From assembly GCF_030127105.1 (NCBI RefSeq), contig NZ_CP126161.1:1240001-1304000 (forward strand): a stretch of 64,000 nucleotides of DNA, given 5' to 3'. The notes below the pieces were generated by a model. The model was not told where the DNA came from, made no database searches, and saw only the letters and a program-made list of their open reading frames with translations. How positions within the stretch are numbered: position 1 is the first letter of the stretch; every line of letters begins with the position of its first letter. The DNA comes from Haloarcula pelagica (GTDB taxonomy: Archaea; Halobacteriota; Halobacteria; Halobacteriales; Haloarculaceae). The translations under genes were made by a program, and so were the position numbers. This document shows, piece by piece, positions 1 through 64,000 of this stretch.

Positions 1-158
1 CGAACCGAGACGTTCTCGGGAAGGTCGTGTGACCCTTCGTACGCGGTCAACACAGTGAGGCGCTCTACGTGCTCGGCAAGTGCCGTTATCCAGTCGACAG
101 TGAACCCGAGAACGTCGTGTTCCGGATCCACTCGTTGGGTCATCATCAGAACGTGCAC
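1..158 (-). CDS. Glycosyltransferase family 4, N-terminal fragment (cut by window edge)
   Basis: Only about 52 N-terminal codons lie in the window; the gene runs off the left edge. The GTG at 158-156 is chosen because GGAGGG sits 7 nt upstream, and it opens with MHVLMMTQRVDPEHDVLGF followed by WITALAEHVERLTVLT. This is the usual N-terminal Rossmann strand plus glycine loop of GT-B glycosyltransferases acting on an NDP-sugar. It is divergent from the sulfatase-like gene at 333 and is likely part of the same glycan locus. A TATA-like GATTTAGTA lies near 205. Family assignment is by pattern only and the acceptor is unknown. Confidence 0.7.
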   Translation of the reverse strand, partial: MHVLMMTQRVDPEHDVLGFTVDWITALAEHVERLTVLTAYEGSHDLPENVSV

Positions 159-300
159 AGTCGCCCTCCGGCAGGAGACAGCATCATTATCGGTCTCCCA
201 CTACTAAATCGTGCACTGATCTGTTCATCCGGTTCATGTATCCGATCCGTGAATATAATTTTGGCCCTGCACGTACAGTCGTGATTCGCTGTTGAGACAA

Positions 301-307
301 TTATATA
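301..307 (+). promoter_or_regulatory. TATA box for sulfatase-like gene
   Basis: TTATATA lies about 28 nt before the ATG at 333, the distance at which archaeal transcription starts. This supports a nearly leaderless mRNA and argues for ATG 333 over the in-frame TTG at 312. Confidence 0.6.
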
Positions 308-332
308 CCAGTTGTCACCCTATCCACGAACC

Positions 333-1724
333 ATGTCGCGTCGCCCCCACGTCATCTGGATTACTCTCGACAGTGTGCGGGCCGACCACACGTCAATGGA
401 AGATTACCGACGGGACACGACACCCGCTGTCCGTTCGATCGCCGAAGAAGGACGCTACTTCCAGTCTTGTTTCGCACACGGTAAGTACACGCTCACCTCC
501 ACTGCGTCTATTCTGACCGGAACGTACCCCACCTGGCACCGGCTCGGATACGAACGCTCACGACTCCCTGAAGGCACCAAAACGATCCCACAGCGGTTTC
601 GAGACGTGGGCTATGCTACCGGAGGCTTCTCCTCGAACCGGTACGTAAGCGCGGAAACAGGTCTCGACCAGGGTTTCGACCAGTTCTCCTGGATTCACCC
701 GTCGACGCTACTGGGGACGGTTAGCCCGAGACATCTCGTCGGCTACGCCCTCTCGATACGTCGACATTCCGCCGGGTTGCAACGTGACCCCTACAAACAC
801 GCGACGCCATACTTACTGAACCATGCCGCGAGGGATTGGCTATCGGAAACTCTCGAGAGCAGCCCCGTCTTCGCGTACCTCCATTACAATGAACCACACC
901 GACCGTACTATCCTCCACTCTCCTACATCGACGCTTACACCGATTCCCTGGCGGAATCACCACGGTCAGCGGGAGAGATATCGATGAATGTCCACAGGAA
1001 CGTTGAGCGGTTGATTGCAACGGGGACAGAACTCGATGACGGCGAGTTGGCGGCGATTCGGTCGATGTACGACGCGGAGATACGGTACACAGACCAACAA
1101 GTGGGTAGTTTGCTCAACGACGTTCGCTCGATGTCCGACAGACCGGTTGTTGTTGTCGTGACGGCCGACCACGGCGAACTGTTCGGCGAGTACGGGCTCA
1201 TGGGACATAAATTCGTCCTCCGAGACGAGTTGACCCGGGTCCCGCTGGCCGTCTCCGGCCTCAAACTCCCCACAGACCGATCGTCGAGCGTTGTCCAACA
1301 CGCCGATGTACTCCGGACAATCTTAGCGACCATCGGGGCAGATACCGAGGGTGTCCAAGGCATCAATCTGGAGACAGATAAGAGAACGTTCGCAGTCAGT
1401 CAACATCACCGCACCGACCTCGAACCGTATCAAACGTATAACCCGGAGTACGAGATGCGACCGTTCCACGAGGGCGAGTGTAGTTCGATCCGGACCGACG
1501 AATTTCGTCTTGTCCGCGAAGAGGGGGGCGACGAGCGACTGTACGCGCTCCCAGACGAAAAGAGTGACCTGACTGCTGACCGACCCGAAACAGCCGCTGC
1601 ATTGCGCAACACCCTCCAGACGTGGATGGAGGACCATACCGATGATACAGCCACAGAATCAGACAGAACGTACTCGCCGGCGATGCGTGAGCAACTCGCC
1701 GATCTCGGGTACATCGACAGTTGA
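333..1724 (+). CDS. Sulfatase-like alkaline-phosphatase-superfamily enzyme
   Basis: The 463-aa product begins with HVIWITLDSVRADHTS, the first metal-binding Asp strand of the sulfatase/phosphoglycerol-transferase family. Further on is VVVVTADHGELFGEYG with the second metal site (Asp-His) and then GHKF. The nucleophile region reads KYTLTSTASILTG, so it has Thr where true sulfatases carry a Cys or Ser that matures to formylglycine. It may therefore be a phosphotransferase or phosphodiesterase acting on surface glycans or lipids rather than a sulfatase. There is no signal peptide or membrane span, so it looks cytoplasmic. It ends 4 nt from the convergent glycosyltransferase gene. The substrate is unknown. 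Confidence 0.82.
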   Translation: MSRRPHVIWITLDSVRADHTSMEDYRRDTTPAVRSIAEEGRYFQSCFAHGKYTLTSTASILTGTYPTWHRLGYERSRLPEGTKTIPQRFRDVGYATGGFSSNRYVSAETGLDQGFDQFSWIHPSTLLGTVSPRHLVGYALSIRRHSAGLQRDPYKHATPYLLNHAARDWLSETLESSPVFAYLHYNEPHRPYYPPLSYIDAYTDSLAESPRSAGEISMNVHRNVERLIATGTELDDGELAAIRSMYDAEIRYTDQQVGSLLNDVRSMSDRPVVVVVTADHGELFGEYGLMGHKFVLRDELTRVPLAVSGLKLPTDRSSSVVQHADVLRTILATIGADTEGVQGINLETDKRTFAVSQHHRTDLEPYQTYNPEYEMRPFHEGECSSIRTDEFRLVREEGGDERLYALPDEKSDLTADRPETAAALRNTLQTWMEDHTDDTATESDRTYSPAMREQLADLGYIDS

Positions 1725-1728
1725 GAAA

Positions 1729-2919
1729 CTACGAATCGAGTACGGCCATGATCGTCTCCGCGCGTCGTGTCCAGGTGTGCAGTTCGATGACGCGCTCGCG
1801 CGCCTGACGAGCGCGATCTGGGGCGTCCGGCGCCGAGAGGACAGTCTCTACTGTCCGAGCGAGCGCCGCCGGATCGTCTGGCGCAGCAAAATACACTTCT
1901 CGCTCACCGACAATCTCCCTGATTGCAGGGATGTCAGACGCGACGATCGGGCGCTCGGCAGCCATGTACTCGAACAGTTTTAATGGTGAAGTGTAACGGG
2001 ATGCCAGTGTATCAGTCGCGGTATTGGGTATCACTAACACATCACTAGCGTAAAGATGCCGTGGGACTACCTCTGGTTCAACGTGCCCCACGAGACGAAC
2101 GTTGCTGGGTATGGGGCCGGCACGGCGCCGCAACTCTGCTTGTTGTGTCTCCCAGCCGCCAACGATACAGATAGTGACGTCTGTGAGCATCCGTGCGGCC
2201 CCGATCAGCGTATCGACACCTTTCCACGCTTGTAGACTGCCAACATAAGTGATGACAGGGTGGTCTGTCGGTAGACAGAACTCAGTCCGTACGTCCGTTC
2301 TGACTTTATCGATGTCGAACCGGTCGGGATCAACGGCGTCTGGCGCTACGAGGATTCGGGTGTCGGTCCGAGTATCCCAGTCACTGCGGAGCCCGTCGCT
2401 GATGGCGACGATGTAATGTAACCGGTTGAATCCACGCTGGGCGACTTGTCCAACGATTCCGCCGGGAGGACCACGATGAACCTCTAGAACGACGGGACAT
2501 CGAAGAAGGAGAGTACCGACTGTTCCGAGGAGGAGTGAACGTGTGTATACGACGTCTGGCCTCCTCGTGAGCGTGTAAACAACGGCGGCGACGGTGAACG
2601 TTATCACCTCAATGTAGAATGCCAGCGCCTGAACTATTCCTGGGAGGCTAGGTGCGAGCCACAGTAAGTCGAGACAGGGAAGTGCTGTCCACCGGAACTC
2701 GAATGCGGTGTCGTAGTATGCTTCGGGTGAGTCCGTCTCTACGTCCGGAATCCGCCACCGGTTCGGGACCACTAATTCGATATCGGCTGCCGCACGTGAA
2801 AACCCATCACACATCTGTACGATCTGACGAGTGTGTGCCTTCCGACTGGGGAGGCGAGCGTTAGCGACGTACAATATCGACTGCCTTTCGTCCGGCCCGC
2901 GTTCGTTCCGATTAGTCAT
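1729..2919 (-). CDS. Glycosyltransferase family 4
   Basis: 396 aa. The N-terminal half has a GT-B acceptor domain starting at SILYVANARLPSRKAH. The C-terminal half has the donor domain with VITYVGSLQAWKGVDTLI and the LKLFEYMAAERPIVASD nucleotide-sugar site. The ATG at 2919-2917 lies inside the end of the upstream polymerase-like gene (8-nt overlap, GATGACTAA), which suggests translational coupling; longer in-frame starts would run further into that gene. It probably adds one sugar in the glycan built by this locus. The hydrophobic central stretch of the N-terminal domain may give membrane contact. Donor and acceptor cannot be told. Confidence 0.87.
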   Translation of the reverse strand: MTNRNERGPDERQSILYVANARLPSRKAHTRQIVQMCDGFSRAAADIELVVPNRWRIPDVETDSPEAYYDTAFEFRWTALPCLDLLWLAPSLPGIVQALAFYIEVITFTVAAVVYTLTRRPDVVYTRSLLLGTVGTLLLRCPVVLEVHRGPPGGIVGQVAQRGFNRLHYIVAISDGLRSDWDTRTDTRILVAPDAVDPDRFDIDKVRTDVRTEFCLPTDHPVITYVGSLQAWKGVDTLIGAARMLTDVTICIVGGWETQQAELRRRAGPIPSNVRLVGHVEPEVVPRHLYASDVLVIPNTATDTLASRYTSPLKLFEYMAAERPIVASDIPAIREIVGEREVYFAAPDDPAALARTVETVLSAPDAPDRARQARERVIELHTWTRRAETIMAVLDS

Positions 2920-4507
2920 CGTGTTCCCACGAACCATTCGACAGACGGTCAATACGCTGACTCTCGCCAACCAGTACACCGAGCACGACCCAGAGCGGTA
3001 CGAGAAGTGTCAACCTATCGAATGGGCGGAAAAAGATACTGGCAGAAAATCCCACGACACCGGCTATCAGGCCGACATATAACAGTTTGTCTTCCACGGT
3101 ACGGAGTAACGCTCGCCCGTGACGAAGCGCCAGTAACAATGAGCAGAGGTACAGAACAACACCAACGAGACCAGTCCAGACGAGGAGCGTCAGATACGCG
3201 TTGTGTAACCGCATCGTTACCTCCGGGACGTACTTCCAGTTGGCAGCACCGATACCGGTTAGCACGTGTGGTCTAACGATCAAGAGTCCCTGAACGGTCT
3301 GTTCTAACCTCGGTAGCAATGACGACGCATCGAAGAAGGGTATCGATATTACGCCGAGAGCCTCAACGAGCGATTCAACCCGTCCAGCACTGAGTTCCGG
3401 CCCGGACCGCTGTTGGCCCGACACCGACGACGGATACAGGGTGATAGCGACCAACACCACGAAGAGTAGAAGCCGACCGAATTTCGCGTACAGGGAGCTG
3501 GGACGCAATGGACCGTTCGAGATCGGAAGTCCTTGACGACGAATCGTTGTGTACAGTACCACCGTCACCACCGTCGCCAGACCGACCAGCAACCCCCCAC
3601 GGTTCGCGTCGAATCCCTGGAGACGGACAACAGTCGCACAGAGTACTGCTGCAAGGCCAGCAGCGAGCGCCCGACTTCGCCGGGCTTGTAAGCTCCAACC
3701 GACCAGCACACACACGACAAGTACGAGAACAGTGCCCAACTCCCAGCGTGCGAAGCCGCTTACGTACGTGCCGATTGCGAGTCCTGACATTGGTCCCAGT
3801 CCAATCGTCGCCGTCACGACCGGACTTCCCTCGCCTAGCTGCGTGTATCCGAACCCGCTCTGTGTAACGAACTGGACGAGACCGATGATTGTGTGACCGA
3901 TCCCAGCCAGGCAGAGCGTCATGATTACCGATCGTCCGTACAGCAGTTCGTTCGCGACCACCCGCCGGACTTTTTCGAACGATATTAGCGCACACAGATA
4001 AAAAAGTGCGCCGAACACGACAGCATCAGGTCTAGCGGGATCGATCGCGAGCCCGGCGATCAGGATCCACAGGACAAATACACCCAGGAGTTTTCCAGGC
4101 ATCGGCATTCCAGCCTCTCTTAATCGGTTGCGTGTCACGGTCGCGACCGTGATCACCACCAACGGAAAGTACACTAGGTGAATCTCGGCCCCGAGGTCGC
4201 CGACCACACCGAAAACCGCCCGGTCGGTGAGAGGGATATTAGCTCCGAACGTCGCAGTGACGACTACAGCCAGAAGCGCGCCGCGAGTGACCTCCCGAAG
4301 TATGATCAACGACGCACCGTATCCTACACCGACCATGACGACACCGACGACGAGTGGGACATCGAAGAGTGCGTACAACAACGGAGTCACGAACGTGAGA
4401 CCCACCACGAGCGATACCGAGAGTACCGCCGAAATCTTGTGGCTGCCCCACTTGTGCTGGATACGTGGTAGTTTCTGGTCACACTGTTCGAATAGTCGAG
4501 TACTCAT
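2912..4507 (-). CDS. O-antigen ligase/polymerase-like membrane protein
   Basis: 531 aa with roughly twelve hydrophobic segments, beginning around residue 25 (ISAVLSVSLVVGLTFVTPLL) and ending near residue 510. A longer hydrophilic extracytoplasmic loop lies in the second half (around residues 355-430). This is the layout of Wzy/WaaL-type (O-antigen ligase) proteins, which polymerise or transfer lipid-linked glycans outside the membrane. It sits between two glycosyltransferase genes, 2 nt from the upstream one and overlapping the downstream one, so the three form an operon. The function is inferred from topology and neighbours because the family has little sequence conservation. Confidence 0.75.
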   Translation of the reverse strand: MSTRLFEQCDQKLPRIQHKWGSHKISAVLSVSLVVGLTFVTPLLYALFDVPLVVGVVMVGVGYGASLIILREVTRGALLAVVVTATFGANIPLTDRAVFGVVGDLGAEIHLVYFPLVVITVATVTRNRLREAGMPMPGKLLGVFVLWILIAGLAIDPARPDAVVFGALFYLCALISFEKVRRVVANELLYGRSVIMTLCLAGIGHTIIGLVQFVTQSGFGYTQLGEGSPVVTATIGLGPMSGLAIGTYVSGFARWELGTVLVLVVCVLVGWSLQARRSRALAAGLAAVLCATVVRLQGFDANRGGLLVGLATVVTVVLYTTIRRQGLPISNGPLRPSSLYAKFGRLLLFVVLVAITLYPSSVSGQQRSGPELSAGRVESLVEALGVISIPFFDASSLLPRLEQTVQGLLIVRPHVLTGIGAANWKYVPEVTMRLHNAYLTLLVWTGLVGVVLYLCSLLLALRHGRALLRTVEDKLLYVGLIAGVVGFSASIFFRPFDRLTLLVPLWVVLGVLVGESQRIDRLSNGSWEHDD

Positions 4508-4509
4508 CC

Positions 4510-5688
4510 CTATAGCCGTGCGATGCTCCGTTCAGATTCGGTTCCCGACGCGGTTACTGTCCTTCTCAAGGTGTCCTCGTACTGGTCCCAAGTCTGTTCA
4601 TGATCAAAGACATTTGACAAGCGTCGTCTGCCGGCGTTGCTGAACGACTGCCAGCGAGTCTCGTCACTGAGCAGTCGGGCGATTCGGTCCGCGAAGGCCT
4701 CACCGTCGCCCTGGGGGACCACGTACCCGGTCTCGCCGTCGATAACGACCTCTGCATTCCCACCAGCGTCGGAGACAACGGTGGGCGTTCCACAGGCCAT
4801 CGCTTCGAGGACAACGTGTGGAAGGCCCTCGTAAGTCGAGTTGAGAGCGAAGACGCGACTCCGGCTGACCAACTCAAGGACGGACTCGTGCGACAACCGG
4901 CCGTGCAACGTGTAGGCGTCACTCGGGAGCGTTCGCTCCGCGTACGATGCTATCTGGCCACGAGCAGGCCCATCACCGACGATATCCAACTGTGCTTCTG
5001 GAAACTGCTCACGGAGTCTAGCCGTGGCGTCAAGCAGTCCCTCGACGCCTTTCCAGTCCACCAGCCGACAGACAGTGATGAGCCGGAAGTCGGCTCTGTC
5101 CTCCGATTTCGGTGCAATGGACGGGTCGATAGCGTTGTACACGGTTACGATTCGGCTTTGTGGAATTCCCCAGGAAGCTACCAGATCAGCGAGATATTCG
5201 CTCGGAACGATAACCCGGTCAGCGAGACGAGTTTGGGCTGTTCTGAGGAGACGGATCGCTTCGATTCGTGGGCTGTACCGGTTATGGTTGAATGTCTCGA
5301 TGTCGTCGTGCAGATCGTATCGGACAGTAGCCCTCTCCCACGCCATGTCACCCACAACTTTGACTACGAACGGGGTACCGGTGAGTTCGGTAGCAATAGC
5401 GGACTGCCAATCAAAGGCGTTAGAGAACAGTAGATCGGGATCTCGGCGGCGGATTTCTCCGATCAGAGTTCGAATCTGTTTATAAAATCGAACGCCTTCC
5501 CAACCGTTCAGCGGTATCCGGACGACGTCGAATGGGAACTTCGCATCTGTCTCCGGCGCTGGATTCCCGTTCGTGACGACCGAAACCGTGTGTCCGCGGT
5601 TCGTAAAAGCCGTCGCGATTTCGGGTACAAACGTTGCCGGCCCTCCGGACTGTGGTGGAAAGATACCAGACGCGAAGAGGATCTCCAT
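4510..5688 (-). CDS. Glycosyltransferase family 4
   Basis: 392 aa. It starts MEILFASGIFPPQSGGPATF, the typical glycine-rich acceptor-domain start of GT4 enzymes. The donor domain carries RLITVCRLVDWKGVEGLL and the EX7E motif in YEGLPHVVLEAMACGTP (about residues 290-310). It is the first gene of the operon 5688-1729. It likely transfers a hexose to the lipid-linked glycan on the cytoplasmic side. No membrane span is seen. Confidence 0.9.
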   Translation of the reverse strand: MEILFASGIFPPQSGGPATFVPEIATAFTNRGHTVSVVTNGNPAPETDAKFPFDVVRIPLNGWEGVRFYKQIRTLIGEIRRRDPDLLFSNAFDWQSAIATELTGTPFVVKVVGDMAWERATVRYDLHDDIETFNHNRYSPRIEAIRLLRTAQTRLADRVIVPSEYLADLVASWGIPQSRIVTVYNAIDPSIAPKSEDRADFRLITVCRLVDWKGVEGLLDATARLREQFPEAQLDIVGDGPARGQIASYAERTLPSDAYTLHGRLSHESVLELVSRSRVFALNSTYEGLPHVVLEAMACGTPTVVSDAGGNAEVVIDGETGYVVPQGDGEAFADRIARLLSDETRWQSFSNAGRRRLSNVFDHEQTWDQYEDTLRRTVTASGTESERSIARL

Positions 5689-5736
5689 CAGTATGGTATC
5701 ACCGACTGACGTATAAAAAACCTCTCACGGGTCCGG

Positions 5737-6663
5737 CTACGGCATATATCCCAGGTCTCTAAGTTGTGTCTCAACCTCTCGTCGGGGCGTACCCGGCCGG
5801 AATTCGGGGGCGTGACTTCCGGTGTCTGTCGCCTCCGTGATCACCCAAGGGACTTGCTTGACGTACGGTGATAGTTGGCCCGCAGTGTGGGCGTAGACAC
5901 CGTACTCTCCGAAGGCCTCGCCGTGATCTGCACTGATAGCTACCCGTTCGGCCTCAAGGTTTTCCAACAGGAGTTCCACGGAGTCCAGAACCATCCGGAG
6001 GTTGTCCAGATATGCGTCCCAGACAATACGACGCGTCGTCTCGCCGCATCGTAACTGTTCAAACGGCGCAGACTCGTGTGGGTGAAGGGGCCGTCCCTCT
6101 TCACGTGGTCCGGCGATATACGGCGCGTGAGGTTGCGAATAGTGAATAATAAGCCTTCCAGCGTCGTAGTCGCGGCCAACCGTGATCGCTCGGTCAGTCA
6201 CGTGTTCCGGGAGCATGTGTTTGAACCGAGTCTCCGGTTGATACTCCCAGGCGTGGTCGAGTAGTAGAAACTCCTCCGCAGGAACGACCTGCCACGCGAC
6301 CGGTATCCGCTCTGCGGGGAACCTCCGTTGTTCTATGACCCGCTTGCTGAACGCGTTGGCAGAGACATATGCGGTATCACGGATCTCTCGGACGAATTCT
6401 GTACGAAAAGTATTGGCAATCCATTCCGGGGAAGTGCTACCGACCGAGGTAATAACACCGATATCGCCGAGGAAGTCGTACTCGTCGGCAACCGCTCTCA
6501 GAGCATCAACCCGACAGGTATCGAGAATCAAGAGCGCGTCCCAGTCGCGGTTGTAGACGTTCGTCCCGACAGGAAATCGTGAGGTAACGGTCATCCAAGC
6601 GGCGAGGTAAGCACGGTACGCTGCCCGTATCACTTGGTGTCGTTTCGTGCCCGTAGCAGCCAT
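5737..6663 (-). CDS. Sulfatase-like hydrolase/transferase of surface-glycan locus
   Basis: 308 aa. DALLILDTCRVDALRAVADE near residue 42 gives the first metal-binding Asp. GSTSPEWIANTF supplies the putative nucleophile position, Ser/Thr instead of the Cys-x-Pro-x-Arg of classical sulfatases. AISADHGEAFGEYGVYAHT gives the second metal site. It is shorter than full sulfatases (usually 450 or more residues) and matches the compact haloarchaeal members found in glycan clusters. A promoter-like TTTTCATAACC lies near 6724-6733 on this strand. It is the second such enzyme in the locus. The substrate is unknown. Confidence 0.78.
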   Translation of the reverse strand: MAATGTKRHQVIRAAYRAYLAAWMTVTSRFPVGTNVYNRDWDALLILDTCRVDALRAVADEYDFLGDIGVITSVGSTSPEWIANTFRTEFVREIRDTAYVSANAFSKRVIEQRRFPAERIPVAWQVVPAEEFLLLDHAWEYQPETRFKHMLPEHVTDRAITVGRDYDAGRLIIHYSQPHAPYIAGPREEGRPLHPHESAPFEQLRCGETTRRIVWDAYLDNLRMVLDSVELLLENLEAERVAISADHGEAFGEYGVYAHTAGQLSPYVKQVPWVITEATDTGSHAPEFRPGTPRREVETQLRDLGYMP

Positions 6664-6843
6664 GACAAGTAGAGTCGAGTACCAGCCACTGAATGTGTTG
6701 CGGTGTCCCAGGCGAAGCGGTTATGAAAATTCGACGTTAGAATAGGTGTATTCTTTGATGTTTCCGGGCGGGGAGAGTATACGCGGATTTACGTGGTCCG
6801 ACTCCTTCGAGAACCCCCATCCTCGGTCCGTCTCCGCGAACAC

Positions 6844-6854
6844 TTATATATAAA
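6844..6854 (+). promoter_or_regulatory. Strong TATA box, leaderless start of glycosyltransferase
   Basis: TTATATATAAA is centred 25 nt upstream of the ATG at 6874, placing transcription start at or beside the start codon. This decides the start: the in-frame GTG at 6793 would lie upstream of the promoter. Confidence 0.7.
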
Positions 6855-6873
6855 CCAAACGTACCGGCGTTTT

Positions 6874-8028
6874 ATGTGCGACGAGGGCCTGAAGGTTTTG
6901 CACGTCATCACGGGCATCAATGTCGGAGGCGCCGAGAACCATCTCCTGTCGCTGTGCAGAGGACTGACCAGCCGTGGGATTGACGTCTCTGTCGCATATC
7001 TTCGTGCTGACGATGACGAACTCACTAGTAAGTTTCGTGAGGCCGGTTGTAGCGTCATCTCGGTGAACATGAGACACGACGCGGACCCTGCGGCGCTGGC
7101 ACGATTAGTCAAACACGCTCGCGGTGCCGTGTACGACATCGTTCATGGCCATCTCTTCCACGGGACAGTGTACGGTTCGGTGGCAGCAGTCGCCTGTGGC
7201 TCGGAGTTTATCGTCTCGAAACACAACGACCACCCGTTCTGGGCAGACCAACCGGTCAAGACGGTTCACGAACTCGCCCTCAAGCCAGTAGACCGCGTTA
7301 TCTGTCTCTCCGATTATGTCCGGGAGTATCTTCTGGAGACAACTCAAGTAGACCCGGGCCTGGTAGAGACTGTCCATTACGGCCTTGACCCGACGCGATT
7401 CGACGAAGTGTCCGCCTCCGCCAGGCGACAGATCCATCGAGAGTTCGACACCGAGGAGGGGTTTCTCGTCGGAACGATCGGTCGACTCACGGAACAGAAG
7501 AATCTCGGCATTCTACTCCGATCCTTCCAGGAGGTCGTAGGTGAACATCCCACGGCCAAGTTAGCTGTCGTGGGCCGAGGTGAGGAAGAAGAACAACTCA
7601 AGGCTCTTGCGACCAAACTCGGTATCGACGACCACATCATCTTCACGGGCTTCCGAGAGGACATACCGGAATTGATGCATGCATTCGATGTCTTCGTGCT
7701 CCCGTCTCGCTGGGAAGGATTTGGTGTCGTCTTCCTTGAGGCGATGGCCGCACGGACCCCCGTCGTGGCCTCGGACACAAGCGCGATTCCGGAGGTCATC
7801 GGTACTGGTGAGGGTACTGCGGGTGTCCTAGTCGATTCCGATGACACTGGCGCGTTCGCCGACACGATCAACAGACTGCTGTCCGATGCAGAGTACCGGG
7901 CCGAACTGGGAGACTCTGGTCGTGAACGACTTGAATCACGATTCTCTGTTCCACAGATGGTTGAGCAGATAGCTACCATCTACAGTGCCTGCACAGGGAA
8001 ACAGAGGCCCTCCCGCGCGGGGCCCTGA
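6874..8028 (+). CDS. Glycosyltransferase family 4
   Basis: 384 aa. The N-terminus VLHVITGINVGGAENHLLSL is the acceptor-domain signature of many capsule and exopolysaccharide GT4 enzymes. GTIGRLTEQKNLGILL and SRWEGFGVVFLEAMAARTP (EX7E) mark the donor domain around residues 210-310. The start is set by the TATA box at 6844. It is followed after 15 nt by the asparagine-synthase-type gene in the same direction, so the two are probably cotranscribed. Sugar specificity is not readable. Confidence 0.91.
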   Translation: MCDEGLKVLHVITGINVGGAENHLLSLCRGLTSRGIDVSVAYLRADDDELTSKFREAGCSVISVNMRHDADPAALARLVKHARGAVYDIVHGHLFHGTVYGSVAAVACGSEFIVSKHNDHPFWADQPVKTVHELALKPVDRVICLSDYVREYLLETTQVDPGLVETVHYGLDPTRFDEVSASARRQIHREFDTEEGFLVGTIGRLTEQKNLGILLRSFQEVVGEHPTAKLAVVGRGEEEEQLKALATKLGIDDHIIFTGFREDIPELMHAFDVFVLPSRWEGFGVVFLEAMAARTPVVASDTSAIPEVIGTGEGTAGVLVDSDDTGAFADTINRLLSDAEYRAELGDSGRERLESRFSVPQMVEQIATIYSACTGKQRPSRAGP

Positions 8029-8043
8029 GAAACAGGACGAAAG

Positions 8044-9924
8044 ATGTGTGGAATCGCAGGTGGGTTCGACCCAACTTCCCCACCACCATACGATCTGCTC
8101 CAGGCCATGAGCGAGGCGCTCGAACATCGTGGGCCCGACGAGGAGGGGGTTTTTCGCGAAGGCCCCGTTGGCTTGGCACACCGTCGCCTCTCGATAGTCG
8201 ATCCGGCCGGGGGCACACAGCCTATGGCCAATGAGGGCGGCGACGTCATTGTAGTGTTCAACGGAGAGATATACAATCACCGCTCCGTCCGAAACGAGTT
8301 ATCGAACCGGCACGAATTCCGGAGCGACGCTGACACCGAGGTTATCCTCCACGCATACGAGGAGTACGGTCTTGAGATGGTAACGAAGTTGAAAGGGATG
8401 TTCGCGTTCGCAATCTGGGACGCTAAGACGGAGCGTCTCGTCCTCGCACGCGACCCGGTAGGAATCAAGCCGCTGTATGTCACCACCGGCCCCAGGCCGT
8501 GGTTTGCATCGGAGTTATCCGCACTGCTTGAGGCAGGTATCGACCACGGGGGGCTCGACCGAACAGCCATCGGGCAGTACTTCGCCCTTGGATTCGTTCC
8601 TGCGCCACGGACCGTATTTCGGAACGTTCGGGCGGTCTCCCCGGGCGAAATGCACATCGTAGACGACAGCGGTCACGAACGAATGTCGTACTACGACTGG
8701 TCGGTCACCGCCAGAAATCCATCTTTCGAACGAGCAGCTGTAGAGTTGCGTGACAAGGTTGACAGATCAGTTCGCGGCCGATTAATGAGCGACGTACCGC
8801 TGGGAGCGTTTCTCAGTGGGGGTCTCGATTCTACTGTCATCGTCGGAACGCTCGCGGAGTTGTGCGAAGAGCCTGTACAAACCTACACAGTCGGGTTCGA
8901 CGAGGCGCGTTTTGACGAGTCCGCTGCTGCTAAAATCGTCGCAGACTATCACGCGACGGATCATACAGAGTACACGGTCAGTCCGGCCGATCTCAAAGCC
9001 GCTGTCCCCTCGGTAGTAGGTCGACTTGGGCAACCCTTCGCTGACCAGTCTCTTATTCCAACGCACGTAGTGTCCCAGAAGTCGAGCCAGGATGTGACCG
9101 TCACGCTATCGGGAGACGGTGCGGACGAACTGTTTCTCGGGTACGATAAATATCGCGGAGAGTACTATTCGTCGTACTACCGGTCGCTACCGAAGCCACT
9201 TCGGAGCCTAATCGAAAACAGTCTATCGCGTGCTCCGCGGTCTCGAGGCGACCGTATCGGGGAGTTTGTCCGGAAAGCAGACAAGTTTACGCGCAGTGGG
9301 ACAACGAATCCGGTAGACCGGCACTTCGAGTGGCTCCGTATCACTGACGAGCAATCGGCGACAGCGACGACAGTTGATCCGCTTCATGCTGGCCGGACGG
9401 CGATCAGAGAGTGGAACGATCGAGTTACTCCGTCTCTCCCGAGTGGCCGACGCGACTCACTCACGCAGATGCAGGCCATCGACACACGGGTCGCCCTCCC
9501 GGAACAACTTCTTCATAAAGTGGACCTTGCGAGTATGTACAACTCCCTGGAAGTCCGTGTCCCGTTTCTGTCCACCGACATCGTCAAGTACGCACTGTCG
9601 CTGCCGCGCCAACACAAAATGACGGCGCTCTCTCGGAAGCGCCTTCTCAGACAAGCCTTCGCCGACCGTATCCCCGACGAGATCGCCGACCGGCCCAAGC
9701 GAGGGTTCGATATGCCAGTCGGGGAGTGGTTTAAATCAGAGTTGGCTGACGAGTTTCAGGACACTCTTGGACGCATCGATAGCACCGTTCTTGACACAAG
9801 TGCTGTCCGTACAGTCTACGACGAGCACTGTAAGGGACAAGCCGAACATGGAAAGTTCCTCTGGAGCGTCTACGTTTACGCTCAATGGGAAGGACGACTC
9901 CGGGCGTCGGGTGTCATAGACTGA
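8044..9924 (+). CDS. asnB: Glutamine-hydrolysing asparagine synthase-type amidotransferase
   Basis: 626 aa, full AsnB length. The N-terminus MCGIAGG exposes the catalytic Cys2 of class II glutamine amidotransferases. The synthase domain has the ATP-pyrophosphatase loop GAFLSGGLDSTVIVGTL near residue 255 and SGDGADELFLGY further on. AsnB makes asparagine from aspartate, glutamine and ATP. Homologues inside polysaccharide clusters are thought to amidate sugar acids or precursors. The position directly after a glycosyltransferase and in the low-GC glycan block favours a glycan role, but ordinary asparagine synthesis cannot be excluded. Confidence 0.9.
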   Translation: MCGIAGGFDPTSPPPYDLLQAMSEALEHRGPDEEGVFREGPVGLAHRRLSIVDPAGGTQPMANEGGDVIVVFNGEIYNHRSVRNELSNRHEFRSDADTEVILHAYEEYGLEMVTKLKGMFAFAIWDAKTERLVLARDPVGIKPLYVTTGPRPWFASELSALLEAGIDHGGLDRTAIGQYFALGFVPAPRTVFRNVRAVSPGEMHIVDDSGHERMSYYDWSVTARNPSFERAAVELRDKVDRSVRGRLMSDVPLGAFLSGGLDSTVIVGTLAELCEEPVQTYTVGFDEARFDESAAAKIVADYHATDHTEYTVSPADLKAAVPSVVGRLGQPFADQSLIPTHVVSQKSSQDVTVTLSGDGADELFLGYDKYRGEYYSSYYRSLPKPLRSLIENSLSRAPRSRGDRIGEFVRKADKFTRSGTTNPVDRHFEWLRITDEQSATATTVDPLHAGRTAIREWNDRVTPSLPSGRRDSLTQMQAIDTRVALPEQLLHKVDLASMYNSLEVRVPFLSTDIVKYALSLPRQHKMTALSRKRLLRQAFADRIPDEIADRPKRGFDMPVGEWFKSELADEFQDTLGRIDSTVLDTSAVRTVYDEHCKGQAEHGKFLWSVYVYAQWEGRLRASGVID

Positions 9925-9948
9925 GTGTTTTCTCCCGAAACAGTCGTG

Positions 9949-11073
9949 TCAGCTTCCCTTGACGAGTCCTTGCAGGCGATTCGTTGTCGTTTCGACGGTC
10001 TCATTCCAGTCGTGGTGTGTCGAGACGTATTCGCGCCCGGACCGCCCCAGAGTATGCCGGACATTATCGTCTGCTAACTCCCGTATCGCCTCCGCGAACC
10101 CTCTCGGTTCTGCCTGATCAGGCTGACGTCCTCCGACGGCACAGAGTTGCTGCAATTGTGGCAACGGACTCGTCACGACCGGGACAGCCGAAGCGAGAGA
10201 CTCCAAAACGGCCCGCGGGACTCCTTCAGACCGACTCGGTAGCAATAATAGGTCTGCAGCTCGGTACACAGCCGGCATCTCGTCGTAGGGAATCGCTCCG
10301 TGGAGCGAGACTCGTTCGGTAATCCCCTCTCTGTTAGCAACACGCTGGACAGTTTCCCTACCCGGTCCATCTCCGACAACAGCCAGTTCAGCATCGAGAG
10401 AAGAGTATTTCTCAAGGGCCGCGCTGAGGGCCTCAACTGCCAGGGCCGGTCGTTTTCCCTGTACGAGCCTCCCCACAAACAACAGCGTCAGATCCCGGTT
10501 GCCGATTTCGTCTCGGGCCGACCCGGATGGTGAAAAGCGGGACACGTCGATGCCGTTGTGAACGACGTCAATAGGTGATTTGACGCCGATATCCCTGAGC
10601 CGCTCCTTTTCAGCCGACGAATAGCAGAACACTGTATCCGCCTGATTAAACGTCCAGCGTCCGATCGAGTACAGGTACGTTCTAAATATCCACTCCGAGA
10701 CGGACTGCGAGTAGAGCCCATGATTCGTCACCACCAACGGAGAGTCGCCGAATCTTCGCGTGAGTGCGGCCAAGTTTGTCGAAAAATACAGGTGGGAGTG
10801 TGCGTGGATCAGGTCGAACTCAGAGGAACTGCGTAGAAGATACCGTGCTACCGACGGTGAAATATCGTTGCTGGCGATAGACAGCCCTTTGGGCACCTCA
10901 ACGACCTCGTAGCCGGACCGCTCTCTGATTCGGGATGTTCGCCTCGAAGTAGTTGTCAGCACCGTCACGTCGTGACCTGCGCTGGCCTGGTCACGGCTCA
11001 TCGCATGCACGTGGTACTGCCCCCCGCCGACTGACTCCGGATATACTTTCTGAGCGACCCTGAGGATCCGCAT
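9949..11073 (-). CDS. Glycosyltransferase family 4
   Basis: 374 aa. MRILRVAQKVYPESVGGGQY is a GT4 acceptor-domain start. The donor domain has LLFVGRLVQGKRPALAVEAL and SRSEGVPRAVLESLASAVP (EX7E). A GGTTTTTTTC element about 24 nt upstream of the ATG on this strand is a possible TATA box, giving a leaderless message. It is divergent from the sugar-1-phosphate transferase at 11294 across a 220-nt promoter region and convergent with asnB. Confidence 0.9.
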   Translation of the reverse strand: MRILRVAQKVYPESVGGGQYHVHAMSRDQASAGHDVTVLTTTSRRTSRIRERSGYEVVEVPKGLSIASNDISPSVARYLLRSSSEFDLIHAHSHLYFSTNLAALTRRFGDSPLVVTNHGLYSQSVSEWIFRTYLYSIGRWTFNQADTVFCYSSAEKERLRDIGVKSPIDVVHNGIDVSRFSPSGSARDEIGNRDLTLLFVGRLVQGKRPALAVEALSAALEKYSSLDAELAVVGDGPGRETVQRVANREGITERVSLHGAIPYDEMPAVYRAADLLLLPSRSEGVPRAVLESLASAVPVVTSPLPQLQQLCAVGGRQPDQAEPRGFAEAIRELADDNVRHTLGRSGREYVSTHHDWNETVETTTNRLQGLVKGS

Positions 11074-11260
11074 ACGTCTACTTTCGACATGTGTGAAAAA
11101 AACCGTGTCGCCTCAGATCCGTATGCGCCAGAATACCGACTCCGGACCCCATGCGGGGGTGAAAATGCGGTGTCAGCAGCCGAACTTCGTCGGAAACCTC
11201 ACCGTTGAGATGTAATACAGCGGCCCTGAGCTGTTCTCACCAACGATAGCAAGCCCGGTG

Positions 11261-11270
11261 GACTTATTTT
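11261..11270 (+). promoter_or_regulatory. TATA box for polyprenyl glycosylphosphotransferase
   Basis: GACTTATTTT is centred about 28 nt before the ATG at 11294. It excludes the upstream in-frame GTG at 11258 and points to a leaderless transcript. Confidence 0.55.
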
Positions 11271-11293
11271 CCGTCGTTAATGATACCCATTCA

Positions 11294-12748
11294 ATGATCG
11301 GTGGCTGGCGGTACCGCCTCGCCGGCGGGCTGGGAGCGGTGACGTTCACTGTCCTAGCACTAGCCCTCGCCTACCAGTCAGTAATACAGGACCTCATAGT
11401 TTTAGTCCCCTTCGTCGGCGACCTACCGATCCGATCGGCGACAGTGCAGGAATTCGCGTTCGAAGCACTGACGACGGCCACCATCGTCGCCGTCGCGTTC
11501 GCCCCGCTGTACAAGCCACAGCCGCGCCGACTGCTCGACACCTGGCTGTTCGCGGTTCGTCGGACGGCCATCGCCGTCCTCGCACTCGCAACGATAGGGT
11601 ACTTCGACTACACGTACAAACTCCCCAGGCTGACCCTCATCACGGCTGGGGCGGTCCTCATGGCAACACTTCCAGCGTACTTCGTCGCGATCCGCCGACG
11701 GCCCGTCGATGGCGAAGAGCGCACCGTGATCGTCGGGAACGCCGCGGAGCGAATCCCGCGAATCAGTCGTGCAGCGGACGCGAACGTAGTCGGGTACGTC
11801 GCTCCGCAGGCCGTCAAGGACAGCGAGATCGGGATGATCGACGGTGGCCACGTGACATCGGTCGACATCCCCCGACTCGGTGGCCTCTCGCGACTCGAAG
11901 AGGTGTTGCTCTCACACAACGCCGACACGGCCGTCCTCTCCTTTGCTGGCGAAGATCGCTCGGAGCTGTTCGGTGCGCTGGCAGTCTGTCACGAGAACGG
12001 TGTGGAAGCACAGATCCACAGCGACTACGCCGACCCCGTCCTGACCAACGAGATAGACGGCGAACCGCTCGTCGATATCGATCTCGAACCGTGGGACCCA
12101 CAAGATCAGGTCCTGAAACGGCTGTTCGACATCTGCTTTGCCGGTGTGGGTCTCGTAGTGCTCACGCCGATAATCGCCGTCATCGCCATCGCCATCAAAC
12201 TCGAAGACGGCGGACCGATCCTCTACTGGCAAGAGCGGACCGCGGTGTTCGGCAAGACGTTCACCATCGCGAAGTTCCGAAGTATGGTCCCGAACGCCGA
12301 GAGCGAGTCCGGAGCGACGATCTCCGCGGAAGACGCTGGCGGGACCGACCCGCGTGTCACCCCGGTGGGAACGGTGCTGCGGACGAGCCACCTCGACGAG
12401 ATTCCACAGCTCTGGTCGGTCCTACTGGGTGACATGTCCGTCGTCGGGCCACGCCCGGAACGACCGTCGCTGGATGCGGACATGGAATCGGCGGTCGAGG
12501 AGTGGCCAAACAGGTGGTTCGTCCGCCCGGGATTGACCGGACTGGCACAGATCAACGGCGTCACCGGAACGGACCCGGAACGGAAACTCCAGTACGATAT
12601 CGAGTACATCCGCCAGCAGTCACTCTCGTTCGACGGGAAGATCGTCATCCGGCAACTCTATCAGGTGCTGACGGACGCCATCAGCCTTCTCCGGTCGGAT
12701 GCCGCGGATACCCCGGACACCGGGGACGACGGCACGCCGAACCGGTAG
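11294..12748 (+). CDS. Polyprenyl-phosphate sugar-1-phosphate transferase (initiating enzyme)
   Basis: 484 aa. The N-terminal part has about four hydrophobic segments, then a Rossmann-like nucleotide-binding region, then a last membrane hairpin at FAGVGLVVLTPIIAVIAIAI. The C-terminal catalytic domain of the WbaP/WcaJ family shows YWQERTAVFGKTFTIAKFRS, SHLDEIPQLWSVLLGDMSVV, GPRPERP and RPGLTGLAQINGVTG. It moves a sugar-1-phosphate from NDP-sugar to a polyprenyl (dolichyl) phosphate in the membrane, the first step of a lipid-linked glycan. It ends 1 nt from the convergent epimerase gene. Intermediate GC content marks the transition out of the low-GC block. Confidence 0.92.
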   Translation: MIGGWRYRLAGGLGAVTFTVLALALAYQSVIQDLIVLVPFVGDLPIRSATVQEFAFEALTTATIVAVAFAPLYKPQPRRLLDTWLFAVRRTAIAVLALATIGYFDYTYKLPRLTLITAGAVLMATLPAYFVAIRRRPVDGEERTVIVGNAAERIPRISRAADANVVGYVAPQAVKDSEIGMIDGGHVTSVDIPRLGGLSRLEEVLLSHNADTAVLSFAGEDRSELFGALAVCHENGVEAQIHSDYADPVLTNEIDGEPLVDIDLEPWDPQDQVLKRLFDICFAGVGLVVLTPIIAVIAIAIKLEDGGPILYWQERTAVFGKTFTIAKFRSMVPNAESESGATISAEDAGGTDPRVTPVGTVLRTSHLDEIPQLWSVLLGDMSVVGPRPERPSLDADMESAVEEWPNRWFVRPGLTGLAQINGVTGTDPERKLQYDIEYIRQQSLSFDGKIVIRQLYQVLTDAISLLRSDAADTPDTGDDGTPNR

Positions 12749-12749
12749 T

Positions 12750-13721
12750 TCACTCGAAGGCCGCCTCGACCGCGTCCGTGACAGTTCGCTCAGCCTCCCA
12801 GCCCAGCCGTTCCCGAGCCGCACTGGTATCGACAGTGAACGACTCGACCAGCGTCTCGTCGTCGGCCCGCGGGTTCTCCACGAGCGTGACGGGAACGTCG
12901 ACCCCCAATCGCTCGACTGCGGCTCCCTGGACGAGCCGGGCGACGGCCTCGACACTGGGGTCCTCGTCGCTCGCGAGTTCGAACTTCTCGACGCCGGTCA
13001 CGCCGTCGGCCCGCTGTGCGAGCAGTCGTTCGGCGCTCCGGACGTAGGCGCGGGCGACATCCGTGACGTGGAGGAAGTTGCGCGACTGGCTGCCGGGTTC
13101 GTAGACCGTCAGTGGCTCGCCGGAGCGTGCCCGGTCGACGAAGAAGTTGACGACGGTCGGTTTCGACACCGTGGTTCCGTCGACCGCGTGGCGGCCGTAG
13201 ACGTTCGAGATCATGTACTGGTGGGCCGGGAACGCGCCGGCGGCGAACTCGTCGATCGATCGCTCGCTGACGAGTTTCGTCCGGCCGTACCAGTTCACCG
13301 GATCCCGTGGATGATCGACGGTGATCGGGAACTGCTCGGGGTCGCCGACGACGGCCATCGAGAACGGGAAGACCAGCGCCGCGCCGGTCTGCCGGCAGAA
13401 CCAGGCGACGTTGTCGGTCCCCTGGACGTTGACCTCGTAGGCCAGGTCGGGGTCGGCGTCGCAGTCGTCGACGCCCGAGATCGCAGCCAGGTGGAGGACG
13501 ACGACCGCTCCCGAGAGGGCGTCTTCCAGCCGTCGACGGTCGCGGATGTCGACGTGGTCGATCCCGACATCGCCGACCGAACCGAGTCGCCCCTCGTAGA
13601 AGTTGTCGATGGCGGTGATCTCCCAGTCGGGATGACGGGCCTGGAGTTCGACGAGGACGCGGCTCCCGATGTAGCCGGCGGCGCCCGTCACGGCGATCCG
13701 TGGCGTCTCAGTGCGGGCCAT
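12750..13721 (-). CDS. NAD-dependent epimerase/dehydratase
   Basis: 323 aa, extended short-chain dehydrogenase fold. The NAD loop is AVTGAAGYIGS at residue 10, VVVLHLAAISGVDDCD follows, and the catalytic YxxxK is in WYGRTKLVSE. The Thr/Ser of the triad falls in VFPFSMAVVG. It converts an NDP-sugar (epimerisation, 4,6-dehydration or decarboxylation; not distinguishable here). It is the last gene of a three-gene operon 15818-12750 and overlaps the next upstream gene by 14 nt. Confidence 0.88.
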   Translation of the reverse strand: MARTETPRIAVTGAAGYIGSRVLVELQARHPDWEITAIDNFYEGRLGSVGDVGIDHVDIRDRRRLEDALSGAVVVLHLAAISGVDDCDADPDLAYEVNVQGTDNVAWFCRQTGAALVFPFSMAVVGDPEQFPITVDHPRDPVNWYGRTKLVSERSIDEFAAGAFPAHQYMISNVYGRHAVDGTTVSKPTVVNFFVDRARSGEPLTVYEPGSQSRNFLHVTDVARAYVRSAERLLAQRADGVTGVEKFELASDEDPSVEAVARLVQGAAVERLGVDVPVTLVENPRADDETLVESFTVDTSAARERLGWEAERTVTDAVEAAFE

Positions 13722-14649
13722 CGGTGAACCTCCCGGCGAGATCGCGAACCCCCTCGCGAAGCGTCCAGCGGGGCTGGAAACCGGTCGAATCCAGTCGGTC
13801 GAAGTCGACGTGGTAGGACGGGCCGGGGTGTTCGTCTTCGAGGTAGGTAATCTCGACCGCGCCGACCGCCTCCTCGACGATTTCCGCGATCTCGGCGATC
13901 CGGTAGTTCTCGGCCGTGCTCCCGACGTTGTAGACGTGCTCGGACCAGTCGCCAGGGTGTAGTGCTGCGTGTTTGTAGGCGCGTGCGGCGTCGGCGACGT
14001 GGATGAAGGGCCGCCAGTTGTCGCCGTCGCCGTAGACGGTGAGCGGGCGGCCGGTCAGCGCCCGGAAGACGAAGTCGTTGACCACGAGATTGAACCGGAT
14101 CCCGGGCGCGTACCCGAAGTTCGTCGCCAGTCGCAGGGCGACACCGTCCATCCCGAATGCCTCGCAGTACTCCGCAAGCAGCGTCTCGGCGTCGCGTTTG
14201 GTCTCGGCGTAGGGGTTGATCGGGTCGGGCGTGACCGTCTCGTCGACGTGCGTGCTGGTCGCTCGCCCGTAGACGTTACAGGAGGAGGCAAAGACCACGG
14301 TCTCGACGCCGAGTTTCCCGGCGGCCGTCAGGACGTTCTCGGTGCCGTCCTCGTTGACCGCGACCGTCTCCGCGCAGCGGTCGTGGGTACTCGCTGCGCC
14401 CGTGATCGCCGCGAGGTGGATCACCGTGTCCATCCCGCGGGTGGCGCTCTCGACATCGCCGTACTCGCGCACGTCGCCGTGTCGGACCGTGAGGGAGTCG
14501 TCGACAGCGCCAAGCAGCGCCCGCGGGGAGCCAGAGGCCAGGTTGTCGAGGACGACGACTTCGCCGACGCGGTCGTCGGCAACCAGTCGCGGGACGAGGG
14601 CGCTCCCGATGTAGCCACAGCCGCCCGTGACCAGCACGTCGGTCGTCAT
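13708..14649 (-). CDS. NAD-dependent epimerase/dehydratase (UDP-glucose 4-epimerase-like)
   Basis: 313 aa. VLVTGGCGYIGSALVPRL gives the NAD-binding glycine motif, DTVIHLAAITGAAST follows, and catalysis uses VVFASSCNVYG and NPYAETKRDAE (YxxxK). It is similar in length and motifs to the neighbouring epimerase at 12750 but clearly diverged. The start ATG overlaps the stop of the upstream UDP-sulfoquinovose-synthase-like gene by 4 nt, indicating translational coupling. It probably makes a sugar donor for the glycan locus. Confidence 0.88.
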   Translation of the reverse strand: MTTDVLVTGGCGYIGSALVPRLVADDRVGEVVVLDNLASGSPRALLGAVDDSLTVRHGDVREYGDVESATRGMDTVIHLAAITGAASTHDRCAETVAVNEDGTENVLTAAGKLGVETVVFASSCNVYGRATSTHVDETVTPDPINPYAETKRDAETLLAEYCEAFGMDGVALRLATNFGYAPGIRFNLVVNDFVFRALTGRPLTVYGDGDNWRPFIHVADAARAYKHAALHPGDWSEHVYNVGSTAENYRIAEIAEIVEEAVGAVEITYLEDEHPGPSYHVDFDRLDSTGFQPRWTLREGVRDLAGRFTDGPH

Positions 14650-15818
14650 CCGTCGGCGAGGACCCCTGGCAGGAACCGGTCTTCGTAGGACTCTATGGTG
14701 TCGCTGTACCGGGTCAGCGTCTCGAAGATGTCACGAACGCCGTCCTCGAAGGTCTGGTCCTGCCCGCCGATGAGGTCGGCGTAGCGGTCGTTCTCGATCT
14801 CCATCTTGTGTGTCTCGTCCTCGTCACGCGGGTTCTCGAAGTGCTCGACGGCCACGTCGAGGTCGAACTCGCCCCCCACGTCGGCGATGGTCTCCGCGAC
14901 TTCGACGATACTGATGGCGCGGGTGACCTGATTGTAGACGGTCAGCCCCTCGGGCCGGTCGTCGGCGTCGCCGAGCGCGAGGCGGGCGAGCCCCTCGATG
15001 GCGTCCTCCAGCGAGACGAACGGCTTGCGCTGCTTTCCTTTCCCGTAGACGGTGACCGGGTAGCCCGCGACGGCCTGGGCACAGAAGCGGTGCGCGACCG
15101 TCCCGAAGTAGTAGTCGAAGTCGAATCGGGTCTTCAGCCGGTCGTCTTCGCGCGTCTCGGCAGTCTCGGTCCCGTAGACGATGGCGGTCCGCACGTCCGA
15201 GACGGGGATGTCGAACTGGTCGTGGGCCAGCCGGAGGTTCTGAGCGTCGAATCCCTTGGTAGAGTGGTACCAACTCCCCGACATGTTTGGGAACGGCACG
15301 CCGTCGGCTTCGCCCTGGTTCTCCATCGTCGCCCCACCTTCGGGGATAGGGAACTCGGGTGCCCCGTAGACGCCGGTCGTCGTCGTCTCGACGAAGTGCG
15401 TGTCCGTGAGGTCGTGTTCTTTCAGGCCCCACAGGAGGTTCCGCGTGGCCTGCATGTTGTTGTGCTGGGTGTAGTTGGCCCGCTCGCCGTTGATCTGGGA
15501 GTACGGCGCGGAGGGCTGGGCGGCAGCGTGGACGACGACCTCGGGTTCGTGGACAGCCAGGAGTTCGTCGACGAAGCCCCTCTCGACGAGGTCACCCTCG
15601 ACGAAGGAGAGATTCGAGCAGTCGTGTACCTCTCGGGCGGCGTCGAGGCGGCGGTCGGGGCTGGCGACCGGTGTGGCACTGGTCGCGCCCACGTCGCCGA
15701 CCCAGCGGCGGCGCGCGAGGTTGTCCACCAGGACGACCCGGTCGTCGGTTCGTGTCGCGATCCGGAGCGCCGTCGGCCAGCCGAGGTAGCCGTCGGCGCC
15801 GGTGAGCAGAATCGACAT
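14646..15818 (-). CDS. UDP-sulfoquinovose synthase-like NAD-dependent enzyme
   Basis: 390 aa, the size of plant SQD1 and archaeal Agl3. SILLTGADGYLGWPTAL is the NAD loop. VDNLARRRWV, SAPYSQINGERANYTQHNN, TTTTGVYGAPEFPIPEGG, SWYHSTKGFDAQN and VTVYGKGKQRKPFVSLED follow SQD1 closely in order, including the SQD1-type catalytic Thr and YxxxK. SQD1 makes UDP-6-sulfo-quinovose from UDP-glucose and sulfite. The ATG at 15818 is preferred over an in-frame start 21 nt upstream because GGTGGA precedes it. It heads the operon with two sugar epimerases and implies a sulfonated sugar in the surface glycan. A broader substrate range is possible. Confidence 0.85.
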   Translation of the reverse strand: MSILLTGADGYLGWPTALRIATRTDDRVVLVDNLARRRWVGDVGATSATPVASPDRRLDAAREVHDCSNLSFVEGDLVERGFVDELLAVHEPEVVVHAAAQPSAPYSQINGERANYTQHNNMQATRNLLWGLKEHDLTDTHFVETTTTGVYGAPEFPIPEGGATMENQGEADGVPFPNMSGSWYHSTKGFDAQNLRLAHDQFDIPVSDVRTAIVYGTETAETREDDRLKTRFDFDYYFGTVAHRFCAQAVAGYPVTVYGKGKQRKPFVSLEDAIEGLARLALGDADDRPEGLTVYNQVTRAISIVEVAETIADVGGEFDLDVAVEHFENPRDEDETHKMEIENDRYADLIGGQDQTFEDGVRDIFETLTRYSDTIESYEDRFLPGVLADG

Positions 15819-15964
15819 CGTGAATCCACCGGAACCCACACCGGTCGCTCATTTGTTTATGAACGCGCTACCCGCCCGGTAGCCGCCGCTTACAGCGTCT
15901 TCCGGATCAGTGGAGACGAAAACCGTCACCACACACGTTCGACAGCGAAGCAGGCCGAGTTAGT

Positions 15965-17761
15965 TCACTCGACGGTCACGCTCTTCGCGAGGTTCCGTGG
16001 CTTGTCGATCGGCCGGTCGAGCAACGCAGCGGTGTGATACGACACCAGTTGGAGGTGGATGTTCGCCAGCACGGCCGCGGCCCGCGGATGGGTCTCGGGC
16101 AGTTCCAGCACCTCGTCGGCGTAGCGGGCGGCGTCGTTCTGGCCGTCGGTCACGGCGACGACGGGCGCATCCCGGGCTTCGACTTCCTTGATGTTGCCCA
16201 CGGTCTTGCGAGCACGCTCGTCGTCGCCGGTGACGACAGCGAACACGGGCGTCTGCTCGGTCACCAGCGCGAGCGGCCCGTGTTTGAGTTCGCCGGCGGC
16301 GAACCCCTCGGCGTGTTTGTAGGTGATCTCTTTCATCTTCAGCGCGCCCTCCAAGGCGACGGGGAACTGCTGGCCCCGGCCGATGAAGAAGTAGGCGTTC
16401 GCGTCCTGGTACAGTTCGGCAACTTCCTCGGCCGCGGAGTTGTCGAGGATCGCCTGGACCTGGCCGGGCAGGTCACGGAGCGCGGCGATCACACGCCGAT
16501 CGGCGGCGGTCGACGTGGTGCCGAGCGCGAGCAGGTTCAGCGCGGCCAGTTGCGAGGCGAAGGTCTTGCTCGCGGCGACGCCGATCTCGGGGCCGGCGCG
16601 GATGTACAGCGCGTGGTCGCACTCACGGGCCGCCGTCGATCCGACGACGTTGGTCACGGCCAGGGTGCGCGCGCCGCGCTTGCGGGCCTCTCGCAGCGCC
16701 GAGAGGGTGTCCGCCGTCTCGCCGCTCTGGGTGACGCCGACGACGAGGGCGTCACCGATGGGCGGTACGCCGGTGGCGTACTCGCTGGCGAGGAACGCCT
16801 GAGCCGGGATCCCGGCCTCCTGGAACAACTGGGCGCCGTACAGCGCTGCGTGATACGAGGTACCACAGGCGACGAAGTGGACGCCCGTCGGCGAGAGATC
16901 ACCGAGGTCGCCGATGTCGACGCTGCCGGAGAGTTCGTCGACCCGGCCGCGGAGACACTGCCGGAGCGCCCGCGGTTGCTCGTGGATCTCCTTGAGCATG
17001 TAGTGGTCGTAGCCGCTCTTGCCGGTCTCCTCGGGGTCCCAGTCGACGGTGTCGACATCCTTCTCGACGACGGTGCCCTCGCTGTCGGTGACCGTCCAGC
17101 CGTCGGCGTCGAGGCGGGCGAACTCGCCGTCGTCGAGGTAGACGACCCGATCGGTGAAATCGCGGAACGCCGGCACGTCGCTGGCGAGGAAGGTCGCCTC
17201 GTCGGTCACACCGAGGACGAGCGGCGAGTCGTGACGCGCGGCGAAGACGGTCTCCGTCCCCGCGACGACCACCGCGACGGCGAAACTGCCTTCGAGTTTG
17301 TCGATTGCCGTCCGGACGGCCGCTTCGGGGTCGGCGCCGCCTTCGAGTTCGCGCTCGATGAGGTGGGGGATCACTTCGGTGTCGGTGTCGGAAGTGAACG
17401 TGTGGCCCGCCGAGACGAGTTCGTCCCGGAGGTCCTGGTAGTTCTCGATGATGCCGTTGTGGACGACGGCGACCGAGCCATGACAGTCCTGGTGGGGGTG
17501 GGCGTTCGCGTCCGTCGGCGGGCCGTGCGTGCTCCAGCGGGTGTGGCCCACGCCGACCGCGCCCGAGAGGTCGACACTCTCTAGGGTCGCTTCGAGTTCG
17601 TCGATGTCGCCGGCGTTCTTGCAGATGCTGACCGGTTCGTCCGCGCTCGTCAGCGCGACGCCGGCCGAGTCGTACCCACGGTACTCCAGTTTCGAGAGGC
17701 CGTGGACGAGCGTATCGAGCGTCTCGTCGCCGCGGCCGACACAGCCGATGATCCCGCACAT
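15965..17761 (-). CDS. glmS: Glutamine-fructose-6-phosphate aminotransferase (isomerizing)
   Basis: 598 aa, the normal GlmS length. MCGIIGCVGRGD exposes the catalytic Cys2 of the glutaminase domain (residues 1-230). Two SIS sugar-isomerase domains follow (VHFVACGTSYHAALYGAQLF and AYFFIGRGQQFPVALEGALK), ending in the family motif DRPIDKPRNLAKSVTVE. It makes glucosamine-6-phosphate, the entry to UDP-GlcNAc. Its ATG overlaps the stop of the upstream nucleotidylyltransferase gene (TGATG), so the two are translationally coupled and supply amino-sugar donor to the glycan locus. Confidence 0.97.
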   Translation of the reverse strand: MCGIIGCVGRGDETLDTLVHGLSKLEYRGYDSAGVALTSADEPVSICKNAGDIDELEATLESVDLSGAVGVGHTRWSTHGPPTDANAHPHQDCHGSVAVVHNGIIENYQDLRDELVSAGHTFTSDTDTEVIPHLIERELEGGADPEAAVRTAIDKLEGSFAVAVVVAGTETVFAARHDSPLVLGVTDEATFLASDVPAFRDFTDRVVYLDDGEFARLDADGWTVTDSEGTVVEKDVDTVDWDPEETGKSGYDHYMLKEIHEQPRALRQCLRGRVDELSGSVDIGDLGDLSPTGVHFVACGTSYHAALYGAQLFQEAGIPAQAFLASEYATGVPPIGDALVVGVTQSGETADTLSALREARKRGARTLAVTNVVGSTAARECDHALYIRAGPEIGVAASKTFASQLAALNLLALGTTSTAADRRVIAALRDLPGQVQAILDNSAAEEVAELYQDANAYFFIGRGQQFPVALEGALKMKEITYKHAEGFAAGELKHGPLALVTEQTPVFAVVTGDDERARKTVGNIKEVEARDAPVVAVTDGQNDAARYADEVLELPETHPRAAAVLANIHLQLVSYHTAALLDRPIDKPRNLAKSVTVE

Positions 17762-18951
17762 CAGCGGGTCACCTCCACGCCCTCGCTGACGTTGCTGTCG
17801 ATCGTCGCGCCCGTGTGCAACGTCACGTCCGTGCCGACGAGCGTCCCGGGAGCGATACTGACATCGCCCGCCGCGGTCGTCCAGTCACCGATGACCGCGC
17901 CGAGTCGCTGGTTCTCGAAGACGCTCGTCCCGACCTGTACGTCCGCGGAACCGCCAGGGACGACGGTGTCGGCGCCCAGGTCCACGTCCTGTCCGGTGAC
18001 GGTATCGAGCAGGGTCGAACTCGGCCCTACGCGCGTGTCGGCGTCAAGCACCGACCGCTGGACGACCGCGTTGGCACCGATCGTCACGTTTGCGCCGATG
18101 GCCGTATCGGGGCCGATCACGGCACCCGCCCCGATCTCACAGTCCGGGCCGATGACGACCGGTCCCTGGAGGACAGCCTCGTCGTGAACGTGTGCGTCGG
18201 TGTCGACCCAGACGTGTTCGCCCCGTGCGATCTCGATGACTCGTTCGCGGTTGAGCACCTCGCGCGCGACGGTCAGCAGGTCCCACGGGTAGGTGGCGTC
18301 GACCCACATCCCGTCGACCTCGACCCCGCGGACCCGCTCGTGGGCGACTAACCGCTCGATCGTGTCGGTGATGCCCAACTCGCCCGCGGTCCGTGGTGTC
18401 TCCTCGATCGCCTCGAAGATGCTCTCGGGGAACGCGTACACGCCGGCGTTGATGAGCCGGTAACCGTCGTCGCGTGGTTTCTCGACGAAATCCGCGATGT
18501 CACCGCCGCGCAGTTCCACGGCGCCATAGCGGCTGGTGTCCCGGCGTTCGGTGACGGCGATGCTCGGATCGCCAGTCTCGGCGAAGGAAGCATCGACCGC
18601 CTCTACCGTCCCCGCGTCGATGAGTCGGTCGCCGTTGAGGACCAGTAGGGGGCCGTCGACCTCCCTGCGTGCCTGTGCCAGCGCGTGGCCGCTCCCGAGT
18701 TGCTTCTCCTGGAGGACGTACGTGATCGGAACGTCCCGGTAGGTCGGGCCGAAGTGGTCCTGCACGCGGTCGCGTTTGAACCCGACGACGACGACCAATC
18801 GCTCGATGCCCGCCTCGATCAAGGCGTCGAAGACGTGTTCGAGGATCGGCCGGTTCGCCGCCGGTAACATCGGTTTCGGCCGGTTTCGCGTCAGCGGCCG
18901 GAGCCGGGTCCCCTCGCCCGCTGCGAGGATCACCGCGGTATCGATGTGCAT
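17761..18951 (-). CDS. GlmU-like bifunctional sugar-1-phosphate nucleotidylyltransferase/acetyltransferase
   Basis: 396 aa. The N-terminal NTP-transferase domain starts AVILAAGEGTRLRPLTRNRP with the K of RPKPMLP. The C-terminal third is a left-handed beta-helix of hexapeptide repeats (IGPDCEIGAGAVIGPDTAIG and following). The layout matches archaeal GlmU-type enzymes such as Sulfolobus ST0452, which make UDP-GlcNAc from glucosamine-1-phosphate. Coupling to glmS supports that role. A plain glucose-1-phosphate thymidylyl- or uridylyltransferase remains possible. The adjacent polysaccharide genes are the likely consumers of the product. Confidence 0.9.
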   Translation of the reverse strand: MHIDTAVILAAGEGTRLRPLTRNRPKPMLPAANRPILEHVFDALIEAGIERLVVVVGFKRDRVQDHFGPTYRDVPITYVLQEKQLGSGHALAQARREVDGPLLVLNGDRLIDAGTVEAVDASFAETGDPSIAVTERRDTSRYGAVELRGGDIADFVEKPRDDGYRLINAGVYAFPESIFEAIEETPRTAGELGITDTIERLVAHERVRGVEVDGMWVDATYPWDLLTVAREVLNRERVIEIARGEHVWVDTDAHVHDEAVLQGPVVIGPDCEIGAGAVIGPDTAIGANVTIGANAVVQRSVLDADTRVGPSSTLLDTVTGQDVDLGADTVVPGGSADVQVGTSVFENQRLGAVIGDWTTAAGDVSIAPGTLVGTDVTLHTGATIDSNVSEGVEVTR

Positions 18952-19205
18952 ATCTCACCGTGTGCGCCGTCCTGTTTCAACCTTCTGGGCTGGGCGGTTT
19001 TCGCGCTGTGGCTGTTCGTTCTCTCTGTCGCTGTCATCGTCCGTCCGTACGACTCGGGGTACTTCGTTTGGCTCCGATTACCGTTGGCTTCGATATCTGA
19101 ATCGTCACCGGCGCTATACCCGTCCAGGAATGTGAATTTTTGGTACACAGATAGTCAGTTATTCGATAATCACTGCTTTATACCACACCCCAACAAGAAC
19201 CAGTT

Positions 19206-19807
19206 ATGAGTGGAGTCGCGCTGCGAGATGGCACCCTCGTGGTCGAGCGCAAGCCGAACAAGCTCGACACGTTGGCAATCGAGTTTTCTGATATTCTCGA
19301 TCAGGTTGGTATCGACCATACCTATATCGCGGAGTACGTCTCGATCCTCTCCGGTCGGGCATGGTCTACAGAGGATGTAGACGTGCTAATCGAGCCTGTC
19401 GATACAGCAACCATCGATCGACTCGTCGCGCTACTCACTGATCATGAGTTCTGGGGCCAGCAATGCCACTCACGTCGATGTACGAGATGCTCGAAAACGG
19501 CGACAACATCTGGGTCGCCCCGGACGACGAGATCACACCTCACATAGAAGTTAAGTTCGTCCGCGACGAGTTCGACCGTGCTTCCCTGGCGAACTCGATC
19601 CAGGCTCGGATAGGAGAAGCAACGATTCCGATCAGTCCACTCGAACTCCAGATCGCGTACAAGCTCCACCTAGGGACACAGAAAGACGTTGAGGACGCCG
19701 TGCACCTGTACGCACTCTTCGAGAAAAGCCTTAGTGCCCCGCAACTCGAAACATGGGTAACGCGACTGGATGTCGAATCCGAGTATGAACGACTCAAACG
19801 TTCGTGA
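19206..19807 (+). pseudogene. Nucleotidyltransferase interrupted by a -1 frameshift
   Basis: Frame one from ATG 19206 encodes a protein whose GRAWSTEDVDVLIEP resembles the GS-x-T-D-x-D site of MNT/AbiEii-type nucleotidyltransferases. Coding then continues in the -1 frame with PAMPLTSMYEML to VESEYERLKRS (stop at 19807). The shift lies at a GGGG run near 19454-19457, where slipping back one base restores HEFWGPAM. This is either a one-base loss in a G run, a sequencing error or a programmed frameshift; the second frame also has its own ATG at 19463. An intact product would be about 200 aa. TTTATACC lies about 30 nt upstream. The lower GC suggests acquired DNA. Confidence 0.72.
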
Positions 19808-20063
19808 ACACCTCGACCGGAAGCACGAGCGGAACCGGGAGGAACGCATAGAGGGAATCAAGCGCTGGGTGGAGTACATCGAATCGAACCAACCAGAAGT
19901 GTGGGGACCCCAACAGAACGCTGTCGTCGATGGCCAACTCGACGCCGCACGGAATGCCGGGACGACGGCCGATCATCAGCAGCGAGTGAGAGAGGTAGCG
20001 GCAGAGGTTCTCGACCTCGAAGACCAGGAAGACACCACAGAGCAGAATCACGAGCACAGCTAA
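19770..20063 (+). CDS. Small hypothetical protein paired with the nucleotidyltransferase
   Basis: 97 aa (83 or 92 aa from later in-frame Met codons; ATG 19785 is an alternative). It overlaps the end of the nucleotidyltransferase frame by 38 nt, so the two were or are coupled. The product is hydrophilic, highly charged and probably helical (VREHLDRKHERNREERIEGI), without a recognised motif. Overlapping small partners of MNT-like nucleotidyltransferases are often toxin-antitoxin components, but no HEPN motif is visible, so the role is left open. Confidence 0.6.
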   Translation: MSNPSMNDSNVREHLDRKHERNREERIEGIKRWVEYIESNQPEVWGPQQNAVVDGQLDAARNAGTTADHQQRVREVAAEVLDLEDQEDTTEQNHEHS

Positions 20064-20101
20064 TTCATCGCAAGGTCCCAGTCTTCGGTTCTCCCCCGCA
20101 C

Positions 20102-22006
20102 CTACGTATCGTCGGTGTCGCGGACGATCGCCGACTGTCGCTCCAGCGCTCGTTCGAGGAACTCAGGGGGGAGTGACTGGATGTCGCCGACCTGGACCCG
20201 CCAGAGGTTGGCGTACAGCTCGTCCGCTCGGAGCAGTTCCTCGTGGGACCCGTCCTCGACGATTCTCCCGTCGTCGAGCACGAGGATGCGGGCGGCGTTG
20301 CGGATCGTCGACAGTCTGTGCGCGATGACGAACGTCGTCCGGTCGGCGGCGAACTCCTGAAGGCTGGCCTGGATGAGCGCCTCGGTCTCCGTGTCTACCG
20401 CGCTGGTGGCCTCGTCCAGAATCAGTATCTCGGGGTCTTTGAGCATGGTGCGGGCGATCGCCAGGCGCTGGCGCTGGCCGCCCGAGAGCTTCACGCCGCG
20501 TTCGCCCACGAGCGTGTCGAACCCGTCCGGAAGCTTGCGGATGAACTCGCCGGCCTGTGCTCGGTCAGCGGCCCGTTCGACCTCGTCGTCCGTCGCGTCG
20601 AACGTGCCGTACCGGATGTTTTCGGCGACTGTCCCGTAGAAGAGAAACGGCTCCTGGCTGACGTAGCCGATCGACCGGCGCAGGCTCCGGAGCGTCACCG
20701 CTCGAACGTCCTGCCCGTCGATGCGAACCGCGCCCGTCTCGGCGTCGTACAGTCGCGGGAGCAGTTTCAACAGCGTCGACTTGCCGGCCCCGGTCGGGCC
20801 GACGACGCCGACGGTCGTGCCGCCCTCGACGGCGATATCGATGTCTTGGAGGACGGGCTCGTCGCCGTAGGCGAACGTGACAGCCTCGAAGGTAACGGCC
20901 CCCTCAGACACCGTCAGGGCCGTCGCGTCGGGGTGGTCGCGGACGACGGGATCGCGCATCAGCAGTTCGTCGACGCGTAGTCCTGCGGTCTTCGCTCGCT
21001 CGTAGTCGTCGACCACGTCACCGAGTCGGATGATCGGCCAGACGAACTGCTGGGCGTAGATGACGAACGTCACGAACGAACCTGGCGTGAGCGTCCCGGC
21101 GATCCCGAACGGAGCCACACCGAGGACCCACAGGCCGCCGATCAGAAACGTGAGCGCAAAGCCGATGCCGGAGATGACAGTCAGCCCCGGAAAGTAGGTG
21201 ATACGCACGCGGATCGCGGCCAGGCTCGCCCGGAGGTAGCTGTCCGAGGCTTGGCGGACCCGCTCGGTTTCGAAGCGCTCTGCGCCCTGTGTCTTGACCA
21301 CTTCGATGCCGCTGACGCTGTTTTCGAGGCGGGCGTTCAGGTCGCCGATCTGTTCCCGGACGCCGAGATAGCGCGGCTCGATGATCCGAGTGAACGCGAG
21401 CGTGAACGCTGCCAGCACCGGAATCGGCAACAGCGTGATCACAGTCAGCGTGGGGTTCAGTCCGACGAGGATGGCACCGATCCCACCGACGGTGGCGAGG
21501 ATCCACACCGTCGCACTCAGCCCGTCCTCAAGAAACGTCTCCAGGGCGTTGACATCGTTGTTGAGCACGCTCATGAGATCACCCGTCCGTCGCCGCGTGA
21601 AGTAGGCGAGTTCCTGGCCCTGGAGGGCGTCGTAGGCGTCGACCCGGATGGTTCGCTGGACGCGCTGTGCGAAGACGCTCCAGCCCCAGTCCTCGACCCA
21701 CGAGGCGACCGCACCGCCCACCGTCGCGACCAGCAGCACCGTGATGGAGAAGTAGAGCTGACCGACCGGCCGATCGGGGACGAACTCCCCGGGGACGAAC
21801 GGCAACACGTACGGCCGCTCGGACAGGAAGACGGCGTCGACTGCAATCCCGATCACCAGCGCCGGAACCAGGCTCAGCGCCCTGCCGACCAGCGTCGCGA
21901 CGGTTCCGAGGGCGGCGTACCGCCGTCCGTCCCGGCCGTACTCGGTGTACAGCCGCCAGACGACGTTGCCCGACCGGGATTCGGAGGGAAGGTCCCGCTC
22001 TGTCAT
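20102..22006 (-). CDS. ABC transporter, fused permease-ATPase (exporter type)
   Basis: 634 aa with six hydrophobic helices in the first 340 residues and an ATPase domain after. Walker A is VVGPTGAGKSTLLKLLPRLY, the signature is LSGGQRQRLAIARTM, Walker B is ILILDEATSAVDTE and the H-loop is VIAHRLSTIR. This is the full half-transporter of the MsbA/LmrA type, which works as a homodimer in the membrane to export lipids, drugs or peptides. No substrate gene adjoins it. No clear TATA box is visible before the ATG at 22006. Confidence 0.95.
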   Translation of the reverse strand: MTERDLPSESRSGNVVWRLYTEYGRDGRRYAALGTVATLVGRALSLVPALVIGIAVDAVFLSERPYVLPFVPGEFVPDRPVGQLYFSITVLLVATVGGAVASWVEDWGWSVFAQRVQRTIRVDAYDALQGQELAYFTRRRTGDLMSVLNNDVNALETFLEDGLSATVWILATVGGIGAILVGLNPTLTVITLLPIPVLAAFTLAFTRIIEPRYLGVREQIGDLNARLENSVSGIEVVKTQGAERFETERVRQASDSYLRASLAAIRVRITYFPGLTVISGIGFALTFLIGGLWVLGVAPFGIAGTLTPGSFVTFVIYAQQFVWPIIRLGDVVDDYERAKTAGLRVDELLMRDPVVRDHPDATALTVSEGAVTFEAVTFAYGDEPVLQDIDIAVEGGTTVGVVGPTGAGKSTLLKLLPRLYDAETGAVRIDGQDVRAVTLRSLRRSIGYVSQEPFLFYGTVAENIRYGTFDATDDEVERAADRAQAGEFIRKLPDGFDTLVGERGVKLSGGQRQRLAIARTMLKDPEILILDEATSAVDTETEALIQASLQEFAADRTTFVIAHRLSTIRNAARILVLDDGRIVEDGSHEELLRADELYANLWRVQVGDIQSLPPEFLERALERQSAIVRDTDDT

Positions 22007-22420
22007 GCCTTGTGTTGGGTTCGCATGGACATCAGGCTGCGGGCGGACCCGGAACCGGGCGATCGGTACACCGCGACACGGCGAAACCCACGCCGCGCCG
22101 TCGACAGGTGGGTATCGGCCCGGTCCCGCTGTGCCGGCAGTCGAGCGTCACAGCCGGACAATGGCTCGCCACGTCGGTCGATCAGTCGATTGTCCCCGTG
22201 TCGAGGGGTGTCTCCACGAAGTCAGCCCCGTCAGGTGACGGCTCTGATAGCCACTGACAGAGGGGACCGCGGCGACTGGTCGGATCCCGTCGGCCGCATG
22301 GGTAGAGCTACAGCGGACGGTCGATAACCTGGCCTTATCCGGTCTACGGGGCGGCTACCGTGTCGGCTAGCTTCGACCTACACGAAACGTTGATAAATTG
22401 GGCGGGAAGAGTCACCCCCG
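22007..22420. other. Intergenic region between divergent genes
   Basis: This is a 414-nt stretch between the ABC exporter and the small winged-helix gene. Apart from the TATA element at 22391-22400 and a weaker CCTTATCC near 22333, I see no conserved gene, RNA fold or repeat. The reading frames crossing it are rich in Arg, Pro and Gly and look like non-coding GC-rich sequence. Confidence 0.5.
22391..22400 (+). promoter_or_regulatory. TATA box for DUF7344-like gene
   Basis: TGATAAATTG, preceded by the purine-rich BRE-like CGAAACG, is centred about 26 nt before the ATG at 22421 and predicts a leaderless message. Confidence 0.55.
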
Positions 22421-22747
22421 ATGTGCAAGGTAGATGAGATATTCACGGCGATATCGAGCGAGCGACGGCGCCTCACACTGTACCATCTCGAACGCCACCT
22501 CACACTCTCGCTCCCGGACCTCGCAGAACTCGTCGCCGAGACGGAGCGGGGCAAAGACGTGCGCGAACTCACCGGCGAGCGGATCAAACGCGTCTACATG
22601 TCACTCTATCACCGGCACGTGCCTCGCCTCGAAGCCGCAGAACTGGTCCGGTACGACCAGGAGACGGACGTGGTCAGACGGACCGAAGCCGTCCCGACCG
22701 CGCTCGACACCGCCCGTGAGACCCTCCAGCGGATCGAGGCGCGCTGA
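22421..22747 (+). CDS. Small winged-helix protein of the haloarchaeal DUF7344 type
   Basis: 108 aa. DEIFTAISSERRRLTLYHLE, then LPDLAELVAETERG and IKRVYMSLYHRHVPRLEAAE, then LVRYDQETDVV. This is the pattern of a winged helix-turn-helix domain found in many small haloarchaeal proteins (DUF7344), presumed to bind DNA. There is no sensor domain. It stands alone with its own promoter. The target is unknown. Confidence 0.75.
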   Translation: MCKVDEIFTAISSERRRLTLYHLERHLTLSLPDLAELVAETERGKDVRELTGERIKRVYMSLYHRHVPRLEAAELVRYDQETDVVRRTEAVPTALDTARETLQRIEAR

Positions 22748-22973
22748 GCGGTGAGCCACGTCGACCGCCGGAACGGCGTCGGTCGCGCCCCTCGCTGGAG
22801 GGTCGCTGTGCTCCCCGATACGGCTTTCCGAGACGCCTCGCCGCGTCTTCGGCGGCAGCGCCGCCCGACTGTCTCGGGATCGCCGGCCTCACTGCTCGGC
22901 GTCTCGCTACTGCTCGCGGTTCCCCGCGGTCACCGCTGGGCGTTTCCGAGACCGCCCTCCGTTCGGGCTCTCG

Positions 22974-23834
22974 CTACTGTTCCCCCATCCGCTCGCCGGC
23001 GACCCGCCGCCCTTTGGTCGTCAGGTTCACCTCGGTCCGTTCGCGGACGACGCTGATCACGTCGAGTTCGATGAGCCGGTCGAATATCGCCTCGGTCTTC
23101 TCGACATCGATGCCGACGAAGTTCGGGATGTCGAACGGGGAGACGCCGGAGTGGAGCGCCATGATGACCCGTTTCTCCGTCGAGGACAGGTCCAGGTCGG
23201 CGCGGTTTTGCTCCGCGCTCTCCTCTAACATGACCTGTAGGACGGTCGCGTGGAACTCGTCGCCGGCGAGGTGGGTCTCGACGCTGATCCCCTCCTCGGA
23301 GTGTTCGACCTCGATGACCGCCCGTTCCTCGCCGCCGATGTCCTTGTCCTCGACGGCCAGATCGCCGATGTCGGCCCGATCGATCGTGACCGCCTGGCCG
23401 TCGGCCATCGCGACCCGGAGGGCGTCGTCGTTGACTTTCAGCCGGCCTTTCGTCCACTCGGCGTTCTGGACGACACCGCCTTTCAGCGCCGGGTGCTGGA
23501 CGCGGATGACCGCGCCGTTCAGGCTCGCCCGGTAGAAGTCGGTCTCGAACTCGGCGTGGTTCGACGCCGAGACGAGGATCACGTCCTCGCCGACGTGGAA
23601 GCCGACGTACTCGGAGACGCCGGCGCTCTGCTGGTTGACGTCGAACCGGTCGGCGATCCGGTCGATGTCGTCGAGCGCGATCTGGCGCTTGCCGTCGGCC
23701 AGCAGGGCGATGCGTTCGGTCGTGAGGATGATCCGACAGTTCTGCCACTCGGCGTCGGTCAGGCGCTGGCCCTGTGACACCGCGAGCAGGTACTTCCCCT
23801 GCGTGTCGGCGATCTTCTTTTCGGTGTTGCTCAT
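22974..23834 (-). CDS. CheF family archaeal taxis protein
   Basis: 286 aa. The N-terminal two thirds are beta-rich (DAEWQNCRIILTTERIALLA and following). The C-terminal 70 residues form a winged helix (TEKRVIMALHSGVSPFDIPN, then VEKTEAIFDRLIELDVISVV). This matches the CheF-arch family, whose Halobacterium members link CheY and CheD to the archaellum motor. There are no other che or archaellum genes in the window. A TATA element, ATATAAGTTCC on the plus strand, lies at 23875-23885. A paralogue lies at 34012. The role here could be a diverged accessory CheF rather than core chemotaxis. Confidence 0.82.
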   Translation of the reverse strand: MSNTEKKIADTQGKYLLAVSQGQRLTDAEWQNCRIILTTERIALLADGKRQIALDDIDRIADRFDVNQQSAGVSEYVGFHVGEDVILVSASNHAEFETDFYRASLNGAVIRVQHPALKGGVVQNAEWTKGRLKVNDDALRVAMADGQAVTIDRADIGDLAVEDKDIGGEERAVIEVEHSEEGISVETHLAGDEFHATVLQVMLEESAEQNRADLDLSSTEKRVIMALHSGVSPFDIPNFVGIDVEKTEAIFDRLIELDVISVVRERTEVNLTTKGRRVAGERMGEQ

Positions 23835-23874
23835 CCCCGTAACTGCCTCGTCCCCCTGTTATCGACAGCCGAGA

Positions 23875-23885
23875 ATATAAGTTCC
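23875..23885 (-). promoter_or_regulatory. TATA/promoter core of first cheF paralogue
   Basis: On the minus strand this reads GGAACTTATAT, 41 nt before the ATG. The same 11 bases occur upstream of the second cheF paralogue (34907-34917), so the two genes may share regulation. Confidence 0.5.
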
Positions 23886-23955
23886 GCCGCCAGTATCGCC
23901 TGCGACAATCGGGTCGACCCCGGTGAAAGTGCAGGGCGGCCGGGGTCGTCCGTGC

Positions 23956-24804
23956 TCAGTCGTCGGACGACGAGGGCGACAGGCCGGGGCGACCGACCAG
24001 CGGCCCCTCGGTTCCGGTGAGTCGACAGAGCGCGAACGCGGCCGCGACGAAGGCAGCGTACTCGGCGAACGGCAGCAGGACGTGGATCAGCCCCTCGGTG
24101 TGGACGGTCGCCAGGAGGGGGCGCTGGTTCATCGTCGCGTGGAACAGCGCCACCAGCCAGAGGTTCCCGCTGAGCGCGTAGACGAGCCCGTAGGCGAGCC
24201 CGGCCGCGAGCAGTCCGAGCAGTCGGACGGCCAGATCAGTTCCGACGCCGTGGCCGGACATGAGGAACCACCGCGGGAGGTGAAAGAGCGCGAACAGTAC
24301 GGCCGCGACGCCGATCCCGACGGCGGTCGCCCGGCGACCCCGCTCGCCGACCAGGGAGGCGACGCTCCCCTGGAGGTACCCCCGGAAGAGGAGTTCCTCC
24401 GGGATCGCGGTGAACAGCAGCGAGCTTCCGAACGCCGCGAGATACAGGAGCGGGTGGGCCACGACCCGCGACGCACCGGCAGAGAACCCGGGGACGCCGC
24501 CGAGCGCGAGCCCGTACGAGACGGCGTTGTAGAGCGCCCAGAACGCGGCGACGGCGGCGAAGGCGACGCCGAACGAGCGGCCGGACGGGACGACCGACCG
24601 CGGGTCGATCCCCTCGACGCGGAAGGCACCGACCGCGAGGGCGACGAGGAAGACGCCCCAGCCGATTCCGAGAAGCGGCGGCGGCGACCCGCCCGTGGAG
24701 ACCAGCGCGAGCGCGGAGAGGACAGCGATCGTCAACACGTACGTTACGACAGGGATCAGCGGCCCGCCGTCGAACGACTGCGGACCGATGTCAGGGCGTG
24801 ACAT
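23956..24804 (-). CDS. CPBP family intramembrane glutamic endopeptidase
   Basis: 282 aa with about eight hydrophobic segments. The signature is AIPEELLFRGYLQGSVASL (EExxxR motif, near residue 155), followed by the conserved FALFHLPRWF and LWLVALFHATMN with the second and third site His residues. This is the CAAX-protease/bacteriocin-immunity (Abi, Rce1-like) fold. The ATG at 24804 is preferred over the in-frame start 45 nt upstream because a TTTACC element lies at promoter distance. The substrate is unknown. A second member of the family is at 45272. Confidence 0.9.
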   Translation of the reverse strand: MSRPDIGPQSFDGGPLIPVVTYVLTIAVLSALALVSTGGSPPPLLGIGWGVFLVALAVGAFRVEGIDPRSVVPSGRSFGVAFAAVAAFWALYNAVSYGLALGGVPGFSAGASRVVAHPLLYLAAFGSSLLFTAIPEELLFRGYLQGSVASLVGERGRRATAVGIGVAAVLFALFHLPRWFLMSGHGVGTDLAVRLLGLLAAGLAYGLVYALSGNLWLVALFHATMNQRPLLATVHTEGLIHVLLPFAEYAAFVAAAFALCRLTGTEGPLVGRPGLSPSSSDD

Positions 24805-25091
24805 CCCGTCGGGGTTCTCCCGTCGGCGGTAAATCAGTTGATATCGCACGACGGTGGGTGGTCGTGCTGCCGGTGTCTCAGACGGCGTCCGAAACGACAG
24901 TTCGGTGTCGACCGAGTCGCGACCGTGTTCGTCGACAGTTTACCCCATGATCGTGCAGCTAGCGACCCTGAATGCACACACGGGCCGTCACAATGCGCTA
25001 TCGTTGCAGACGGACGGCGCTGAGACAACGATTGCCGGGACACATATAGCTAGAAGGAACGTTTTTCCCCAGCGGGACGAAGGATACACCG

Positions 25092-27035
25092 ATGACACCG
25101 GGCGAGGGGTCGGGCCGGGACACGGCCCTCTCCGAACGGCCAGCCCTGGACCCGCCGTCGTGGTTCACCGAGCAGGCCAACGTCCAGGACCCGTCGATCT
25201 CCGAACGCTTCGCGGACGAATGGCCGGACTGCTGGGAACAGGCCGCCGACCTGCTGGAGTGGGACCGCGAGTACGACACCGTCTTCCGCGGCGGCGAGGA
25301 GCCGCCCTTCGAGTGGTTCCCCGGCGGGCGGCTCAACGCCTCGTACAACTGCATCGATCGGCACCTCCCCGAGCGCAAGAACCAGTTGGCGCTCATCTGG
25401 GAGGGGCATCTGGGCGAGTCCCGCAGCTACACCTACCGGGAGCTGTCCCGCGAGGTCAACGCCTTCGCGGCGGCGCTGCGCGAGCAGGGCCTCGACCAGG
25501 ACGACGTGGTCACGGTGTACCTCCCGATGGTGCCGGAACTCCCGGTGGCAATGCTTGCCTGTGCCCGCCTGGGCGTGCGCCACAACGTCGTCTTCGCGGG
25601 CTTCTCGGCGGACGCGCTCGCCGAGCGGATGGAGCGGACCGGCTCGCAGTTTCTCGTCACCTGTGACGGCTACTACCGTCGGGGCAGCGCCGTCGCCCAG
25701 AAGAACAAGGCCGACAACGCCCGGATCGCCGTCGATCAGTCGGTCGAGGTGGTCGTCGTCGACCGGCTCGGCCTCGACGTACACCTCGGGTCGGGGTACT
25801 ACGACTACGACGGGCTGTTGGACGCCCACCGCGGCACCGAGGTCGAACCGGTGTCGCGGGCGGCCGAAGACCCCCTCTTCCGGATCTACACCTCCGGGAC
25901 GACCGGCGAGCCGAAGGCCGTCGATCACACCACTGGAGGGTATCTCGCCCACGTCGCCTGGACCAGCCAGTCCGTGCTGGACATCAAGCCCGACGACACC
26001 TACTGGTGTTCGGCCGACATCGGCTGGATCACCGGCCACTCCTACATCGTCTACGGCCCGCTCGCACTCGGGACGACGACGGTACTGTACAACGGCACGC
26101 CCGACCACCCCGAGAAAGACCGGCTGTGGGAGCTGATCGACCGTTACGCCGTCGACGTGTTCTACACCGCGCCGACGGCGATCCGGGCGTTCATGAAGTG
26201 GGGCGAGGAGTACCCCGCCGAGCACGACCTCTCCAGCCTGCGCCTGCTGGGCACGGTCGGCGAACCCATCGACCGGCGCGCCTGGGAGTGGTACCGCGAG
26301 CACATCGGCGGCGGTGACTGTCCCGTCGTGGACACCTGGTGGCAGACCGAGACCGGCGCGATCCTCGTCTCGACGCTGCCCGGCGTCGACGAGATGAAAC
26401 CCGGGTCGGCGGGCAAACCCCTGCCCGGGGTCGAGACGGCCGTCGTCGACCCCGCGGGCCAGTCGGTCGAACAGGGGACCGCCGGCGAACTGGTCGTCAC
26501 CCGACCCTGGCCGGGGATGCCCAAATCGCTGCTGACCGGCGAGCGCTGGGGTGAGGCGGCCACCCGCGGCGACGAGTGGCGCTACTACCCCGAGGACGGC
26601 GTCGTCGAGGACGCCGACGGCTACCTGACCTTCCTCGGGCGGGTCGACGACGCGATCAACGTCGCCGGGCGGCGTTTCTCGACGATGGAACTGGAGTCGA
26701 CGATCGCCGGCGTCGAGGGCGTCGCCGAGGCCGCGGTCGTCGGCGCCGACCACCCGACGACGGGGACGGCGATCTACGCCTACGTCTCGCCCGAGCGCGG
26801 TCGGTCCGAGGAGCGCCTGCGCGAGGAGATCGAGGTCGCCGTCGCCGACGCGATCGGCGAGATGGCCACGCCCAGAGAGATCGTCTTCACGCCGGACCTT
26901 CCGAAGACCCGCTCGGGGAAGGTGATGCGGCGGCTCCTGACCGCGATCGCCAACGACGAGGAACTGGGCGACATCAGCGCGCTGCGGAACCCGGCGATTC
27001 TCGGGGAACTGCGGACGACCACCTCGAACCGGTAG
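25092..27035 (+). CDS. acs: Acetyl-CoA synthetase (AMP-forming)
   Basis: 647 aa, standard Acs length. The N-terminal ACAS segment (PDCWEQAADLLEWDREYDTV) is followed by the AMP-binding core YTSGTTGEPKA, GWITGHSYIVYGPLALG, TWWQTETGAIL and the C-terminal PKTRSGKVMRRLL with the acetylatable Lys. It activates acetate with ATP and CoA. A CACATATAG promoter element lies near 25040. It shares long identical DNA patches with the second acs gene at 28916; the intervening regulator and the downstream symporter show an acetate-assimilation cluster. Confidence 0.95.
   Translation: MTPGEGSGRDTALSERPALDPPSWFTEQANVQDPSISERFADEWPDCWEQAADLLEWDREYDTVFRGGEEPPFEWFPGGRLNASYNCIDRHLPERKNQLALIWEGHLGESRSYTYRELSREVNAFAAALREQGLDQDDVVTVYLPMVPELPVAMLACARLGVRHNVVFAGFSADALAERMERTGSQFLVTCDGYYRRGSAVAQKNKADNARIAVDQSVEVVVVDRLGLDVHLGSGYYDYDGLLDAHRGTEVEPVSRAAEDPLFRIYTSGTTGEPKAVDHTTGGYLAHVAWTSQSVLDIKPDDTYWCSADIGWITGHSYIVYGPLALGTTTVLYNGTPDHPEKDRLWELIDRYAVDVFYTAPTAIRAFMKWGEEYPAEHDLSSLRLLGTVGEPIDRRAWEWYREHIGGGDCPVVDTWWQTETGAILVSTLPGVDEMKPGSAGKPLPGVETAVVDPAGQSVEQGTAGELVVTRPWPGMPKSLLTGERWGEAATRGDEWRYYPEDGVVEDADGYLTFLGRVDDAINVAGRRFSTMELESTIAGVEGVAEAAVVGADHPTTGTAIYAYVSPERGRSEERLREEIEVAVADAIGEMATPREIVFTPDLPKTRSGKVMRRLLTAIANDEELGDISALRNPAILGELRTTTSNR
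26007..26081 (+). repeat. 75-nt block identical between the two acs genes
   Basis: This block is identical base for base to 29849-29923 in the second acs gene, including third-codon positions. Elsewhere the two genes differ at many sites. It encodes the GWITGHSYIVYGPLALG region. This is a local patch consistent with gene conversion. Confidence 0.75.
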
Positions 27036-27175
27036 CAGTTTCGCGATGCCGATAGAATCCGAAACAGAGCGGAGAGAGGACTGTAGAGTGTAGCCGTCTG
27101 ATTCAGAAGTCGTGCCGAAGACGTTCGGTAACTGCCGCCAGACTTATTTCGCTCGTTCGTGAACTTCCGAAACAG

Positions 27176-28846
27176 ATGACCGACGATCCGGACGTGCTCG
27201 GCCAGCGCGGCTATCGGCGGCTCCGTCGAGCGGCCGAGACGTACCGGGCCGACCTCGTGGTGCGGCTGGGCGCCGAAGTCGGGCTCCGGCCGGCGGAGAT
27301 GGGGCGGCTTCGGACCGACGATATCCGGCCACACGGCGACGCGTACTTCCTCGCGGTCCGGGACGGCGACGGTGTCACACGGGAAGCCTACCTCCCGAGC
27401 GACGTGGAACACGACGTGCGGAAGTACGCCCGGTCGAACGACCGCGCGCCGGACGAACCGCTGTTCGATGTCTCCTCGCGCCGACTCCAGATGCTGGTCG
27501 GCGAGGTCTCCGCCCGCGCGGGCGAGGACGATCCCGAACTGGCGGACGTGTCCTCGCGGGACCTGCGCTGGCGGTTCGCCGCGTCGCTGCTCGCCGACGG
27601 TGTCCCCCCGCAGATCGTCTGCTGGCTGGGTGGCTGGGAGCGCCTCGACCGGCTGAAGCCGCTGTTGGCCGAGCCCGACCGGGGGACAGTACTGACGGCA
27701 CTCGACGGGACGACACAGGAAGAAGCCCCCCAGCGGCTCCGCCGGCTGATCGCCGCCAGCGCCGACATCGGCGAGACGCTCGTCGGTGCCGGGACGGGCG
27801 TGGAGGTCGAACAGACGGTCTGTGACCGGCTGACCGAGGCCGAAGGGGTCGGGTTCGCGTGGGTGGCCGAACGGACGGGTGACGGACTCACACACCAGGC
27901 GACGGCCGGTACGGCACCGGAGACGGCGGCTGCACAGCTCCAGGGCTACCGGACGGCGTTGGCCGACACGCTCGATAGCCGTGCGGTGCGTGTCGTCGAG
28001 GACGGCGGGTTCGTCGCGGTACCGATCGTCCGGGGCGACACCGTCGACGGGGTGCTTGCCGTCGGGACCGAGTCCGTCGACGACGCCACCCGGGACCTGC
28101 TCGGGGCGCTCGGGACACAGATCGGCAACGGACTGGCAGCCGTCGAGCGAAAGCGGCTCCTGTTGGCGGATACGGTGACGGAGCTGACCTTCGAGTGTAC
28201 GGACGAGCACGCGGTGACCGTCGGGCTGTCGCAGGCGCTTGACTGCACGGTCGAGCTCTCGGGACTGGTGCCCGTCGGCGGCGGGTCGCTGCTGTACTAC
28301 CTCACCGTCGAGGGGGCCTCGGCCGGCCCGGTCCTCTCGCAGCTGACCGACGACGCCGACGTGGCGGACGCGCGGCTGATCGAAGACTACGGCGACGGCG
28401 CCCTGCTGGAAGTCGTCGTCACCGACGCGCCCGCGCTCGCGCTGGTCGAACGCGGCGGTCGGGTCCGGGACCTGACAGTCACCGACGGGACCGCGACGCT
28501 GGTCACCGAACTGCCCGGTGACACCGACGTGCGTCCGATCGTCGACGCCGTCGTCGCCTCGTATCCGGAGACGGCGCTTTCCGCCAAACGCGAGACAGAA
28601 CGGCCCGTCGAGAGCGAGACGGGCTTTCGCGACCGACTCGCCGACCGGCTGACCGACCGCCAGGAGACGGTCCTGCGGGCGGCGTTTCACAGCGGCTACT
28701 TCGAGTGGCCCCGCGGCTCGACGGCCGAGGAACTGGCCGACTCGCTGGATGTCTCCTCGCCGACGCTGCACAACCACCTCAGACGGGCCCAACAAAAGGT
28801 GCTGACCGCTTTCTTCGCCGAAGCGCCCGTCGAGGGATCGGACTGA
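27176..28846 (+). CDS. Bat-like transcription regulator with recombinase-like N-terminus, GAF and HTH_10
   Basis: 556 aa. Residues about 15-180 resemble a tyrosine-recombinase catalytic fold (GAEVGLRPAEMGRLRTDDI, then SRDLRWRFAASLLADG and WLGGWE), but the catalytic His residues and the Tyr are missing, so it cannot be an active integrase. A GAF-like sensor follows (residues 195-340), then a Bat-type mixed region. The C-terminal HTH_10 has LTDRQETVLRAAFHSGYFEW and ELADSLDVSSPTLHNHLRRA. The gene lies between two acs genes, suggesting control of acetate metabolism. A GACTTATTTCG promoter lies near 27143. Confidence 0.85.
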   Translation: MTDDPDVLGQRGYRRLRRAAETYRADLVVRLGAEVGLRPAEMGRLRTDDIRPHGDAYFLAVRDGDGVTREAYLPSDVEHDVRKYARSNDRAPDEPLFDVSSRRLQMLVGEVSARAGEDDPELADVSSRDLRWRFAASLLADGVPPQIVCWLGGWERLDRLKPLLAEPDRGTVLTALDGTTQEEAPQRLRRLIAASADIGETLVGAGTGVEVEQTVCDRLTEAEGVGFAWVAERTGDGLTHQATAGTAPETAAAQLQGYRTALADTLDSRAVRVVEDGGFVAVPIVRGDTVDGVLAVGTESVDDATRDLLGALGTQIGNGLAAVERKRLLLADTVTELTFECTDEHAVTVGLSQALDCTVELSGLVPVGGGSLLYYLTVEGASAGPVLSQLTDDADVADARLIEDYGDGALLEVVVTDAPALALVERGGRVRDLTVTDGTATLVTELPGDTDVRPIVDAVVASYPETALSAKRETERPVESETGFRDRLADRLTDRQETVLRAAFHSGYFEWPRGSTAEELADSLDVSSPTLHNHLRRAQQKVLTAFFAEAPVEGSD

Positions 28847-28878
28847 ACCGGACAGCGCGTTAGCACAATTAGCTACCC

Positions 28879-28890
28879 CGTTTATTAGCC
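28879..28890 (+). promoter_or_regulatory. TATA box for second acs gene
   Basis: CGTTTATTAGCC is about 32 nt before the ATG at 28916. The AT-rich CACAATTAGCTACC just upstream is a possible regulator site next to the Bat-like gene, but no matching partner was found. Confidence 0.5.
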
Positions 28891-28915
28891 ACCTGGGTAT
28901 TGTTCGTGATAGACC

Positions 28916-30910
<1,995 letters not shown>

Positions 30911-30978
30911 GCGCCCCGCGGCCACCTCTCAGACAGGCACACAGCAGACACGGACAGCGGACACAACCTCGCCAACCT

Positions 30979-31419
30979 ATGACAGATAACGACACACACG
31001 ATAGAGTCGAGACCGACGGCGGCACTGCCTCGCCAGCACAGGCACACCAACAGACCGACTACCTGAACGAGGAGGTGAACCTCCTCAAGCCCAGCACGGC
31101 GTTCATGCGTGACCACCTCCGGGTGGTCTGGACGAGTTTCGTCATCTGGGCGCTGATCGTCTTCGGACCGGTCACCCTCACGGCTGTCGCGCCCGGCCCG
31201 ATGACCCAGACGATGCCGCTACTCGGGTTCCCGTTGCACTACTTCCTCGTGGCCTTCGGCGCGCCGACGGGGGCGCTGATCCTGGCTGCGGTCTACGCCC
31301 GGAAGCGGGACGCCCTGGACGAGAAGTACGGCATCGACCACACCACGCCCGAGGCCGGCGGTGACGCCGGGGGCGACGCGGGCGACGCGACGGCGACCGA
31401 CGGGGGTGTCGAGCAGTGA
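30979..31419 (+). CDS. Small subunit of two-component sodium/solute symporter (DUF4212)
   Basis: 146 aa. It has a hydrophilic N-terminus, then two membrane helices (VVWTSFVIWALIVFGPVTLT and GFPLHYFLVAFGAPTGALIL) with the conserved YLNEEVNLLKPSTAFMRDH before the first. This is the DUF4212 protein that accompanies VC_2705-type symporters. The C-terminus is a Gly/Asp/Ala tail. The stop overlaps the GTG of the next gene by 4 nt, so the two are coupled. Confidence 0.92.
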   Translation: MTDNDTHDRVETDGGTASPAQAHQQTDYLNEEVNLLKPSTAFMRDHLRVVWTSFVIWALIVFGPVTLTAVAPGPMTQTMPLLGFPLHYFLVAFGAPTGALILAAVYARKRDALDEKYGIDHTTPEAGGDAGGDAGDATATDGGVEQ

Positions 31420-33092
31420 TCCCGTTGCAGGCGGAGGCGCTCGACATCTCCTTCAAGCTCCTGCCGGCGATCATCGTCTTCCTGATGATGGCCTCGTTCC
31501 TCGTCATCGGCTACGTGTTCAAGGTGGCCGACACCGAGGGGATGTGGGTCGCCGGCCGGGGCATCGGGAACATCGAGAACGGGATGGCGATCGGCGCCAA
31601 CTGGATGTCAGCGGCGTCGTATCTCGGGCTGGCCGGCCTGGTCGCCCTCTCGGGCTTCTACGGACTCGCGTTCATCGTCGGCTGGACTACCGGCTACTTC
31701 GTCCTGCTCATCTTCCTGGCCGCACAGATGCGCCGGTTCGGGAAGTACACCGCGCCGGACTTCGTCGCCGACCGGTTCAACTCGCCGATGGCCCGCGCGC
31801 TCGCCGCGTTCACGACGCTCTTGATCGCGTACGTCTACTCCGTCGGTCAGGCCCGCGGGATGGGCCTGGTCGGCCAGTACGTCTTCGGGCTCGACATCAT
31901 CCCGATGATCGTCGTGATGATGACGATCACGGTCGGTTACCTCGCGCTCTCGGGCATGCTGGGCGCGACGAAGAACATGGCCGTCCAGTACGTCATCCTC
32001 ATCGTCGCGTTCCTGGCCGGCGTCTACGCCGTCGGCTTCTCGCAGGGGTACTCGACGATCCTCCCGCAGATCGAGTACGGCGCGCTGTTCAGCGAACTCT
32101 CGCGACAGTTCTCCGAGCCGTTCCAGGCGAGTTCGTACTACCTGTGGGTCGCGACCGCGTTCTCGCTGATCTTCGGGACCTGCGGACTGCCCCACGTCCT
32201 GGTGCGGTTCTACACCGTCCAGAACGAGCGGACGGCCCGCTGGTCGACCGTCTCCGGGCTGTTCTTCATCATGCTGCTGTACTGGGCGGCGCCCGCGATG
32301 GCGGCGTTCGGCGTCGACCTGTTCGCAGTGGTCAACAACATCTCGCCCGACGCGGTGTACAACGGCGAGCAGGCGATGTCCGGCGCCGAGGGTGACGTGA
32401 TCGTCGTCCTCGCGGCGCAGTTCGCCAACCTCCCGACGTGGTTCGTCGGCCTCGTCGCCGCCGGCGGGATGGCCGCGGCCATCGCGACCACCGCGGGGCT
32501 GTTCATCACGGCCTCCTCGGCGGTCGCCCACGACATCTACTCCGAACTCATCAACCCCGACGCGACCCAGCGCCAACAGGTCCTCATCGGCCGGGCGACC
32601 ATCGTCGTCGTCGGCGCGCTCGTCACGGTCACCGCCTTCAACCCGCCGGCGCTGATCGGCGAACTGGTCGCCTACGCCTTCTCGCTTGCCGGCACCGTGC
32701 TGTTCCCGATGTTCTTCCTCGGTCTGTGGTGGGAGAACACGAACCGACAGGGCGCGCTGGCCGGCATGACGACCGGGCTGCTCCTGTGGATCGGCTCGGT
32801 CGTCAACAGCGTCCTGCCGGCCTACGTCGGCTTCCTCGCCGACATCGCCGGCGGCCCTGGACAGGCGATCGTCCCGATCTACGCGCAGTACGTCCCACCG
32901 ATCGGCGCGGCACTGGTCGGGACGCCGCTCGTGTTCCTCGTCACCATCGCCGTCTCGCTGGTGACCCCCGAGCCACCGCTGGAAACGAAGAAGATGGTCC
33001 GGCAGTGTCACAGCCCCGAGCCGATGGGCCAGCAACAGACCGCAGAAGAGATCGTCTCCAACAGCGGCGGCGAGACGCCCGCGGACGACTAA
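31416..33092 (+). CDS. Sodium:solute symporter, acetate/ActP-like (VC_2705 subfamily)
   Basis: 558 aa with about thirteen membrane segments. The SSS signature region is present: GRGIGNIENGMAIGANWMSA, TGYFVLLIFLAAQMRRFGKY, ARGMGLVGQYVFGL and FGTCGLPHVLVRFYTV. GTG 31416 is the start, inside the GTGA overlap with the small subunit. The position right after acs suggests uptake of acetate or a related monocarboxylate driven by sodium. The C-terminal tail after residue 520 is hydrophilic. The start codon and coupling are clear; the substrate is inferred. Confidence 0.93.
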   Translation: MIPLQAEALDISFKLLPAIIVFLMMASFLVIGYVFKVADTEGMWVAGRGIGNIENGMAIGANWMSAASYLGLAGLVALSGFYGLAFIVGWTTGYFVLLIFLAAQMRRFGKYTAPDFVADRFNSPMARALAAFTTLLIAYVYSVGQARGMGLVGQYVFGLDIIPMIVVMMTITVGYLALSGMLGATKNMAVQYVILIVAFLAGVYAVGFSQGYSTILPQIEYGALFSELSRQFSEPFQASSYYLWVATAFSLIFGTCGLPHVLVRFYTVQNERTARWSTVSGLFFIMLLYWAAPAMAAFGVDLFAVVNNISPDAVYNGEQAMSGAEGDVIVVLAAQFANLPTWFVGLVAAGGMAAAIATTAGLFITASSAVAHDIYSELINPDATQRQQVLIGRATIVVVGALVTVTAFNPPALIGELVAYAFSLAGTVLFPMFFLGLWWENTNRQGALAGMTTGLLLWIGSVVNSVLPAYVGFLADIAGGPGQAIVPIYAQYVPPIGAALVGTPLVFLVTIAVSLVTPEPPLETKKMVRQCHSPEPMGQQQTAEEIVSNSGGETPADD

Positions 33093-33094
33093 CA

Positions 33095-33562
33095 ATGTAC
33101 GAGCACATCCTCATCCCGACGGACGGAAGCGACACGGCGAACGTCGCGGTCGACCACGCGGTCGAACTGGCCGCGAAGTACGGCGCCCAGCTCCACGCGC
33201 TGTACGTGGTCGATGTCAACGCCGTGAACTTCGGCCTGGGTACCGAACAGGTCGACCGCATCAGACAGGGCAACTTCGGCGAGATGACCGAACTGAAAGA
33301 GAAGGCCGACGAGGCGACCGACGCCGTCGTCGCTGCCGCCGCCGACCGCGATGTCGAGGTCCGCGAGGAGGTCCGCGTGGGGACGCCCCACGATGTCATC
33401 GCCGGCTACGCCGACAACAACGACATCGACCTCGTCGTGATGGGTAGTCACGGCCGGTCGGGCGTCCGCCGCGCGCTGCTTGGCAGCGTCACCGAGCGCG
33501 TCCTCCGGTCGACCCACGTGCCCGTACTGGTCGTCGACGAACACGAGGAGACGGAGGCCTGA
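33095..33562 (+). CDS. Universal stress protein (UspA family)
   Basis: 155 aa. It begins MYEHILIPTDGSDTANVAVD and ends with the nucleotide-binding motif VMGSHGRSGVRRALLGSVTE followed by VPVLVVDE. This is the ATP-binding UspA fold (G-x2-G-x9-G-S). The start lies 2 nt after the symporter stop, so it is in the acetate operon. UspA proteins beside transporters in haloarchaea are common and may sense adenine nucleotides. Confidence 0.93.
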   Translation: MYEHILIPTDGSDTANVAVDHAVELAAKYGAQLHALYVVDVNAVNFGLGTEQVDRIRQGNFGEMTELKEKADEATDAVVAAAADRDVEVREEVRVGTPHDVIAGYADNNDIDLVVMGSHGRSGVRRALLGSVTERVLRSTHVPVLVVDEHEETEA

Positions 33563-33564
33563 CC

Positions 33565-33804
33565 GTGCCGATGGCATCCGGCAAAGGGCTGCTCGAAACC
33601 ATCGGCGAGCACGTCCAGGAGCACCGCTCCGGCATGGTCGTCGACTTCGTGTTCGCCCTGACCTGGGTGACCGTCGTCACGGTCGTCTTCGACGTGCTCC
33701 TTGGCGCCCCCCAGTGGGTGTACTACCTCGCGCTGGCCGGCGGCGTCGTCGCTTACTACGGGTTCTTCTGGTCGCTCGAAATCGTCCAGGGCGACGAGTC
33801 GTAG
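33565..33804 (+). CDS. Small two-helix membrane protein
   Basis: 79 aa from GTG 33565 (77 aa if the second in-frame ATG is used). Two hydrophobic segments, VVDFVFALTWVTVVTVVFDV and WVYYLALAGGVVAYYGFFWS, span the membrane. It starts 2 nt after the UspA stop and is the last gene of the acetate cluster. No catalytic motif is seen and the function is unknown. Confidence 0.75.
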   Translation: MPMASGKGLLETIGEHVQEHRSGMVVDFVFALTWVTVVTVVFDVLLGAPQWVYYLALAGGVVAYYGFFWSLEIVQGDES

Positions 33805-33852
33805 CGGTCGGCCACGTCGCAGTCGCCGCTCCGTTTCTTCGAGTCCTCGTCG

Positions 33853-34009
33853 TTGGCGACCCTTCGCTCCGCTCAGCGCCGTCGTGCTCGCGGCTCACTT
33901 CGTTCGCCGCTGCGCGGTTCGTGGTTCCTCGTTGCACTCGGAACTGCGCTGCTCACGGCTCCTTTCGTCGCCGTTCGCTGTTGGCGGCCCTTCGCTACGC
34001 TCAGCGCCG
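33853..34009. repeat. Imperfect 29-nt direct repeat in intergenic spacer
   Basis: TTGGCGACCCTTCGCTCCGC (33853 on) recurs as TTGGCGGCCCTTCGCTACGC (33981 on). Over 29 nt the copies match at 27 positions, separated by 99 nt of further TTCG/GCTC-rich sequence. The spacer lies between convergent genes and encodes nothing credible. Confidence 0.7.
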
Positions 34010-34011
34010 CC

Positions 34012-34872
34012 CTACTCCCCACTCATCGCTTCACTCGCCATATTCCGGCCCTGGGCGTTGAGCGCGACCTCGGTCCGGGTTCGGACCTCGTCGACGGCAC
34101 CCATCTCCAGCAGTCGCTGGTAGATCTCCTCGACCTCGTCGGGGCTGATGCCGACGAAATCGGACATCTCGAACGGCGAGACACCCGAGTACAGCGCCAT
34201 CAACACCTGGCTCTCCATTTCGGAGAGTTCGTAGTCGTCCTCGCGGGCCTCGACGACCCGGGTGAAAAGCGCCGCCAGCGCGTTCGTGTGGTGGGGCATC
34301 CCCGAGAAGTGCGTCTCGACGCTCCGGTCCTGCTCGTCGGTGTGTTCGACCTCGATGACTCGCCGGGACTGGCCCATGACGGTGCTCTGGCTGCGCTCGA
34401 TGGTCCCCACGTCCTCGATGTCGAACGCCGTCGAACCGCCGCCGGGAAACTGCAGGCGGACCTCGTCGTCGTCGAGCGCGAACCGGGCCTTGCTCCAGTC
34501 GGTGTCGTCCTGGACGACGCCGCCGACGACCGCCGGGTCGCGGGCGAGGATGACTTCGCCCTGGAGCGTCGCTCGGCAGTATTCGGTCTCGAAGTCGTCG
34601 ATCCCGGCGTCGACGAGGAGGACGTTGTCGCCGACGCGAAGCGGCGTGACCGAGCCACCCACGTCCTCGGGGATCAGCGCCTCGGGGTCGTCGGGGACCT
34701 CGATCTTCGAGTGTGCGATCGCCTGGCGGTTGTCGTTGGTCGCCAGCACGAGTCGCTTGTTGGTGGCGACGATCCGGCACGATTGCCACTGCCCGTCCAC
34801 CGCCTGTCCGTCCTGGACGGCGTAGCGGAAATCGCCGGACGTGTCGACTACCTTTCGTTCGTCACCACTCAT
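34012..34872 (-). CDS. CheF family archaeal taxis protein (second paralogue)
   Basis: 286 aa, the same length and domain order as the copy at 22974. The beta-rich N-terminal part has DGQWQSCRIVATNKRLVLAT. The C-terminal winged helix has MESQVLMALYSGVSPFEMSD and VEEIYQRLLEMGAVDEV. The two copies share the GVSPF core of the helix-turn-helix but are clearly diverged. The promoter has GGAACTTATAT on the minus strand about 35 nt upstream, shared with the first copy. The archaellum role is inferred from the family. Confidence 0.82.
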   Translation of the reverse strand: MSGDERKVVDTSGDFRYAVQDGQAVDGQWQSCRIVATNKRLVLATNDNRQAIAHSKIEVPDDPEALIPEDVGGSVTPLRVGDNVLLVDAGIDDFETEYCRATLQGEVILARDPAVVGGVVQDDTDWSKARFALDDDEVRLQFPGGGSTAFDIEDVGTIERSQSTVMGQSRRVIEVEHTDEQDRSVETHFSGMPHHTNALAALFTRVVEAREDDYELSEMESQVLMALYSGVSPFEMSDFVGISPDEVEEIYQRLLEMGAVDEVRTRTEVALNAQGRNMASEAMSGE

Positions 34873-34906
34873 GCCCGCTGTCGCCAGAGAATTGACGCCG
34901 AACGGT

Positions 34907-34917
34907 ATATAAGTTCC
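34907..34917 (-). promoter_or_regulatory. TATA/promoter core of second cheF paralogue
   Basis: The minus strand reads GGAACTTATAT, identical to the element before the first cheF paralogue. Its TATATAA core is a good archaeal TATA box, giving a leader of about 10 nt. Confidence 0.55.
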
Positions 34918-34940
34918 ACACCGGACCCCGGACGGTCACC

Positions 34941-35210
34941 TCAGCCGCCGCCGTTCCCGCCGTAACCGCCCGCCTCGGCCCGCATCTCCTTCTCCCGGCG
35001 GTCGCTGTCGCCGCCATCCGTCTCGCGGTACTTTCCCCACCTGTAGAGGAGGTAGACGACGCCGACGGCTGCGATACCCACGAGGGAGAACACGAACCAG
35101 TCGAGGGCGTCCGGGAGGACAGCGGTCGAGAGCGCGGCGGCGAACGCGCTCGCAGCCGTCACCTTCCACGTCCAGAGGGGGGCGATATCGGCGGGGTCCA
35201 GATCACTCAT
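34941..35210 (-). CDS. Small membrane protein with Gly-rich tail
   Basis: 89 aa from the ATG at 35210-35208. It has one or two membrane segments (VTAASAFAAALSTAVLPDAL and FVFSLVGIAAVGVVYLLYRW), then a charged stretch and a GGYGGNGGG tail. It lies downstream of uppP in the same direction. The T-run (TTTTTT near 35240) between the genes could be a uppP terminator or this gene's promoter. No known family is recognised. Confidence 0.68.
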   Translation of the reverse strand: MSDLDPADIAPLWTWKVTAASAFAAALSTAVLPDALDWFVFSLVGIAAVGVVYLLYRWGKYRETDGGDSDRREKEMRAEAGGYGGNGGG

Positions 35211-35250
35211 CGTCGCGAAGATCGTGTCCGCTGGCTGAAAAAACCGGGGG

Positions 35251-36069
35251 TCACAGCGCGACGGCGAGGCCGCCGGCCAGTCCCAGCCCCCCGAACAGGA
35301 AGCAGACACTCCAGAACGGGACGCGCCGGACCAGCCGGACCAGGGCGTCGACGGTGAGATAGCCGACGACGGCGCTGACCGCGAGCGCGACGACCGCGCT
35401 CGCGGGGTCGATCGCCGGGACGCCGTCGGTGACGAGGACGAGTCCGTTCGCGGCCAGCGAGGCGGGGATCGACAGCAGGAAGGAGAGTCGGAGCGAGGAC
35501 TCACCCTCGTGCCCGCGGAGCAACAGCGCGCTGACGGTCGTCCCCGACCGGGAGACGCCCGGCAGGATCGCCAGTCCCTGGAGTCCCCCGACGAGCAGGG
35601 CGTCGAGCCAGTCCGGCCGGTCGCGCTCGCCCAGCGACGCCGCGACGGCGAACCGCTGGAGCAGTCCCGTCAGGACGAGCAGGCCACCGATCAGCGCCAG
35701 GAACAGTCCGCCTTCGAGCCCCGACACCGCGGCGTCGAGCACCACGTACGCGGGCAGTCCGGTCACGGCCGTCGCCAGCGTCGCCAGCGCGAGGAACGAC
35801 AGGTCCGCCGTCTCGTCGGCGAAGGGCCGTCGCGAGAGCGACCGTGCATCGCCGGCCAGCTCTCGGATCTCGCCGCGGTAGTAGCCGACTGCGGCGACGG
35901 CCGTCCCGGCGTGGAGAAACAGCGCCAGCCTGGTCCCGGCGTCGGGGTCGACGCCGGTGAGGACAGTCGACGCGATGGCGACGCCGCCCTCGCTAGAGAC
36001 CGGAATCCACTCCAGAATCCCCTGCAGGAGGCCGAGCACGACTGCGACCAGGATCGGGTTCACATCCAT
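35251..36069 (-). CDS. uppP: Undecaprenyl-diphosphatase-like enzyme (UppP/BacA)
   Basis: 272 aa with about eight membrane helices. LLQGILEWIPVSSEGGVAIA is the first active-site motif (EWIPVSS). LAILPGVSRSGTTVSALLLR is the second, with the conserved PGxSRSG. It removes a phosphate from polyprenyl diphosphate so that the lipid carrier of glycans can be reused, which fits with the polysaccharide locus in this window. The ATG at 36069 is chosen because the longer frame would cross the divergent promoter region. Confidence 0.92.
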   Translation of the reverse strand: MDVNPILVAVVLGLLQGILEWIPVSSEGGVAIASTVLTGVDPDAGTRLALFLHAGTAVAAVGYYRGEIRELAGDARSLSRRPFADETADLSFLALATLATAVTGLPAYVVLDAAVSGLEGGLFLALIGGLLVLTGLLQRFAVAASLGERDRPDWLDALLVGGLQGLAILPGVSRSGTTVSALLLRGHEGESSLRLSFLLSIPASLAANGLVLVTDGVPAIDPASAVVALAVSAVVGYLTVDALVRLVRRVPFWSVCFLFGGLGLAGGLAVAL

Positions 36070-36124
36070 CCAGGGTACGTCCGGTGACAAAATCCGTTCG
36101 GTTCCGTCGGGTCGACGGGCGCAG

Positions 36125-36133
36125 TATTTATAC
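36125..36133 (+). promoter_or_regulatory. TATA box for MscS-type channel gene
   Basis: TATTTATAC is centred 25 nt before the ATG at 36154, giving a leaderless transcript. Confidence 0.65.
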
Positions 36134-36153
36134 ACCAGTCGCGTACACCTGGC

Positions 36154-37263
36154 ATGCAACTGGACCGTCCCGTCGTGGAACTACTCGCCGGGCTCCCAGC
36201 CTGGCAGGGCATCGCGGTCATCTTCGTCGGTTTCCTCGCGCTGGCCGCGCTCGTCCACACGCTCGGCGATCGATTCGTCCGGCAGGTCACTACCCGGATC
36301 GACGGCGATGTCGACGATATCGTCCTGCGGAGCCTGCATACGGCCCTGTACGTCTCGCTCGGCCTGGTCGGGGCGTACGTCGCGACGGACTTCTACGACA
36401 TCTCCCCGGGGATCGCGGTCCCCCTCGAAGCGGGGACGCTCTCTGCGATCATCCTCGTCTGGATGGTGACGCTGATCCACCTGGGTCGGCGCGTCTCGAC
36501 GGCGGTCCCGGACAGCAAGTACGTCGACCGGCAGATGGTGCCGATCCTCCAGAACGTCTGGAGCGCCGTCGTCTCCGTCGTGGGGGTCTTCCTGTTGCTC
36601 GTCCTCTGGAACATCGACATCACGCCGCTGCTGGCTTCGGCCGGCATCGTCGGGATCATCGTCGGCCTGGCCGCTCGGGACACGCTAGCGAACTTCTTCG
36701 GCTCGCTGTCGCTGTATCTCGACGGCACCTACCGCGTGGGCGACTACGTCGTCTTAGAGAGCGGCGAGCGGGGCCGCGTCGAGGACATCTCGGTACGCTC
36801 GACGGTCGTCCGGACCCGCGACGACATCCTCGTGACGGTGCCGAACGCGACGCTCAACAGCGCCGCCATCGTCAACGAGTCGACGCCGAAACGTAAACGC
36901 CGTATCCGTGTGCCGATCGGCGTCGCCTACGGGACCGACATCGACGACCTGGAGGCACTGCTGCTGGAACTGGCCGAGACCGAAGGGCTGGTCCAGGACC
37001 GACCCAGCCCTCGCGTCCGGTTCCGTGAGTTCGGCGACTCCGCGCTGAACTTCGAGTTGCTCTGTTGGGTGTCGAACCCCGCCCTGACGGCGCGGGCGAC
37101 CCACAACCTCAACAGCGCCATCTACCGGCGGTTCCAGGCCGACGGCATCGAGATTCCGTATCCCAAGCGGGACATCTCGATGTCCGTCTCCGGAACCGCG
37201 GACGCCTTCGGGCACGCGCCGGACTCCGGTGCCGGCGAACTGTCGACCGACGGCGGTCGGTGA
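36154..37263 (+). CDS. MscS-family small-conductance mechanosensitive channel
   Basis: 369 aa. Four to five membrane segments occupy the first 180 residues. The pore-lining helix and beta domain follow: ASAGIVGIIVGLAARDTLAN, FFGSLSLYLDGTYRVGDYVV and VRSTVVRTRDDILVTVPNAT. MscS channels open under membrane tension to release solutes during osmotic downshock. A second MscS gene lies at 58103 in a different context. Single gene with its own TATA box. Confidence 0.93.
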   Translation: MQLDRPVVELLAGLPAWQGIAVIFVGFLALAALVHTLGDRFVRQVTTRIDGDVDDIVLRSLHTALYVSLGLVGAYVATDFYDISPGIAVPLEAGTLSAIILVWMVTLIHLGRRVSTAVPDSKYVDRQMVPILQNVWSAVVSVVGVFLLLVLWNIDITPLLASAGIVGIIVGLAARDTLANFFGSLSLYLDGTYRVGDYVVLESGERGRVEDISVRSTVVRTRDDILVTVPNATLNSAAIVNESTPKRKRRIRVPIGVAYGTDIDDLEALLLELAETEGLVQDRPSPRVRFREFGDSALNFELLCWVSNPALTARATHNLNSAIYRRFQADGIEIPYPKRDISMSVSGTADAFGHAPDSGAGELSTDGGR

Positions 37264-37299
37264 GTAACACACTTCTTGTTACCTCACCAATAAGTCGCC

Positions 37300-37641
37300 A
37301 TGGACGCGGTGATCCATCTCACGAGTGACGCCGAAGCCGACCGCCGGCACGCGCTGCGCTGTGCGACCGTCCTCCGGGACAACGACGCCCTCGATCTGGC
37401 GGATGTCGCCCTCCTGCTCCACAGGGACGGCGTCCGCCTGGCGACGCCCGCGTCGCCCGAGTACGACTGGCTCGTCGAACTGCTGGGGTCCGGCGTCACG
37501 GTGACGCTGGGAACCACGTGTCTCGACGCCCGAGAGATCCCTCACGACGCCGTCCCGGCGGGCGTCGAGTTGGTCCCGAGCGGCGTGAGTGAACTGGTCA
37601 GCCGGCAGGCCGCGGGCGCTCACTACGTCAAGATTCCCTGA
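37300..37641 (+). CDS. DsrE-like small protein
   Basis: 113 aa. MDAVIHLTSDAEADRRHALR, VALLLHRDGVRLATP and TLGTTCLDAREIPHDAVPAG fit the DsrE/DsrF-like fold of small sulfur-relay-type proteins, with one Cys (residue 71) in the usual area. Substrate and partner are unknown. The inverted repeat GTAAC/GTTAC at 37263-37281 lies just upstream and may be regulatory or a terminator of the channel gene. Confidence 0.75.
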   Translation: MDAVIHLTSDAEADRRHALRCATVLRDNDALDLADVALLLHRDGVRLATPASPEYDWLVELLGSGVTVTLGTTCLDAREIPHDAVPAGVELVPSGVSELVSRQAAGAHYVKIP

Positions 37642-37743
37642 CCCGCGACGGGACCCGACTCCGGGCTGTCGGGCCCGTTTAGCCGTCCGGACCCCTGGCG
37701 GCCGGTCGAAACGCAGTTACGGGCCGGCCGCCACACCCCGACA

Positions 37744-39021
37744 ATGACCGTACTGGAGGACGCCCGGGCGGCCGTCGACGCCGGTCCCCTGTGTGACCAC
37801 TGTCTGGGCCGCCTGTTCGCCGACCGGAGTTTCGGCCTCTCGAACGCCGAACGCGGCCGCTCGCTGCGGGTAACGCTCGCGCTCGACGCCGACGAACCCT
37901 TCGAAGCCAGCGACGACTGCTGGGTCTGTGAGGACGAGACAGCCCGGATCGACTGGTGGGTCGAGCAGGCCGTCACCGCCGCGCGCGGCTACGAGTTCGA
38001 CACCTACCAGGTCGGGACGCGCGTCCCGCCGCTGCTGGAGGAAAACGACGCGCTCCTGCGGGAGGACCTGGGGATGGACGCCGACGCGGGCGAGGCGCTG
38101 AAGACGGAGTTCAACCGCGAGGTCGGCAAGCGCATCGGTCGGGAGACCGGTGCCGAAGTCGAGTTCGGGCGCCCGGACGTGCAGTTCACGATCGACCTGG
38201 CGACCGACGAGGTCGACGTACAGGTCAACTCCGCGTTCGTCTACGGCCGCTATCGCAAACTGGAGCGGGACATCCCCCAGACGAAGTGGCCCTGCAACGA
38301 CTGCAACGGCACCGGCCGCTGGCAGGGCCAGCCCTGTGACGGCTGTGACGGCACCGGCTACCGCTACGACGAGAGCGTCGAGCAACTGACCGCCCCGGTC
38401 GTCGTCGACGCGATGGACGGCGAGAGCGGAACCTTCCACGGTGCCGGCCGCGAGGATGTCGACGCCCTGATGCTCGATTCGGGCCGCCCGTTCGTCATCG
38501 AAGTCGAGGCGCCGCGGATCCGCAACGTCGATATCGACCAGCTCGAAGCCGACATCAACGCCTTCGCCGACGGGAAAGTCGAGGTCGAGGCCCTCCACCT
38601 GGCGACCTACGAGATGGTCGAGCGCGTCAAGGAACTGGACGCTTCGAAGACCTACCGGATGGACGTGGAGTTCAGCGAGGAAGTGACCGACGAGGCGCTC
38701 CAGGCCGCACTCGACGAACTGGCGGGGGCGACCATCGAGCAGGAGACGCCCCAGCGAGTGTCTCACCGCCGGGCCGACCTGACCCGAACCCGCGAGGTGT
38801 ACGCCGCCAGCGGCGAGTCGGTCGACGACCGCCACGCCGACATCCGCATCCACGGCGAGGGCGGGCTCTACGTGAAGGAACTGGTCTCCAGCGACGAGGG
38901 CCGGACCACGCCCAGCCTGTCGGGCCTGCTCGGCGTCGAGGCGGTCGTCACCGCGCTCGATGTCGTCGACGTGGAAGGCGAGGACGAGCCGTTCCTCACC
39001 GAAGAGTTCGTCCGGGAGTGA
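37744..39021 (+). CDS. pus10: tRNA pseudouridine(54/55) synthase Pus10
   Basis: 425 aa. The N-terminal zinc-binding THUMP-like part has LCDHCLGRLFAD and CWVCE. A DnaJ-like CxxCxGxG pair (WPCNDCNGTGRWQGQPCDGC) precedes the catalytic domain, whose HGAGREDVDALMLDSGRPF carries the catalytic Asp. It makes pseudouridine 54 and 55 in archaeal tRNAs, replacing bacterial TruB for Psi55. It lies upstream of rnhB in the same direction. Confidence 0.96.
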   Translation: MTVLEDARAAVDAGPLCDHCLGRLFADRSFGLSNAERGRSLRVTLALDADEPFEASDDCWVCEDETARIDWWVEQAVTAARGYEFDTYQVGTRVPPLLEENDALLREDLGMDADAGEALKTEFNREVGKRIGRETGAEVEFGRPDVQFTIDLATDEVDVQVNSAFVYGRYRKLERDIPQTKWPCNDCNGTGRWQGQPCDGCDGTGYRYDESVEQLTAPVVVDAMDGESGTFHGAGREDVDALMLDSGRPFVIEVEAPRIRNVDIDQLEADINAFADGKVEVEALHLATYEMVERVKELDASKTYRMDVEFSEEVTDEALQAALDELAGATIEQETPQRVSHRRADLTRTREVYAASGESVDDRHADIRIHGEGGLYVKELVSSDEGRTTPSLSGLLGVEAVVTALDVVDVEGEDEPFLTEEFVRE

Positions 39022-39107
39022 CGGGCACGGAAGCGGTTCCGGGGACGTGACGAGTCCGAGAGTAGCGAAATCACAACGGTTTTGCACTCGGCCGGAGACG
39101 AGCCGCC

Positions 39108-39740
39108 ATGCCATTCGGCGTCGACGAAGCCGGCAAGGGGCCGGTGCTGGGATCGATGTTCGCGGCGGCGGTCCGGGCGGATCCCGGGACGTTACCCGAC
39201 GACGTAGGTGACTCGAAGGACATCGCGCCGGTACGCCGTGAGGAACTGGCGGCGACGATCCGCGGGCGGGCCGCCGTCGGCGTCGCCGAGGTTCCTGTCG
39301 AGCGTATCGACGACCCCGAGACCGATATGAACACGCTGACCGTCGGCGCCCACGCCGACGCGCTCTCGGCGGTCGCCCGGGACGGCCTCTCGGGCCGTGT
39401 CGACGCGGGCGACACCGACGCCGAGCGGTTCGGCCGCCGCGTCGCCGACCGGGTCGCGGCCGACCTCACCGTCGTGGCCGAACACGGCGCCGACGAGACG
39501 GACCCGCTGGTGGGGGCTGCGTCGATTATCGCGAAGGTCGAACGGGACGCACACGTGGCCGCGCTGGCGGCCGAGTACGGCGACGTGGGCTCGGGCTACC
39601 CGAGCGACCCGACGACGAGGGCGTTTCTCGCGTCGTACGTCGACGACCACGACAGCCTGCCCGCGTGTGCGCGGTCGTCGTGGTCGACCTGCGAAGACGT
39701 GCTCGCGGCCGCAGCGCAGTCGACGCTGGGGGAGTTCTGA
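39108..39740 (+). CDS. rnhB: Ribonuclease HII
   Basis: 210 aa, full length. PFGVDEAGKGPVLGSMFAAA carries the first Asp-Glu pair. VGDSKDIAPVRREELAATIR and VVAEHGADETDPLVGAASII with AKVERD supply further acidic active-site residues. It cleaves RNA in RNA-DNA hybrids. A CGGTTTTGC element is about 30 nt upstream. It is convergent with secD across the gap that holds the candidate RNA. Confidence 0.95.
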   Translation: MPFGVDEAGKGPVLGSMFAAAVRADPGTLPDDVGDSKDIAPVRREELAATIRGRAAVGVAEVPVERIDDPETDMNTLTVGAHADALSAVARDGLSGRVDAGDTDAERFGRRVADRVAADLTVVAEHGADETDPLVGAASIIAKVERDAHVAALAAEYGDVGSGYPSDPTTRAFLASYVDDHDSLPACARSSWSTCEDVLAAAAQSTLGEF

Positions 39741-39770
39741 GCGCCGAGCCGTCGCTGGGAGAGTGAGATC

Positions 39771-39789
39771 GGAAAATCCACGAACGTGG
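39771..39789 (-). terminator. Hairpin plus T-run at 3' end of candidate RNA
   Basis: On the minus strand the 12-nt perfect palindrome CCACGTTCGTGG is followed by ATTTTCC, an intrinsic-terminator-like end for a minus-strand transcript. The same bases can alternatively pair with the 5' end of that RNA. Confidence 0.5.
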
Positions 39790-40138
39790 CTTGGACCTGG
39801 ACGGGAGATGTTTTCGACAGCCCCTGTGGCTCTTCCAGCACACGTGCCAGCGTTTAGCCGGGCTTCCACCGGCCTTGTCCTTGCGGACTTTAGCTGGGCT
39901 TGCACCAGCTTTTGCCAGCGTGCTGGATTCCCGAGCGCCACTTGCGCGGCGTCCGGTACTTGGCTTTGCCACCGATCCTGCCGGCGGGACCGGTCTTGGG
40001 CTGTGGCGGTTCTCCTTCAGAGCGTTAACCTCGGAACCCTGTTACGGGCTGCTTGGTTGTTGCCCCCAACGCATCCCGTTCCGTCCTGATCGGGCGGTCT
40101 GAGACGCGTCGTCCAGTGTGTCCCCGCGTTCGTGGGGA
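39772..40138 (-). ncRNA. Candidate structured non-coding RNA of unknown class, about 367 nt
   Basis: It fills the gap between convergent rnhB and secD, which has no convincing protein gene. On the minus strand a TATA box at 40161-40170 predicts a start near 40138. The ends pair: CCACGAACG (40135-40127) with CGTTCGTGG (39786-39778), and inside that CTGGACG (40116-40110) with CGTCCAG (39803-39797). Four hairpins in a row carry GNRA-type loops: CGCCGC-GCAA-GTGGCG (39951-39936), AGCTGG/CCAGCT with loop TGCAAGC (39910-39892), GTCC-GCAA-GGAC (39888-39877) and GCCGG/CCGGC with loop TGGAAGC (39873-39857). The RNase P box GGAAAGTCC and the SRP GGAAG-AGCA motif are absent. Exact ends are estimates. Confidence 0.6.
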
Positions 40139-40160
40139 AGTGAAGATAGGACGGCAGGGA

Positions 40161-40170
40161 TAATAAATCA
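40161..40170 (-). promoter_or_regulatory. TATA box for candidate ncRNA
   Basis: TGATTTATTA on the minus strand lies in a markedly AT-rich island (about 40157-40195) with no protein gene downstream. It is centred about 26 nt before the predicted RNA 5' end. Confidence 0.55.
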
Positions 40171-40266
40171 TTCTAATGAAATTTGGTACTACCCCGCACA
40201 CGACATATCTGTTACTCGACCATCACGTCTCGTCCGGCGAGCGGAGAACGGCGTCGAAAAACGGCG

Positions 40267-41820
40267 TCAGTCCTCGTCGAGCACGAAGCTCCGGAGGATG
40301 TCACCGTAGGCCGGTCGCGTGATGAGCACACCCAGCAGGACGCCGACGATGGTGATGATGGCGAACCCGGAGAGGTCGCCCAGCGACAGCACCATCAGCG
40401 GGCTCATCGCGACGATGGTCGTCGCCGCCGCCGCGCCGATGACCCAGAACGCCTTCCGGAACCGGCTCTGGAACACCCGGCCCGTCTCGACGTTGCCCTG
40501 CTGGAGGATCTCGTCGGCGATGATGATGAGGTCGTCCACCCCCGTCCCGATGACCGCGATGAACCCGGCCAGATGTGAGAGGTTGAGCGGATACTGGACG
40601 AACGCGACGAACCCGAGCAACAGGTACACCTCGGAGAGGGCCGTCACGACCATCGGTGCGGCCACCTCAGCGCGGCCGTAGCGGGCGTAGACGACGAAGC
40701 TCACCGCGAGCACCGCGAGCAATCCGGTGATCAGCGAGTTCTGCTGGAACTGCTGGGCCAGCGCGGGGTCGAGCGAGATGCTCTGGGAGTTCTCGAAGTC
40801 GAGCGGGGCCGGCAGCCGACCCGCCTTCAGGTTCAGTTCGATCTCGCGGGCCATGTCCATGCTGTCGGCCGGCAGGATGAACACCGGGTCGTTCTGGAAC
40901 GTGTTGTCGCGGAACGACTGTGCCAGCCCCGGTGCGACACCACGGGCGTAGAACGGCTCGCCGTTCAGCGTCGCGACCAGACACCGCCCCTGGGTCTGCT
41001 GGATGTCGCTGTGGTTGTAGTTCGTACAGGACCGGCGCTGGTCGAAGCCGGCCGCGACCATCTGCTGGCTGAACCGCTCGGCCGCGGCTTCCTCGACGGT
41101 GACCCGCGCGATCGGCCCCTCGCGCTGGGAGTTCTCGGAGGCCACGCCGGCGAACTCGTCCTGTGCGAGCACCTGATCGCGGACGTACGTCCCGTTGTCG
41201 GACGGATAGACGGCGTACATCCGGACGACACCACGCTCTTCGAGGATGCGAACGAGGTCCTCGCGGTCACGGCCCGGCGCCGTGATGCTGATGAACTGTC
41301 CGCCACCCGGCGCGCTGACCGTCTGGACAGAACCGCCGGAGAGCGCCGAGGTCCGGATCTTGTCCTGGACGCTCGTCACCATCTGCTGGCGCGTCTCACG
41401 GGTGACGCCGTCGCGGATCGTGTCGGCCTGGTAGCCCTCGGCCTCAAGCGCCGCGCGGAACTCCGCCTGGCTGACGTTGTCGGTGAAGATCTCGACGGTC
41501 CCGCTCTCACCCTGCGTGGTCGGCGCTCTGACCTCGACATCGATGGGGTCGAGCCCGAGTTCGTTCGCGACGTTCTGTGCGAGTTGGGTCGACTCGTTGG
41601 GAGTCACGTCGACGCCTTCGGCCGTCTGCCCGACGATGGGCGCCCGAATCCGGGTCCCCCCGCTGAGCTGGATGCCGTACTGCAGCGTCGTCGGTGCGTC
41701 GCTGGTGGCGTTGTTCGCCGTGTCACCAGCCGGAACGCTGGGGACGAACAGCGCGAGCGACGCGCCGAGCAACAACACGACGAGGACGACGATCCGCCAG
41801 TTCTCCCGGAGGGCGCTCAT
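40267..41820 (-). CDS. secD: Protein-export membrane protein SecD
   Basis: 517 aa. One N-terminal membrane helix (IVVLVVLLLGASLALFVPSV) is followed by a large extracytoplasmic domain (residues about 35-330) and five C-terminal helices beginning at SLITGLLAVLAVSFVVYARY. LAGFIAVIGTGVDDLIIIAD carries the conserved Asp pair of SecD/RND proteins. With SecF it drives late steps of Sec translocation using the ion gradient. Its ATG overlaps the secF stop by 4 nt. Confidence 0.95.
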   Translation of the reverse strand: MSALRENWRIVVLVVLLLGASLALFVPSVPAGDTANNATSDAPTTLQYGIQLSGGTRIRAPIVGQTAEGVDVTPNESTQLAQNVANELGLDPIDVEVRAPTTQGESGTVEIFTDNVSQAEFRAALEAEGYQADTIRDGVTRETRQQMVTSVQDKIRTSALSGGSVQTVSAPGGGQFISITAPGRDREDLVRILEERGVVRMYAVYPSDNGTYVRDQVLAQDEFAGVASENSQREGPIARVTVEEAAAERFSQQMVAAGFDQRRSCTNYNHSDIQQTQGRCLVATLNGEPFYARGVAPGLAQSFRDNTFQNDPVFILPADSMDMAREIELNLKAGRLPAPLDFENSQSISLDPALAQQFQQNSLITGLLAVLAVSFVVYARYGRAEVAAPMVVTALSEVYLLLGFVAFVQYPLNLSHLAGFIAVIGTGVDDLIIIADEILQQGNVETGRVFQSRFRKAFWVIGAAAATTIVAMSPLMVLSLGDLSGFAIITIVGVLLGVLITRPAYGDILRSFVLDED

Positions 41821-42686
41821 CGGTTGACCCCCTCGTACTTGTACCAGCGAAGCAGCGTGACGTTGAGCATGTAGGTGTTCATCAGGTCGGCAGTCAGCCC
41901 CAGCACGAGGACGATCCCGATAGAGGCCATCAGGTCGATGCCGAAGACGGTGGCGGTGACGGCCATGACGGCCATCGCGGCGATGGAGGTCACTGTCATC
42001 GTCACACCGGTCTGCATCGCCCGGTAGGTCGACTCGTAGAAGCCGCCCGACCGCCGGAGGACGTGGTTGTTCAACAGGATGTCCGAGTCGACGCTATACC
42101 CGATCAGCATCAGGAGCGCGGCGACGGTCCCCAGCGAGAGTTTGATCCCCACCAGATTCATGATGGCGATGGGGATCATGATGTCCGAGAACGCCGAGAT
42201 GACGATGGCGATACTCGGGACGAAGGTCCGGAACAGCGCGAACGCGAGCAGGCTCATCCCGAGGAAGGCGACCCCGACCCCGATGACGGCCAGGCGCTGG
42301 TTCTCCGAGCCGAAGACGGGCGAGGTCGACCCGCTGCGGAGGATCGTCAGGTCGCCGTTTGCCTCCGCTGTCGCCCTGATCCCGTCGATATCCGACGAGT
42401 CGAAGGTGACGACGTAGCGGTTGTCACCCTGCTGGATCGCCTGGACGGAGACGACCGGTTCGTCGAAGATCTGCGAGGCTTCTTGCTGTGTGAAAGACGA
42501 TGACGACTCGACTGTCAGTTCCGACCCGCCCGTGAAGTCGATCCCGGGCGTCACTGGCGACCCGGTCATGGCCCACCAGCCGGCGACGACCAGCAGGGCC
42601 AGGCCCAGTACGACCAGCGGAACCGCCACGAGCTGACGGTTCGAGTACTGGGTGTAGTCGACTTCAGGGACCTCGAACGCGACCAT
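41817..42686 (-). CDS. secF: Protein-export membrane protein SecF
   Basis: 289 aa with six membrane helices. The first loop has GIDFTGGSELTVES, the classic SecF/SecD motif. Helix 4 has LIGYSVDSDILLNNHVLRRS with the conserved D-x-D. ATG 42686 is chosen over the longer frame because AAGGCTTATT (42711-42720, minus strand) is a TATA box 28 nt upstream, giving a leaderless message for the secFD operon. Confidence 0.95.
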   Translation of the reverse strand: MVAFEVPEVDYTQYSNRQLVAVPLVVLGLALLVVAGWWAMTGSPVTPGIDFTGGSELTVESSSSFTQQEASQIFDEPVVSVQAIQQGDNRYVVTFDSSDIDGIRATAEANGDLTILRSGSTSPVFGSENQRLAVIGVGVAFLGMSLLAFALFRTFVPSIAIVISAFSDIMIPIAIMNLVGIKLSLGTVAALLMLIGYSVDSDILLNNHVLRRSGGFYESTYRAMQTGVTMTVTSIAAMAVMAVTATVFGIDLMASIGIVLVLGLTADLMNTYMLNVTLLRWYKYEGVNR

Positions 42687-42710
42687 GGGCGACGGTGTGA
42701 GACGTGCCCG

Positions 42711-42720
42711 AATAAGCCTT
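42711..42720 (-). promoter_or_regulatory. TATA box of secF-secD operon
   Basis: AAGGCTTATT on the minus strand lies 28 nt before the secF ATG and fixes that start. Confidence 0.55.
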
Positions 42721-42747
42721 CCTTTATCGGTGCTGGTCTGTGGCCCC

Positions 42748-43215
42748 TCAATCGGGGAGGTACCGGACGCTGACCACACCGCTCGCGGTCCTGATCTCGA
42801 CCCGATCGACGCCCAGCCGGGCGGCCCGCGAGACGGTCGCCTCGTCCTCGACAACCTCGTCTGCGGCCGTCTCGGTCTGGTCGTCCTCGACGGTCAGAAC
42901 GTGCAACTCGCCCTCGCCGGCCCGCTCACGGGTCGTCAGTTCGCCGACGGGCTGGTCGGCGGCCAGGTCTTTCGCCTGTGCGGTCGGTTCGAGGGCGACC
43001 CGCTCGACCGGGATGGTCCGCTGCTCGCGCACGGAAGCGACCTCGTAGGTCACTTCCATGGGCGGTTCGGGTTCGAGGACCCCCTCGACGACCTCGCCGG
43101 CTTCCAGCCCGGGGTTCTCCGAGAGCGTGAACACCTGTGCGTTGGTCACGTCCCGCAGCGTCGCCGACTCCTCGTCGGCGTGTGTCACCAGAAACGTGCC
43201 GTCGGTCGCTGTCAT
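42748..43215 (-). CDS. DUF5812-like haloarchaeal protein
   Basis: 155 aa. MTATDGTFLVTHADEESATL, DVTNAQVFTLSENPGLEAGE and AARLGVDRVEIRTASGVVSV match the small acidic haloarchaeal family DUF5812. The first half may be a beta-barrel (OB-like). No membrane span. It lies directly upstream of secF in the same direction but the secF promoter is separate. Function is unknown. Confidence 0.82.
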   Translation of the reverse strand: MTATDGTFLVTHADEESATLRDVTNAQVFTLSENPGLEAGEVVEGVLEPEPPMEVTYEVASVREQRTIPVERVALEPTAQAKDLAADQPVGELTTRERAGEGELHVLTVEDDQTETAADEVVEDEATVSRAARLGVDRVEIRTASGVVSVRYLPD

Positions 43216-43267
43216 ACCCCCGGGTAGCCGGCCAGGGCTCTTTCGGGTTTCGACAGCGCTCGGGAAC

Positions 43268-43783
43268 TCACCGCAACAGCCGATGGACGGCGTACAACAG
43301 ACCGACCGCCAAGAGCGGCGGCGCCAGACCGGCCAACTGTGGGAGCTCGTACAGCGTGGCGACGACGACGCTTTCGGTCGGTTCCTGGAGCGCCGGCGGC
43401 ACCGAGACGACGAGGCCGACGTACAGCGAGGCGACGAAGGTCAGGGCTGCCAGACCCATCCCCCGGTCGTAGGCCGTCGAGGACCCCGTCCGACGGTGGC
43501 GGCGGGCGACGAGCAACACCGGCGCCAGCAGCGGCGCGACGACGAGCACGCCGACAAACAGGAAAAAGGCCCGCGAGAACGTGAACGTCCCGCCCCTGAC
43601 CGACGAACTCGCTCCCAGGAGGACGACGATGCCGAAGACGAACACGAGCGCGATACCCAGGGTCAACAGGAGTGCGATCCCGACGTACAGTTTGAACAGC
43701 AGCGAGTCGCTGGCACGGAAGGCGTAGGGAAAGGCGCCGGGAAGCCCGTTGTACGACTCCGGTTCGTCGGCGGCGGCTGTCAT
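43268..43783 (-). CDS. Four-helix membrane protein of unknown function
   Basis: 171 aa from ATG 43783. Four hydrophobic segments: LFKLYVGIALLLTLGIALVF, FFLFVGVLVVAPLLAPVLLV, LAALTFVASLYVGLVVSVPP and LAGLAPPLLAVGLLYAVHRL. No catalytic motif is visible. The GTTTAACC element (43806-43813, minus strand) is 26 nt upstream and divergent from the pgi promoter. A conserved haloarchaeal membrane family is likely. Confidence 0.72.
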   Translation of the reverse strand: MTAAADEPESYNGLPGAFPYAFRASDSLLFKLYVGIALLLTLGIALVFVFGIVVLLGASSSVRGGTFTFSRAFFLFVGVLVVAPLLAPVLLVARRHRRTGSSTAYDRGMGLAALTFVASLYVGLVVSVPPALQEPTESVVVATLYELPQLAGLAPPLLAVGLLYAVHRLLR

Positions 43784-43856
43784 TGCCTGTCGTAGGGACA
43801 GCACGTGGTTAAACGCCGTGTTTCGAGCGCCGCCGTGTCGGGACGAGCGGGCGACC

Positions 43857-43864
43857 AGTTATGT
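43857..43864 (+). promoter_or_regulatory. TATA-like element for pgi
   Basis: CAGTTATG lies about 27 nt before the ATG at 43888 and fixes that start over the upstream in-frame ATG at 43861. Confidence 0.45.
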
Positions 43865-43887
43865 GGCCGGGTGCCGACCGGCCACGT

Positions 43888-45183
43888 ATGCACGTCGATA
43901 TCGGAGCAGCCCTGGCGTCGGTCGCAGACCCCGGGGTCGACGAGGACGCACTCGACGACCTGGACGACCGGGTTCGAGCGGCACACGAACGCATCGCCGC
44001 GGGACGGGCCGACGACGAGTTCGGCTACGCCTCGCTGAACCTCCCCGAGCGGACCGACCCCGCCGAGATCCGGGCGGCGGTCGAACCGGTCGCGGACGCC
44101 GAGTACGTCCTCACGGTCGGCATCGGCGGGTCGGCCCTGGGCGCGCGGACGATCACGTCGGCACTGGCCGACGAGCCAGAGCGCCACGTCGTCCTGGACA
44201 ACGTCGACCCCGAGCACGTCGAGCGGACGCTGTCGGACCTCCCGCTCGCCGAGACGGCGATCAACGTCGTCTCGCGGTCGGGGACCACCGCCGAGACGCT
44301 GGCGAACTTCCTCGTCGTGCGGGAAGCCTACGAGGACGCGGGCGTCGACTGGACGGAGCTGACCGTGGTGACGACCGGCGAGGAGGGGCCGCTGCGGGAA
44401 CTGGCCGACGCCGAGGACCTGCCGACGCTGCCGGTCCCCGAGGGCGTCCCGGGCCGGTTCTCGGCGCTGTCGGCCGTCGGGCTGGTGCCGCCCGCGATCC
44501 TCGGCGTCGACATCGAGGGGGTCGTCGACGGCGCGGCCGCGGTCGCCGACGACCTGGGGCCCTCGCTCCGGGACACGCCGGCGTACGCCTACGGCGCCGT
44601 CCTCCACGAACTCGAACAGGAGGGAGCCGCGGTCAACGCCGTGATGCCCTACGCCGAGCGCTTGGAGTCGTTCGCCGAGTGGATCGCCCAGCTGTTCGCC
44701 GAGAGCCTGGGGAAAGACGGCCAGGGCCAGACGCCGGTGCGAGCGCTTGGCGCGACCGACCAGCACTCCCAGCTCCAGCTCTATCGGGCCGGCCCCGCGG
44801 ACAAGGTCGTCACCTTCGTCCGCCCCGGCGAGCGGCCCGAACTGTCGATCCCGTCGGCCGACCACGAGGCGCTGTCGTATCTCGACGGCGTCGGCCTGGG
44901 CGAACTCATCGACGCCGAGTACGACGCGACGGTGGCGAGTCTGCCGGCGGCCGACCGGCCGGCCATCGAGGTCGAGATCGACCGGCTGGACCCACAGGGC
45001 GTCGGCGAACTGCTGTACGCGATGGAGGCCGCCTGTGTGCTGATGGGCGAACTGGCCGAGGTGGAGACGTTCACCCAGCCCGCCGTCGAGTGGGGTAAGC
45101 GGGCCACGCGGGCGCTGATCCAGGGCGAGTCCACCGAGGAGACACGGGTCGTCGACGAGCGGACGAACTACGTCGTCGACTGA
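43888..45183 (+). CDS. pgi: Glucose-6-phosphate isomerase
   Basis: 431 aa, the length of short archaeal and bacterial Pgi. Two SIS-like halves carry VLTVGIGGSALGARTITSAL and NVVSRSGTTAETLANFLVVR. Catalytic-domain motifs are AQLFAESLGKDGQGQTPVRA and GATDQHSQLQLY, with the C-terminal Lys in WGKRATRALI. It interconverts glucose-6-phosphate and fructose-6-phosphate; the latter feeds GlmS. The start follows the promoter at 43857. Confidence 0.96.
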   Translation: MHVDIGAALASVADPGVDEDALDDLDDRVRAAHERIAAGRADDEFGYASLNLPERTDPAEIRAAVEPVADAEYVLTVGIGGSALGARTITSALADEPERHVVLDNVDPEHVERTLSDLPLAETAINVVSRSGTTAETLANFLVVREAYEDAGVDWTELTVVTTGEEGPLRELADAEDLPTLPVPEGVPGRFSALSAVGLVPPAILGVDIEGVVDGAAAVADDLGPSLRDTPAYAYGAVLHELEQEGAAVNAVMPYAERLESFAEWIAQLFAESLGKDGQGQTPVRALGATDQHSQLQLYRAGPADKVVTFVRPGERPELSIPSADHEALSYLDGVGLGELIDAEYDATVASLPAADRPAIEVEIDRLDPQGVGELLYAMEAACVLMGELAEVETFTQPAVEWGKRATRALIQGESTEETRVVDERTNYVVD

Positions 45184-45214
45184 CGCCCCCGGCCACGCCC
45201 GGGCGGCCGACGTG

Positions 45215-45241
45215 CCACCTGGACAACCGGTGGGGTCTTTT
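45215..45241 (+). terminator. Hairpin and T-run after pgi
   Basis: CCACC (45215-45219) pairs with GGTGG (45229-45233), and GTCTTTTA follows. The same TCTTTTAC is about 32 nt before the next start codon, so it may double as that gene's TATA element. Confidence 0.45.
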
Positions 45242-45271
45242 ACGTCCGTTGCGTAGCGTGGGTATCAGCTG

Positions 45272-46063
45272 ATGGCACCATCGCGTCCGTACGTCGAGAT
45301 CGCAGACGGCGAGACGATCCTCGTGAGCTCCGTCCGCGCGCTCGCGGTCGTCGCAGCCGCGTTCGTCCTCGCATCGCTGCTCGGTCAGGTCGGGATGAGC
45401 GCCGTGGGCGTCCAGTCCGTCGAAGCCCTCCAGGGGAACCCGCTGTTGAACGCGAGCGTCCAGGGCCTCTCGTTCGTCGGCTTCCTGGCCGCCTCCGCGG
45501 GGTATCTCTGGCTCCGTCGGGAGTCAGAGATCGTCCACTACCGGACGCCGGCCCTCTCGGACGCCGGGTGGGCGCTGGTCGGTGTCGTCGGCATCCTCGT
45601 CGCCGCGCTCCTGATGGGCGTCGTCGTCGAGGCGCTGTCGGCGCTGGCCGAGGCGCTCTTCGGCACGGAGATCACGACCGGCCAGAACAGCATCATCACG
45701 CAGGGCCAGCAAAACCCCCAGTTGTTCCTCTACATGATCCCCGTCGCCCTCTTCCTGGTCGGGCCGGGCGAGGAACTCGTCTTTCGCGGGGTCGTCCAGG
45801 GACTGTTCCGGCGCTCGTTTGGCGTCGTACCGGGGCTGATCGTCGCCAGCGGCCTGTTCGGGCTGGGCCACTACTTCGCGATCAGTTCCGGCAGCGCCTG
45901 GACGTACATCCTCGTCGCCGGCTCGCTGGGGCTCGTACTCGGCGTGATCTACGAGTACACCGAGAACATCGTCGTCCCTGCGGTCACGCACGGCCTCTGG
46001 AACGCCGGACTGTTCGCGCTCCAGTACTATCTGGCGACGACCGGCGCACAGCTCCCCGCATGA
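45272..46063 (+). CDS. CPBP family intramembrane glutamic endopeptidase
   Basis: 263 aa with about eight hydrophobic segments. The motif GPGEELVFRGVVQGLFRRSF (EExxxR, near residue 170), ASGLFGLGHYFAISSG and the later VPAVTHGLWNAGLFALQYYL give the three conserved site elements of the CAAX-protease-like family. It is a paralogue in fold of the protein at 23956, and also lacks a neighbouring substrate gene. Confidence 0.9.
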   Translation: MAPSRPYVEIADGETILVSSVRALAVVAAAFVLASLLGQVGMSAVGVQSVEALQGNPLLNASVQGLSFVGFLAASAGYLWLRRESEIVHYRTPALSDAGWALVGVVGILVAALLMGVVVEALSALAEALFGTEITTGQNSIITQGQQNPQLFLYMIPVALFLVGPGEELVFRGVVQGLFRRSFGVVPGLIVASGLFGLGHYFAISSGSAWTYILVAGSLGLVLGVIYEYTENIVVPAVTHGLWNAGLFALQYYLATTGAQLPA

Positions 46064-46077
46064 CGGCTGTCTGACGG

Positions 46078-46086
46078 GTGTTTATC
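46078..46086 (+). promoter_or_regulatory. TATA box for small CopG-like gene
   Basis: GTGTTTATC is about 28 nt before the ATG at 46111. It supports expression of this very short gene. Confidence 0.45.
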
Positions 46087-46110
46087 CGCTCGGACGAGCA
46101 ACGTGGTGGC

Positions 46111-46257
46111 ATGCCAACCCGGTACACGGTCGTGTGTGACGACGACCAGTCCCGGGTGATCGAGACGCTGGCGCGTCGCTACGGCATAACGTCGGAAGAA
46201 GTGATCCAGCAGCTCATCGAGTCCGGGCTGGACGACATCGAGAACACGCCGGCGTAG
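46111..46257 (+). CDS. Small CopG-like ribbon-helix-helix protein
   Basis: 48 aa. The sequence begins MPTRYTVVCDDDQSRVIETL, a beta strand then a helix, and continues ARRYGITSEEVIQQLIESGL, the second helix of a ribbon-helix-helix fold. It ends 1 nt from the convergent nob1 gene. A TATA element and GGTGG just before the ATG support it. Such proteins usually act as dimeric DNA-binding repressors or antitoxins; no toxin gene adjoins it. Confidence 0.75.
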   Translation: MPTRYTVVCDDDQSRVIETLARRYGITSEEVIQQLIESGLDDIENTPA

Positions 46258-46258
46258 C

Positions 46259-46717
46259 TCAGGCGGGGTTCTTCCGCGAGAGCGAACTGCCACACACCGG
46301 ACAGCGGTCGTGGTTCTCCTCGAACTCCCGGCCACAGCCGGCACACTGGAACAGCCAGTCGCGGCGCTCGCTGATCCCCTCGCGGGCGATCACTTCGACG
46401 GTCACGTCGAGTTTCTCGGCGACGTTCTGCATCGCGTAGTCGTCGGTGACTAAGGTCCCGTCCAGTTCGAACGCGGCGGCGACGAGCTGGATGTCGGTGC
46501 CCGAGAGCTCGTCGAGGTCGCCAGTCTCACCGGCGGCGCGTCTGATCCGCTCGACCGTGTTCTCCTCCGGGATGTGGAGGTGCATCCCCGAACCTTCGAG
46601 CGCGTCGAACCGGTATGCGGCCTCGTCTTCGAGTTCCTCGCGGACCTCGGGTACTGCGGCTATCCGTTCGTCTGTGTGATACTCGTTGATGAAAGCGGAC
46701 GAATCGAGAACGTACAT
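46259..46717 (-). CDS. nob1: rRNA maturation endonuclease Nob1
   Basis: 152 aa, typical archaeal Nob1. The PIN nuclease domain opens MYVLDSSAFINEYHTDE (first Asp) and holds SGTDIQLVAAAFELDGTLVT and DDYAMQN (later acidic residues). The C-terminal zinc ribbon has CAGCGREFEENHDRCPVCGS. It cleaves the 3' end of 16S rRNA precursor. Its ATG follows the stop of the PRC-barrel gene without a gap, so the two are cotranscribed. Confidence 0.95.
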   Translation of the reverse strand: MYVLDSSAFINEYHTDERIAAVPEVREELEDEAAYRFDALEGSGMHLHIPEENTVERIRRAAGETGDLDELSGTDIQLVAAAFELDGTLVTDDYAMQNVAEKLDVTVEVIAREGISERRDWLFQCAGCGREFEENHDRCPVCGSSLSRKNPA

Positions 46718-46957
46718 CTACCGTTGGACGATCATGTGGTCTTTCACGGCCTTCACGCGTTCGACGGGGACGAGCAGACGGCCTTGGTCACTGTACTCGA
46801 ACTCGCTGTCGCGAACGGTCTCGGCGGGGTCGATGATGAGGTGTTCGAGCGACCCCGACGCGAGGTCCATCGTGATGTTGTAGAGGCTGCCCAGTTCGGC
46901 GCCGTCAGTACCCATCACGTCCTTTCCGGAGAGGTTCTCCGCGAGTATCTCTGGCAT
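46718..46957 (-). CDS. PRC-barrel domain protein
   Basis: 79 aa, all one PRC barrel: LAENLSGKDVMGTDGAELGS, then DLASGSLEHLIIDPAETV and LLVPVERVKAVKDHMIV. PRC barrels occur in RimM and the photosynthetic reaction centre H subunit and bind RNA-linked or other partners. The position directly upstream of nob1 suggests a ribosome or RNA-processing role, but this is inference. Confidence 0.9.
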   Translation of the reverse strand: MPEILAENLSGKDVMGTDGAELGSLYNITMDLASGSLEHLIIDPAETVRDSEFEYSDQGRLLVPVERVKAVKDHMIVQR

Positions 46958-47046
46958 ACCCCCATGTTCCGGGTGGGGTTACATAAACGCCACGGGGATG
47001 TCTGACGCGGCACGTCACTTATCCGGGTCGCTTCCCGAGTCGACAC

Positions 47047-47589
47047 ATGGATCGAACCAGACGGCGGGTCCTCGCGGCACTGGCAGCCGGCGTCACCGGG
47101 AGCCTGGCAGGCTGTGGCGGTGACGGCGGCAGTGGCGGCGACGCGACGCCGACAGCGACGGACACGCCGACCGACACCGCGACAGCGACCGAGACGGAGA
47201 CGGCAACACCCACGCCGACCCCGACGGCCACGGAGACGCCGACCCCGACGGCGACACCGACAGCGACCAAGACGGCGACGCCGGCGGTCGACCCCGAGCA
47301 GGTCGTCGCCGTCGCCCCCGACGGGTTCGTCTTCGCGCCCGAGACGTTCACCGTCCCGGTCGGCGCGACCGTCCAGTGGCGCTGGGAGGGCGACTTCCAC
47401 AACGTCAGACCCGACGAGGGCGGGATTCCCGGGGACAGCGAGTGGACCGGCACGCCCGGCGGCGACAGCCAGACCTACCGGACCGGCTACGTCTACGACC
47501 ACACCTTCGAGGTGCCGGGCGAGTACGGCTACCACTGCGAGCCCCACCAGAGCGTCGGGATGGTCGGCTCGTTCACCGTCACGGAGTGA
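47047..47589 (+). CDS. Halocyanin-type blue copper lipoprotein
   Basis: 180 aa. The N-terminus is a Tat signal (RTRRRVLAA) with a lipobox ending LAGC (Cys22), so it is exported folded and lipid-anchored. A Thr/Pro-rich linker with TPTATDTPTDTATATET-like repeats follows (residues 35-80). The cupredoxin domain has the ligands in GDFHNVRPDEGG (His) and YHCEPHQSVGM (Cys, His, Met). It carries electrons outside the membrane. The linker DNA is a short tandem-like repeat. Confidence 0.93.
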   Translation: MDRTRRRVLAALAAGVTGSLAGCGGDGGSGGDATPTATDTPTDTATATETETATPTPTPTATETPTPTATPTATKTATPAVDPEQVVAVAPDGFVFAPETFTVPVGATVQWRWEGDFHNVRPDEGGIPGDSEWTGTPGGDSQTYRTGYVYDHTFEVPGEYGYHCEPHQSVGMVGSFTVTE

Positions 47590-47700
47590 GCCCGAGCGCG
47601 GGGAAAGAGCGGGCTCCGGCCCCGTATCGGACCGGCGAGCGGATGACGGTGAACTTAACTGGCGTGGCCGACTGGGTTCTGCCAACTTCTGGAGCCATCT

Positions 47701-49509
47701 ATGTCTGACACGGACGCCCCCCCAGAGACGGACGCCGACACCCTCAGAACACCCATCGTGGCCGTCCTCGGCCACGTCGACCACGGGAAGACGAGCCTGC
47801 TCGACCGGGTCCGCGGCTCGGCCGTGGCCGCCGGCGAGTCCGGCGCGATCACCCAGCACATCGGTGCGACCGCCGTTCCCCTCTCCGTGATCTCGGAGAT
47901 CGCCGGCGAACTGGTCGACCCGACGGACTTCGACCTCCCGGGCCTGCTGTTTATCGACACGCCCGGGCACCACTCGTTCTCGACGCTCCGTTCGCGTGGC
48001 GGCGCCCTGGCCGACATCGCCATCCTCGTCGTCGACGTAAACGACGGGTTCCAGCCACAGACCCTGGAGGCCATCGACATCCTCAAGCGGACCCAGACCC
48101 CCTTCATCGTGGCCGCGAACAAGATCGACACCGTCCCCGGGTGGCGACCGAACGAGAACGCGCCGGTCCAACAGACAATGGAGACCCAGTCCGAGCGAGT
48201 CCAGTCGGACCTGAACGAGAACCTCTACGAGATCATCGGCGAACTCTCGGACAACGGCTTCTCGGCGGACATGTACTGGCGGGTCCAGGACTTCCAGGCC
48301 AACATCGGGGTCGTCCCCGTCTCGGCCGAGACCGGCGAGGGCGTCCCGGACCTGCTGACGGTGATGATGGGCCTCTCCCAGCGGTACATGAAAGACGAGA
48401 TGGCGATCGACGCCGCCGGCCCGGGCGTCGGGACCGTCCTCGAAGTGAAAGACACCCAGGGGTTCGGGACGACGCTCGACGCCATCATCTACGACGGGAC
48501 GATCCGGGCCGACGACACCATCGTCGTCGGCGGGCTCCAGGGACCGATCGTCACGGACGTGCGCGCGCTGCTCCGGCCGCGGCCCCTCGAAGAGATCCGC
48601 ACCGAACAGAAGTTCGAGCAGGTCGACGCGGTCGCGGCCGCCGACGGCGTGAAGATCGCAGCGCCCGACCTCGACGGCGCGATGGCCGGCGCGCCCATCC
48701 GGGTGATCCGCGACCGTGACCGCAGCGAGGTCATCGCGGAGGTCGAGGCCGAACTGGCCGGCATCGAGGTGACGACCCAGGAGGAAGGCGTCGTCGTCAA
48801 GGCCGACACGCTGGGGTCGCTGGAGGCCATCTCCAGCACGCTCGAAGAGGAGGAGATCCCGATCATGCGCGCGGAGGTCGGTGCGGTCGCGCCGCGGGAC
48901 ATCAGGGTCGCCGAGACGGCCAACGAGCCGACCCACCGGGCGATCCTGGCTTTCTCCGTCGAGGTACTCGACGACGCCCGCGACCTGGCCGAACAGGAGG
49001 ATGTCGAACTGTTCGAGAACGACGTGATCTACCAGCTCATCGAGGAGTACGACGACCACGTCACCGCCATCGAGGAGGCCCAGCAGGAACAGATCCTCGA
49101 GAACATCACCCGACCGGCGAAGTTCCGGATCCTCAAAGACCACACCTTCCGACAGTCGGACCCGGCCGTCGTCGGCGTCGAGGTCCTCTCCGGGCTGCTC
49201 CGCCGGAACGTCAACGTCGTCCGCTGGGAGGGGGGCGATCCCAAGCGTGTCGGCCGGCTCAAGACGATCCAGGACGAGGGCGAGGATGTCGACGAGGCCC
49301 GCACCGGCGAGCGGATGGCCGTCTCCATCGACGGGCCGACGGTCGGTCGGCAGGTCGAGGAGGGCGACGATCTGTGGGTCGAACTCCCGGAGAAACACGC
49401 GAAGATCCTCGAACAGGAACTGCGGGAGGACATCTCGGTCGACGAGCGCGAGGCGCTGTCGATGTACTTAGAGAAGCGTCGCGAGCAGGAGCCGTTCTGG
49501 GGCAAGTGA
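47701..49509 (+). CDS. infB: Translation initiation factor IF-2/aIF5B
   Basis: 602 aa, normal aIF5B length. The G domain has VLGHVDHGKTSLLDRVRGSA (G1), SGAITQHIGAT (switch I), DTPGHHSFSTLR (G3) and NKID (G4). Domain II follows (VGTVLEVKDTQGFGTTLDAI), and the C-terminal domains carry RNVNVVRWEGGDPKRVGRLK. It promotes ribosomal subunit joining. No intein is present, though some archaeal infB genes have one. The start at ATG 47701 gives the MSDTDAPP N-terminus. Confidence 0.96.
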   Translation: MSDTDAPPETDADTLRTPIVAVLGHVDHGKTSLLDRVRGSAVAAGESGAITQHIGATAVPLSVISEIAGELVDPTDFDLPGLLFIDTPGHHSFSTLRSRGGALADIAILVVDVNDGFQPQTLEAIDILKRTQTPFIVAANKIDTVPGWRPNENAPVQQTMETQSERVQSDLNENLYEIIGELSDNGFSADMYWRVQDFQANIGVVPVSAETGEGVPDLLTVMMGLSQRYMKDEMAIDAAGPGVGTVLEVKDTQGFGTTLDAIIYDGTIRADDTIVVGGLQGPIVTDVRALLRPRPLEEIRTEQKFEQVDAVAAADGVKIAAPDLDGAMAGAPIRVIRDRDRSEVIAEVEAELAGIEVTTQEEGVVVKADTLGSLEAISSTLEEEEIPIMRAEVGAVAPRDIRVAETANEPTHRAILAFSVEVLDDARDLAEQEDVELFENDVIYQLIEEYDDHVTAIEEAQQEQILENITRPAKFRILKDHTFRQSDPAVVGVEVLSGLLRRNVNVVRWEGGDPKRVGRLKTIQDEGEDVDEARTGERMAVSIDGPTVGRQVEEGDDLWVELPEKHAKILEQELREDISVDEREALSMYLEKRREQEPFWGK

Positions 49510-49551
49510 GCCGCCGGTGGCTCTTTGTATCAGAGTGTAGATAGTGAACGT

Positions 49552-50460
49552 ATGAGTGCCGTCGGCGGCGGACCGATCCGGCTGCTCTGTGTCGACGACG
49601 AGCGGGACTTCGCCGAGTTGACGGCACAACGGCTCGAAACGGTCGACGACCGTTACCGGACAGCCATCGTCGAGAGCGCCGACGCCGCCGAGGAACAGCT
49701 CGCCGCCGAGCCGGTCGACTGTGTCGTCAGCGACTACGACATGCCCGACCGAACGGGCCTCGACCTGCTGGAGGCCGTCCGGGCCGAACACGGGGACCTC
49801 CCGTTCATCCTCTTCACCGCGAAAGGCTCCGAGGAGATCGCGAGCGCCGCGATCTCAGCCGGCGTCACCGACTACGTCCAGAAACGGGTCAGCGGCGACC
49901 AGTACACGCTGCTGGCCAACCGGATCAACCAGGCCGTCGAGCAGTACCGGACGAACCGTGAACTGGAGTGGTACCGAACCGTCGTCGAGGCCGTCGACGA
50001 TCTGGTCTACGCGGTCGATCCCGAGGGGACGGTCCTCTTCGCCGCAAACACCGTCGAGCTGACCGGCTACCGGCCCGAACGGCTGGTCGGCCGGCACATC
50101 TCGTTGGTGATGGGCGAACAGAGCAGACAGAAGGCGCGCGAGCGGATCGACCGACTGCGTGACGACCCCGACCACGAGTCGGCGACGTTCGAGCGAACGC
50201 TCGAAGACGCCGACGGCAACGAGATTCGCTGTGCGGACCACATGGCGTTGCTCCCGGCCGACGACGATGGGTTTCGCGGGACGGCCGGCATCGTCAGGCG
50301 GTTCGACGACGCCCAGCACGACCCCGAATCGCTCGCGCGGCTCCGCGATCTCCTGGCCGAACACCAGTCCAGCGGCGACGACGCGCTCGTCGAGCAGGCC
50401 AGGGAACTCGCCGCGGACCTGACCGCCGACTCCGATCGCACGGCTGGCGGGATCGAGTAA
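49552..50460 (+). CDS. Response regulator with PAS domain
   Basis: 302 aa. The receiver domain (residues 9-125) has the acidic pair in LLCVDDERDF, the phospho-accepting Asp in VVSDYDMPDRTGLDLL, the Thr in LFTAKGSEE and the Lys in YVQKRV. A PAS domain follows (residues about 140-245: VVEAVDDLVYAVDPEGTVLF). There is no histidine kinase or DNA-binding part, so it is a stand-alone sensor-receiver. ATG 49552 is favoured by CTTTGTATC about 26 nt upstream. Signal and kinase partner are unknown. Confidence 0.9.
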   Translation: MSAVGGGPIRLLCVDDERDFAELTAQRLETVDDRYRTAIVESADAAEEQLAAEPVDCVVSDYDMPDRTGLDLLEAVRAEHGDLPFILFTAKGSEEIASAAISAGVTDYVQKRVSGDQYTLLANRINQAVEQYRTNRELEWYRTVVEAVDDLVYAVDPEGTVLFAANTVELTGYRPERLVGRHISLVMGEQSRQKARERIDRLRDDPDHESATFERTLEDADGNEIRCADHMALLPADDDGFRGTAGIVRRFDDAQHDPESLARLRDLLAEHQSSGDDALVEQARELAADLTADSDRTAGGIE

Positions 50461-50470
50461 TAATATTTAA
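50461..50470 (+). promoter_or_regulatory. TATA box for small membrane protein
   Basis: TAATATTTAA is about 33 nt before the ATG at 50499, right after the stop of the response regulator. Confidence 0.5.
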
Positions 50471-50498
50471 TTAGCGGGCGGACGATGCTTCAGGTACG

Positions 50499-50696
50499 AT
50501 GCCGGGTGCCCCCTCCGTCTCGACCGCCGACATCGTTCTGGCCAGTATTGCGCTCTCGATGCTCCTGGCCGGAGTGGGTGCGGTCGTCTCCTCGCTCAGT
50601 ATCGTCGCCGCACTGGCCGCCGGCAGCCTGCCGGCCAGTGGTTCGATCGGGTACGCGCTGTTTTACAACCCGCCGGTCGACTCCGGCGCCGCCTGA
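50499..50696 (+). CDS. Small hydrophobic protein
   Basis: 65 aa. It has two hydrophobic stretches (IVLASIALSMLLAGVGAVVS and LSIVAALAAGSLPASGSIGY) with almost no charged residues. It is probably membrane-embedded. It has its own promoter at 50461 and ends 1 nt from the convergent DUF5811-like gene. No family is recognised. Confidence 0.62.
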   Translation: MPGAPSVSTADIVLASIALSMLLAGVGAVVSSLSIVAALAAGSLPASGSIGYALFYNPPVDSGAA

Positions 50697-50697
50697 G

Positions 50698-51051
50698 CTA
50701 CTGTGCCGTCGGGGTGTCGTCCCCGTTCATCACCTGCTTGACCTGGAGCGCGGCGGAGGCGGCGATCCCGCGTGCGAGTTCGTCGCGTTCGGTGTCGCTG
50801 ATCGCGATCTCCTCGGCGTTGTCCGGCGTGTAATCGGCACTGACGACCGATCCGACCGGCGGCTGGACGGCGATGCGCGCTCGCGGGCCGGCCTGCCCGT
50901 TGCTGATCTCGGAGCCGACGACGAACTCACCGGGCAGTAGTTCGCGTGTTCGGGCGGCGACGTTGGCGAGGTCCCTGCGCAGCTGGTGGCGCTGTTCGGA
51001 CGTGAGCGTCACCGTCTCGGTGTCCCCACCGAACGGCGTGTTGCCATACAT
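50698..51051 (-). CDS. DUF5811-like haloarchaeal protein
   Basis: 117 aa from ATG 51051. MYGNTPFGGDTETVTLTSEQ, RTRELLPGEFVVGSEISNGQ and IAASAALQVKQVMNGDDTPT fit the short acidic haloarchaeal DUF5811 family. It is preceded by TTTTTACTA about 34 nt upstream. No motif gives a function. It is transcribed after pdaD in the same direction, possibly as a unit. Confidence 0.82.
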   Translation of the reverse strand: MYGNTPFGGDTETVTLTSEQRHQLRRDLANVAARTRELLPGEFVVGSEISNGQAGPRARIAVQPPVGSVVSADYTPDNAEEIAISDTERDELARGIAASAALQVKQVMNGDDTPTAQ

Positions 51052-51100
51052 GGACGTTCCTGCACAGGTAGGAGGCGGGGTAGTAAAAACCCCCTGACTC

Positions 51101-51571
51101 TCACACGACTGGCCGGCTCTCGCCGTAGGTGGCGAGGACGACCGTGCTGGCGTGTGTCTCGTCTGGCTCGACCGAACGGACGACGACCTCCTCCTCGACG
51201 AACTCCCACTCTCGCAGGTCCCGCCCGGCCGCCAGGCCCTCGCGGATCTCCGCGCGGACCGCGTCGGGGTCCTCGCCGTCGACCTCGTAGAAGATGCCCG
51301 GGCCGTCGGCGGTGCGTGCCCAGCCGACACCCGCCGCGACGCGCTCGCCGGGGGCGGCCGTCGCCGCCGACTGGACGACCTCCAGGGCCTCGCCCGGCGG
51401 ACCGAGCGTCGGGGCCTCCCCGACGACCTCGATGGCCGGTCCCGCCGGGATGACCGACGAGAGCGTCACGAGGTTGTAGTTGTGGACGCCCGCCTCGGCG
51501 AGGGCGGCGTCGTACGACGAGAGCGCCGTCGGGCCCGTCGCGGTCCCCCACACGACCCGGATGGTACTCAT
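51101..51571 (-). CDS. pdaD: Pyruvoyl-dependent arginine decarboxylase
   Basis: 156 aa, the typical PvlArgDC length. The self-cleavage site is in YNLVTLSSVIPAGPAIEV, where Ser-Ser is processed to give the pyruvoyl group. GERVAAGVGWARTADGPGIF and REWEFVEEEVVVRSVE are family segments. It decarboxylates arginine to agmatine, used for polyamines and for the agmatidine base of archaeal tRNA-Ile. Confidence 0.95.
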   Translation of the reverse strand: MSTIRVVWGTATGPTALSSYDAALAEAGVHNYNLVTLSSVIPAGPAIEVVGEAPTLGPPGEALEVVQSAATAAPGERVAAGVGWARTADGPGIFYEVDGEDPDAVRAEIREGLAAGRDLREWEFVEEEVVVRSVEPDETHASTVVLATYGESRPVV

Positions 51572-51610
51572 AGCCGACTCTCGACGGGCCTGGCGGTAAG
51601 GGGTTTCGCT

Positions 51611-52828
51611 TCAGCCCGTCGCCGTGAGTTTGTAACACATCCCGGGCCGGTCGGCCTCGCCGTCGACCGCCCGCTCGGCGTAGTAGACCGCCGAGTCGGT
51701 CACCAGCGGCGCGCTCGTGACGTGCCCGCGGTTGCCGACCGTCCACGCCACGTCGCCGGTCGCTCGCTCGACGGCGTAGAGGGTCGTGTCGTAGGAGCCC
51801 ACGAGGACGTGCTCGCGCGTGGCGACGGCGCTGCCGATGAGCCAGCCGCCGGCGTCGAGTTCCCACTGCTGTTCCCCACTCTGGAGGTCGATCGCGTAGA
51901 GGTGTTCGTCGTGGCTCCCGACGAAGACGGTGCCGTCGTGGACCGCCGGGGCGCACATCACGTCCTCGTCGGTCTCGAACGTCCAGACCTCGCTGCCGTC
52001 GGTGACATCGACGCCCGTCACGGTCGCGGACCACGAGGGGACGACGGCCACGCCGTCGGCGACGGCGATCGGGGCCTTGATCTCCGCGCCCGTGTCGTAC
52101 GTCCAGGCCCGCTCCAGCCCGGGAAACGTCCAGGCGTAGCAGTGGCCGTCGTTCGAGCCAAAGAGGAGTCGTCCCCGCTCGCGGTCGATCGTCACCGTCG
52201 AGTGAGGGTGGTTGGTCGGTCGGGAGTCCCGCCACTGTACGTCGCCGGTCGCGGCGTCGACCGCCGCGACGCTGCCGCTGGGGGCCGCGTGCTCGACCGC
52301 GACGTACAGCGTCCCGTTGTAGTAGGTGGGGCTGGCGCCGATCGCGTCCCCCAGGCTCGTTCGCCACTTCCGGCGGCCGGTCTCTATGTCGATGGCCGAC
52401 ACCGCGCCGTCGTAGGCACCGATGTAGGCGGTGCCGTTGGCGATGGCCGGCGTCCCGTGGCTCCCGCGACTGGCCGCCGTGAACGTCGTCGCCCACCGGA
52501 CCTCGCCGTCGGGCGTTATCGAGCGGAGCCGGCCGGTGTCGTCCGCGAGGACGACGTTACCCGCCGGGTCCAGCACCGGGCTCCCCTTCGCCGCGGTGTG
52601 GTCGCCGCGGTTGGTCGGCAGTTCCCAGGTCTTCTCGACGGCCCCCGGAAGCGACACGTCGCGGTACCCCTGGTTCAACAGCCCCTGGCGGAACTGCGTC
52701 GAGGCGTGCTCGTCCAGCGCGGTCGAGGCCAGCGGGTCGAAAGACCCCTGACAGCCCGCGAGCGATCCGACGACGGCCGTTCCCACGCCCGCGAGGAACG
52801 CCCGCCGGCTCCGTCCCGTCTCGTCCAT
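51611..52828 (-). CDS. PQQ-type beta-propeller lipoprotein
   Basis: 405 aa from ATG 52828. The N-terminus has a Tat motif (RSRRAFLAGVG) and lipobox LAGC (near residue 26), so it is exported and lipid-anchored. The rest is a repeat of PQQ-like blades: WRTSLGDAIGASPTYYNGTL, VWTFETDEDVMCAPAVHDGT and AYIGAYDGAVSAIDIETG. The function is probably binding or scaffolding at the cell surface rather than a PQQ enzyme, as no catalytic residues are visible. GATTTAAGC is a promoter about 27 nt upstream. Confidence 0.9.
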   Translation of the reverse strand: MDETGRSRRAFLAGVGTAVVGSLAGCQGSFDPLASTALDEHASTQFRQGLLNQGYRDVSLPGAVEKTWELPTNRGDHTAAKGSPVLDPAGNVVLADDTGRLRSITPDGEVRWATTFTAASRGSHGTPAIANGTAYIGAYDGAVSAIDIETGRRKWRTSLGDAIGASPTYYNGTLYVAVEHAAPSGSVAAVDAATGDVQWRDSRPTNHPHSTVTIDRERGRLLFGSNDGHCYAWTFPGLERAWTYDTGAEIKAPIAVADGVAVVPSWSATVTGVDVTDGSEVWTFETDEDVMCAPAVHDGTVFVGSHDEHLYAIDLQSGEQQWELDAGGWLIGSAVATREHVLVGSYDTTLYAVERATGDVAWTVGNRGHVTSAPLVTDSAVYYAERAVDGEADRPGMCYKLTATG

Positions 52829-53036
52829 GCCGCCCGCTACCGGACGGCGTGGCTTAAATCGCGCGGGGACGGGACGGTCCGATGGACGGCCAGAGGCGAC
52901 AGCGATGCGATCGGCCGGAAGTGGCCTCCGTGCCACTTCCCGGGGACGGGCAGGCCTGTCCGGCCGTTTTCCCCACGTTCGATAGCGCTTCGCGGGCTGG
53001 AAAGGGGCAACGCGAACCCGACGCAGTAAAAGGTGG

Positions 53037-54257
53037 TCAGGCGAACGCGACCGGCCCGCTGCCCGTCTCCTCGTCGGTGTCGATCTTCGCCAGCGCCTCG
53101 TGGAAGTCGGACTGTTCGACGGTCGTCCGGCCCTCCCGGATGGCGAACATCCCGGCTTCCGTCGCGAGCGAGGCCAGTTCCGCACCGGAGAGGCCGTCGG
53201 TCTCGTGGGCGAACGCGCCCAGATCGACACCGTCGGCCAGGTTCATCTCCTCGGTGTGGATCTCCAGGATGCGGCTGCGGCCCTCGTGGTCCGGGTTCGG
53301 GACTTCGATGAGGCGGTCGAACCGGCCGGGCCGGAGGATCGCCCGGTCGAGCATGTCGAAGCGGTTGGTCGCCGCGATGATCCGGATCTCGCCGCGGTCG
53401 TCGAACCCGTCCATCTCCGAGAGCAGTTGCATCATCGTCCGCTGGACCTCTGCGTCCCCGGAGGTCTTCGACTCCGTACGTTTGGCCGCGATAGCGTCGA
53501 TCTCGTCGATGAAGATGATCGCGGGCTGGCGCTCGCTGGCGAGTTCGAACAGGTCACGCACCAGGCGGGCGCCCTCGCCGATGAACTTCCGGACGAGTTC
53601 GGAGCCGGCCATCTTGATGAACGTGGCGTCGGTCTCGTTAGCGACGGCTTTGGCGAGCATCGTCTTCCCGGTGCCGGGCGGGCCGTGTAGCAGGACGCCG
53701 CTTGGCGGTTCGATCCCGACCTCGCGGAACTGCTCGGCGTTGACCAGCGGTTCCTCGACGGCTTCCCGGACCTCGCGGATCTGTTCTTCGAGGCCGCCGA
53801 TGTCGTCGTAGGTCACGTCCGGCGAGCCGTCGACCTGCATCGCCTGTGCGCGGGCGTCGGTCTCCGGTTCGAGGACCTGCTTGACCGAGAACGAGTCGTT
53901 GATCGCGACGCGGTCGCCGGCGTCCAGACCCTCGCGGATCGACGGGGCGACTTCCGTCAGGACTTCCTGGTTGTTGCCGTGTTGCTTGACGACGACGCCG
54001 TCGTCGAGCATCTCCTCGGCGGTGGCGATGTACAGCGAGGAGGTCTTGAGCGTCTCGTTTTCCCGTTCGAGCTGATCGACCTGACCCGTCAGATCGTGCT
54101 GTCGGCTCCGGGCGCTTTCGAGCTGTTCGGTGAGCTGTTCGTTGACGCGGACAATGTCGACGAAGTGTTCCCTGAGCGCCGCCAACCGCTCGTCGGGTGT
54201 CATATCGGGGTCGAGGTCCAGCCGTGGTCGTTCCGGAAGCGAAGGACTACGCGACAT
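53037..54257 (-). CDS. Proteasome-activating nucleotidase PAN
   Basis: 406 aa. The order is N-terminal coiled coil ([20 protein letters not shown]), an OB domain, then an AAA+ ATPase with Walker [18 protein letters not shown], Walker [15 protein letters not shown] and an arginine finger in [12 protein letters not shown]. It unfolds proteins for the 20S proteasome. The C-terminus is TGSGPVAFA and lacks the usual Hb-Tyr-X docking tail. ATG 54257 avoids a longer frame that would cross the divergent promoter region. A second PAN elsewhere in the genome is likely. Confidence 0.93.
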
Positions 54258-54342
54258 TTGGATACCGGGTACTACGTCGCTGCTATACAAAGGGCCTTTG
54301 GGTCGCTCACGGACTGAGATGCGGTCGCGGTCGCACACGGCA

Positions 54343-54350
54343 TTAATATA
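54343..54350 (+). promoter_or_regulatory. TATA box for zinc-finger gene
   Basis: TTAATATA is about 26 nt before the ATG at 54375. The zinc-finger GTG start at 54463 is 115 nt further on, so either the leader is long or the small frame at 54375 is translated first. Confidence 0.5.
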
Positions 54351-54357
54351 CGCAGGA

Positions 54358-54368
54358 CTACTAGCCGG
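54358..54368. repeat. 11-nt direct repeat, left copy
   Basis: CTACTAGCCGG here recurs at 55393-55403. The pair brackets the zinc-finger gene and the low-GC small membrane gene. It contains CTAG, a tetramer rare in haloarchaeal DNA. It could mark an insertion but may be chance. Confidence 0.4.
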
Positions 54369-54374
54369 GAGCAC

Positions 54375-54470
54375 ATGCGAACCCGCCACGGAATGCCGTC
54401 GGTCGCCGACCTGAACGGTTCCGAGACGTGCCACCGCTCAACACGGGCAGAGGTGACCGACGGTGCCTGA
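54375..54470 (+). CDS. Possible 31-aa leader peptide before zinc-finger gene
   Basis: The small frame starts at the predicted transcription start and ends in TGA 6 bases into the next gene (GTGCCTGA). The product starts [20 protein letters not shown]. An overlapping uORF of this kind could couple translation of the zinc-finger protein. It could also be chance, since any leader of this length may contain a short frame. Confidence 0.35.
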
Positions 54471-55035
54471 GTGTGACTACTGCGGAACGTCGTTCAACGA
54501 CGAGGACGACTACCTCTCGCACCTGGAAAACGTACACCAGGACGAACTCGGCCCGATCGACAGGCGTCGAGTGGGAGGGGAGGACGACGGCGGGCTCCCG
54601 ACGGGGCAACTCGCCGTCGCCGGCGTCGCGATCGGGATCGTCGCGCTCCTGGGTGGGGTCCTGGTCCTCTCGATCGGTGGCGGTGGCGGCGGCGAGGTCG
54701 GCGCGGCCGGCAGCGCTCACTACCACGGGACGATCCAGATGAACGTCCTGGGCGACCGCGTCGACTTCACACAGGACCAGTACCAGCTTCAGGACGACCG
54801 GTTCCACTTCGAGGGTGACGGCCGCTGGCACGCCCACGCGACCGGCGTGACGCTTGGCTACGGGATGGAGTCGCTCGGGATCGGCGTCACCGACTCCTCG
54901 GTCCGGTTCCAGGGGACCAATTACACCGAGGCCGACGGCTACGCGATCAGCGTGACCGTCAACGGCGACACCGTCTCGCCCGGCTACACCCTCCAGGACG
55001 GCGACACCGTGCGGATCGCCGTCGAAGAGAGTTGA
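54463..55035 (+). CDS. C2H2 zinc-finger protein with membrane anchor and outside domain
   Basis: 190 aa from GTG 54463, preceded by GAGGTGA 6 nt upstream. The N-terminus is one C2H2 finger ([20 protein letters not shown], then ENVH). One membrane helix (QLAVAGVAIGIVALLGGVLV) follows at about residue 50. The rest, about 115 residues, is a beta-rich domain with HYHGT and WHAHATGV His motifs that could bind metal, likely outside the cell. The combination of a cytoplasmic finger and an ectodomain is unusual; no known family name comes to mind. Confidence 0.78.
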   Translation: MPECDYCGTSFNDEDDYLSHLENVHQDELGPIDRRRVGGEDDGGLPTGQLAVAGVAIGIVALLGGVLVLSIGGGGGGEVGAAGSAHYHGTIQMNVLGDRVDFTQDQYQLQDDRFHFEGDGRWHAHATGVTLGYGMESLGIGVTDSSVRFQGTNYTEADGYAISVTVNGDTVSPGYTLQDGDTVRIAVEES

Positions 55036-55175
55036 CTCGGTAACACCGTGTCGTAGGAACGTCTGCACGACCTGTTTCGTCAAGATCTGGTCGAGCTGTC
55101 CGAGCGATACGCCTGCGAACCTACCGGATTTCATTGACCCCAAGCGATATACAGTCTAGCAGCTACTATTCTGAC

Positions 55176-55391
55176 ATGTCCAAGAATGTCCGCAAGTCGC
55201 TTGCAGACCGGTATAATCCGAGTATTCAGTCTACGATGATTGTACTGCTGGGCTCCAGCGTTAGCCTCTTTCTGCTCCTCAACAATCCCGATTTTACGAA
55301 CCCGTACTACCGTTTCGGAGTCGGAGTAATGAGCTTCGCAATCGTCTTTGCGGCGCTTGTGCTCGTTTCTGAGCTACTGAAGCGTCGATAG
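55176..55391 (+). CDS. Small membrane protein in low-GC DNA
   Basis: 71 aa from ATG 55176, with GATATACAG at about 28 nt upstream as TATA box. Two hydrophobic stretches: TMIVLLGSSVSLFLLLNNPD and FGVGVMSFAIVFAALVLVSE. Base composition is clearly poorer in GC than its neighbours, which suggests recent gain. A longer frame from 55134 is possible but starts upstream of the TATA box. No family is recognised. Confidence 0.6.
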   Translation: MSKNVRKSLADRYNPSIQSTMIVLLGSSVSLFLLLNNPDFTNPYYRFGVGVMSFAIVFAALVLVSELLKRR

Positions 55392-55392
55392 G

Positions 55393-55403
55393 CTACTAGC
55401 CGG
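55393..55403. repeat. 11-nt direct repeat, right copy
   Basis: This is an exact copy of CTACTAGCCGG at 54358-54368, immediately after the stop of the small membrane protein gene. Confidence 0.4.
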
Positions 55404-55432
55404 TGCGTACTCTGTGAGACCCCGTGGCCGTC

Positions 55433-57223
55433 CTACAGGAGCTGTTCGAACTCGTCGAGGTACTCGCCGTACGTATCGAGTGCCGACTGCACCGGCTCGG
55501 GACTCGCCATGTCGACGCCGGCGTCACGCAGCAGTTCCAGCGGGTACTGTCGGGAGCCGCTTTGCAGGAAGTCGACGTACCGCTGTGCGGCGGGTTCGCC
55601 CTCCGAGAGGATGGTGTCGACGAGCGCGACCGCCGCCGAGATACCGGTCGCGTACTGGTAGACGTAGAAGGCCCGGTAGAAGTGGGGAATCCGCATCCAC
55701 TCGCGGGCGATCCGGTCGTCGAGCACCGCCGGCTCGTAGTAGTCGCCTTTCAGCTCCGCGTAGAGGTCGTCGAGCCGGTCGGGCGTCAGGGGCTGGCCGG
55801 CCTCGGCCATCTCGTGAGTCCGGTGTTCGAACTCCGCGAACATCGTCTGCCGATAGAGGGTCGACCGGAACCGTTCGAGGTACTCGTTGAGGACGTGTCG
55901 GCGCAGGGTGGCGTCCTCGACAGTCTCCAGAAGGTGGTGCGTGAGCAGCGTCTCGTTGACCGTACTGGCGACCTCGGCGACGAAGATCTCGTAGCCCGAG
56001 TAGACGTAGGGCTGTTCCTCGCTCGTGTACTCCGAGTGCAGCGAGTGACCCAGTTCGTGCGCCAGCGTGTACATCGACTCCACGTCGTCCTGGTAGTTCA
56101 TCAGGATGAACGGCTGTGAGTCGTAGGTGCCCCCGGAGTAAGCCCCGGACTGTTTGTGTTTGGTCTCGTAGACATCGACCCAGCGCGAGTCCAGCCCCTC
56201 GGCCAGTCGGGACTGGTAGTCCTCGCCCAGCGGCGCGACGGCCTCGGTGACGTACTCACAGGCCTGTTCGTACTCGATTTCGGGGGACTCCCCCTGGACG
56301 AGCGGCGTGTAGATGTCCCACATCCGGAGTTCGTCCGCACCGATTGCCTCCCGTTTCAGATCGGCGTGGTGGTGGAGGGTGTCGAGGTTCTCGTGGACAG
56401 TGTCGACGAGCGTGTCGTACACCTCGACGGGGACGTTCGGGCCGTCGAGCGCGGCCTCGCGGGCGGTGTCGTAGTCCCGGGCCTGGGCGAGTTTCACGTC
56501 GGTCTTGACGGCGTTCTTGTACGCCGCACCGACGGCGTTGCGCACCGTCTCCCACTCGTCGTAGAAGGCCTCGTACACCCGCTGGCGGAACGCCCGGTCG
56601 GGGTGTTTCTGGAGCGTCGTGAAGTTGTTGAGCGTGATCGGCTGGGCGTCGCCGTCGGGGTCTTCGACGGTCGGGAACTCCATGTCGGCGTTGGCGAGCA
56701 TGTTGTACACCTCGCCGGGGGCGCCGGTCACCTCGCCCAGTTCGGCCAGGAGGGTCTCGACCTCGGCCGACCGGGTGTGTTCTTTCATCCGGTGAACGTC
56801 GTCGAAGTAGTGTTCGTAGTCGGAAAGCGCCGGTTCGGCCTCGATCATCGCCTCGATCTCGGCCCACTCCAGGGACTGCAGTTCGGGTTCGAGGAACGAG
56901 GCGGCGGAACTCGCGTCCGAGGACAGCGACTGCGACCGGGCGGTCAGGGCCTGGTAGGTGTCGTCGGTCGTGTCCTCGTCCCGGCGCATCCGGGCGTAGG
57001 CGGCCACGTTCGAGACGCTCCGCATCAGTTCCTCGTACGTTTCGAGGGTCTCCCGGAGCGTCGCGGCGTCGTCGGTCGCCCGCCCCTCGTAGGCGGCCAG
57101 GTCCTCGACCAACTCCTCGGCCGTCTCGAAGGCGGCCTCCCACGCCTCGTCGTCGGCGTAGAGGGACGCCAGTTCCCACTTGTACTCCTCGTCGATATCG
57201 CTGCGCGCGGGCACCGAACTCAT
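55433..57223 (-). CDS. pepF: Oligoendopeptidase F (M3 metallopeptidase)
   Basis: 596 aa, normal PepF length. The zinc site is MYTLAHELGHSLHSEYTSEE (HExxH near residue 388), with the third ligand Glu in YSGYEIFVAEVASTVNETLL. It cleaves short peptides inside the cell. The GGCTTACTTC element about 27 nt upstream suggests its own promoter although truA is close upstream. Confidence 0.96.
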   Translation of the reverse strand: MSSVPARSDIDEEYKWELASLYADDEAWEAAFETAEELVEDLAAYEGRATDDAATLRETLETYEELMRSVSNVAAYARMRRDEDTTDDTYQALTARSQSLSSDASSAASFLEPELQSLEWAEIEAMIEAEPALSDYEHYFDDVHRMKEHTRSAEVETLLAELGEVTGAPGEVYNMLANADMEFPTVEDPDGDAQPITLNNFTTLQKHPDRAFRQRVYEAFYDEWETVRNAVGAAYKNAVKTDVKLAQARDYDTAREAALDGPNVPVEVYDTLVDTVHENLDTLHHHADLKREAIGADELRMWDIYTPLVQGESPEIEYEQACEYVTEAVAPLGEDYQSRLAEGLDSRWVDVYETKHKQSGAYSGGTYDSQPFILMNYQDDVESMYTLAHELGHSLHSEYTSEEQPYVYSGYEIFVAEVASTVNETLLTHHLLETVEDATLRRHVLNEYLERFRSTLYRQTMFAEFEHRTHEMAEAGQPLTPDRLDDLYAELKGDYYEPAVLDDRIAREWMRIPHFYRAFYVYQYATGISAAVALVDTILSEGEPAAQRYVDFLQSGSRQYPLELLRDAGVDMASPEPVQSALDTYGEYLDEFEQLL

Positions 57224-57263
57224 GCCACGGCGTAGGGACGGCCCCGAAGTAAGCCTTTATGGG

Positions 57264-58061
57264 CTACTCCAGTCCGTCCAGAACCGTGCCGGCGACGCGG
57301 GTGCCGGCGGCCCGCTGGGCGCGCAGGTCCCCGAACACCTTGCGGGCACTTTCGAGCGCGTCGGCGTCCGTCGTGAACTCGACACCGGGGTAGTCCACGC
57401 CCGTCAGCACGAGCGGCTGTGCGGGCGCCGGAGCGACGCCTTCCGGTCCGTCCAGCGGCTCGGGCGCCAGCACTCGGTCGACGGCCGACGGCTCCCGCTG
57501 ACCGCGCGCGATCTCGGCGACGAGGCCGACGACCCGACGGACGAGTTGGCGGCAGAACCCGTCGGCGGTCAGTCCCACCACGAGAAACTCGCCGTCACGG
57601 TGAAGCTCCATCGAGAGGTCTCTGACCGTGCCCGTCTCGTCCGGCGTGAGGTTGTGGAAGTCGTGCTCGCCGGTCAGTGCAGAAAGGGCCGTCCGCGCCC
57701 GCTTGTCGTCGACCGCCGGCGCGTGGAGGTGGTAGGTGTAGCGGCGCCGAGCGGCGTCGTGAGTCGCGTGGAACGTCTCGGGGACGCTCGCGCTCGCCCA
57801 GGCCCGTACGCTCGCGGGGAGTTCACTGTTGAACGCGGCCGGCGAGAGCCAGTCGGGTGCCCCGAAGGCGACGGTCTGGGCGAGTGCCGAGACGCCAGCG
57901 TCCGTGCGCCCGGCCGCCGCGTACCCTTCCGGAACCGCGCCGTCGGTCACCCCGAGTCGGTCGAGTGCGGCCAGGAGTTCGTCCGCGACGGTGCCCACGT
58001 CGGGCTGGCGCTGGAAGCCGTGGAACGGCCGGCCGTCGTAGGCGATCCGGTAGGCGCGCAT
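57264..58061 (-). CDS. truA: tRNA pseudouridine(38-40) synthase TruA
   Basis: 265 aa. YDGRPFHGFQRQPDVGTVAD opens the first half; the catalytic Asp is in YAAAGRTDAGVSALAQTVAF. The second half has GFCRQLVRRVVGLVAEIARG. It makes pseudouridine at tRNA positions 38-40. It lies 41 nt from the MscS gene in the same direction. Confidence 0.95.
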   Translation of the reverse strand: MRAYRIAYDGRPFHGFQRQPDVGTVADELLAALDRLGVTDGAVPEGYAAAGRTDAGVSALAQTVAFGAPDWLSPAAFNSELPASVRAWASASVPETFHATHDAARRRYTYHLHAPAVDDKRARTALSALTGEHDFHNLTPDETGTVRDLSMELHRDGEFLVVGLTADGFCRQLVRRVVGLVAEIARGQREPSAVDRVLAPEPLDGPEGVAPAPAQPLVLTGVDYPGVEFTTDADALESARKVFGDLRAQRAAGTRVAGTVLDGLE

Positions 58062-58102
58062 CGCCGGGGGTTCGCGGCCCGGCTACTTGGAGTCCTCGGG
58101 AC

Positions 58103-58939
58103 TCACTCCGGCGGGCGCTCGTCGATCCCGCCGGCGGGCGCCCGCGGGGACTCGATGCCGGCCTCGGCAAACGCCGCCAGTACCCGCTCGGTCACGTCGG
58201 ACTTGAACGCGAACTCGTTGCGGAGGTCGTTGACGTACGCTTTCCCCGTGATCGTCCGGTAGTAGAGGTCGTCCTCGACGACGACGGTGGCGGGGTGGGT
58301 CTCGGTGACGTAGACGTACGGCGAGGTGACCAGCGCCTCCTCGACGATCTCGTGGGCGCGGCCCACGTCGGCGTCGACCCCGATGTAGAACTCGACGACC
58401 GCGAGCATCGCCGTCTCGCCGTCGTTGGCGTTCGATATCGACTGGTTCAGGAAGACGAAGTTCGGGACGACCACGAGCGTGTCGTTGGGCGTGACGAGCG
58501 AGGTCGACCGCAGGCCGATGTCGGTGATCTCGCCGTAGTGATCGCCTAAGCCGACCTTGTCCCCGACCTGGTAGGGCTGTTCGAGGACGAGGATGACCCC
58601 GCCGACCAGGTCCGCGAGCAGGTCCTTCAGTCCCAGGCCGATCGCCGCGCCCAGCAGCCCGGAGATGGCGACCAGTTGCGTGGACGTGAGCTCGAAGAGG
58701 ATGCGGACGACGAGATACAGCGCCCCGCCGTAGACGAGGAACTTCAGGAGCGGGATCAACAGCGTCACGCGAAAGCGGTGATGTTCCAGTCGGTCGGCGA
58801 CCGTCGTCAACACGAAACTCAGCCCGCGGGCGACGACGTAGGCGACGACCATGACGACGAGGGCGTTGAGCACCGTCCCGGCCTCGATCGCCACCGGCGG
58901 GACCGCCTCCCCGCCGGTACCGACCTGGAGCGGGTTCAC
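58103..58939 (-). CDS. MscS-family mechanosensitive channel
   Basis: 278 aa from GTG 58939. Two to three membrane segments in the first 110 residues, then the pore and beta domain: ISGLLGAAIGLGLKDLLADL, EQPYQVGDKVGLGDHYGEIT and TSLVTPNDTLVVVPNFVFLN. The GTG overlaps the stop of the upstream ATPase-like gene by 4 nt (GTGA), so the two proteins are translationally coupled. Compared with the channel at 36154 it is shorter and of the MscS-core type. Confidence 0.92.
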   Translation of the reverse strand: MNPLQVGTGGEAVPPVAIEAGTVLNALVVMVVAYVVARGLSFVLTTVADRLEHHRFRVTLLIPLLKFLVYGGALYLVVRILFELTSTQLVAISGLLGAAIGLGLKDLLADLVGGVILVLEQPYQVGDKVGLGDHYGEITDIGLRSTSLVTPNDTLVVVPNFVFLNQSISNANDGETAMLAVVEFYIGVDADVGRAHEIVEEALVTSPYVYVTETHPATVVVEDDLYYRTITGKAYVNDLRNEFAFKSDVTERVLAAFAEAGIESPRAPAGGIDERPPE

Positions 58940-60003
58940 CACAGCAGTTGCCTCCGTGTGAGTTCCGCGACCGCCGGGTGGAGCCCGACCGGGCGAAGCG
59001 AGATCTCCCGGCCCGCAACGTCGACGACGCCCATGTTTGCCAGCGTCTGGACCGCGGTGTCGATGCGCTCGCGGTCGAGCATCGACGCCAGTCGGTCCCG
59101 GTCGAGCCCCTCCATCGCCACGACGTGCCAGAGGAGATACGCCGTCTCGTCGGCCAGGCCGGTACAGTCCGCGACCGGGTCCCTGACGTAGCGGGGCGCG
59201 ATCTCGCGACCGTCCTCGGTCTCGCGGACGCTCCGATCCCACAGCGAGGTGGCGATGCCCGGGTTGCCGTGTGAGACCCGGCGGAGTTTCTCGTAGACGA
59301 CCGCCTGAAGCTGGGTGTCCTCGTCGCTCCACCAGGAGGCGACCCAGGCCGGGTTCGGGCGGACGTAGGGGAGCCGGACGGTCCGGTCGCCCCACAGATC
59401 GACCGGGTACCGGCCCACGTCGACGGTCTTGATCCGGCCGGCGGCTCCGGTCTCGACGAACGTCGGGAGCGAGTCCCCGACGTGTGCCCGGACGACGGCC
59501 TCGATCTGCTCGGCGTCCATCGGCGGCAGGCGGATCTCCAGGGGAAAGGACTGATCGACACGCCGAACCGCGGCGAGGTACCGCCAGGAGTAGCGGTTCC
59601 ACGTCGTCACGACGAGTTGGTTGGTCATCGCCAGCCGTTCGAGGAACTCGTCGAGCACGTCGAACCCGCCGACACAGCGGCGGTAGAGGTAGTGACAGTC
59701 CGCCAGCAGAAGCGCCCTGTCGGTCGGAATCTCGGGGAGCGGTTCCTCACCGGTCACCACCTCCGAGAGGGTCACCCGCCGGGCCTGCTCGCCGAGCAAC
59801 TCCTCGGCGTATTCGAGGAGTGCGGTCCGCCCAGCGAACGGGTCCGAGACGATGGCGACGTTGGAGTCGACCCGGTCGAGGGTCTTGTCGTCGTCGAGGT
59901 ACTCCGCGACCGCCGTCGACAGCAGTTCGACCTGCGTGCCCAGCCCCGCCGCTCGCAGATGATCGACCGGGATCGTCACCGGACACCCCCCCTGTACTGA
60001 CAT
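58936..60003 (-). CDS. ATPase-like protein coupled to MscS channel
   Basis: 355 aa from ATG 60003. A degenerate Walker A (VSDPFAGRTALLEYAEELLG, Arg for the usual Lys) is near residue 55 and a Walker-B-like RALLLADCHYLYRRC near 105. The C-terminus has a winged-helix-like region (RLASMLDRERIDTAVQTLAN, then MGVVDVAGREI). This fits an AAA+ or STAND-type module with a helix-turn-helix, but the P-loop may not hydrolyse ATP. It is the first gene of the pair with MscS. CCTTTATGC is a TATA-like element near 60041. No close family name is known to me. Confidence 0.72.
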   Translation of the reverse strand: MSVQGGCPVTIPVDHLRAAGLGTQVELLSTAVAEYLDDDKTLDRVDSNVAIVSDPFAGRTALLEYAEELLGEQARRVTLSEVVTGEEPLPEIPTDRALLLADCHYLYRRCVGGFDVLDEFLERLAMTNQLVVTTWNRYSWRYLAAVRRVDQSFPLEIRLPPMDAEQIEAVVRAHVGDSLPTFVETGAAGRIKTVDVGRYPVDLWGDRTVRLPYVRPNPAWVASWWSDEDTQLQAVVYEKLRRVSHGNPGIATSLWDRSVRETEDGREIAPRYVRDPVADCTGLADETAYLLWHVVAMEGLDRDRLASMLDRERIDTAVQTLANMGVVDVAGREISLRPVGLHPAVAELTRRQLLW

Positions 60004-60094
60004 GCCAGTTGGTTCAATCAGTCCGGCGATGTCGCATAAAGGTTCGCACGCGCCGGGAACGGACACCCCACACTTAGGACGATGAGTCCCCAAG

Positions 60095-60610
60095 GTGGGC
60101 GTGGATGTCCCCAGCCGACGACCCCCCCCCGAGTTCCCGCGTCCACCCGTCGCGTTCACCGACCGGGCCGGCCGGGCGGTGGAGATCGACGCCTACGACG
60201 GGGACGCCGACCCCCTCGTGGCGATGTACGCCGACTTCGACGCCGACTCCCGTGCCCAGGGGTTGCCGCCCCGCCACGAGGACGAGATCCGCGAGTGGAT
60301 CGAGGGCCTGCTGGCGGAGGGGCACAACGTCGTCGTCTGGCACGACGATCGGGCGGTGGGCCACGCCGTGTTGGTCCCCTACGACGGGACCTCGGAACTG
60401 GCGATCTTCGTCCACCCGGCCTACCAGTCGGTCGGGATCGGCTCACGACTCATCCGGGTCCTGCTCGGTTACGGCCAACAGCAGGACATCGGGAGCGTCT
60501 GGCTCGCCGTCGAGCGGACCAACCACATCGCCATGCGGCTGTACGACTCCGTGGGCTTCGAGACGACGACCCGGGACCGCGCCGAGTACGAGATGGAGCG
60601 GTCGCTGTAG
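60095..60610 (+). CDS. GNAT family N-acetyltransferase
   Basis: 171 aa from GTG 60095. The acetyl-CoA site is VHPAYQSVGIGSRLIRVLLG (Q/R-x-x-G-x-G/A pattern), followed by LAVERTNHIAMRLYDSVGFE, the classic last GNAT segment. It moves an acetyl group from acetyl-CoA to an amine; the substrate is unknown. It ends next to the convergent SHOCT gene. Confidence 0.9.
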   Translation: MGVDVPSRRPPPEFPRPPVAFTDRAGRAVEIDAYDGDADPLVAMYADFDADSRAQGLPPRHEDEIREWIEGLLAEGHNVVVWHDDRAVGHAVLVPYDGTSELAIFVHPAYQSVGIGSRLIRVLLGYGQQQDIGSVWLAVERTNHIAMRLYDSVGFETTTRDRAEYEMERSL

Positions 60611-61021
60611 TCACTCGATCTCGAACTCGCGGTCGCCGGTCCGTTCGTGGCGCGTGTCGACCTGTTCGGTTTCGAGCAACCGTTCGAGTCGGCGCTCGAA
60701 CTCGTCTTCGCCGATCTCGCCGCGAGCGTACCGCTCCCGGAGCTGTTCGACCGGTGACTGGCCGGACGTGGCCGTCTGCTCGTCGGCGCCGGGCGCCCCC
60801 GTAGCCTGGTTCTCGCCAGCCTCGGACTCGGGCGGTTCGGGCTCGACGAGCGGGAAGTCCTCACCGAGAATCCCGATCAGCGGCAGGAGCACGAAGGTCC
60901 CGAGGACGAACGTCGCCGGGACGAGCGTGCCGAGATTGAGGACGGCAAACAGCGCCGACAGGCCAAAGGAGAGCGTGCCGACGACGCCCATGAGCTTCTT
61001 TTTGCGGAGAGTGGGCAGCAT
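60611..61021 (-). CDS. SHOCT-domain membrane protein
   Basis: 136 aa from ATG 61021. Two hydrophobic segments (LMGVVGTLSFGLSALFAVLN and VPATFVLGTFVLLPLIGILG) are followed by an acidic linker and a C-terminal SHOCT helix pair (VEQLRERYARGEIGEDEFER). SHOCT domains are oligomerisation modules. Function is unknown. It precedes no gene in its direction and ends beside the GNAT gene. Confidence 0.85.
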   Translation of the reverse strand: MLPTLRKKKLMGVVGTLSFGLSALFAVLNLGTLVPATFVLGTFVLLPLIGILGEDFPLVEPEPPESEAGENQATGAPGADEQTATSGQSPVEQLRERYARGEIGEDEFERRLERLLETEQVDTRHERTGDREFEIE

Positions 61022-61066
61022 ACTCGCAGGGCGAGTCGGCACGGGCAAAAAACTACGGTAGGGGTG

Positions 61067-62368
61067 TCACTCGGCGAAATCCGCGTAGGTCGGGCGGTCG
61101 TGCCCGCCGGGGAACGCGTCGACCGGGACGGCGACCTGCTCGCCTTCGTCCATCTCCTTTATCGTCACCTCGTCGTTTTCGAGGTCCTGCTCGCCGACGA
61201 TGACGACCGTCTCGGCGTTGATGTCGTCGGCGTAGCCCATCTGTGCGCCAAAGGAGCGACTCGCCACGTCGCTCTCGACGACGTGGCCCAGGTCGCGGAG
61301 GTCCCGGGCGATCCGGGCCGCGGTCGCGCGGGTGTCGCCGACCTGGAGGACGTAGTAGTCCGTCGACAGCGCCTCCTCGGGCCAGACGCCGGCCCGCTCA
61401 CACAGCAACTGGAGGGTGGCGTGGCCGGGCGCGAAGCCGACCGCGGGCGTGGGCTGGCCGCCGAAGCCCTCGATGAGGTCGTCGTAGCGCCCGCCGCCGA
61501 AGACCGCCCGGGAGACCGACCCCGTGGAGTCGAAACACTCGAAGACGACGCCGGTGTAGTAGTCCAGCCCGCGGGCGGTCGACAGCGACAGCGTCAGGTA
61601 CTCACGGACGCCGAAGTCCTCGGTCGCCGAAAGGACCGCCCGGAGGTTCTCCGTGGCCTCGGCGACGGCGTCGGTCCGGTCGGCCAGGTCGGCTAGGTCG
61701 TCCTCGCCGGTCTGGAGCAACTCGTCGAAGGTCTCTGCCTGGTCGTAGCTCAGCCCCGTCTCGTACAGCGCATCGAGGTACTCGTCGCGGTCGACCTTCG
61801 CGCGCTTGTCGACGGCCCGGATCGCCTCCCGGGTGTCCACATCGGCGTCGAAACTCTCCAGCAGACCAGAGAGGATGTCGCGGTGGGAGACGCGGATCTC
61901 GAAGTCCTCGGCCGAGAGGCCCAGGTCGGTGAGCATGTCGACGGCGACGGCCAGAACCTCGGCGTCGGCCGCGGGGTCAGACGAGCCGAAGATGTCGACG
62001 TTGGTCTGGTAGAACTCCCGGAACCGGCCCTGCTGGACCTGCTCGTAGCGCCAGAACGGCCGCGTCGAGACCCACTTGATCGGCTTCGAGAGTGCCTGCT
62101 GTTTGGCGACGACCATCCGGGCGACCGATGGGGTCAGCTCCGGGGTCAGCGCCACGTCGCGCCCGCCCTTGTCCTCGAAGCTGTACAGCTCCTCGACGAT
62201 CTCCTCGCCGCTCTTGTCGACGTACATCTCGGTCGCTTCGAGCGCCGGCGTCCCGATCTCACGGAACCCGTAGCGGGCGGCCACGTCCTCGATGGTGTCC
62301 ATCGCCCAGCGGCGTGCCTGCATCTCCTCGGGGTAGAAGTCACGAAAGCCCTTGACCCGGTCGTACAT
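61067..62368 (-). CDS. hisS: Histidyl-tRNA synthetase
   Basis: 433 aa, standard HisRS. Class II motif 1 region is near YGFREIGTPALEATEMYVDK. Motif 2 is in KWVSTRPFWRYEQVQQGRFR. The HisA signature LSTARGLDYYTGVVFECFDS and the motif 3 region AVFGGGRYDDLIEGFGGQPT with GFAPG follow. The C-terminal anticodon domain closes the protein. It charges tRNA-His. Confidence 0.97.
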   Translation of the reverse strand: MYDRVKGFRDFYPEEMQARRWAMDTIEDVAARYGFREIGTPALEATEMYVDKSGEEIVEELYSFEDKGGRDVALTPELTPSVARMVVAKQQALSKPIKWVSTRPFWRYEQVQQGRFREFYQTNVDIFGSSDPAADAEVLAVAVDMLTDLGLSAEDFEIRVSHRDILSGLLESFDADVDTREAIRAVDKRAKVDRDEYLDALYETGLSYDQAETFDELLQTGEDDLADLADRTDAVAEATENLRAVLSATEDFGVREYLTLSLSTARGLDYYTGVVFECFDSTGSVSRAVFGGGRYDDLIEGFGGQPTPAVGFAPGHATLQLLCERAGVWPEEALSTDYYVLQVGDTRATAARIARDLRDLGHVVESDVASRSFGAQMGYADDINAETVVIVGEQDLENDEVTIKEMDEGEQVAVPVDAFPGGHDRPTYADFAE

Positions 62369-62439
62369 ACCGGCGCGTACAGCGAGGGCGCGCTTGAACC
62401 TGTCCGTTCACGCCGGCGACGAGGCCGGGTACTGTCCTG

Positions 62440-63042
62440 CTACTCCGCCAACCCACGCACCCGCGACTGCGTGTGCTCGGGAAACACCTCGTCGACGGCC
62501 GCCTGGCCGTACTCGTCGGCCAGCAGCGCCCGGAGTTCGACCTCGTAGTCGGCCTTCGGAATCCGCTCGCTGGGGCCAGTCTCGACCACGAGTTCCCGTT
62601 CGGCCATCGCGTCGATGGCGCCCCGGCCGATCCCCGCGAGCGGTGCGAGGTAGTCGACGCCGAAGCGGTCCTCTACGCTCTGGGCGAGCGGTCGGTCGAT
62701 CGTCGGCACCCGGTCGTCACGGCGGGTACCGTCGGCGACGGCGTCGATATCGAGAGCGTCGGCCCGCTCGGCGACCGTCTCGACGGCGTGTTCGTGGACC
62801 TGCTGGATCGCGTTCCGCGGGAAGCCGTCGGCGGACATCCGTTCGACGGCCGCCTCGGCGACCGCCCTGTCGAGGTCGACGGTCCGGTGAGCGAAGCCGA
62901 CGGCGTCGGCCGCCTCGCGGGCCGGGTCGGGGTCGACGACGCCGAAGGTGCCACTGACCAGCGTCACGTCGTAGAAGGGGTCGAGCACCAGCGCCGCGAG
63001 CGTCGAGTCCTTCCCCGCGCTGTAACACAGTCCACAGCGCAT
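62440..63042 (-). CDS. PP-loop ATPase (AANH superfamily) of unknown substrate
   Basis: 200 aa. The N-terminus MRCGLCYSAGKDSTLAALVL has the SxGxDS-type PP-loop of N-type ATP pyrophosphatases. DALDIDAVADGTRRDDRVPT is the second conserved region. These enzymes adenylate a substrate, often in tRNA or cofactor modification. It starts directly after the PDCD5 stop (no gap), so it is in the S19e-PDCD5 operon, pointing to translation-related work. The closest family is probably DUF7411. Confidence 0.82.
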   Translation of the reverse strand: MRCGLCYSAGKDSTLAALVLDPFYDVTLVSGTFGVVDPDPAREAADAVGFAHRTVDLDRAVAEAAVERMSADGFPRNAIQQVHEHAVETVAERADALDIDAVADGTRRDDRVPTIDRPLAQSVEDRFGVDYLAPLAGIGRGAIDAMAERELVVETGPSERIPKADYEVELRALLADEYGQAAVDEVFPEHTQSRVRGLAE

Positions 63043-63390
63043 CTACCGGCGCTTGATGTCGAAGCTCTTGGAGTCGGGGGTCAGCTCCTGGAGGAGCTGT
63101 TTCATCTTCTCCTCGTCGATCTGGCCCTGGATGCGGCCGCTCTGGGCCAGCGCGACGACCTGCTGTTCGATCTGCTCGCCCACGTCGGGTTTGGACATCT
63201 TGACGGTGTTGAGCCGCTTGCGGGCGCCGTCCGAGAGGTGCTGTCGGAGGATGGCCTTCTTCTGGGCGTCGGCCTGTTGCTGAGCGGCCTGCTGGGCCTC
63301 TGCGTCCTCGCCCTCCTGCTGTTCTTTGAGCTGTTCCATCTTCTTCTTGCGGAGTTCGTCGAGTTCCTCCTCGTTCGGGTCGCCACTCAT
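63043..63390 (-). CDS. PDCD5-family DNA/RNA-binding protein
   Basis: 115 aa. The charged helical N-terminus ([20 protein letters not shown]) leads to the PDCD5 core [40 protein letters not shown] and ends with [12 protein letters not shown]. It belongs to the archaeal and eukaryotic PDCD5 family, whose genes commonly adjoin that of S19e. The precise role is unclear. Confidence 0.95.
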
Positions 63391-63496
63391 GAGTACACGG
63401 AACTACTGGCGTCGGGCGGAAAATCATTTCGGAGCGAACACTGGCGATCCGTCGGCGACAGCCGAACCGGCGCGAAAGCCAGAGAGAAGAGCCGTC

Positions 63497-63958
63497 CTAG
63501 GCGTACCGTTCCAGTTCCGGGCGGTCGAGGTCTTCGAGGACCTCGCCGGCGGTGTCGTCGAGGAGGCTGCGGCCTTCGCCGGTGATCCGGCGGCCGTCGG
63601 CCTCGCTGGTCTCGACGTAGCCGGCGTCTTCGAGCTGCTGGAGGGCGGTCCGGATGACGTTGCCCGAGCCCTTGGACTTCTGCTTGGGGCGGACCCGGTA
63701 GCGGGTGGTGCCCTGTTTCGAACTGCCGTACTCGCTGCGGAGGCTGTTGACGCCGACCGGCCCGTCGACGGCGACCTTCCGGAGCAGGCTGGCCGCGCGT
63801 CGCTGCCAGAAGTCGTCCTGCTCGGGCGGGAGTTCGCGGTCGACGCCGGTCTTGGCGACGACGGCCCAGTCGGGCTGTTCGATGTCGTCCTCGTCGGCGA
63901 GTTTCTCAGTGAGCGCCTCGATGAGTTCCTCGGGCGGAGCGTCGTAGAGTGTCGTCAT
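63497..63958 (-). CDS. rps19e: 30S ribosomal protein S19e
   Basis: 153 aa from ATG 63958. TLYDAPPEELIEALTEKLAD opens the protein; DDFWQRRAASLLRKVAVDGP and GSGNVIRTALQQLEDAGYVE are S19e family segments forming a winged-helix fold. It binds the small ribosomal subunit. GCTTAAATGA at 63981-63990 (minus strand) is the TATA box 28 nt upstream, favouring this ATG over an in-frame one 36 nt earlier. Confidence 0.96.
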   Translation of the reverse strand: MTTLYDAPPEELIEALTEKLADEDDIEQPDWAVVAKTGVDRELPPEQDDFWQRRAASLLRKVAVDGPVGVNSLRSEYGSSKQGTTRYRVRPKQKSKGSGNVIRTALQQLEDAGYVETSEADGRRITGEGRSLLDDTAGEVLEDLDRPELERYA

Positions 63959-63980
63959 TGGGCCATGATTCCCGTTGCCG

Positions 63981-63990
63981 TCATTTAAGC
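63981..63990 (-). promoter_or_regulatory. TATA box for rps19e operon
   Basis: GCTTAAATGA on the minus strand is centred 28 nt before the ATG at 63958 and predicts a leaderless message for rps19e and the downstream PDCD5 and PP-loop genes. Confidence 0.5.
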
Positions 63991-64000
63991 GCATCGTTCG

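Follow-up and report, generated by a model that had tools for sequence, protein, structure and literature searches.

A structured RNA gene in the rnhB–secD spacer

What occupies the 526-nt spacer (positions 39741–40266) between the convergent genes rnhB and a SecD/SecF-family gene in the window, the 64,000-nt stretch of the Haloarcula pelagica genome analyzed here? A preliminary description had noted a gap of this length between the two genes and read in it a large, ordered haloarchaeal RNA of unknown class, and both the gap and the reading held up: compensatory base changes, the mark of a structured non-coding RNA, are massive across homologs, and a scan against the Rfam models gave no family match. 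Judged from sequence comparison, the product of this gene (Table 1) is a large, structured non-coding RNA and represents a hitherto undescribed class, found in extremely halophilic archaea. We are highly confident that this RNA exists, that it is structured and that it has a genetic link to the nuclease HARP.

The minus strand, previously favored with some doubt, is borne out by three observations. Folded as RNA, the minus strand of 39772–40138 reached −173.5 kcal/mol, with a z-score of −6.1 relative to shuffled sequences vs. −2.5 for the plus strand; one core pair is G-U in 60 of 67 homologs and would be an A/C mismatch on the opposite strand; and a TATA box lies upstream of the minus-strand 5′ end, as the earlier promoter claim had required. 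This predicted promoter is conserved: over 50 loci, AT content peaks at 0.82–0.94 at −51 to −49 from the start of helix P2, and in most of these loci, many with unrelated upstream DNA, the TATA box keeps a near-fixed upstream distance. Its position therefore predicts an RNA start at the foot of helix P1, and the ends of the ∼365-nt gene were drawn from the promoter and the outer helix. Of the palindrome and T-run proposed as the 3′ end, the T-run is present but weak, with four T only. The gene for the pseudouridine synthase Pus10 lies just upstream of rnhB, at window positions 37744–39021.

Table 1. Features of the locus, in window coordinates; pairing percentages and both-side changes refer to aligned homologs.
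Feature	Position	Strand	Evidence or remark
rnhB (RNase HII)	39108..39740	+	PF01351; convergent neighbor, outside system
secD-like gene	40267..41820	-	PF02355; upstream neighbor, outside system
Structured RNA gene, ∼365 nt	39776..40139	-	homologs, consensus fold, fold z −6.1
TATA box TTTATTA, predicted promoter of the RNA	40161..40167	-	AT peak over 50 loci
P1 5′ strand CCACGAACG	40127..40135	-	72% paired, 50 homologs; both-side changes in 12/12 pairs
P1 3′ strand CGTTCGTGG	39778..39786	-	outer long-range helix, partner of 40135–40127
P2 5′ strand CTGGACG, long range	40110..40116	-	96% paired, 32 both-changed cells
P2 3′ strand CGTCCAG	39797..39803	-	partner of 40116–40110
P3 ACGCGTCTC/GGGATGCGT with apical hairpin CCGCCC/GGACGG	40069..40109	-	86%, 78% paired; both-side changes in 9/9, 6/6 pairs
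P4-P5-P6 stack: GGGGC/GCTCT, ACC/GGT, hairpin GCAGCCCGTAACAGGGTTC	40019..40066	-	core helices 1–3 and full-length alignment
Near-invariant GAAGGAGAACCG; GGAGA is the 5′ strand of long-range P7	40007..40018	-	P7 94% paired
P7 3′ strand (ACATCTCCCG)	39802..39811	-	alignment
P8 5′ strand ACAGCCC	39998..40004	-	95% paired, 62 both-changed cells
P8 3′ strand GGGCTGT, then conserved CGAAAAC	39810..39823	-	full-length alignment
P9 hairpin CCGGTCCCG/CAGGATCGG	39969..39995	-	122 both-changed cells, 8/9 pairs
Conserved AAGGCCAAGTACCGGA block (here AAAGCCAAGTACCGGA); GGCC is the P10 5′ strand	39952..39967	-	
P10 3′ strand region	39826..39833	-	full-length alignment
P12 hairpin, GCAA loop (CCGGACGCCGCGCAAGTGGCGCTCGG)	39931..39956	-	core helix 5 and full-length alignment
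P13 variable domain; hairpins 39893–39909, 39877–39888, 39857–39873	39835..39926	-	both-side changes in each

Comparison with known RNAs

Among the 4227 Rfam 15 families, none scored at or above its gathering cut-off in the window or at seven homologous loci, separate tRNA genes aside, and the rnhB–secD spacer itself contained neither a tRNA nor an Rfam match. Archaeal RNase P RNA (RF00373) and archaeal SRP RNA (RF01857), whose hallmarks had already been reported missing, gave no match at the RNA and are separate genes elsewhere in the same genome (C1:1475896-1476271 and C1:2947506-2947817, respectively). Sub-threshold matches to twister-sister (E 0.18; 19 bits vs. a cut-off of 34) and group-II-D1D4-1 (E 0.37) fell in different regions in different homologs and were therefore taken as chance.

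Several other identities were set aside. A cis-regulatory leader of secD does not fit, given that the RNA is situated downstream of that gene, is served by its own promoter and, in homologs elsewhere, has other neighbors; for HEARO or omega RNA of IS200/IS605 elements there was no Rfam match, and the neighbors in the window are rnhB and secD. Around ∼60 RNA loci, no transposon recurred among the annotated neighbor families. A mobile, viral or plasmid element was rejected, as no phage or plasmid record matched the window copy by DNA similarity, and the sole pattern match on a viral contig (L055) was backed by neither profile nor model. With archaeal RNase P RNA the RNA shares being a large folded archaeal RNA whose protein partner is an RNase P-type enzyme, but neither sequence nor structure matches; with the bacterial OLE, GOLLD, ROOL and HEARO RNAs it shares size, an ornate fold and a patchy distribution, but it has no Rfam 15 match, belongs to another domain of life and has another partner. 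We found no earlier description in a literature search that took in few subscription journals or preprints and no supplements. A halite metatranscriptome had yielded 22 conserved haloarchaeal intergenic RNAs without function (PMC7002113).

Homologs and consensus structure

A DNA search of 60 related genomes recovered 13 close homologs besides the window copy, 12 of which sit between rnhB and secD; the other, L013, comes from another genus and does not. A profile from these close homologs revealed six more in other families, most near full length, and a pattern drawn from the two stretches of highest conservation matched in Haloarcula, Halomicroarcula, Halapricum, Halosimplex, Halovenus, Halorussus, Halorubellus, Halorarius, Natrialba, and Haloferax. 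Duplicate removal left 54 different homologs, and the set later reached 67 core matches. Overall, more than 50 distinct homologs from many families of Halobacteriales, and two weaker ones from beyond the order, have one fold in common, each a single unit of 270–540 nt.

Aligned over their full length and without reference to structure, 50 homologs yielded 18 helices, including the long-range P1, P2, P7, P8, and P10. P1 and P2, the two long-range helices proposed at the outset, are present to the base and supported across the 50 sequences; P2 is 96% paired in register, vs. 39% and 51% when its partners are slid by one column. In the 67-sequence core alignment, which leans towards the structure because it was built to fit an earlier model of that core, 92.4% of cells pair, both sides change in 29 of 32 pairs, and covariation scores 0.595, compared with 0.199 after shuffling and a maximum of 0.110 with slid partners. 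Compensatory variants make the base pairing of P7 convincing by eye, GGAG/CTCC being replaced by GCAG/CTGC (L004, L005), GAAG/CTTC (L006, L026) and GGGG/CCCC (L021), and in P10 GGCC/GGCC alternates with GACC/GGTC (L016, L017, L050, L056, L059, L078).

Around this core, the domain separating P12 from P10 ranges in length from a few nucleotides to more than 150 nt, P13 being cut to a few nucleotides in L017, L020, L030, and L041. The L015 homolog (L015:1102-1630, genome G037) has extra stems inserted at P9: the insert is ∼150 nt long and packed with GC-rich hairpins. Among the unpaired stretches, GAAGGAGAACC and AAGGCCAAGTA hardly vary across homologs, and GAAAAC is near-invariant. A T-arm-like 3′ end, clear in L041 (CCGAG-UUCAAUU-CUCGG), would compete with P1/P2, a pairing that has good support, and was set aside.

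In the variable domain, the hairpins at 39857–39873 and 39893–39909 have a common loop consensus, GGUGNRAGYCC, which gives rise to the weak twister-sister match. Their loops, TGCAAGC and TGGAAGC, had been called GNRA-like, which this consensus contradicts; by sequence they look more like a T-loop (UGNRA) hairpin. Such hairpins resemble the T-loop hairpins of cobalamin riboswitches.

Distribution of the RNA gene

When 392 Halobacteriales genomes were searched with a covariance model of the core, with few candidates scored per genome (so that a few divergent RNAs may have been missed), the RNA turned up in 117 genomes from 42 of 90 genera, in a patchy pattern. In the genus of the window, the rnhB–secD spacer measures 482–532 bp in the four genomes with the RNA vs. 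39–222 bp in the ten without, and the gene is therefore a discrete module, gained or lost as a unit. Seven of the 117 genomes have two matches, although that in G037 may represent one RNA split by its insert. G310, G380, G283, and G320 each hold two unlinked copies, one more divergent than the other, and G226 has a tandem pair 444 bp apart (L113:5124-5708). Two Halorussus megaplasmids carry divergent copies beside HARP. At Haloferacaceae-type loci (L026:4607-4690, L144:6364-6447), a tRNA gene lies ∼0.4–1.3 kb from the RNA.

Outside Halobacteriales, the RNA was found in only one family among 34 HARP genomes (f26, probably Methanonatronarchaeia; 43.8 bits in G425 and 36.5 bits in G434); a match of 25.6 bits in G553 was left out of the count. 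The f26 loci (L204:1501-1626, L205:1501-1625) contain short RNA homologs near a potassium-channel-like gene, not near HARP.

Association with HARP and the Rnl3 ligase

HARP, short for Homolog of Aquifex RNase P, belongs to the VapC-like group of PIN nucleases. In the ∼60 RNA loci with surroundings available, the commonest neighboring gene family was TIGR03875 (RNA ligase partner, i.e., HARP). The protein adjacent to the RNA scored 265 bits against the TIGR03875 profile (cut-off 95.3) and matched solved structures of RNA-free RNase P (7e8j, E 4.8e-38). HARP adjoins the RNA in several families, with gaps of 23–51 nt where convergent and 108–149 nt where divergent, and G111 has HARP, the ligase and the RNA clustered together. 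In most genomes RNA and HARP are non-adjacent (∼830 kb apart in that of the window); on Natrinema and Halocatena plasmids HARP lies beside the ligase and not beside the RNA, and on a Salinigranum plasmid, searched as a plasmid alone, it has neither nearby.

Across the 392 genomes, HARP was present in 109 of 117 with the RNA and in 58 of 275 without it (Fisher p = 2e-43, a value not corrected for shared ancestry). When the Rnl3 RNA ligase was scored as well (TIGR01209), 62 genomes had RNA, HARP and ligase, 47 RNA and HARP, 57 HARP and ligase, eight the RNA alone, and one HARP alone (G389, 85% complete and with a weak HARP match); none had the ligase without HARP. Genomes with HARP thus carry the ligase, the RNA or both, with one fragmentary case as the sole exception, and of the 48 HARP genomes lacking the ligase, 47 have the RNA. 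Beyond the order, the ligase is present in 33 of 34 HARP genomes; the remaining one, G425, has the RNA. The RNA does not appear to have been overlooked in genomes with HARP and ligase: a search with laxer filters in 40 RNA-negative HARP genomes gave a best score of 24 bits vs. at least 52 in positives.

Among the eight genomes with the RNA and no HARP, six are metagenome-assembled and 81–89% complete, and two, G033 and G069, are near-complete with low-scoring RNAs. The latter RNAs (L146 and L148, respectively) are divergent, lack the P6 hairpin and occur with neither HARP nor ligase; they are possibly relics left after loss of HARP.

A tree of 59 HARP sequences calls for a minimum of 7 switches in ligase state and of 13 in RNA state. 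Since its rows were sampled by state, the tree demonstrates repeated change, not a tested correlation, and an independent-pairs test on these same state-chosen rows gave too few supported pairs to count as evidence. The acidic motifs FVxDT, EDFDL, and TEDxG are found in all 59 readable sequences (L236 reads TEDRGV), and these active-site motifs are kept in all three kinds of genome, including those with the RNA only.

The co-occurrence of HARP and ligase has been shown before, and the role of HARP in archaea asked (Seshadri and Gopalan, 2025; PMC12153264). Our system resembles that HARP/Rnl3 "RNA ligase partner" system (TIGR03875, TIGR01209) in having the same HARP and in occupying the same patchy set of halophile genomes; it differs in that the RNA is a third component, whereas the main text of that paper has no RNA gene, and in that the RNA covers HARP genomes without the ligase.

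Possible roles of the RNA

The near-exclusive co-occurrence of RNA and HARP suggests that HARP has an RNA partner, and the pattern of ligase or RNA beside HARP is simplest if both make the enzyme tolerable or useful. From this linkage we infer a mechanism to which we give an even chance: a dedicated large RNA would bind and control HARP and could replace the Rnl3 ligase as the condition for keeping it. The folded RNA would bind the HARP oligomer and restrain or direct its nuclease, and a cell would tolerate HARP either because the ligase reseals its cuts or because the RNA occupies it. The RNA would thus be a large antidote to, or regulator of, a toxin-like RNase, and a substitute for the ligase. 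As one would expect of a toxin-like enzyme, Haloferax volcanii deleted for HARP showed no phenotype (PMC12153264, PMC10941002). Against this reading stand a 2024 review that deemed an RNA-degrading toxin role of HARP unlikely (PMC10941002), the 57 genomes in which HARP and ligase manage without the RNA, the eight with RNA and no HARP, and the usual non-adjacency of the two genes.

An RNA restraining a ribonuclease would follow the same logic as type III toxin–antitoxin systems (ToxIN, CptIN, TenpIN). In those, however, a short RNA of tandem repeats serves as antitoxin, is cut by the toxin and is encoded in the same operon, directly upstream of the toxin gene. The haloarchaeal RNA, by contrast, is a single folded unit transcribed from a promoter of its own and lies convergent with, divergent from or, often, unlinked to HARP, which is a PIN protein; a type III antitoxin RNA as such was therefore rejected.

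Alternatively, the RNA may be a client, its 5′ end trimmed by HARP and, where Rnl3 is present, its ends circularized, with its real function lying elsewhere. The co-occurrence with HARP would follow, the end-joining helix (P1/P2) would ready the paired ends for ligation, and there is precedent in that Rnl3 circularizes RNAs in Thermococcales and that small-RNA maturation by HARP and ligase has been proposed (PMC12153264). We nevertheless find this explanation doubtful. The TATA box puts the predicted start within a few nucleotides of P1, therefore leaving little or no leader for HARP, while 47 genomes with RNA and HARP lack the ligase and 57 keep HARP without the RNA.

Control of HARP by the RNA need not mean inhibition: the two may form a working ribonucleoprotein, with the RNA as a scaffold or specificity subunit that directs HARP to particular RNAs in processing or defense. 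The long near-invariant unpaired stretches of the core, GAAGGAGAACC, AAGGCCAAGTA, and GAAAAC, suggest specific contacts with protein or RNA, HARP forms 12-subunit assemblies in solved structures, and the patchy distribution is akin to that of accessory systems. On the other hand, no guide-like variable segment was identified in the RNA, its variable domain consisting of stable hairpins that are nearly missing in some homologs, and we judge such a particle unlikely.

An indirect link, in which both would be accessory genes that the same lineages keep patchily, gains from a co-occurrence test that ignores phylogeny and from the usual distance between the genes; we think it quite improbable given their adjacency in several families and in two orientations, the many state changes within families, and a ligase-or-RNA rule that holds in 47 of 48 cases in the order and 33 + 1 of 34 outside it. 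That the RNA is a ribozyme or RNA-repair factor doing the work of the ligase is hardly credible: RNA and ligase do look interchangeable next to HARP, and the RNA is large with a conserved unpaired core, but its likeness to catalytic RNA families does not rise above chance (the best being twister-sister, as above) and 62 genomes keep both RNA and ligase.

Significance

Apart from those of the ribosome, RNase P and SRP, few large folded RNAs are to our knowledge known in archaea, and the RNA described here would add a large, densely folded class. HARP owes its renown to being a minimal, RNA-free RNase P. Its deletion was without effect in two archaea, and its function there was described as unclear in a 2024 review (PMC10941002). 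A structured RNA that shadows HARP, and is nearly always there when the ligase is missing, makes the role of HARP directly testable, and Haloferax is a genus with good genetics in which to take up the question.
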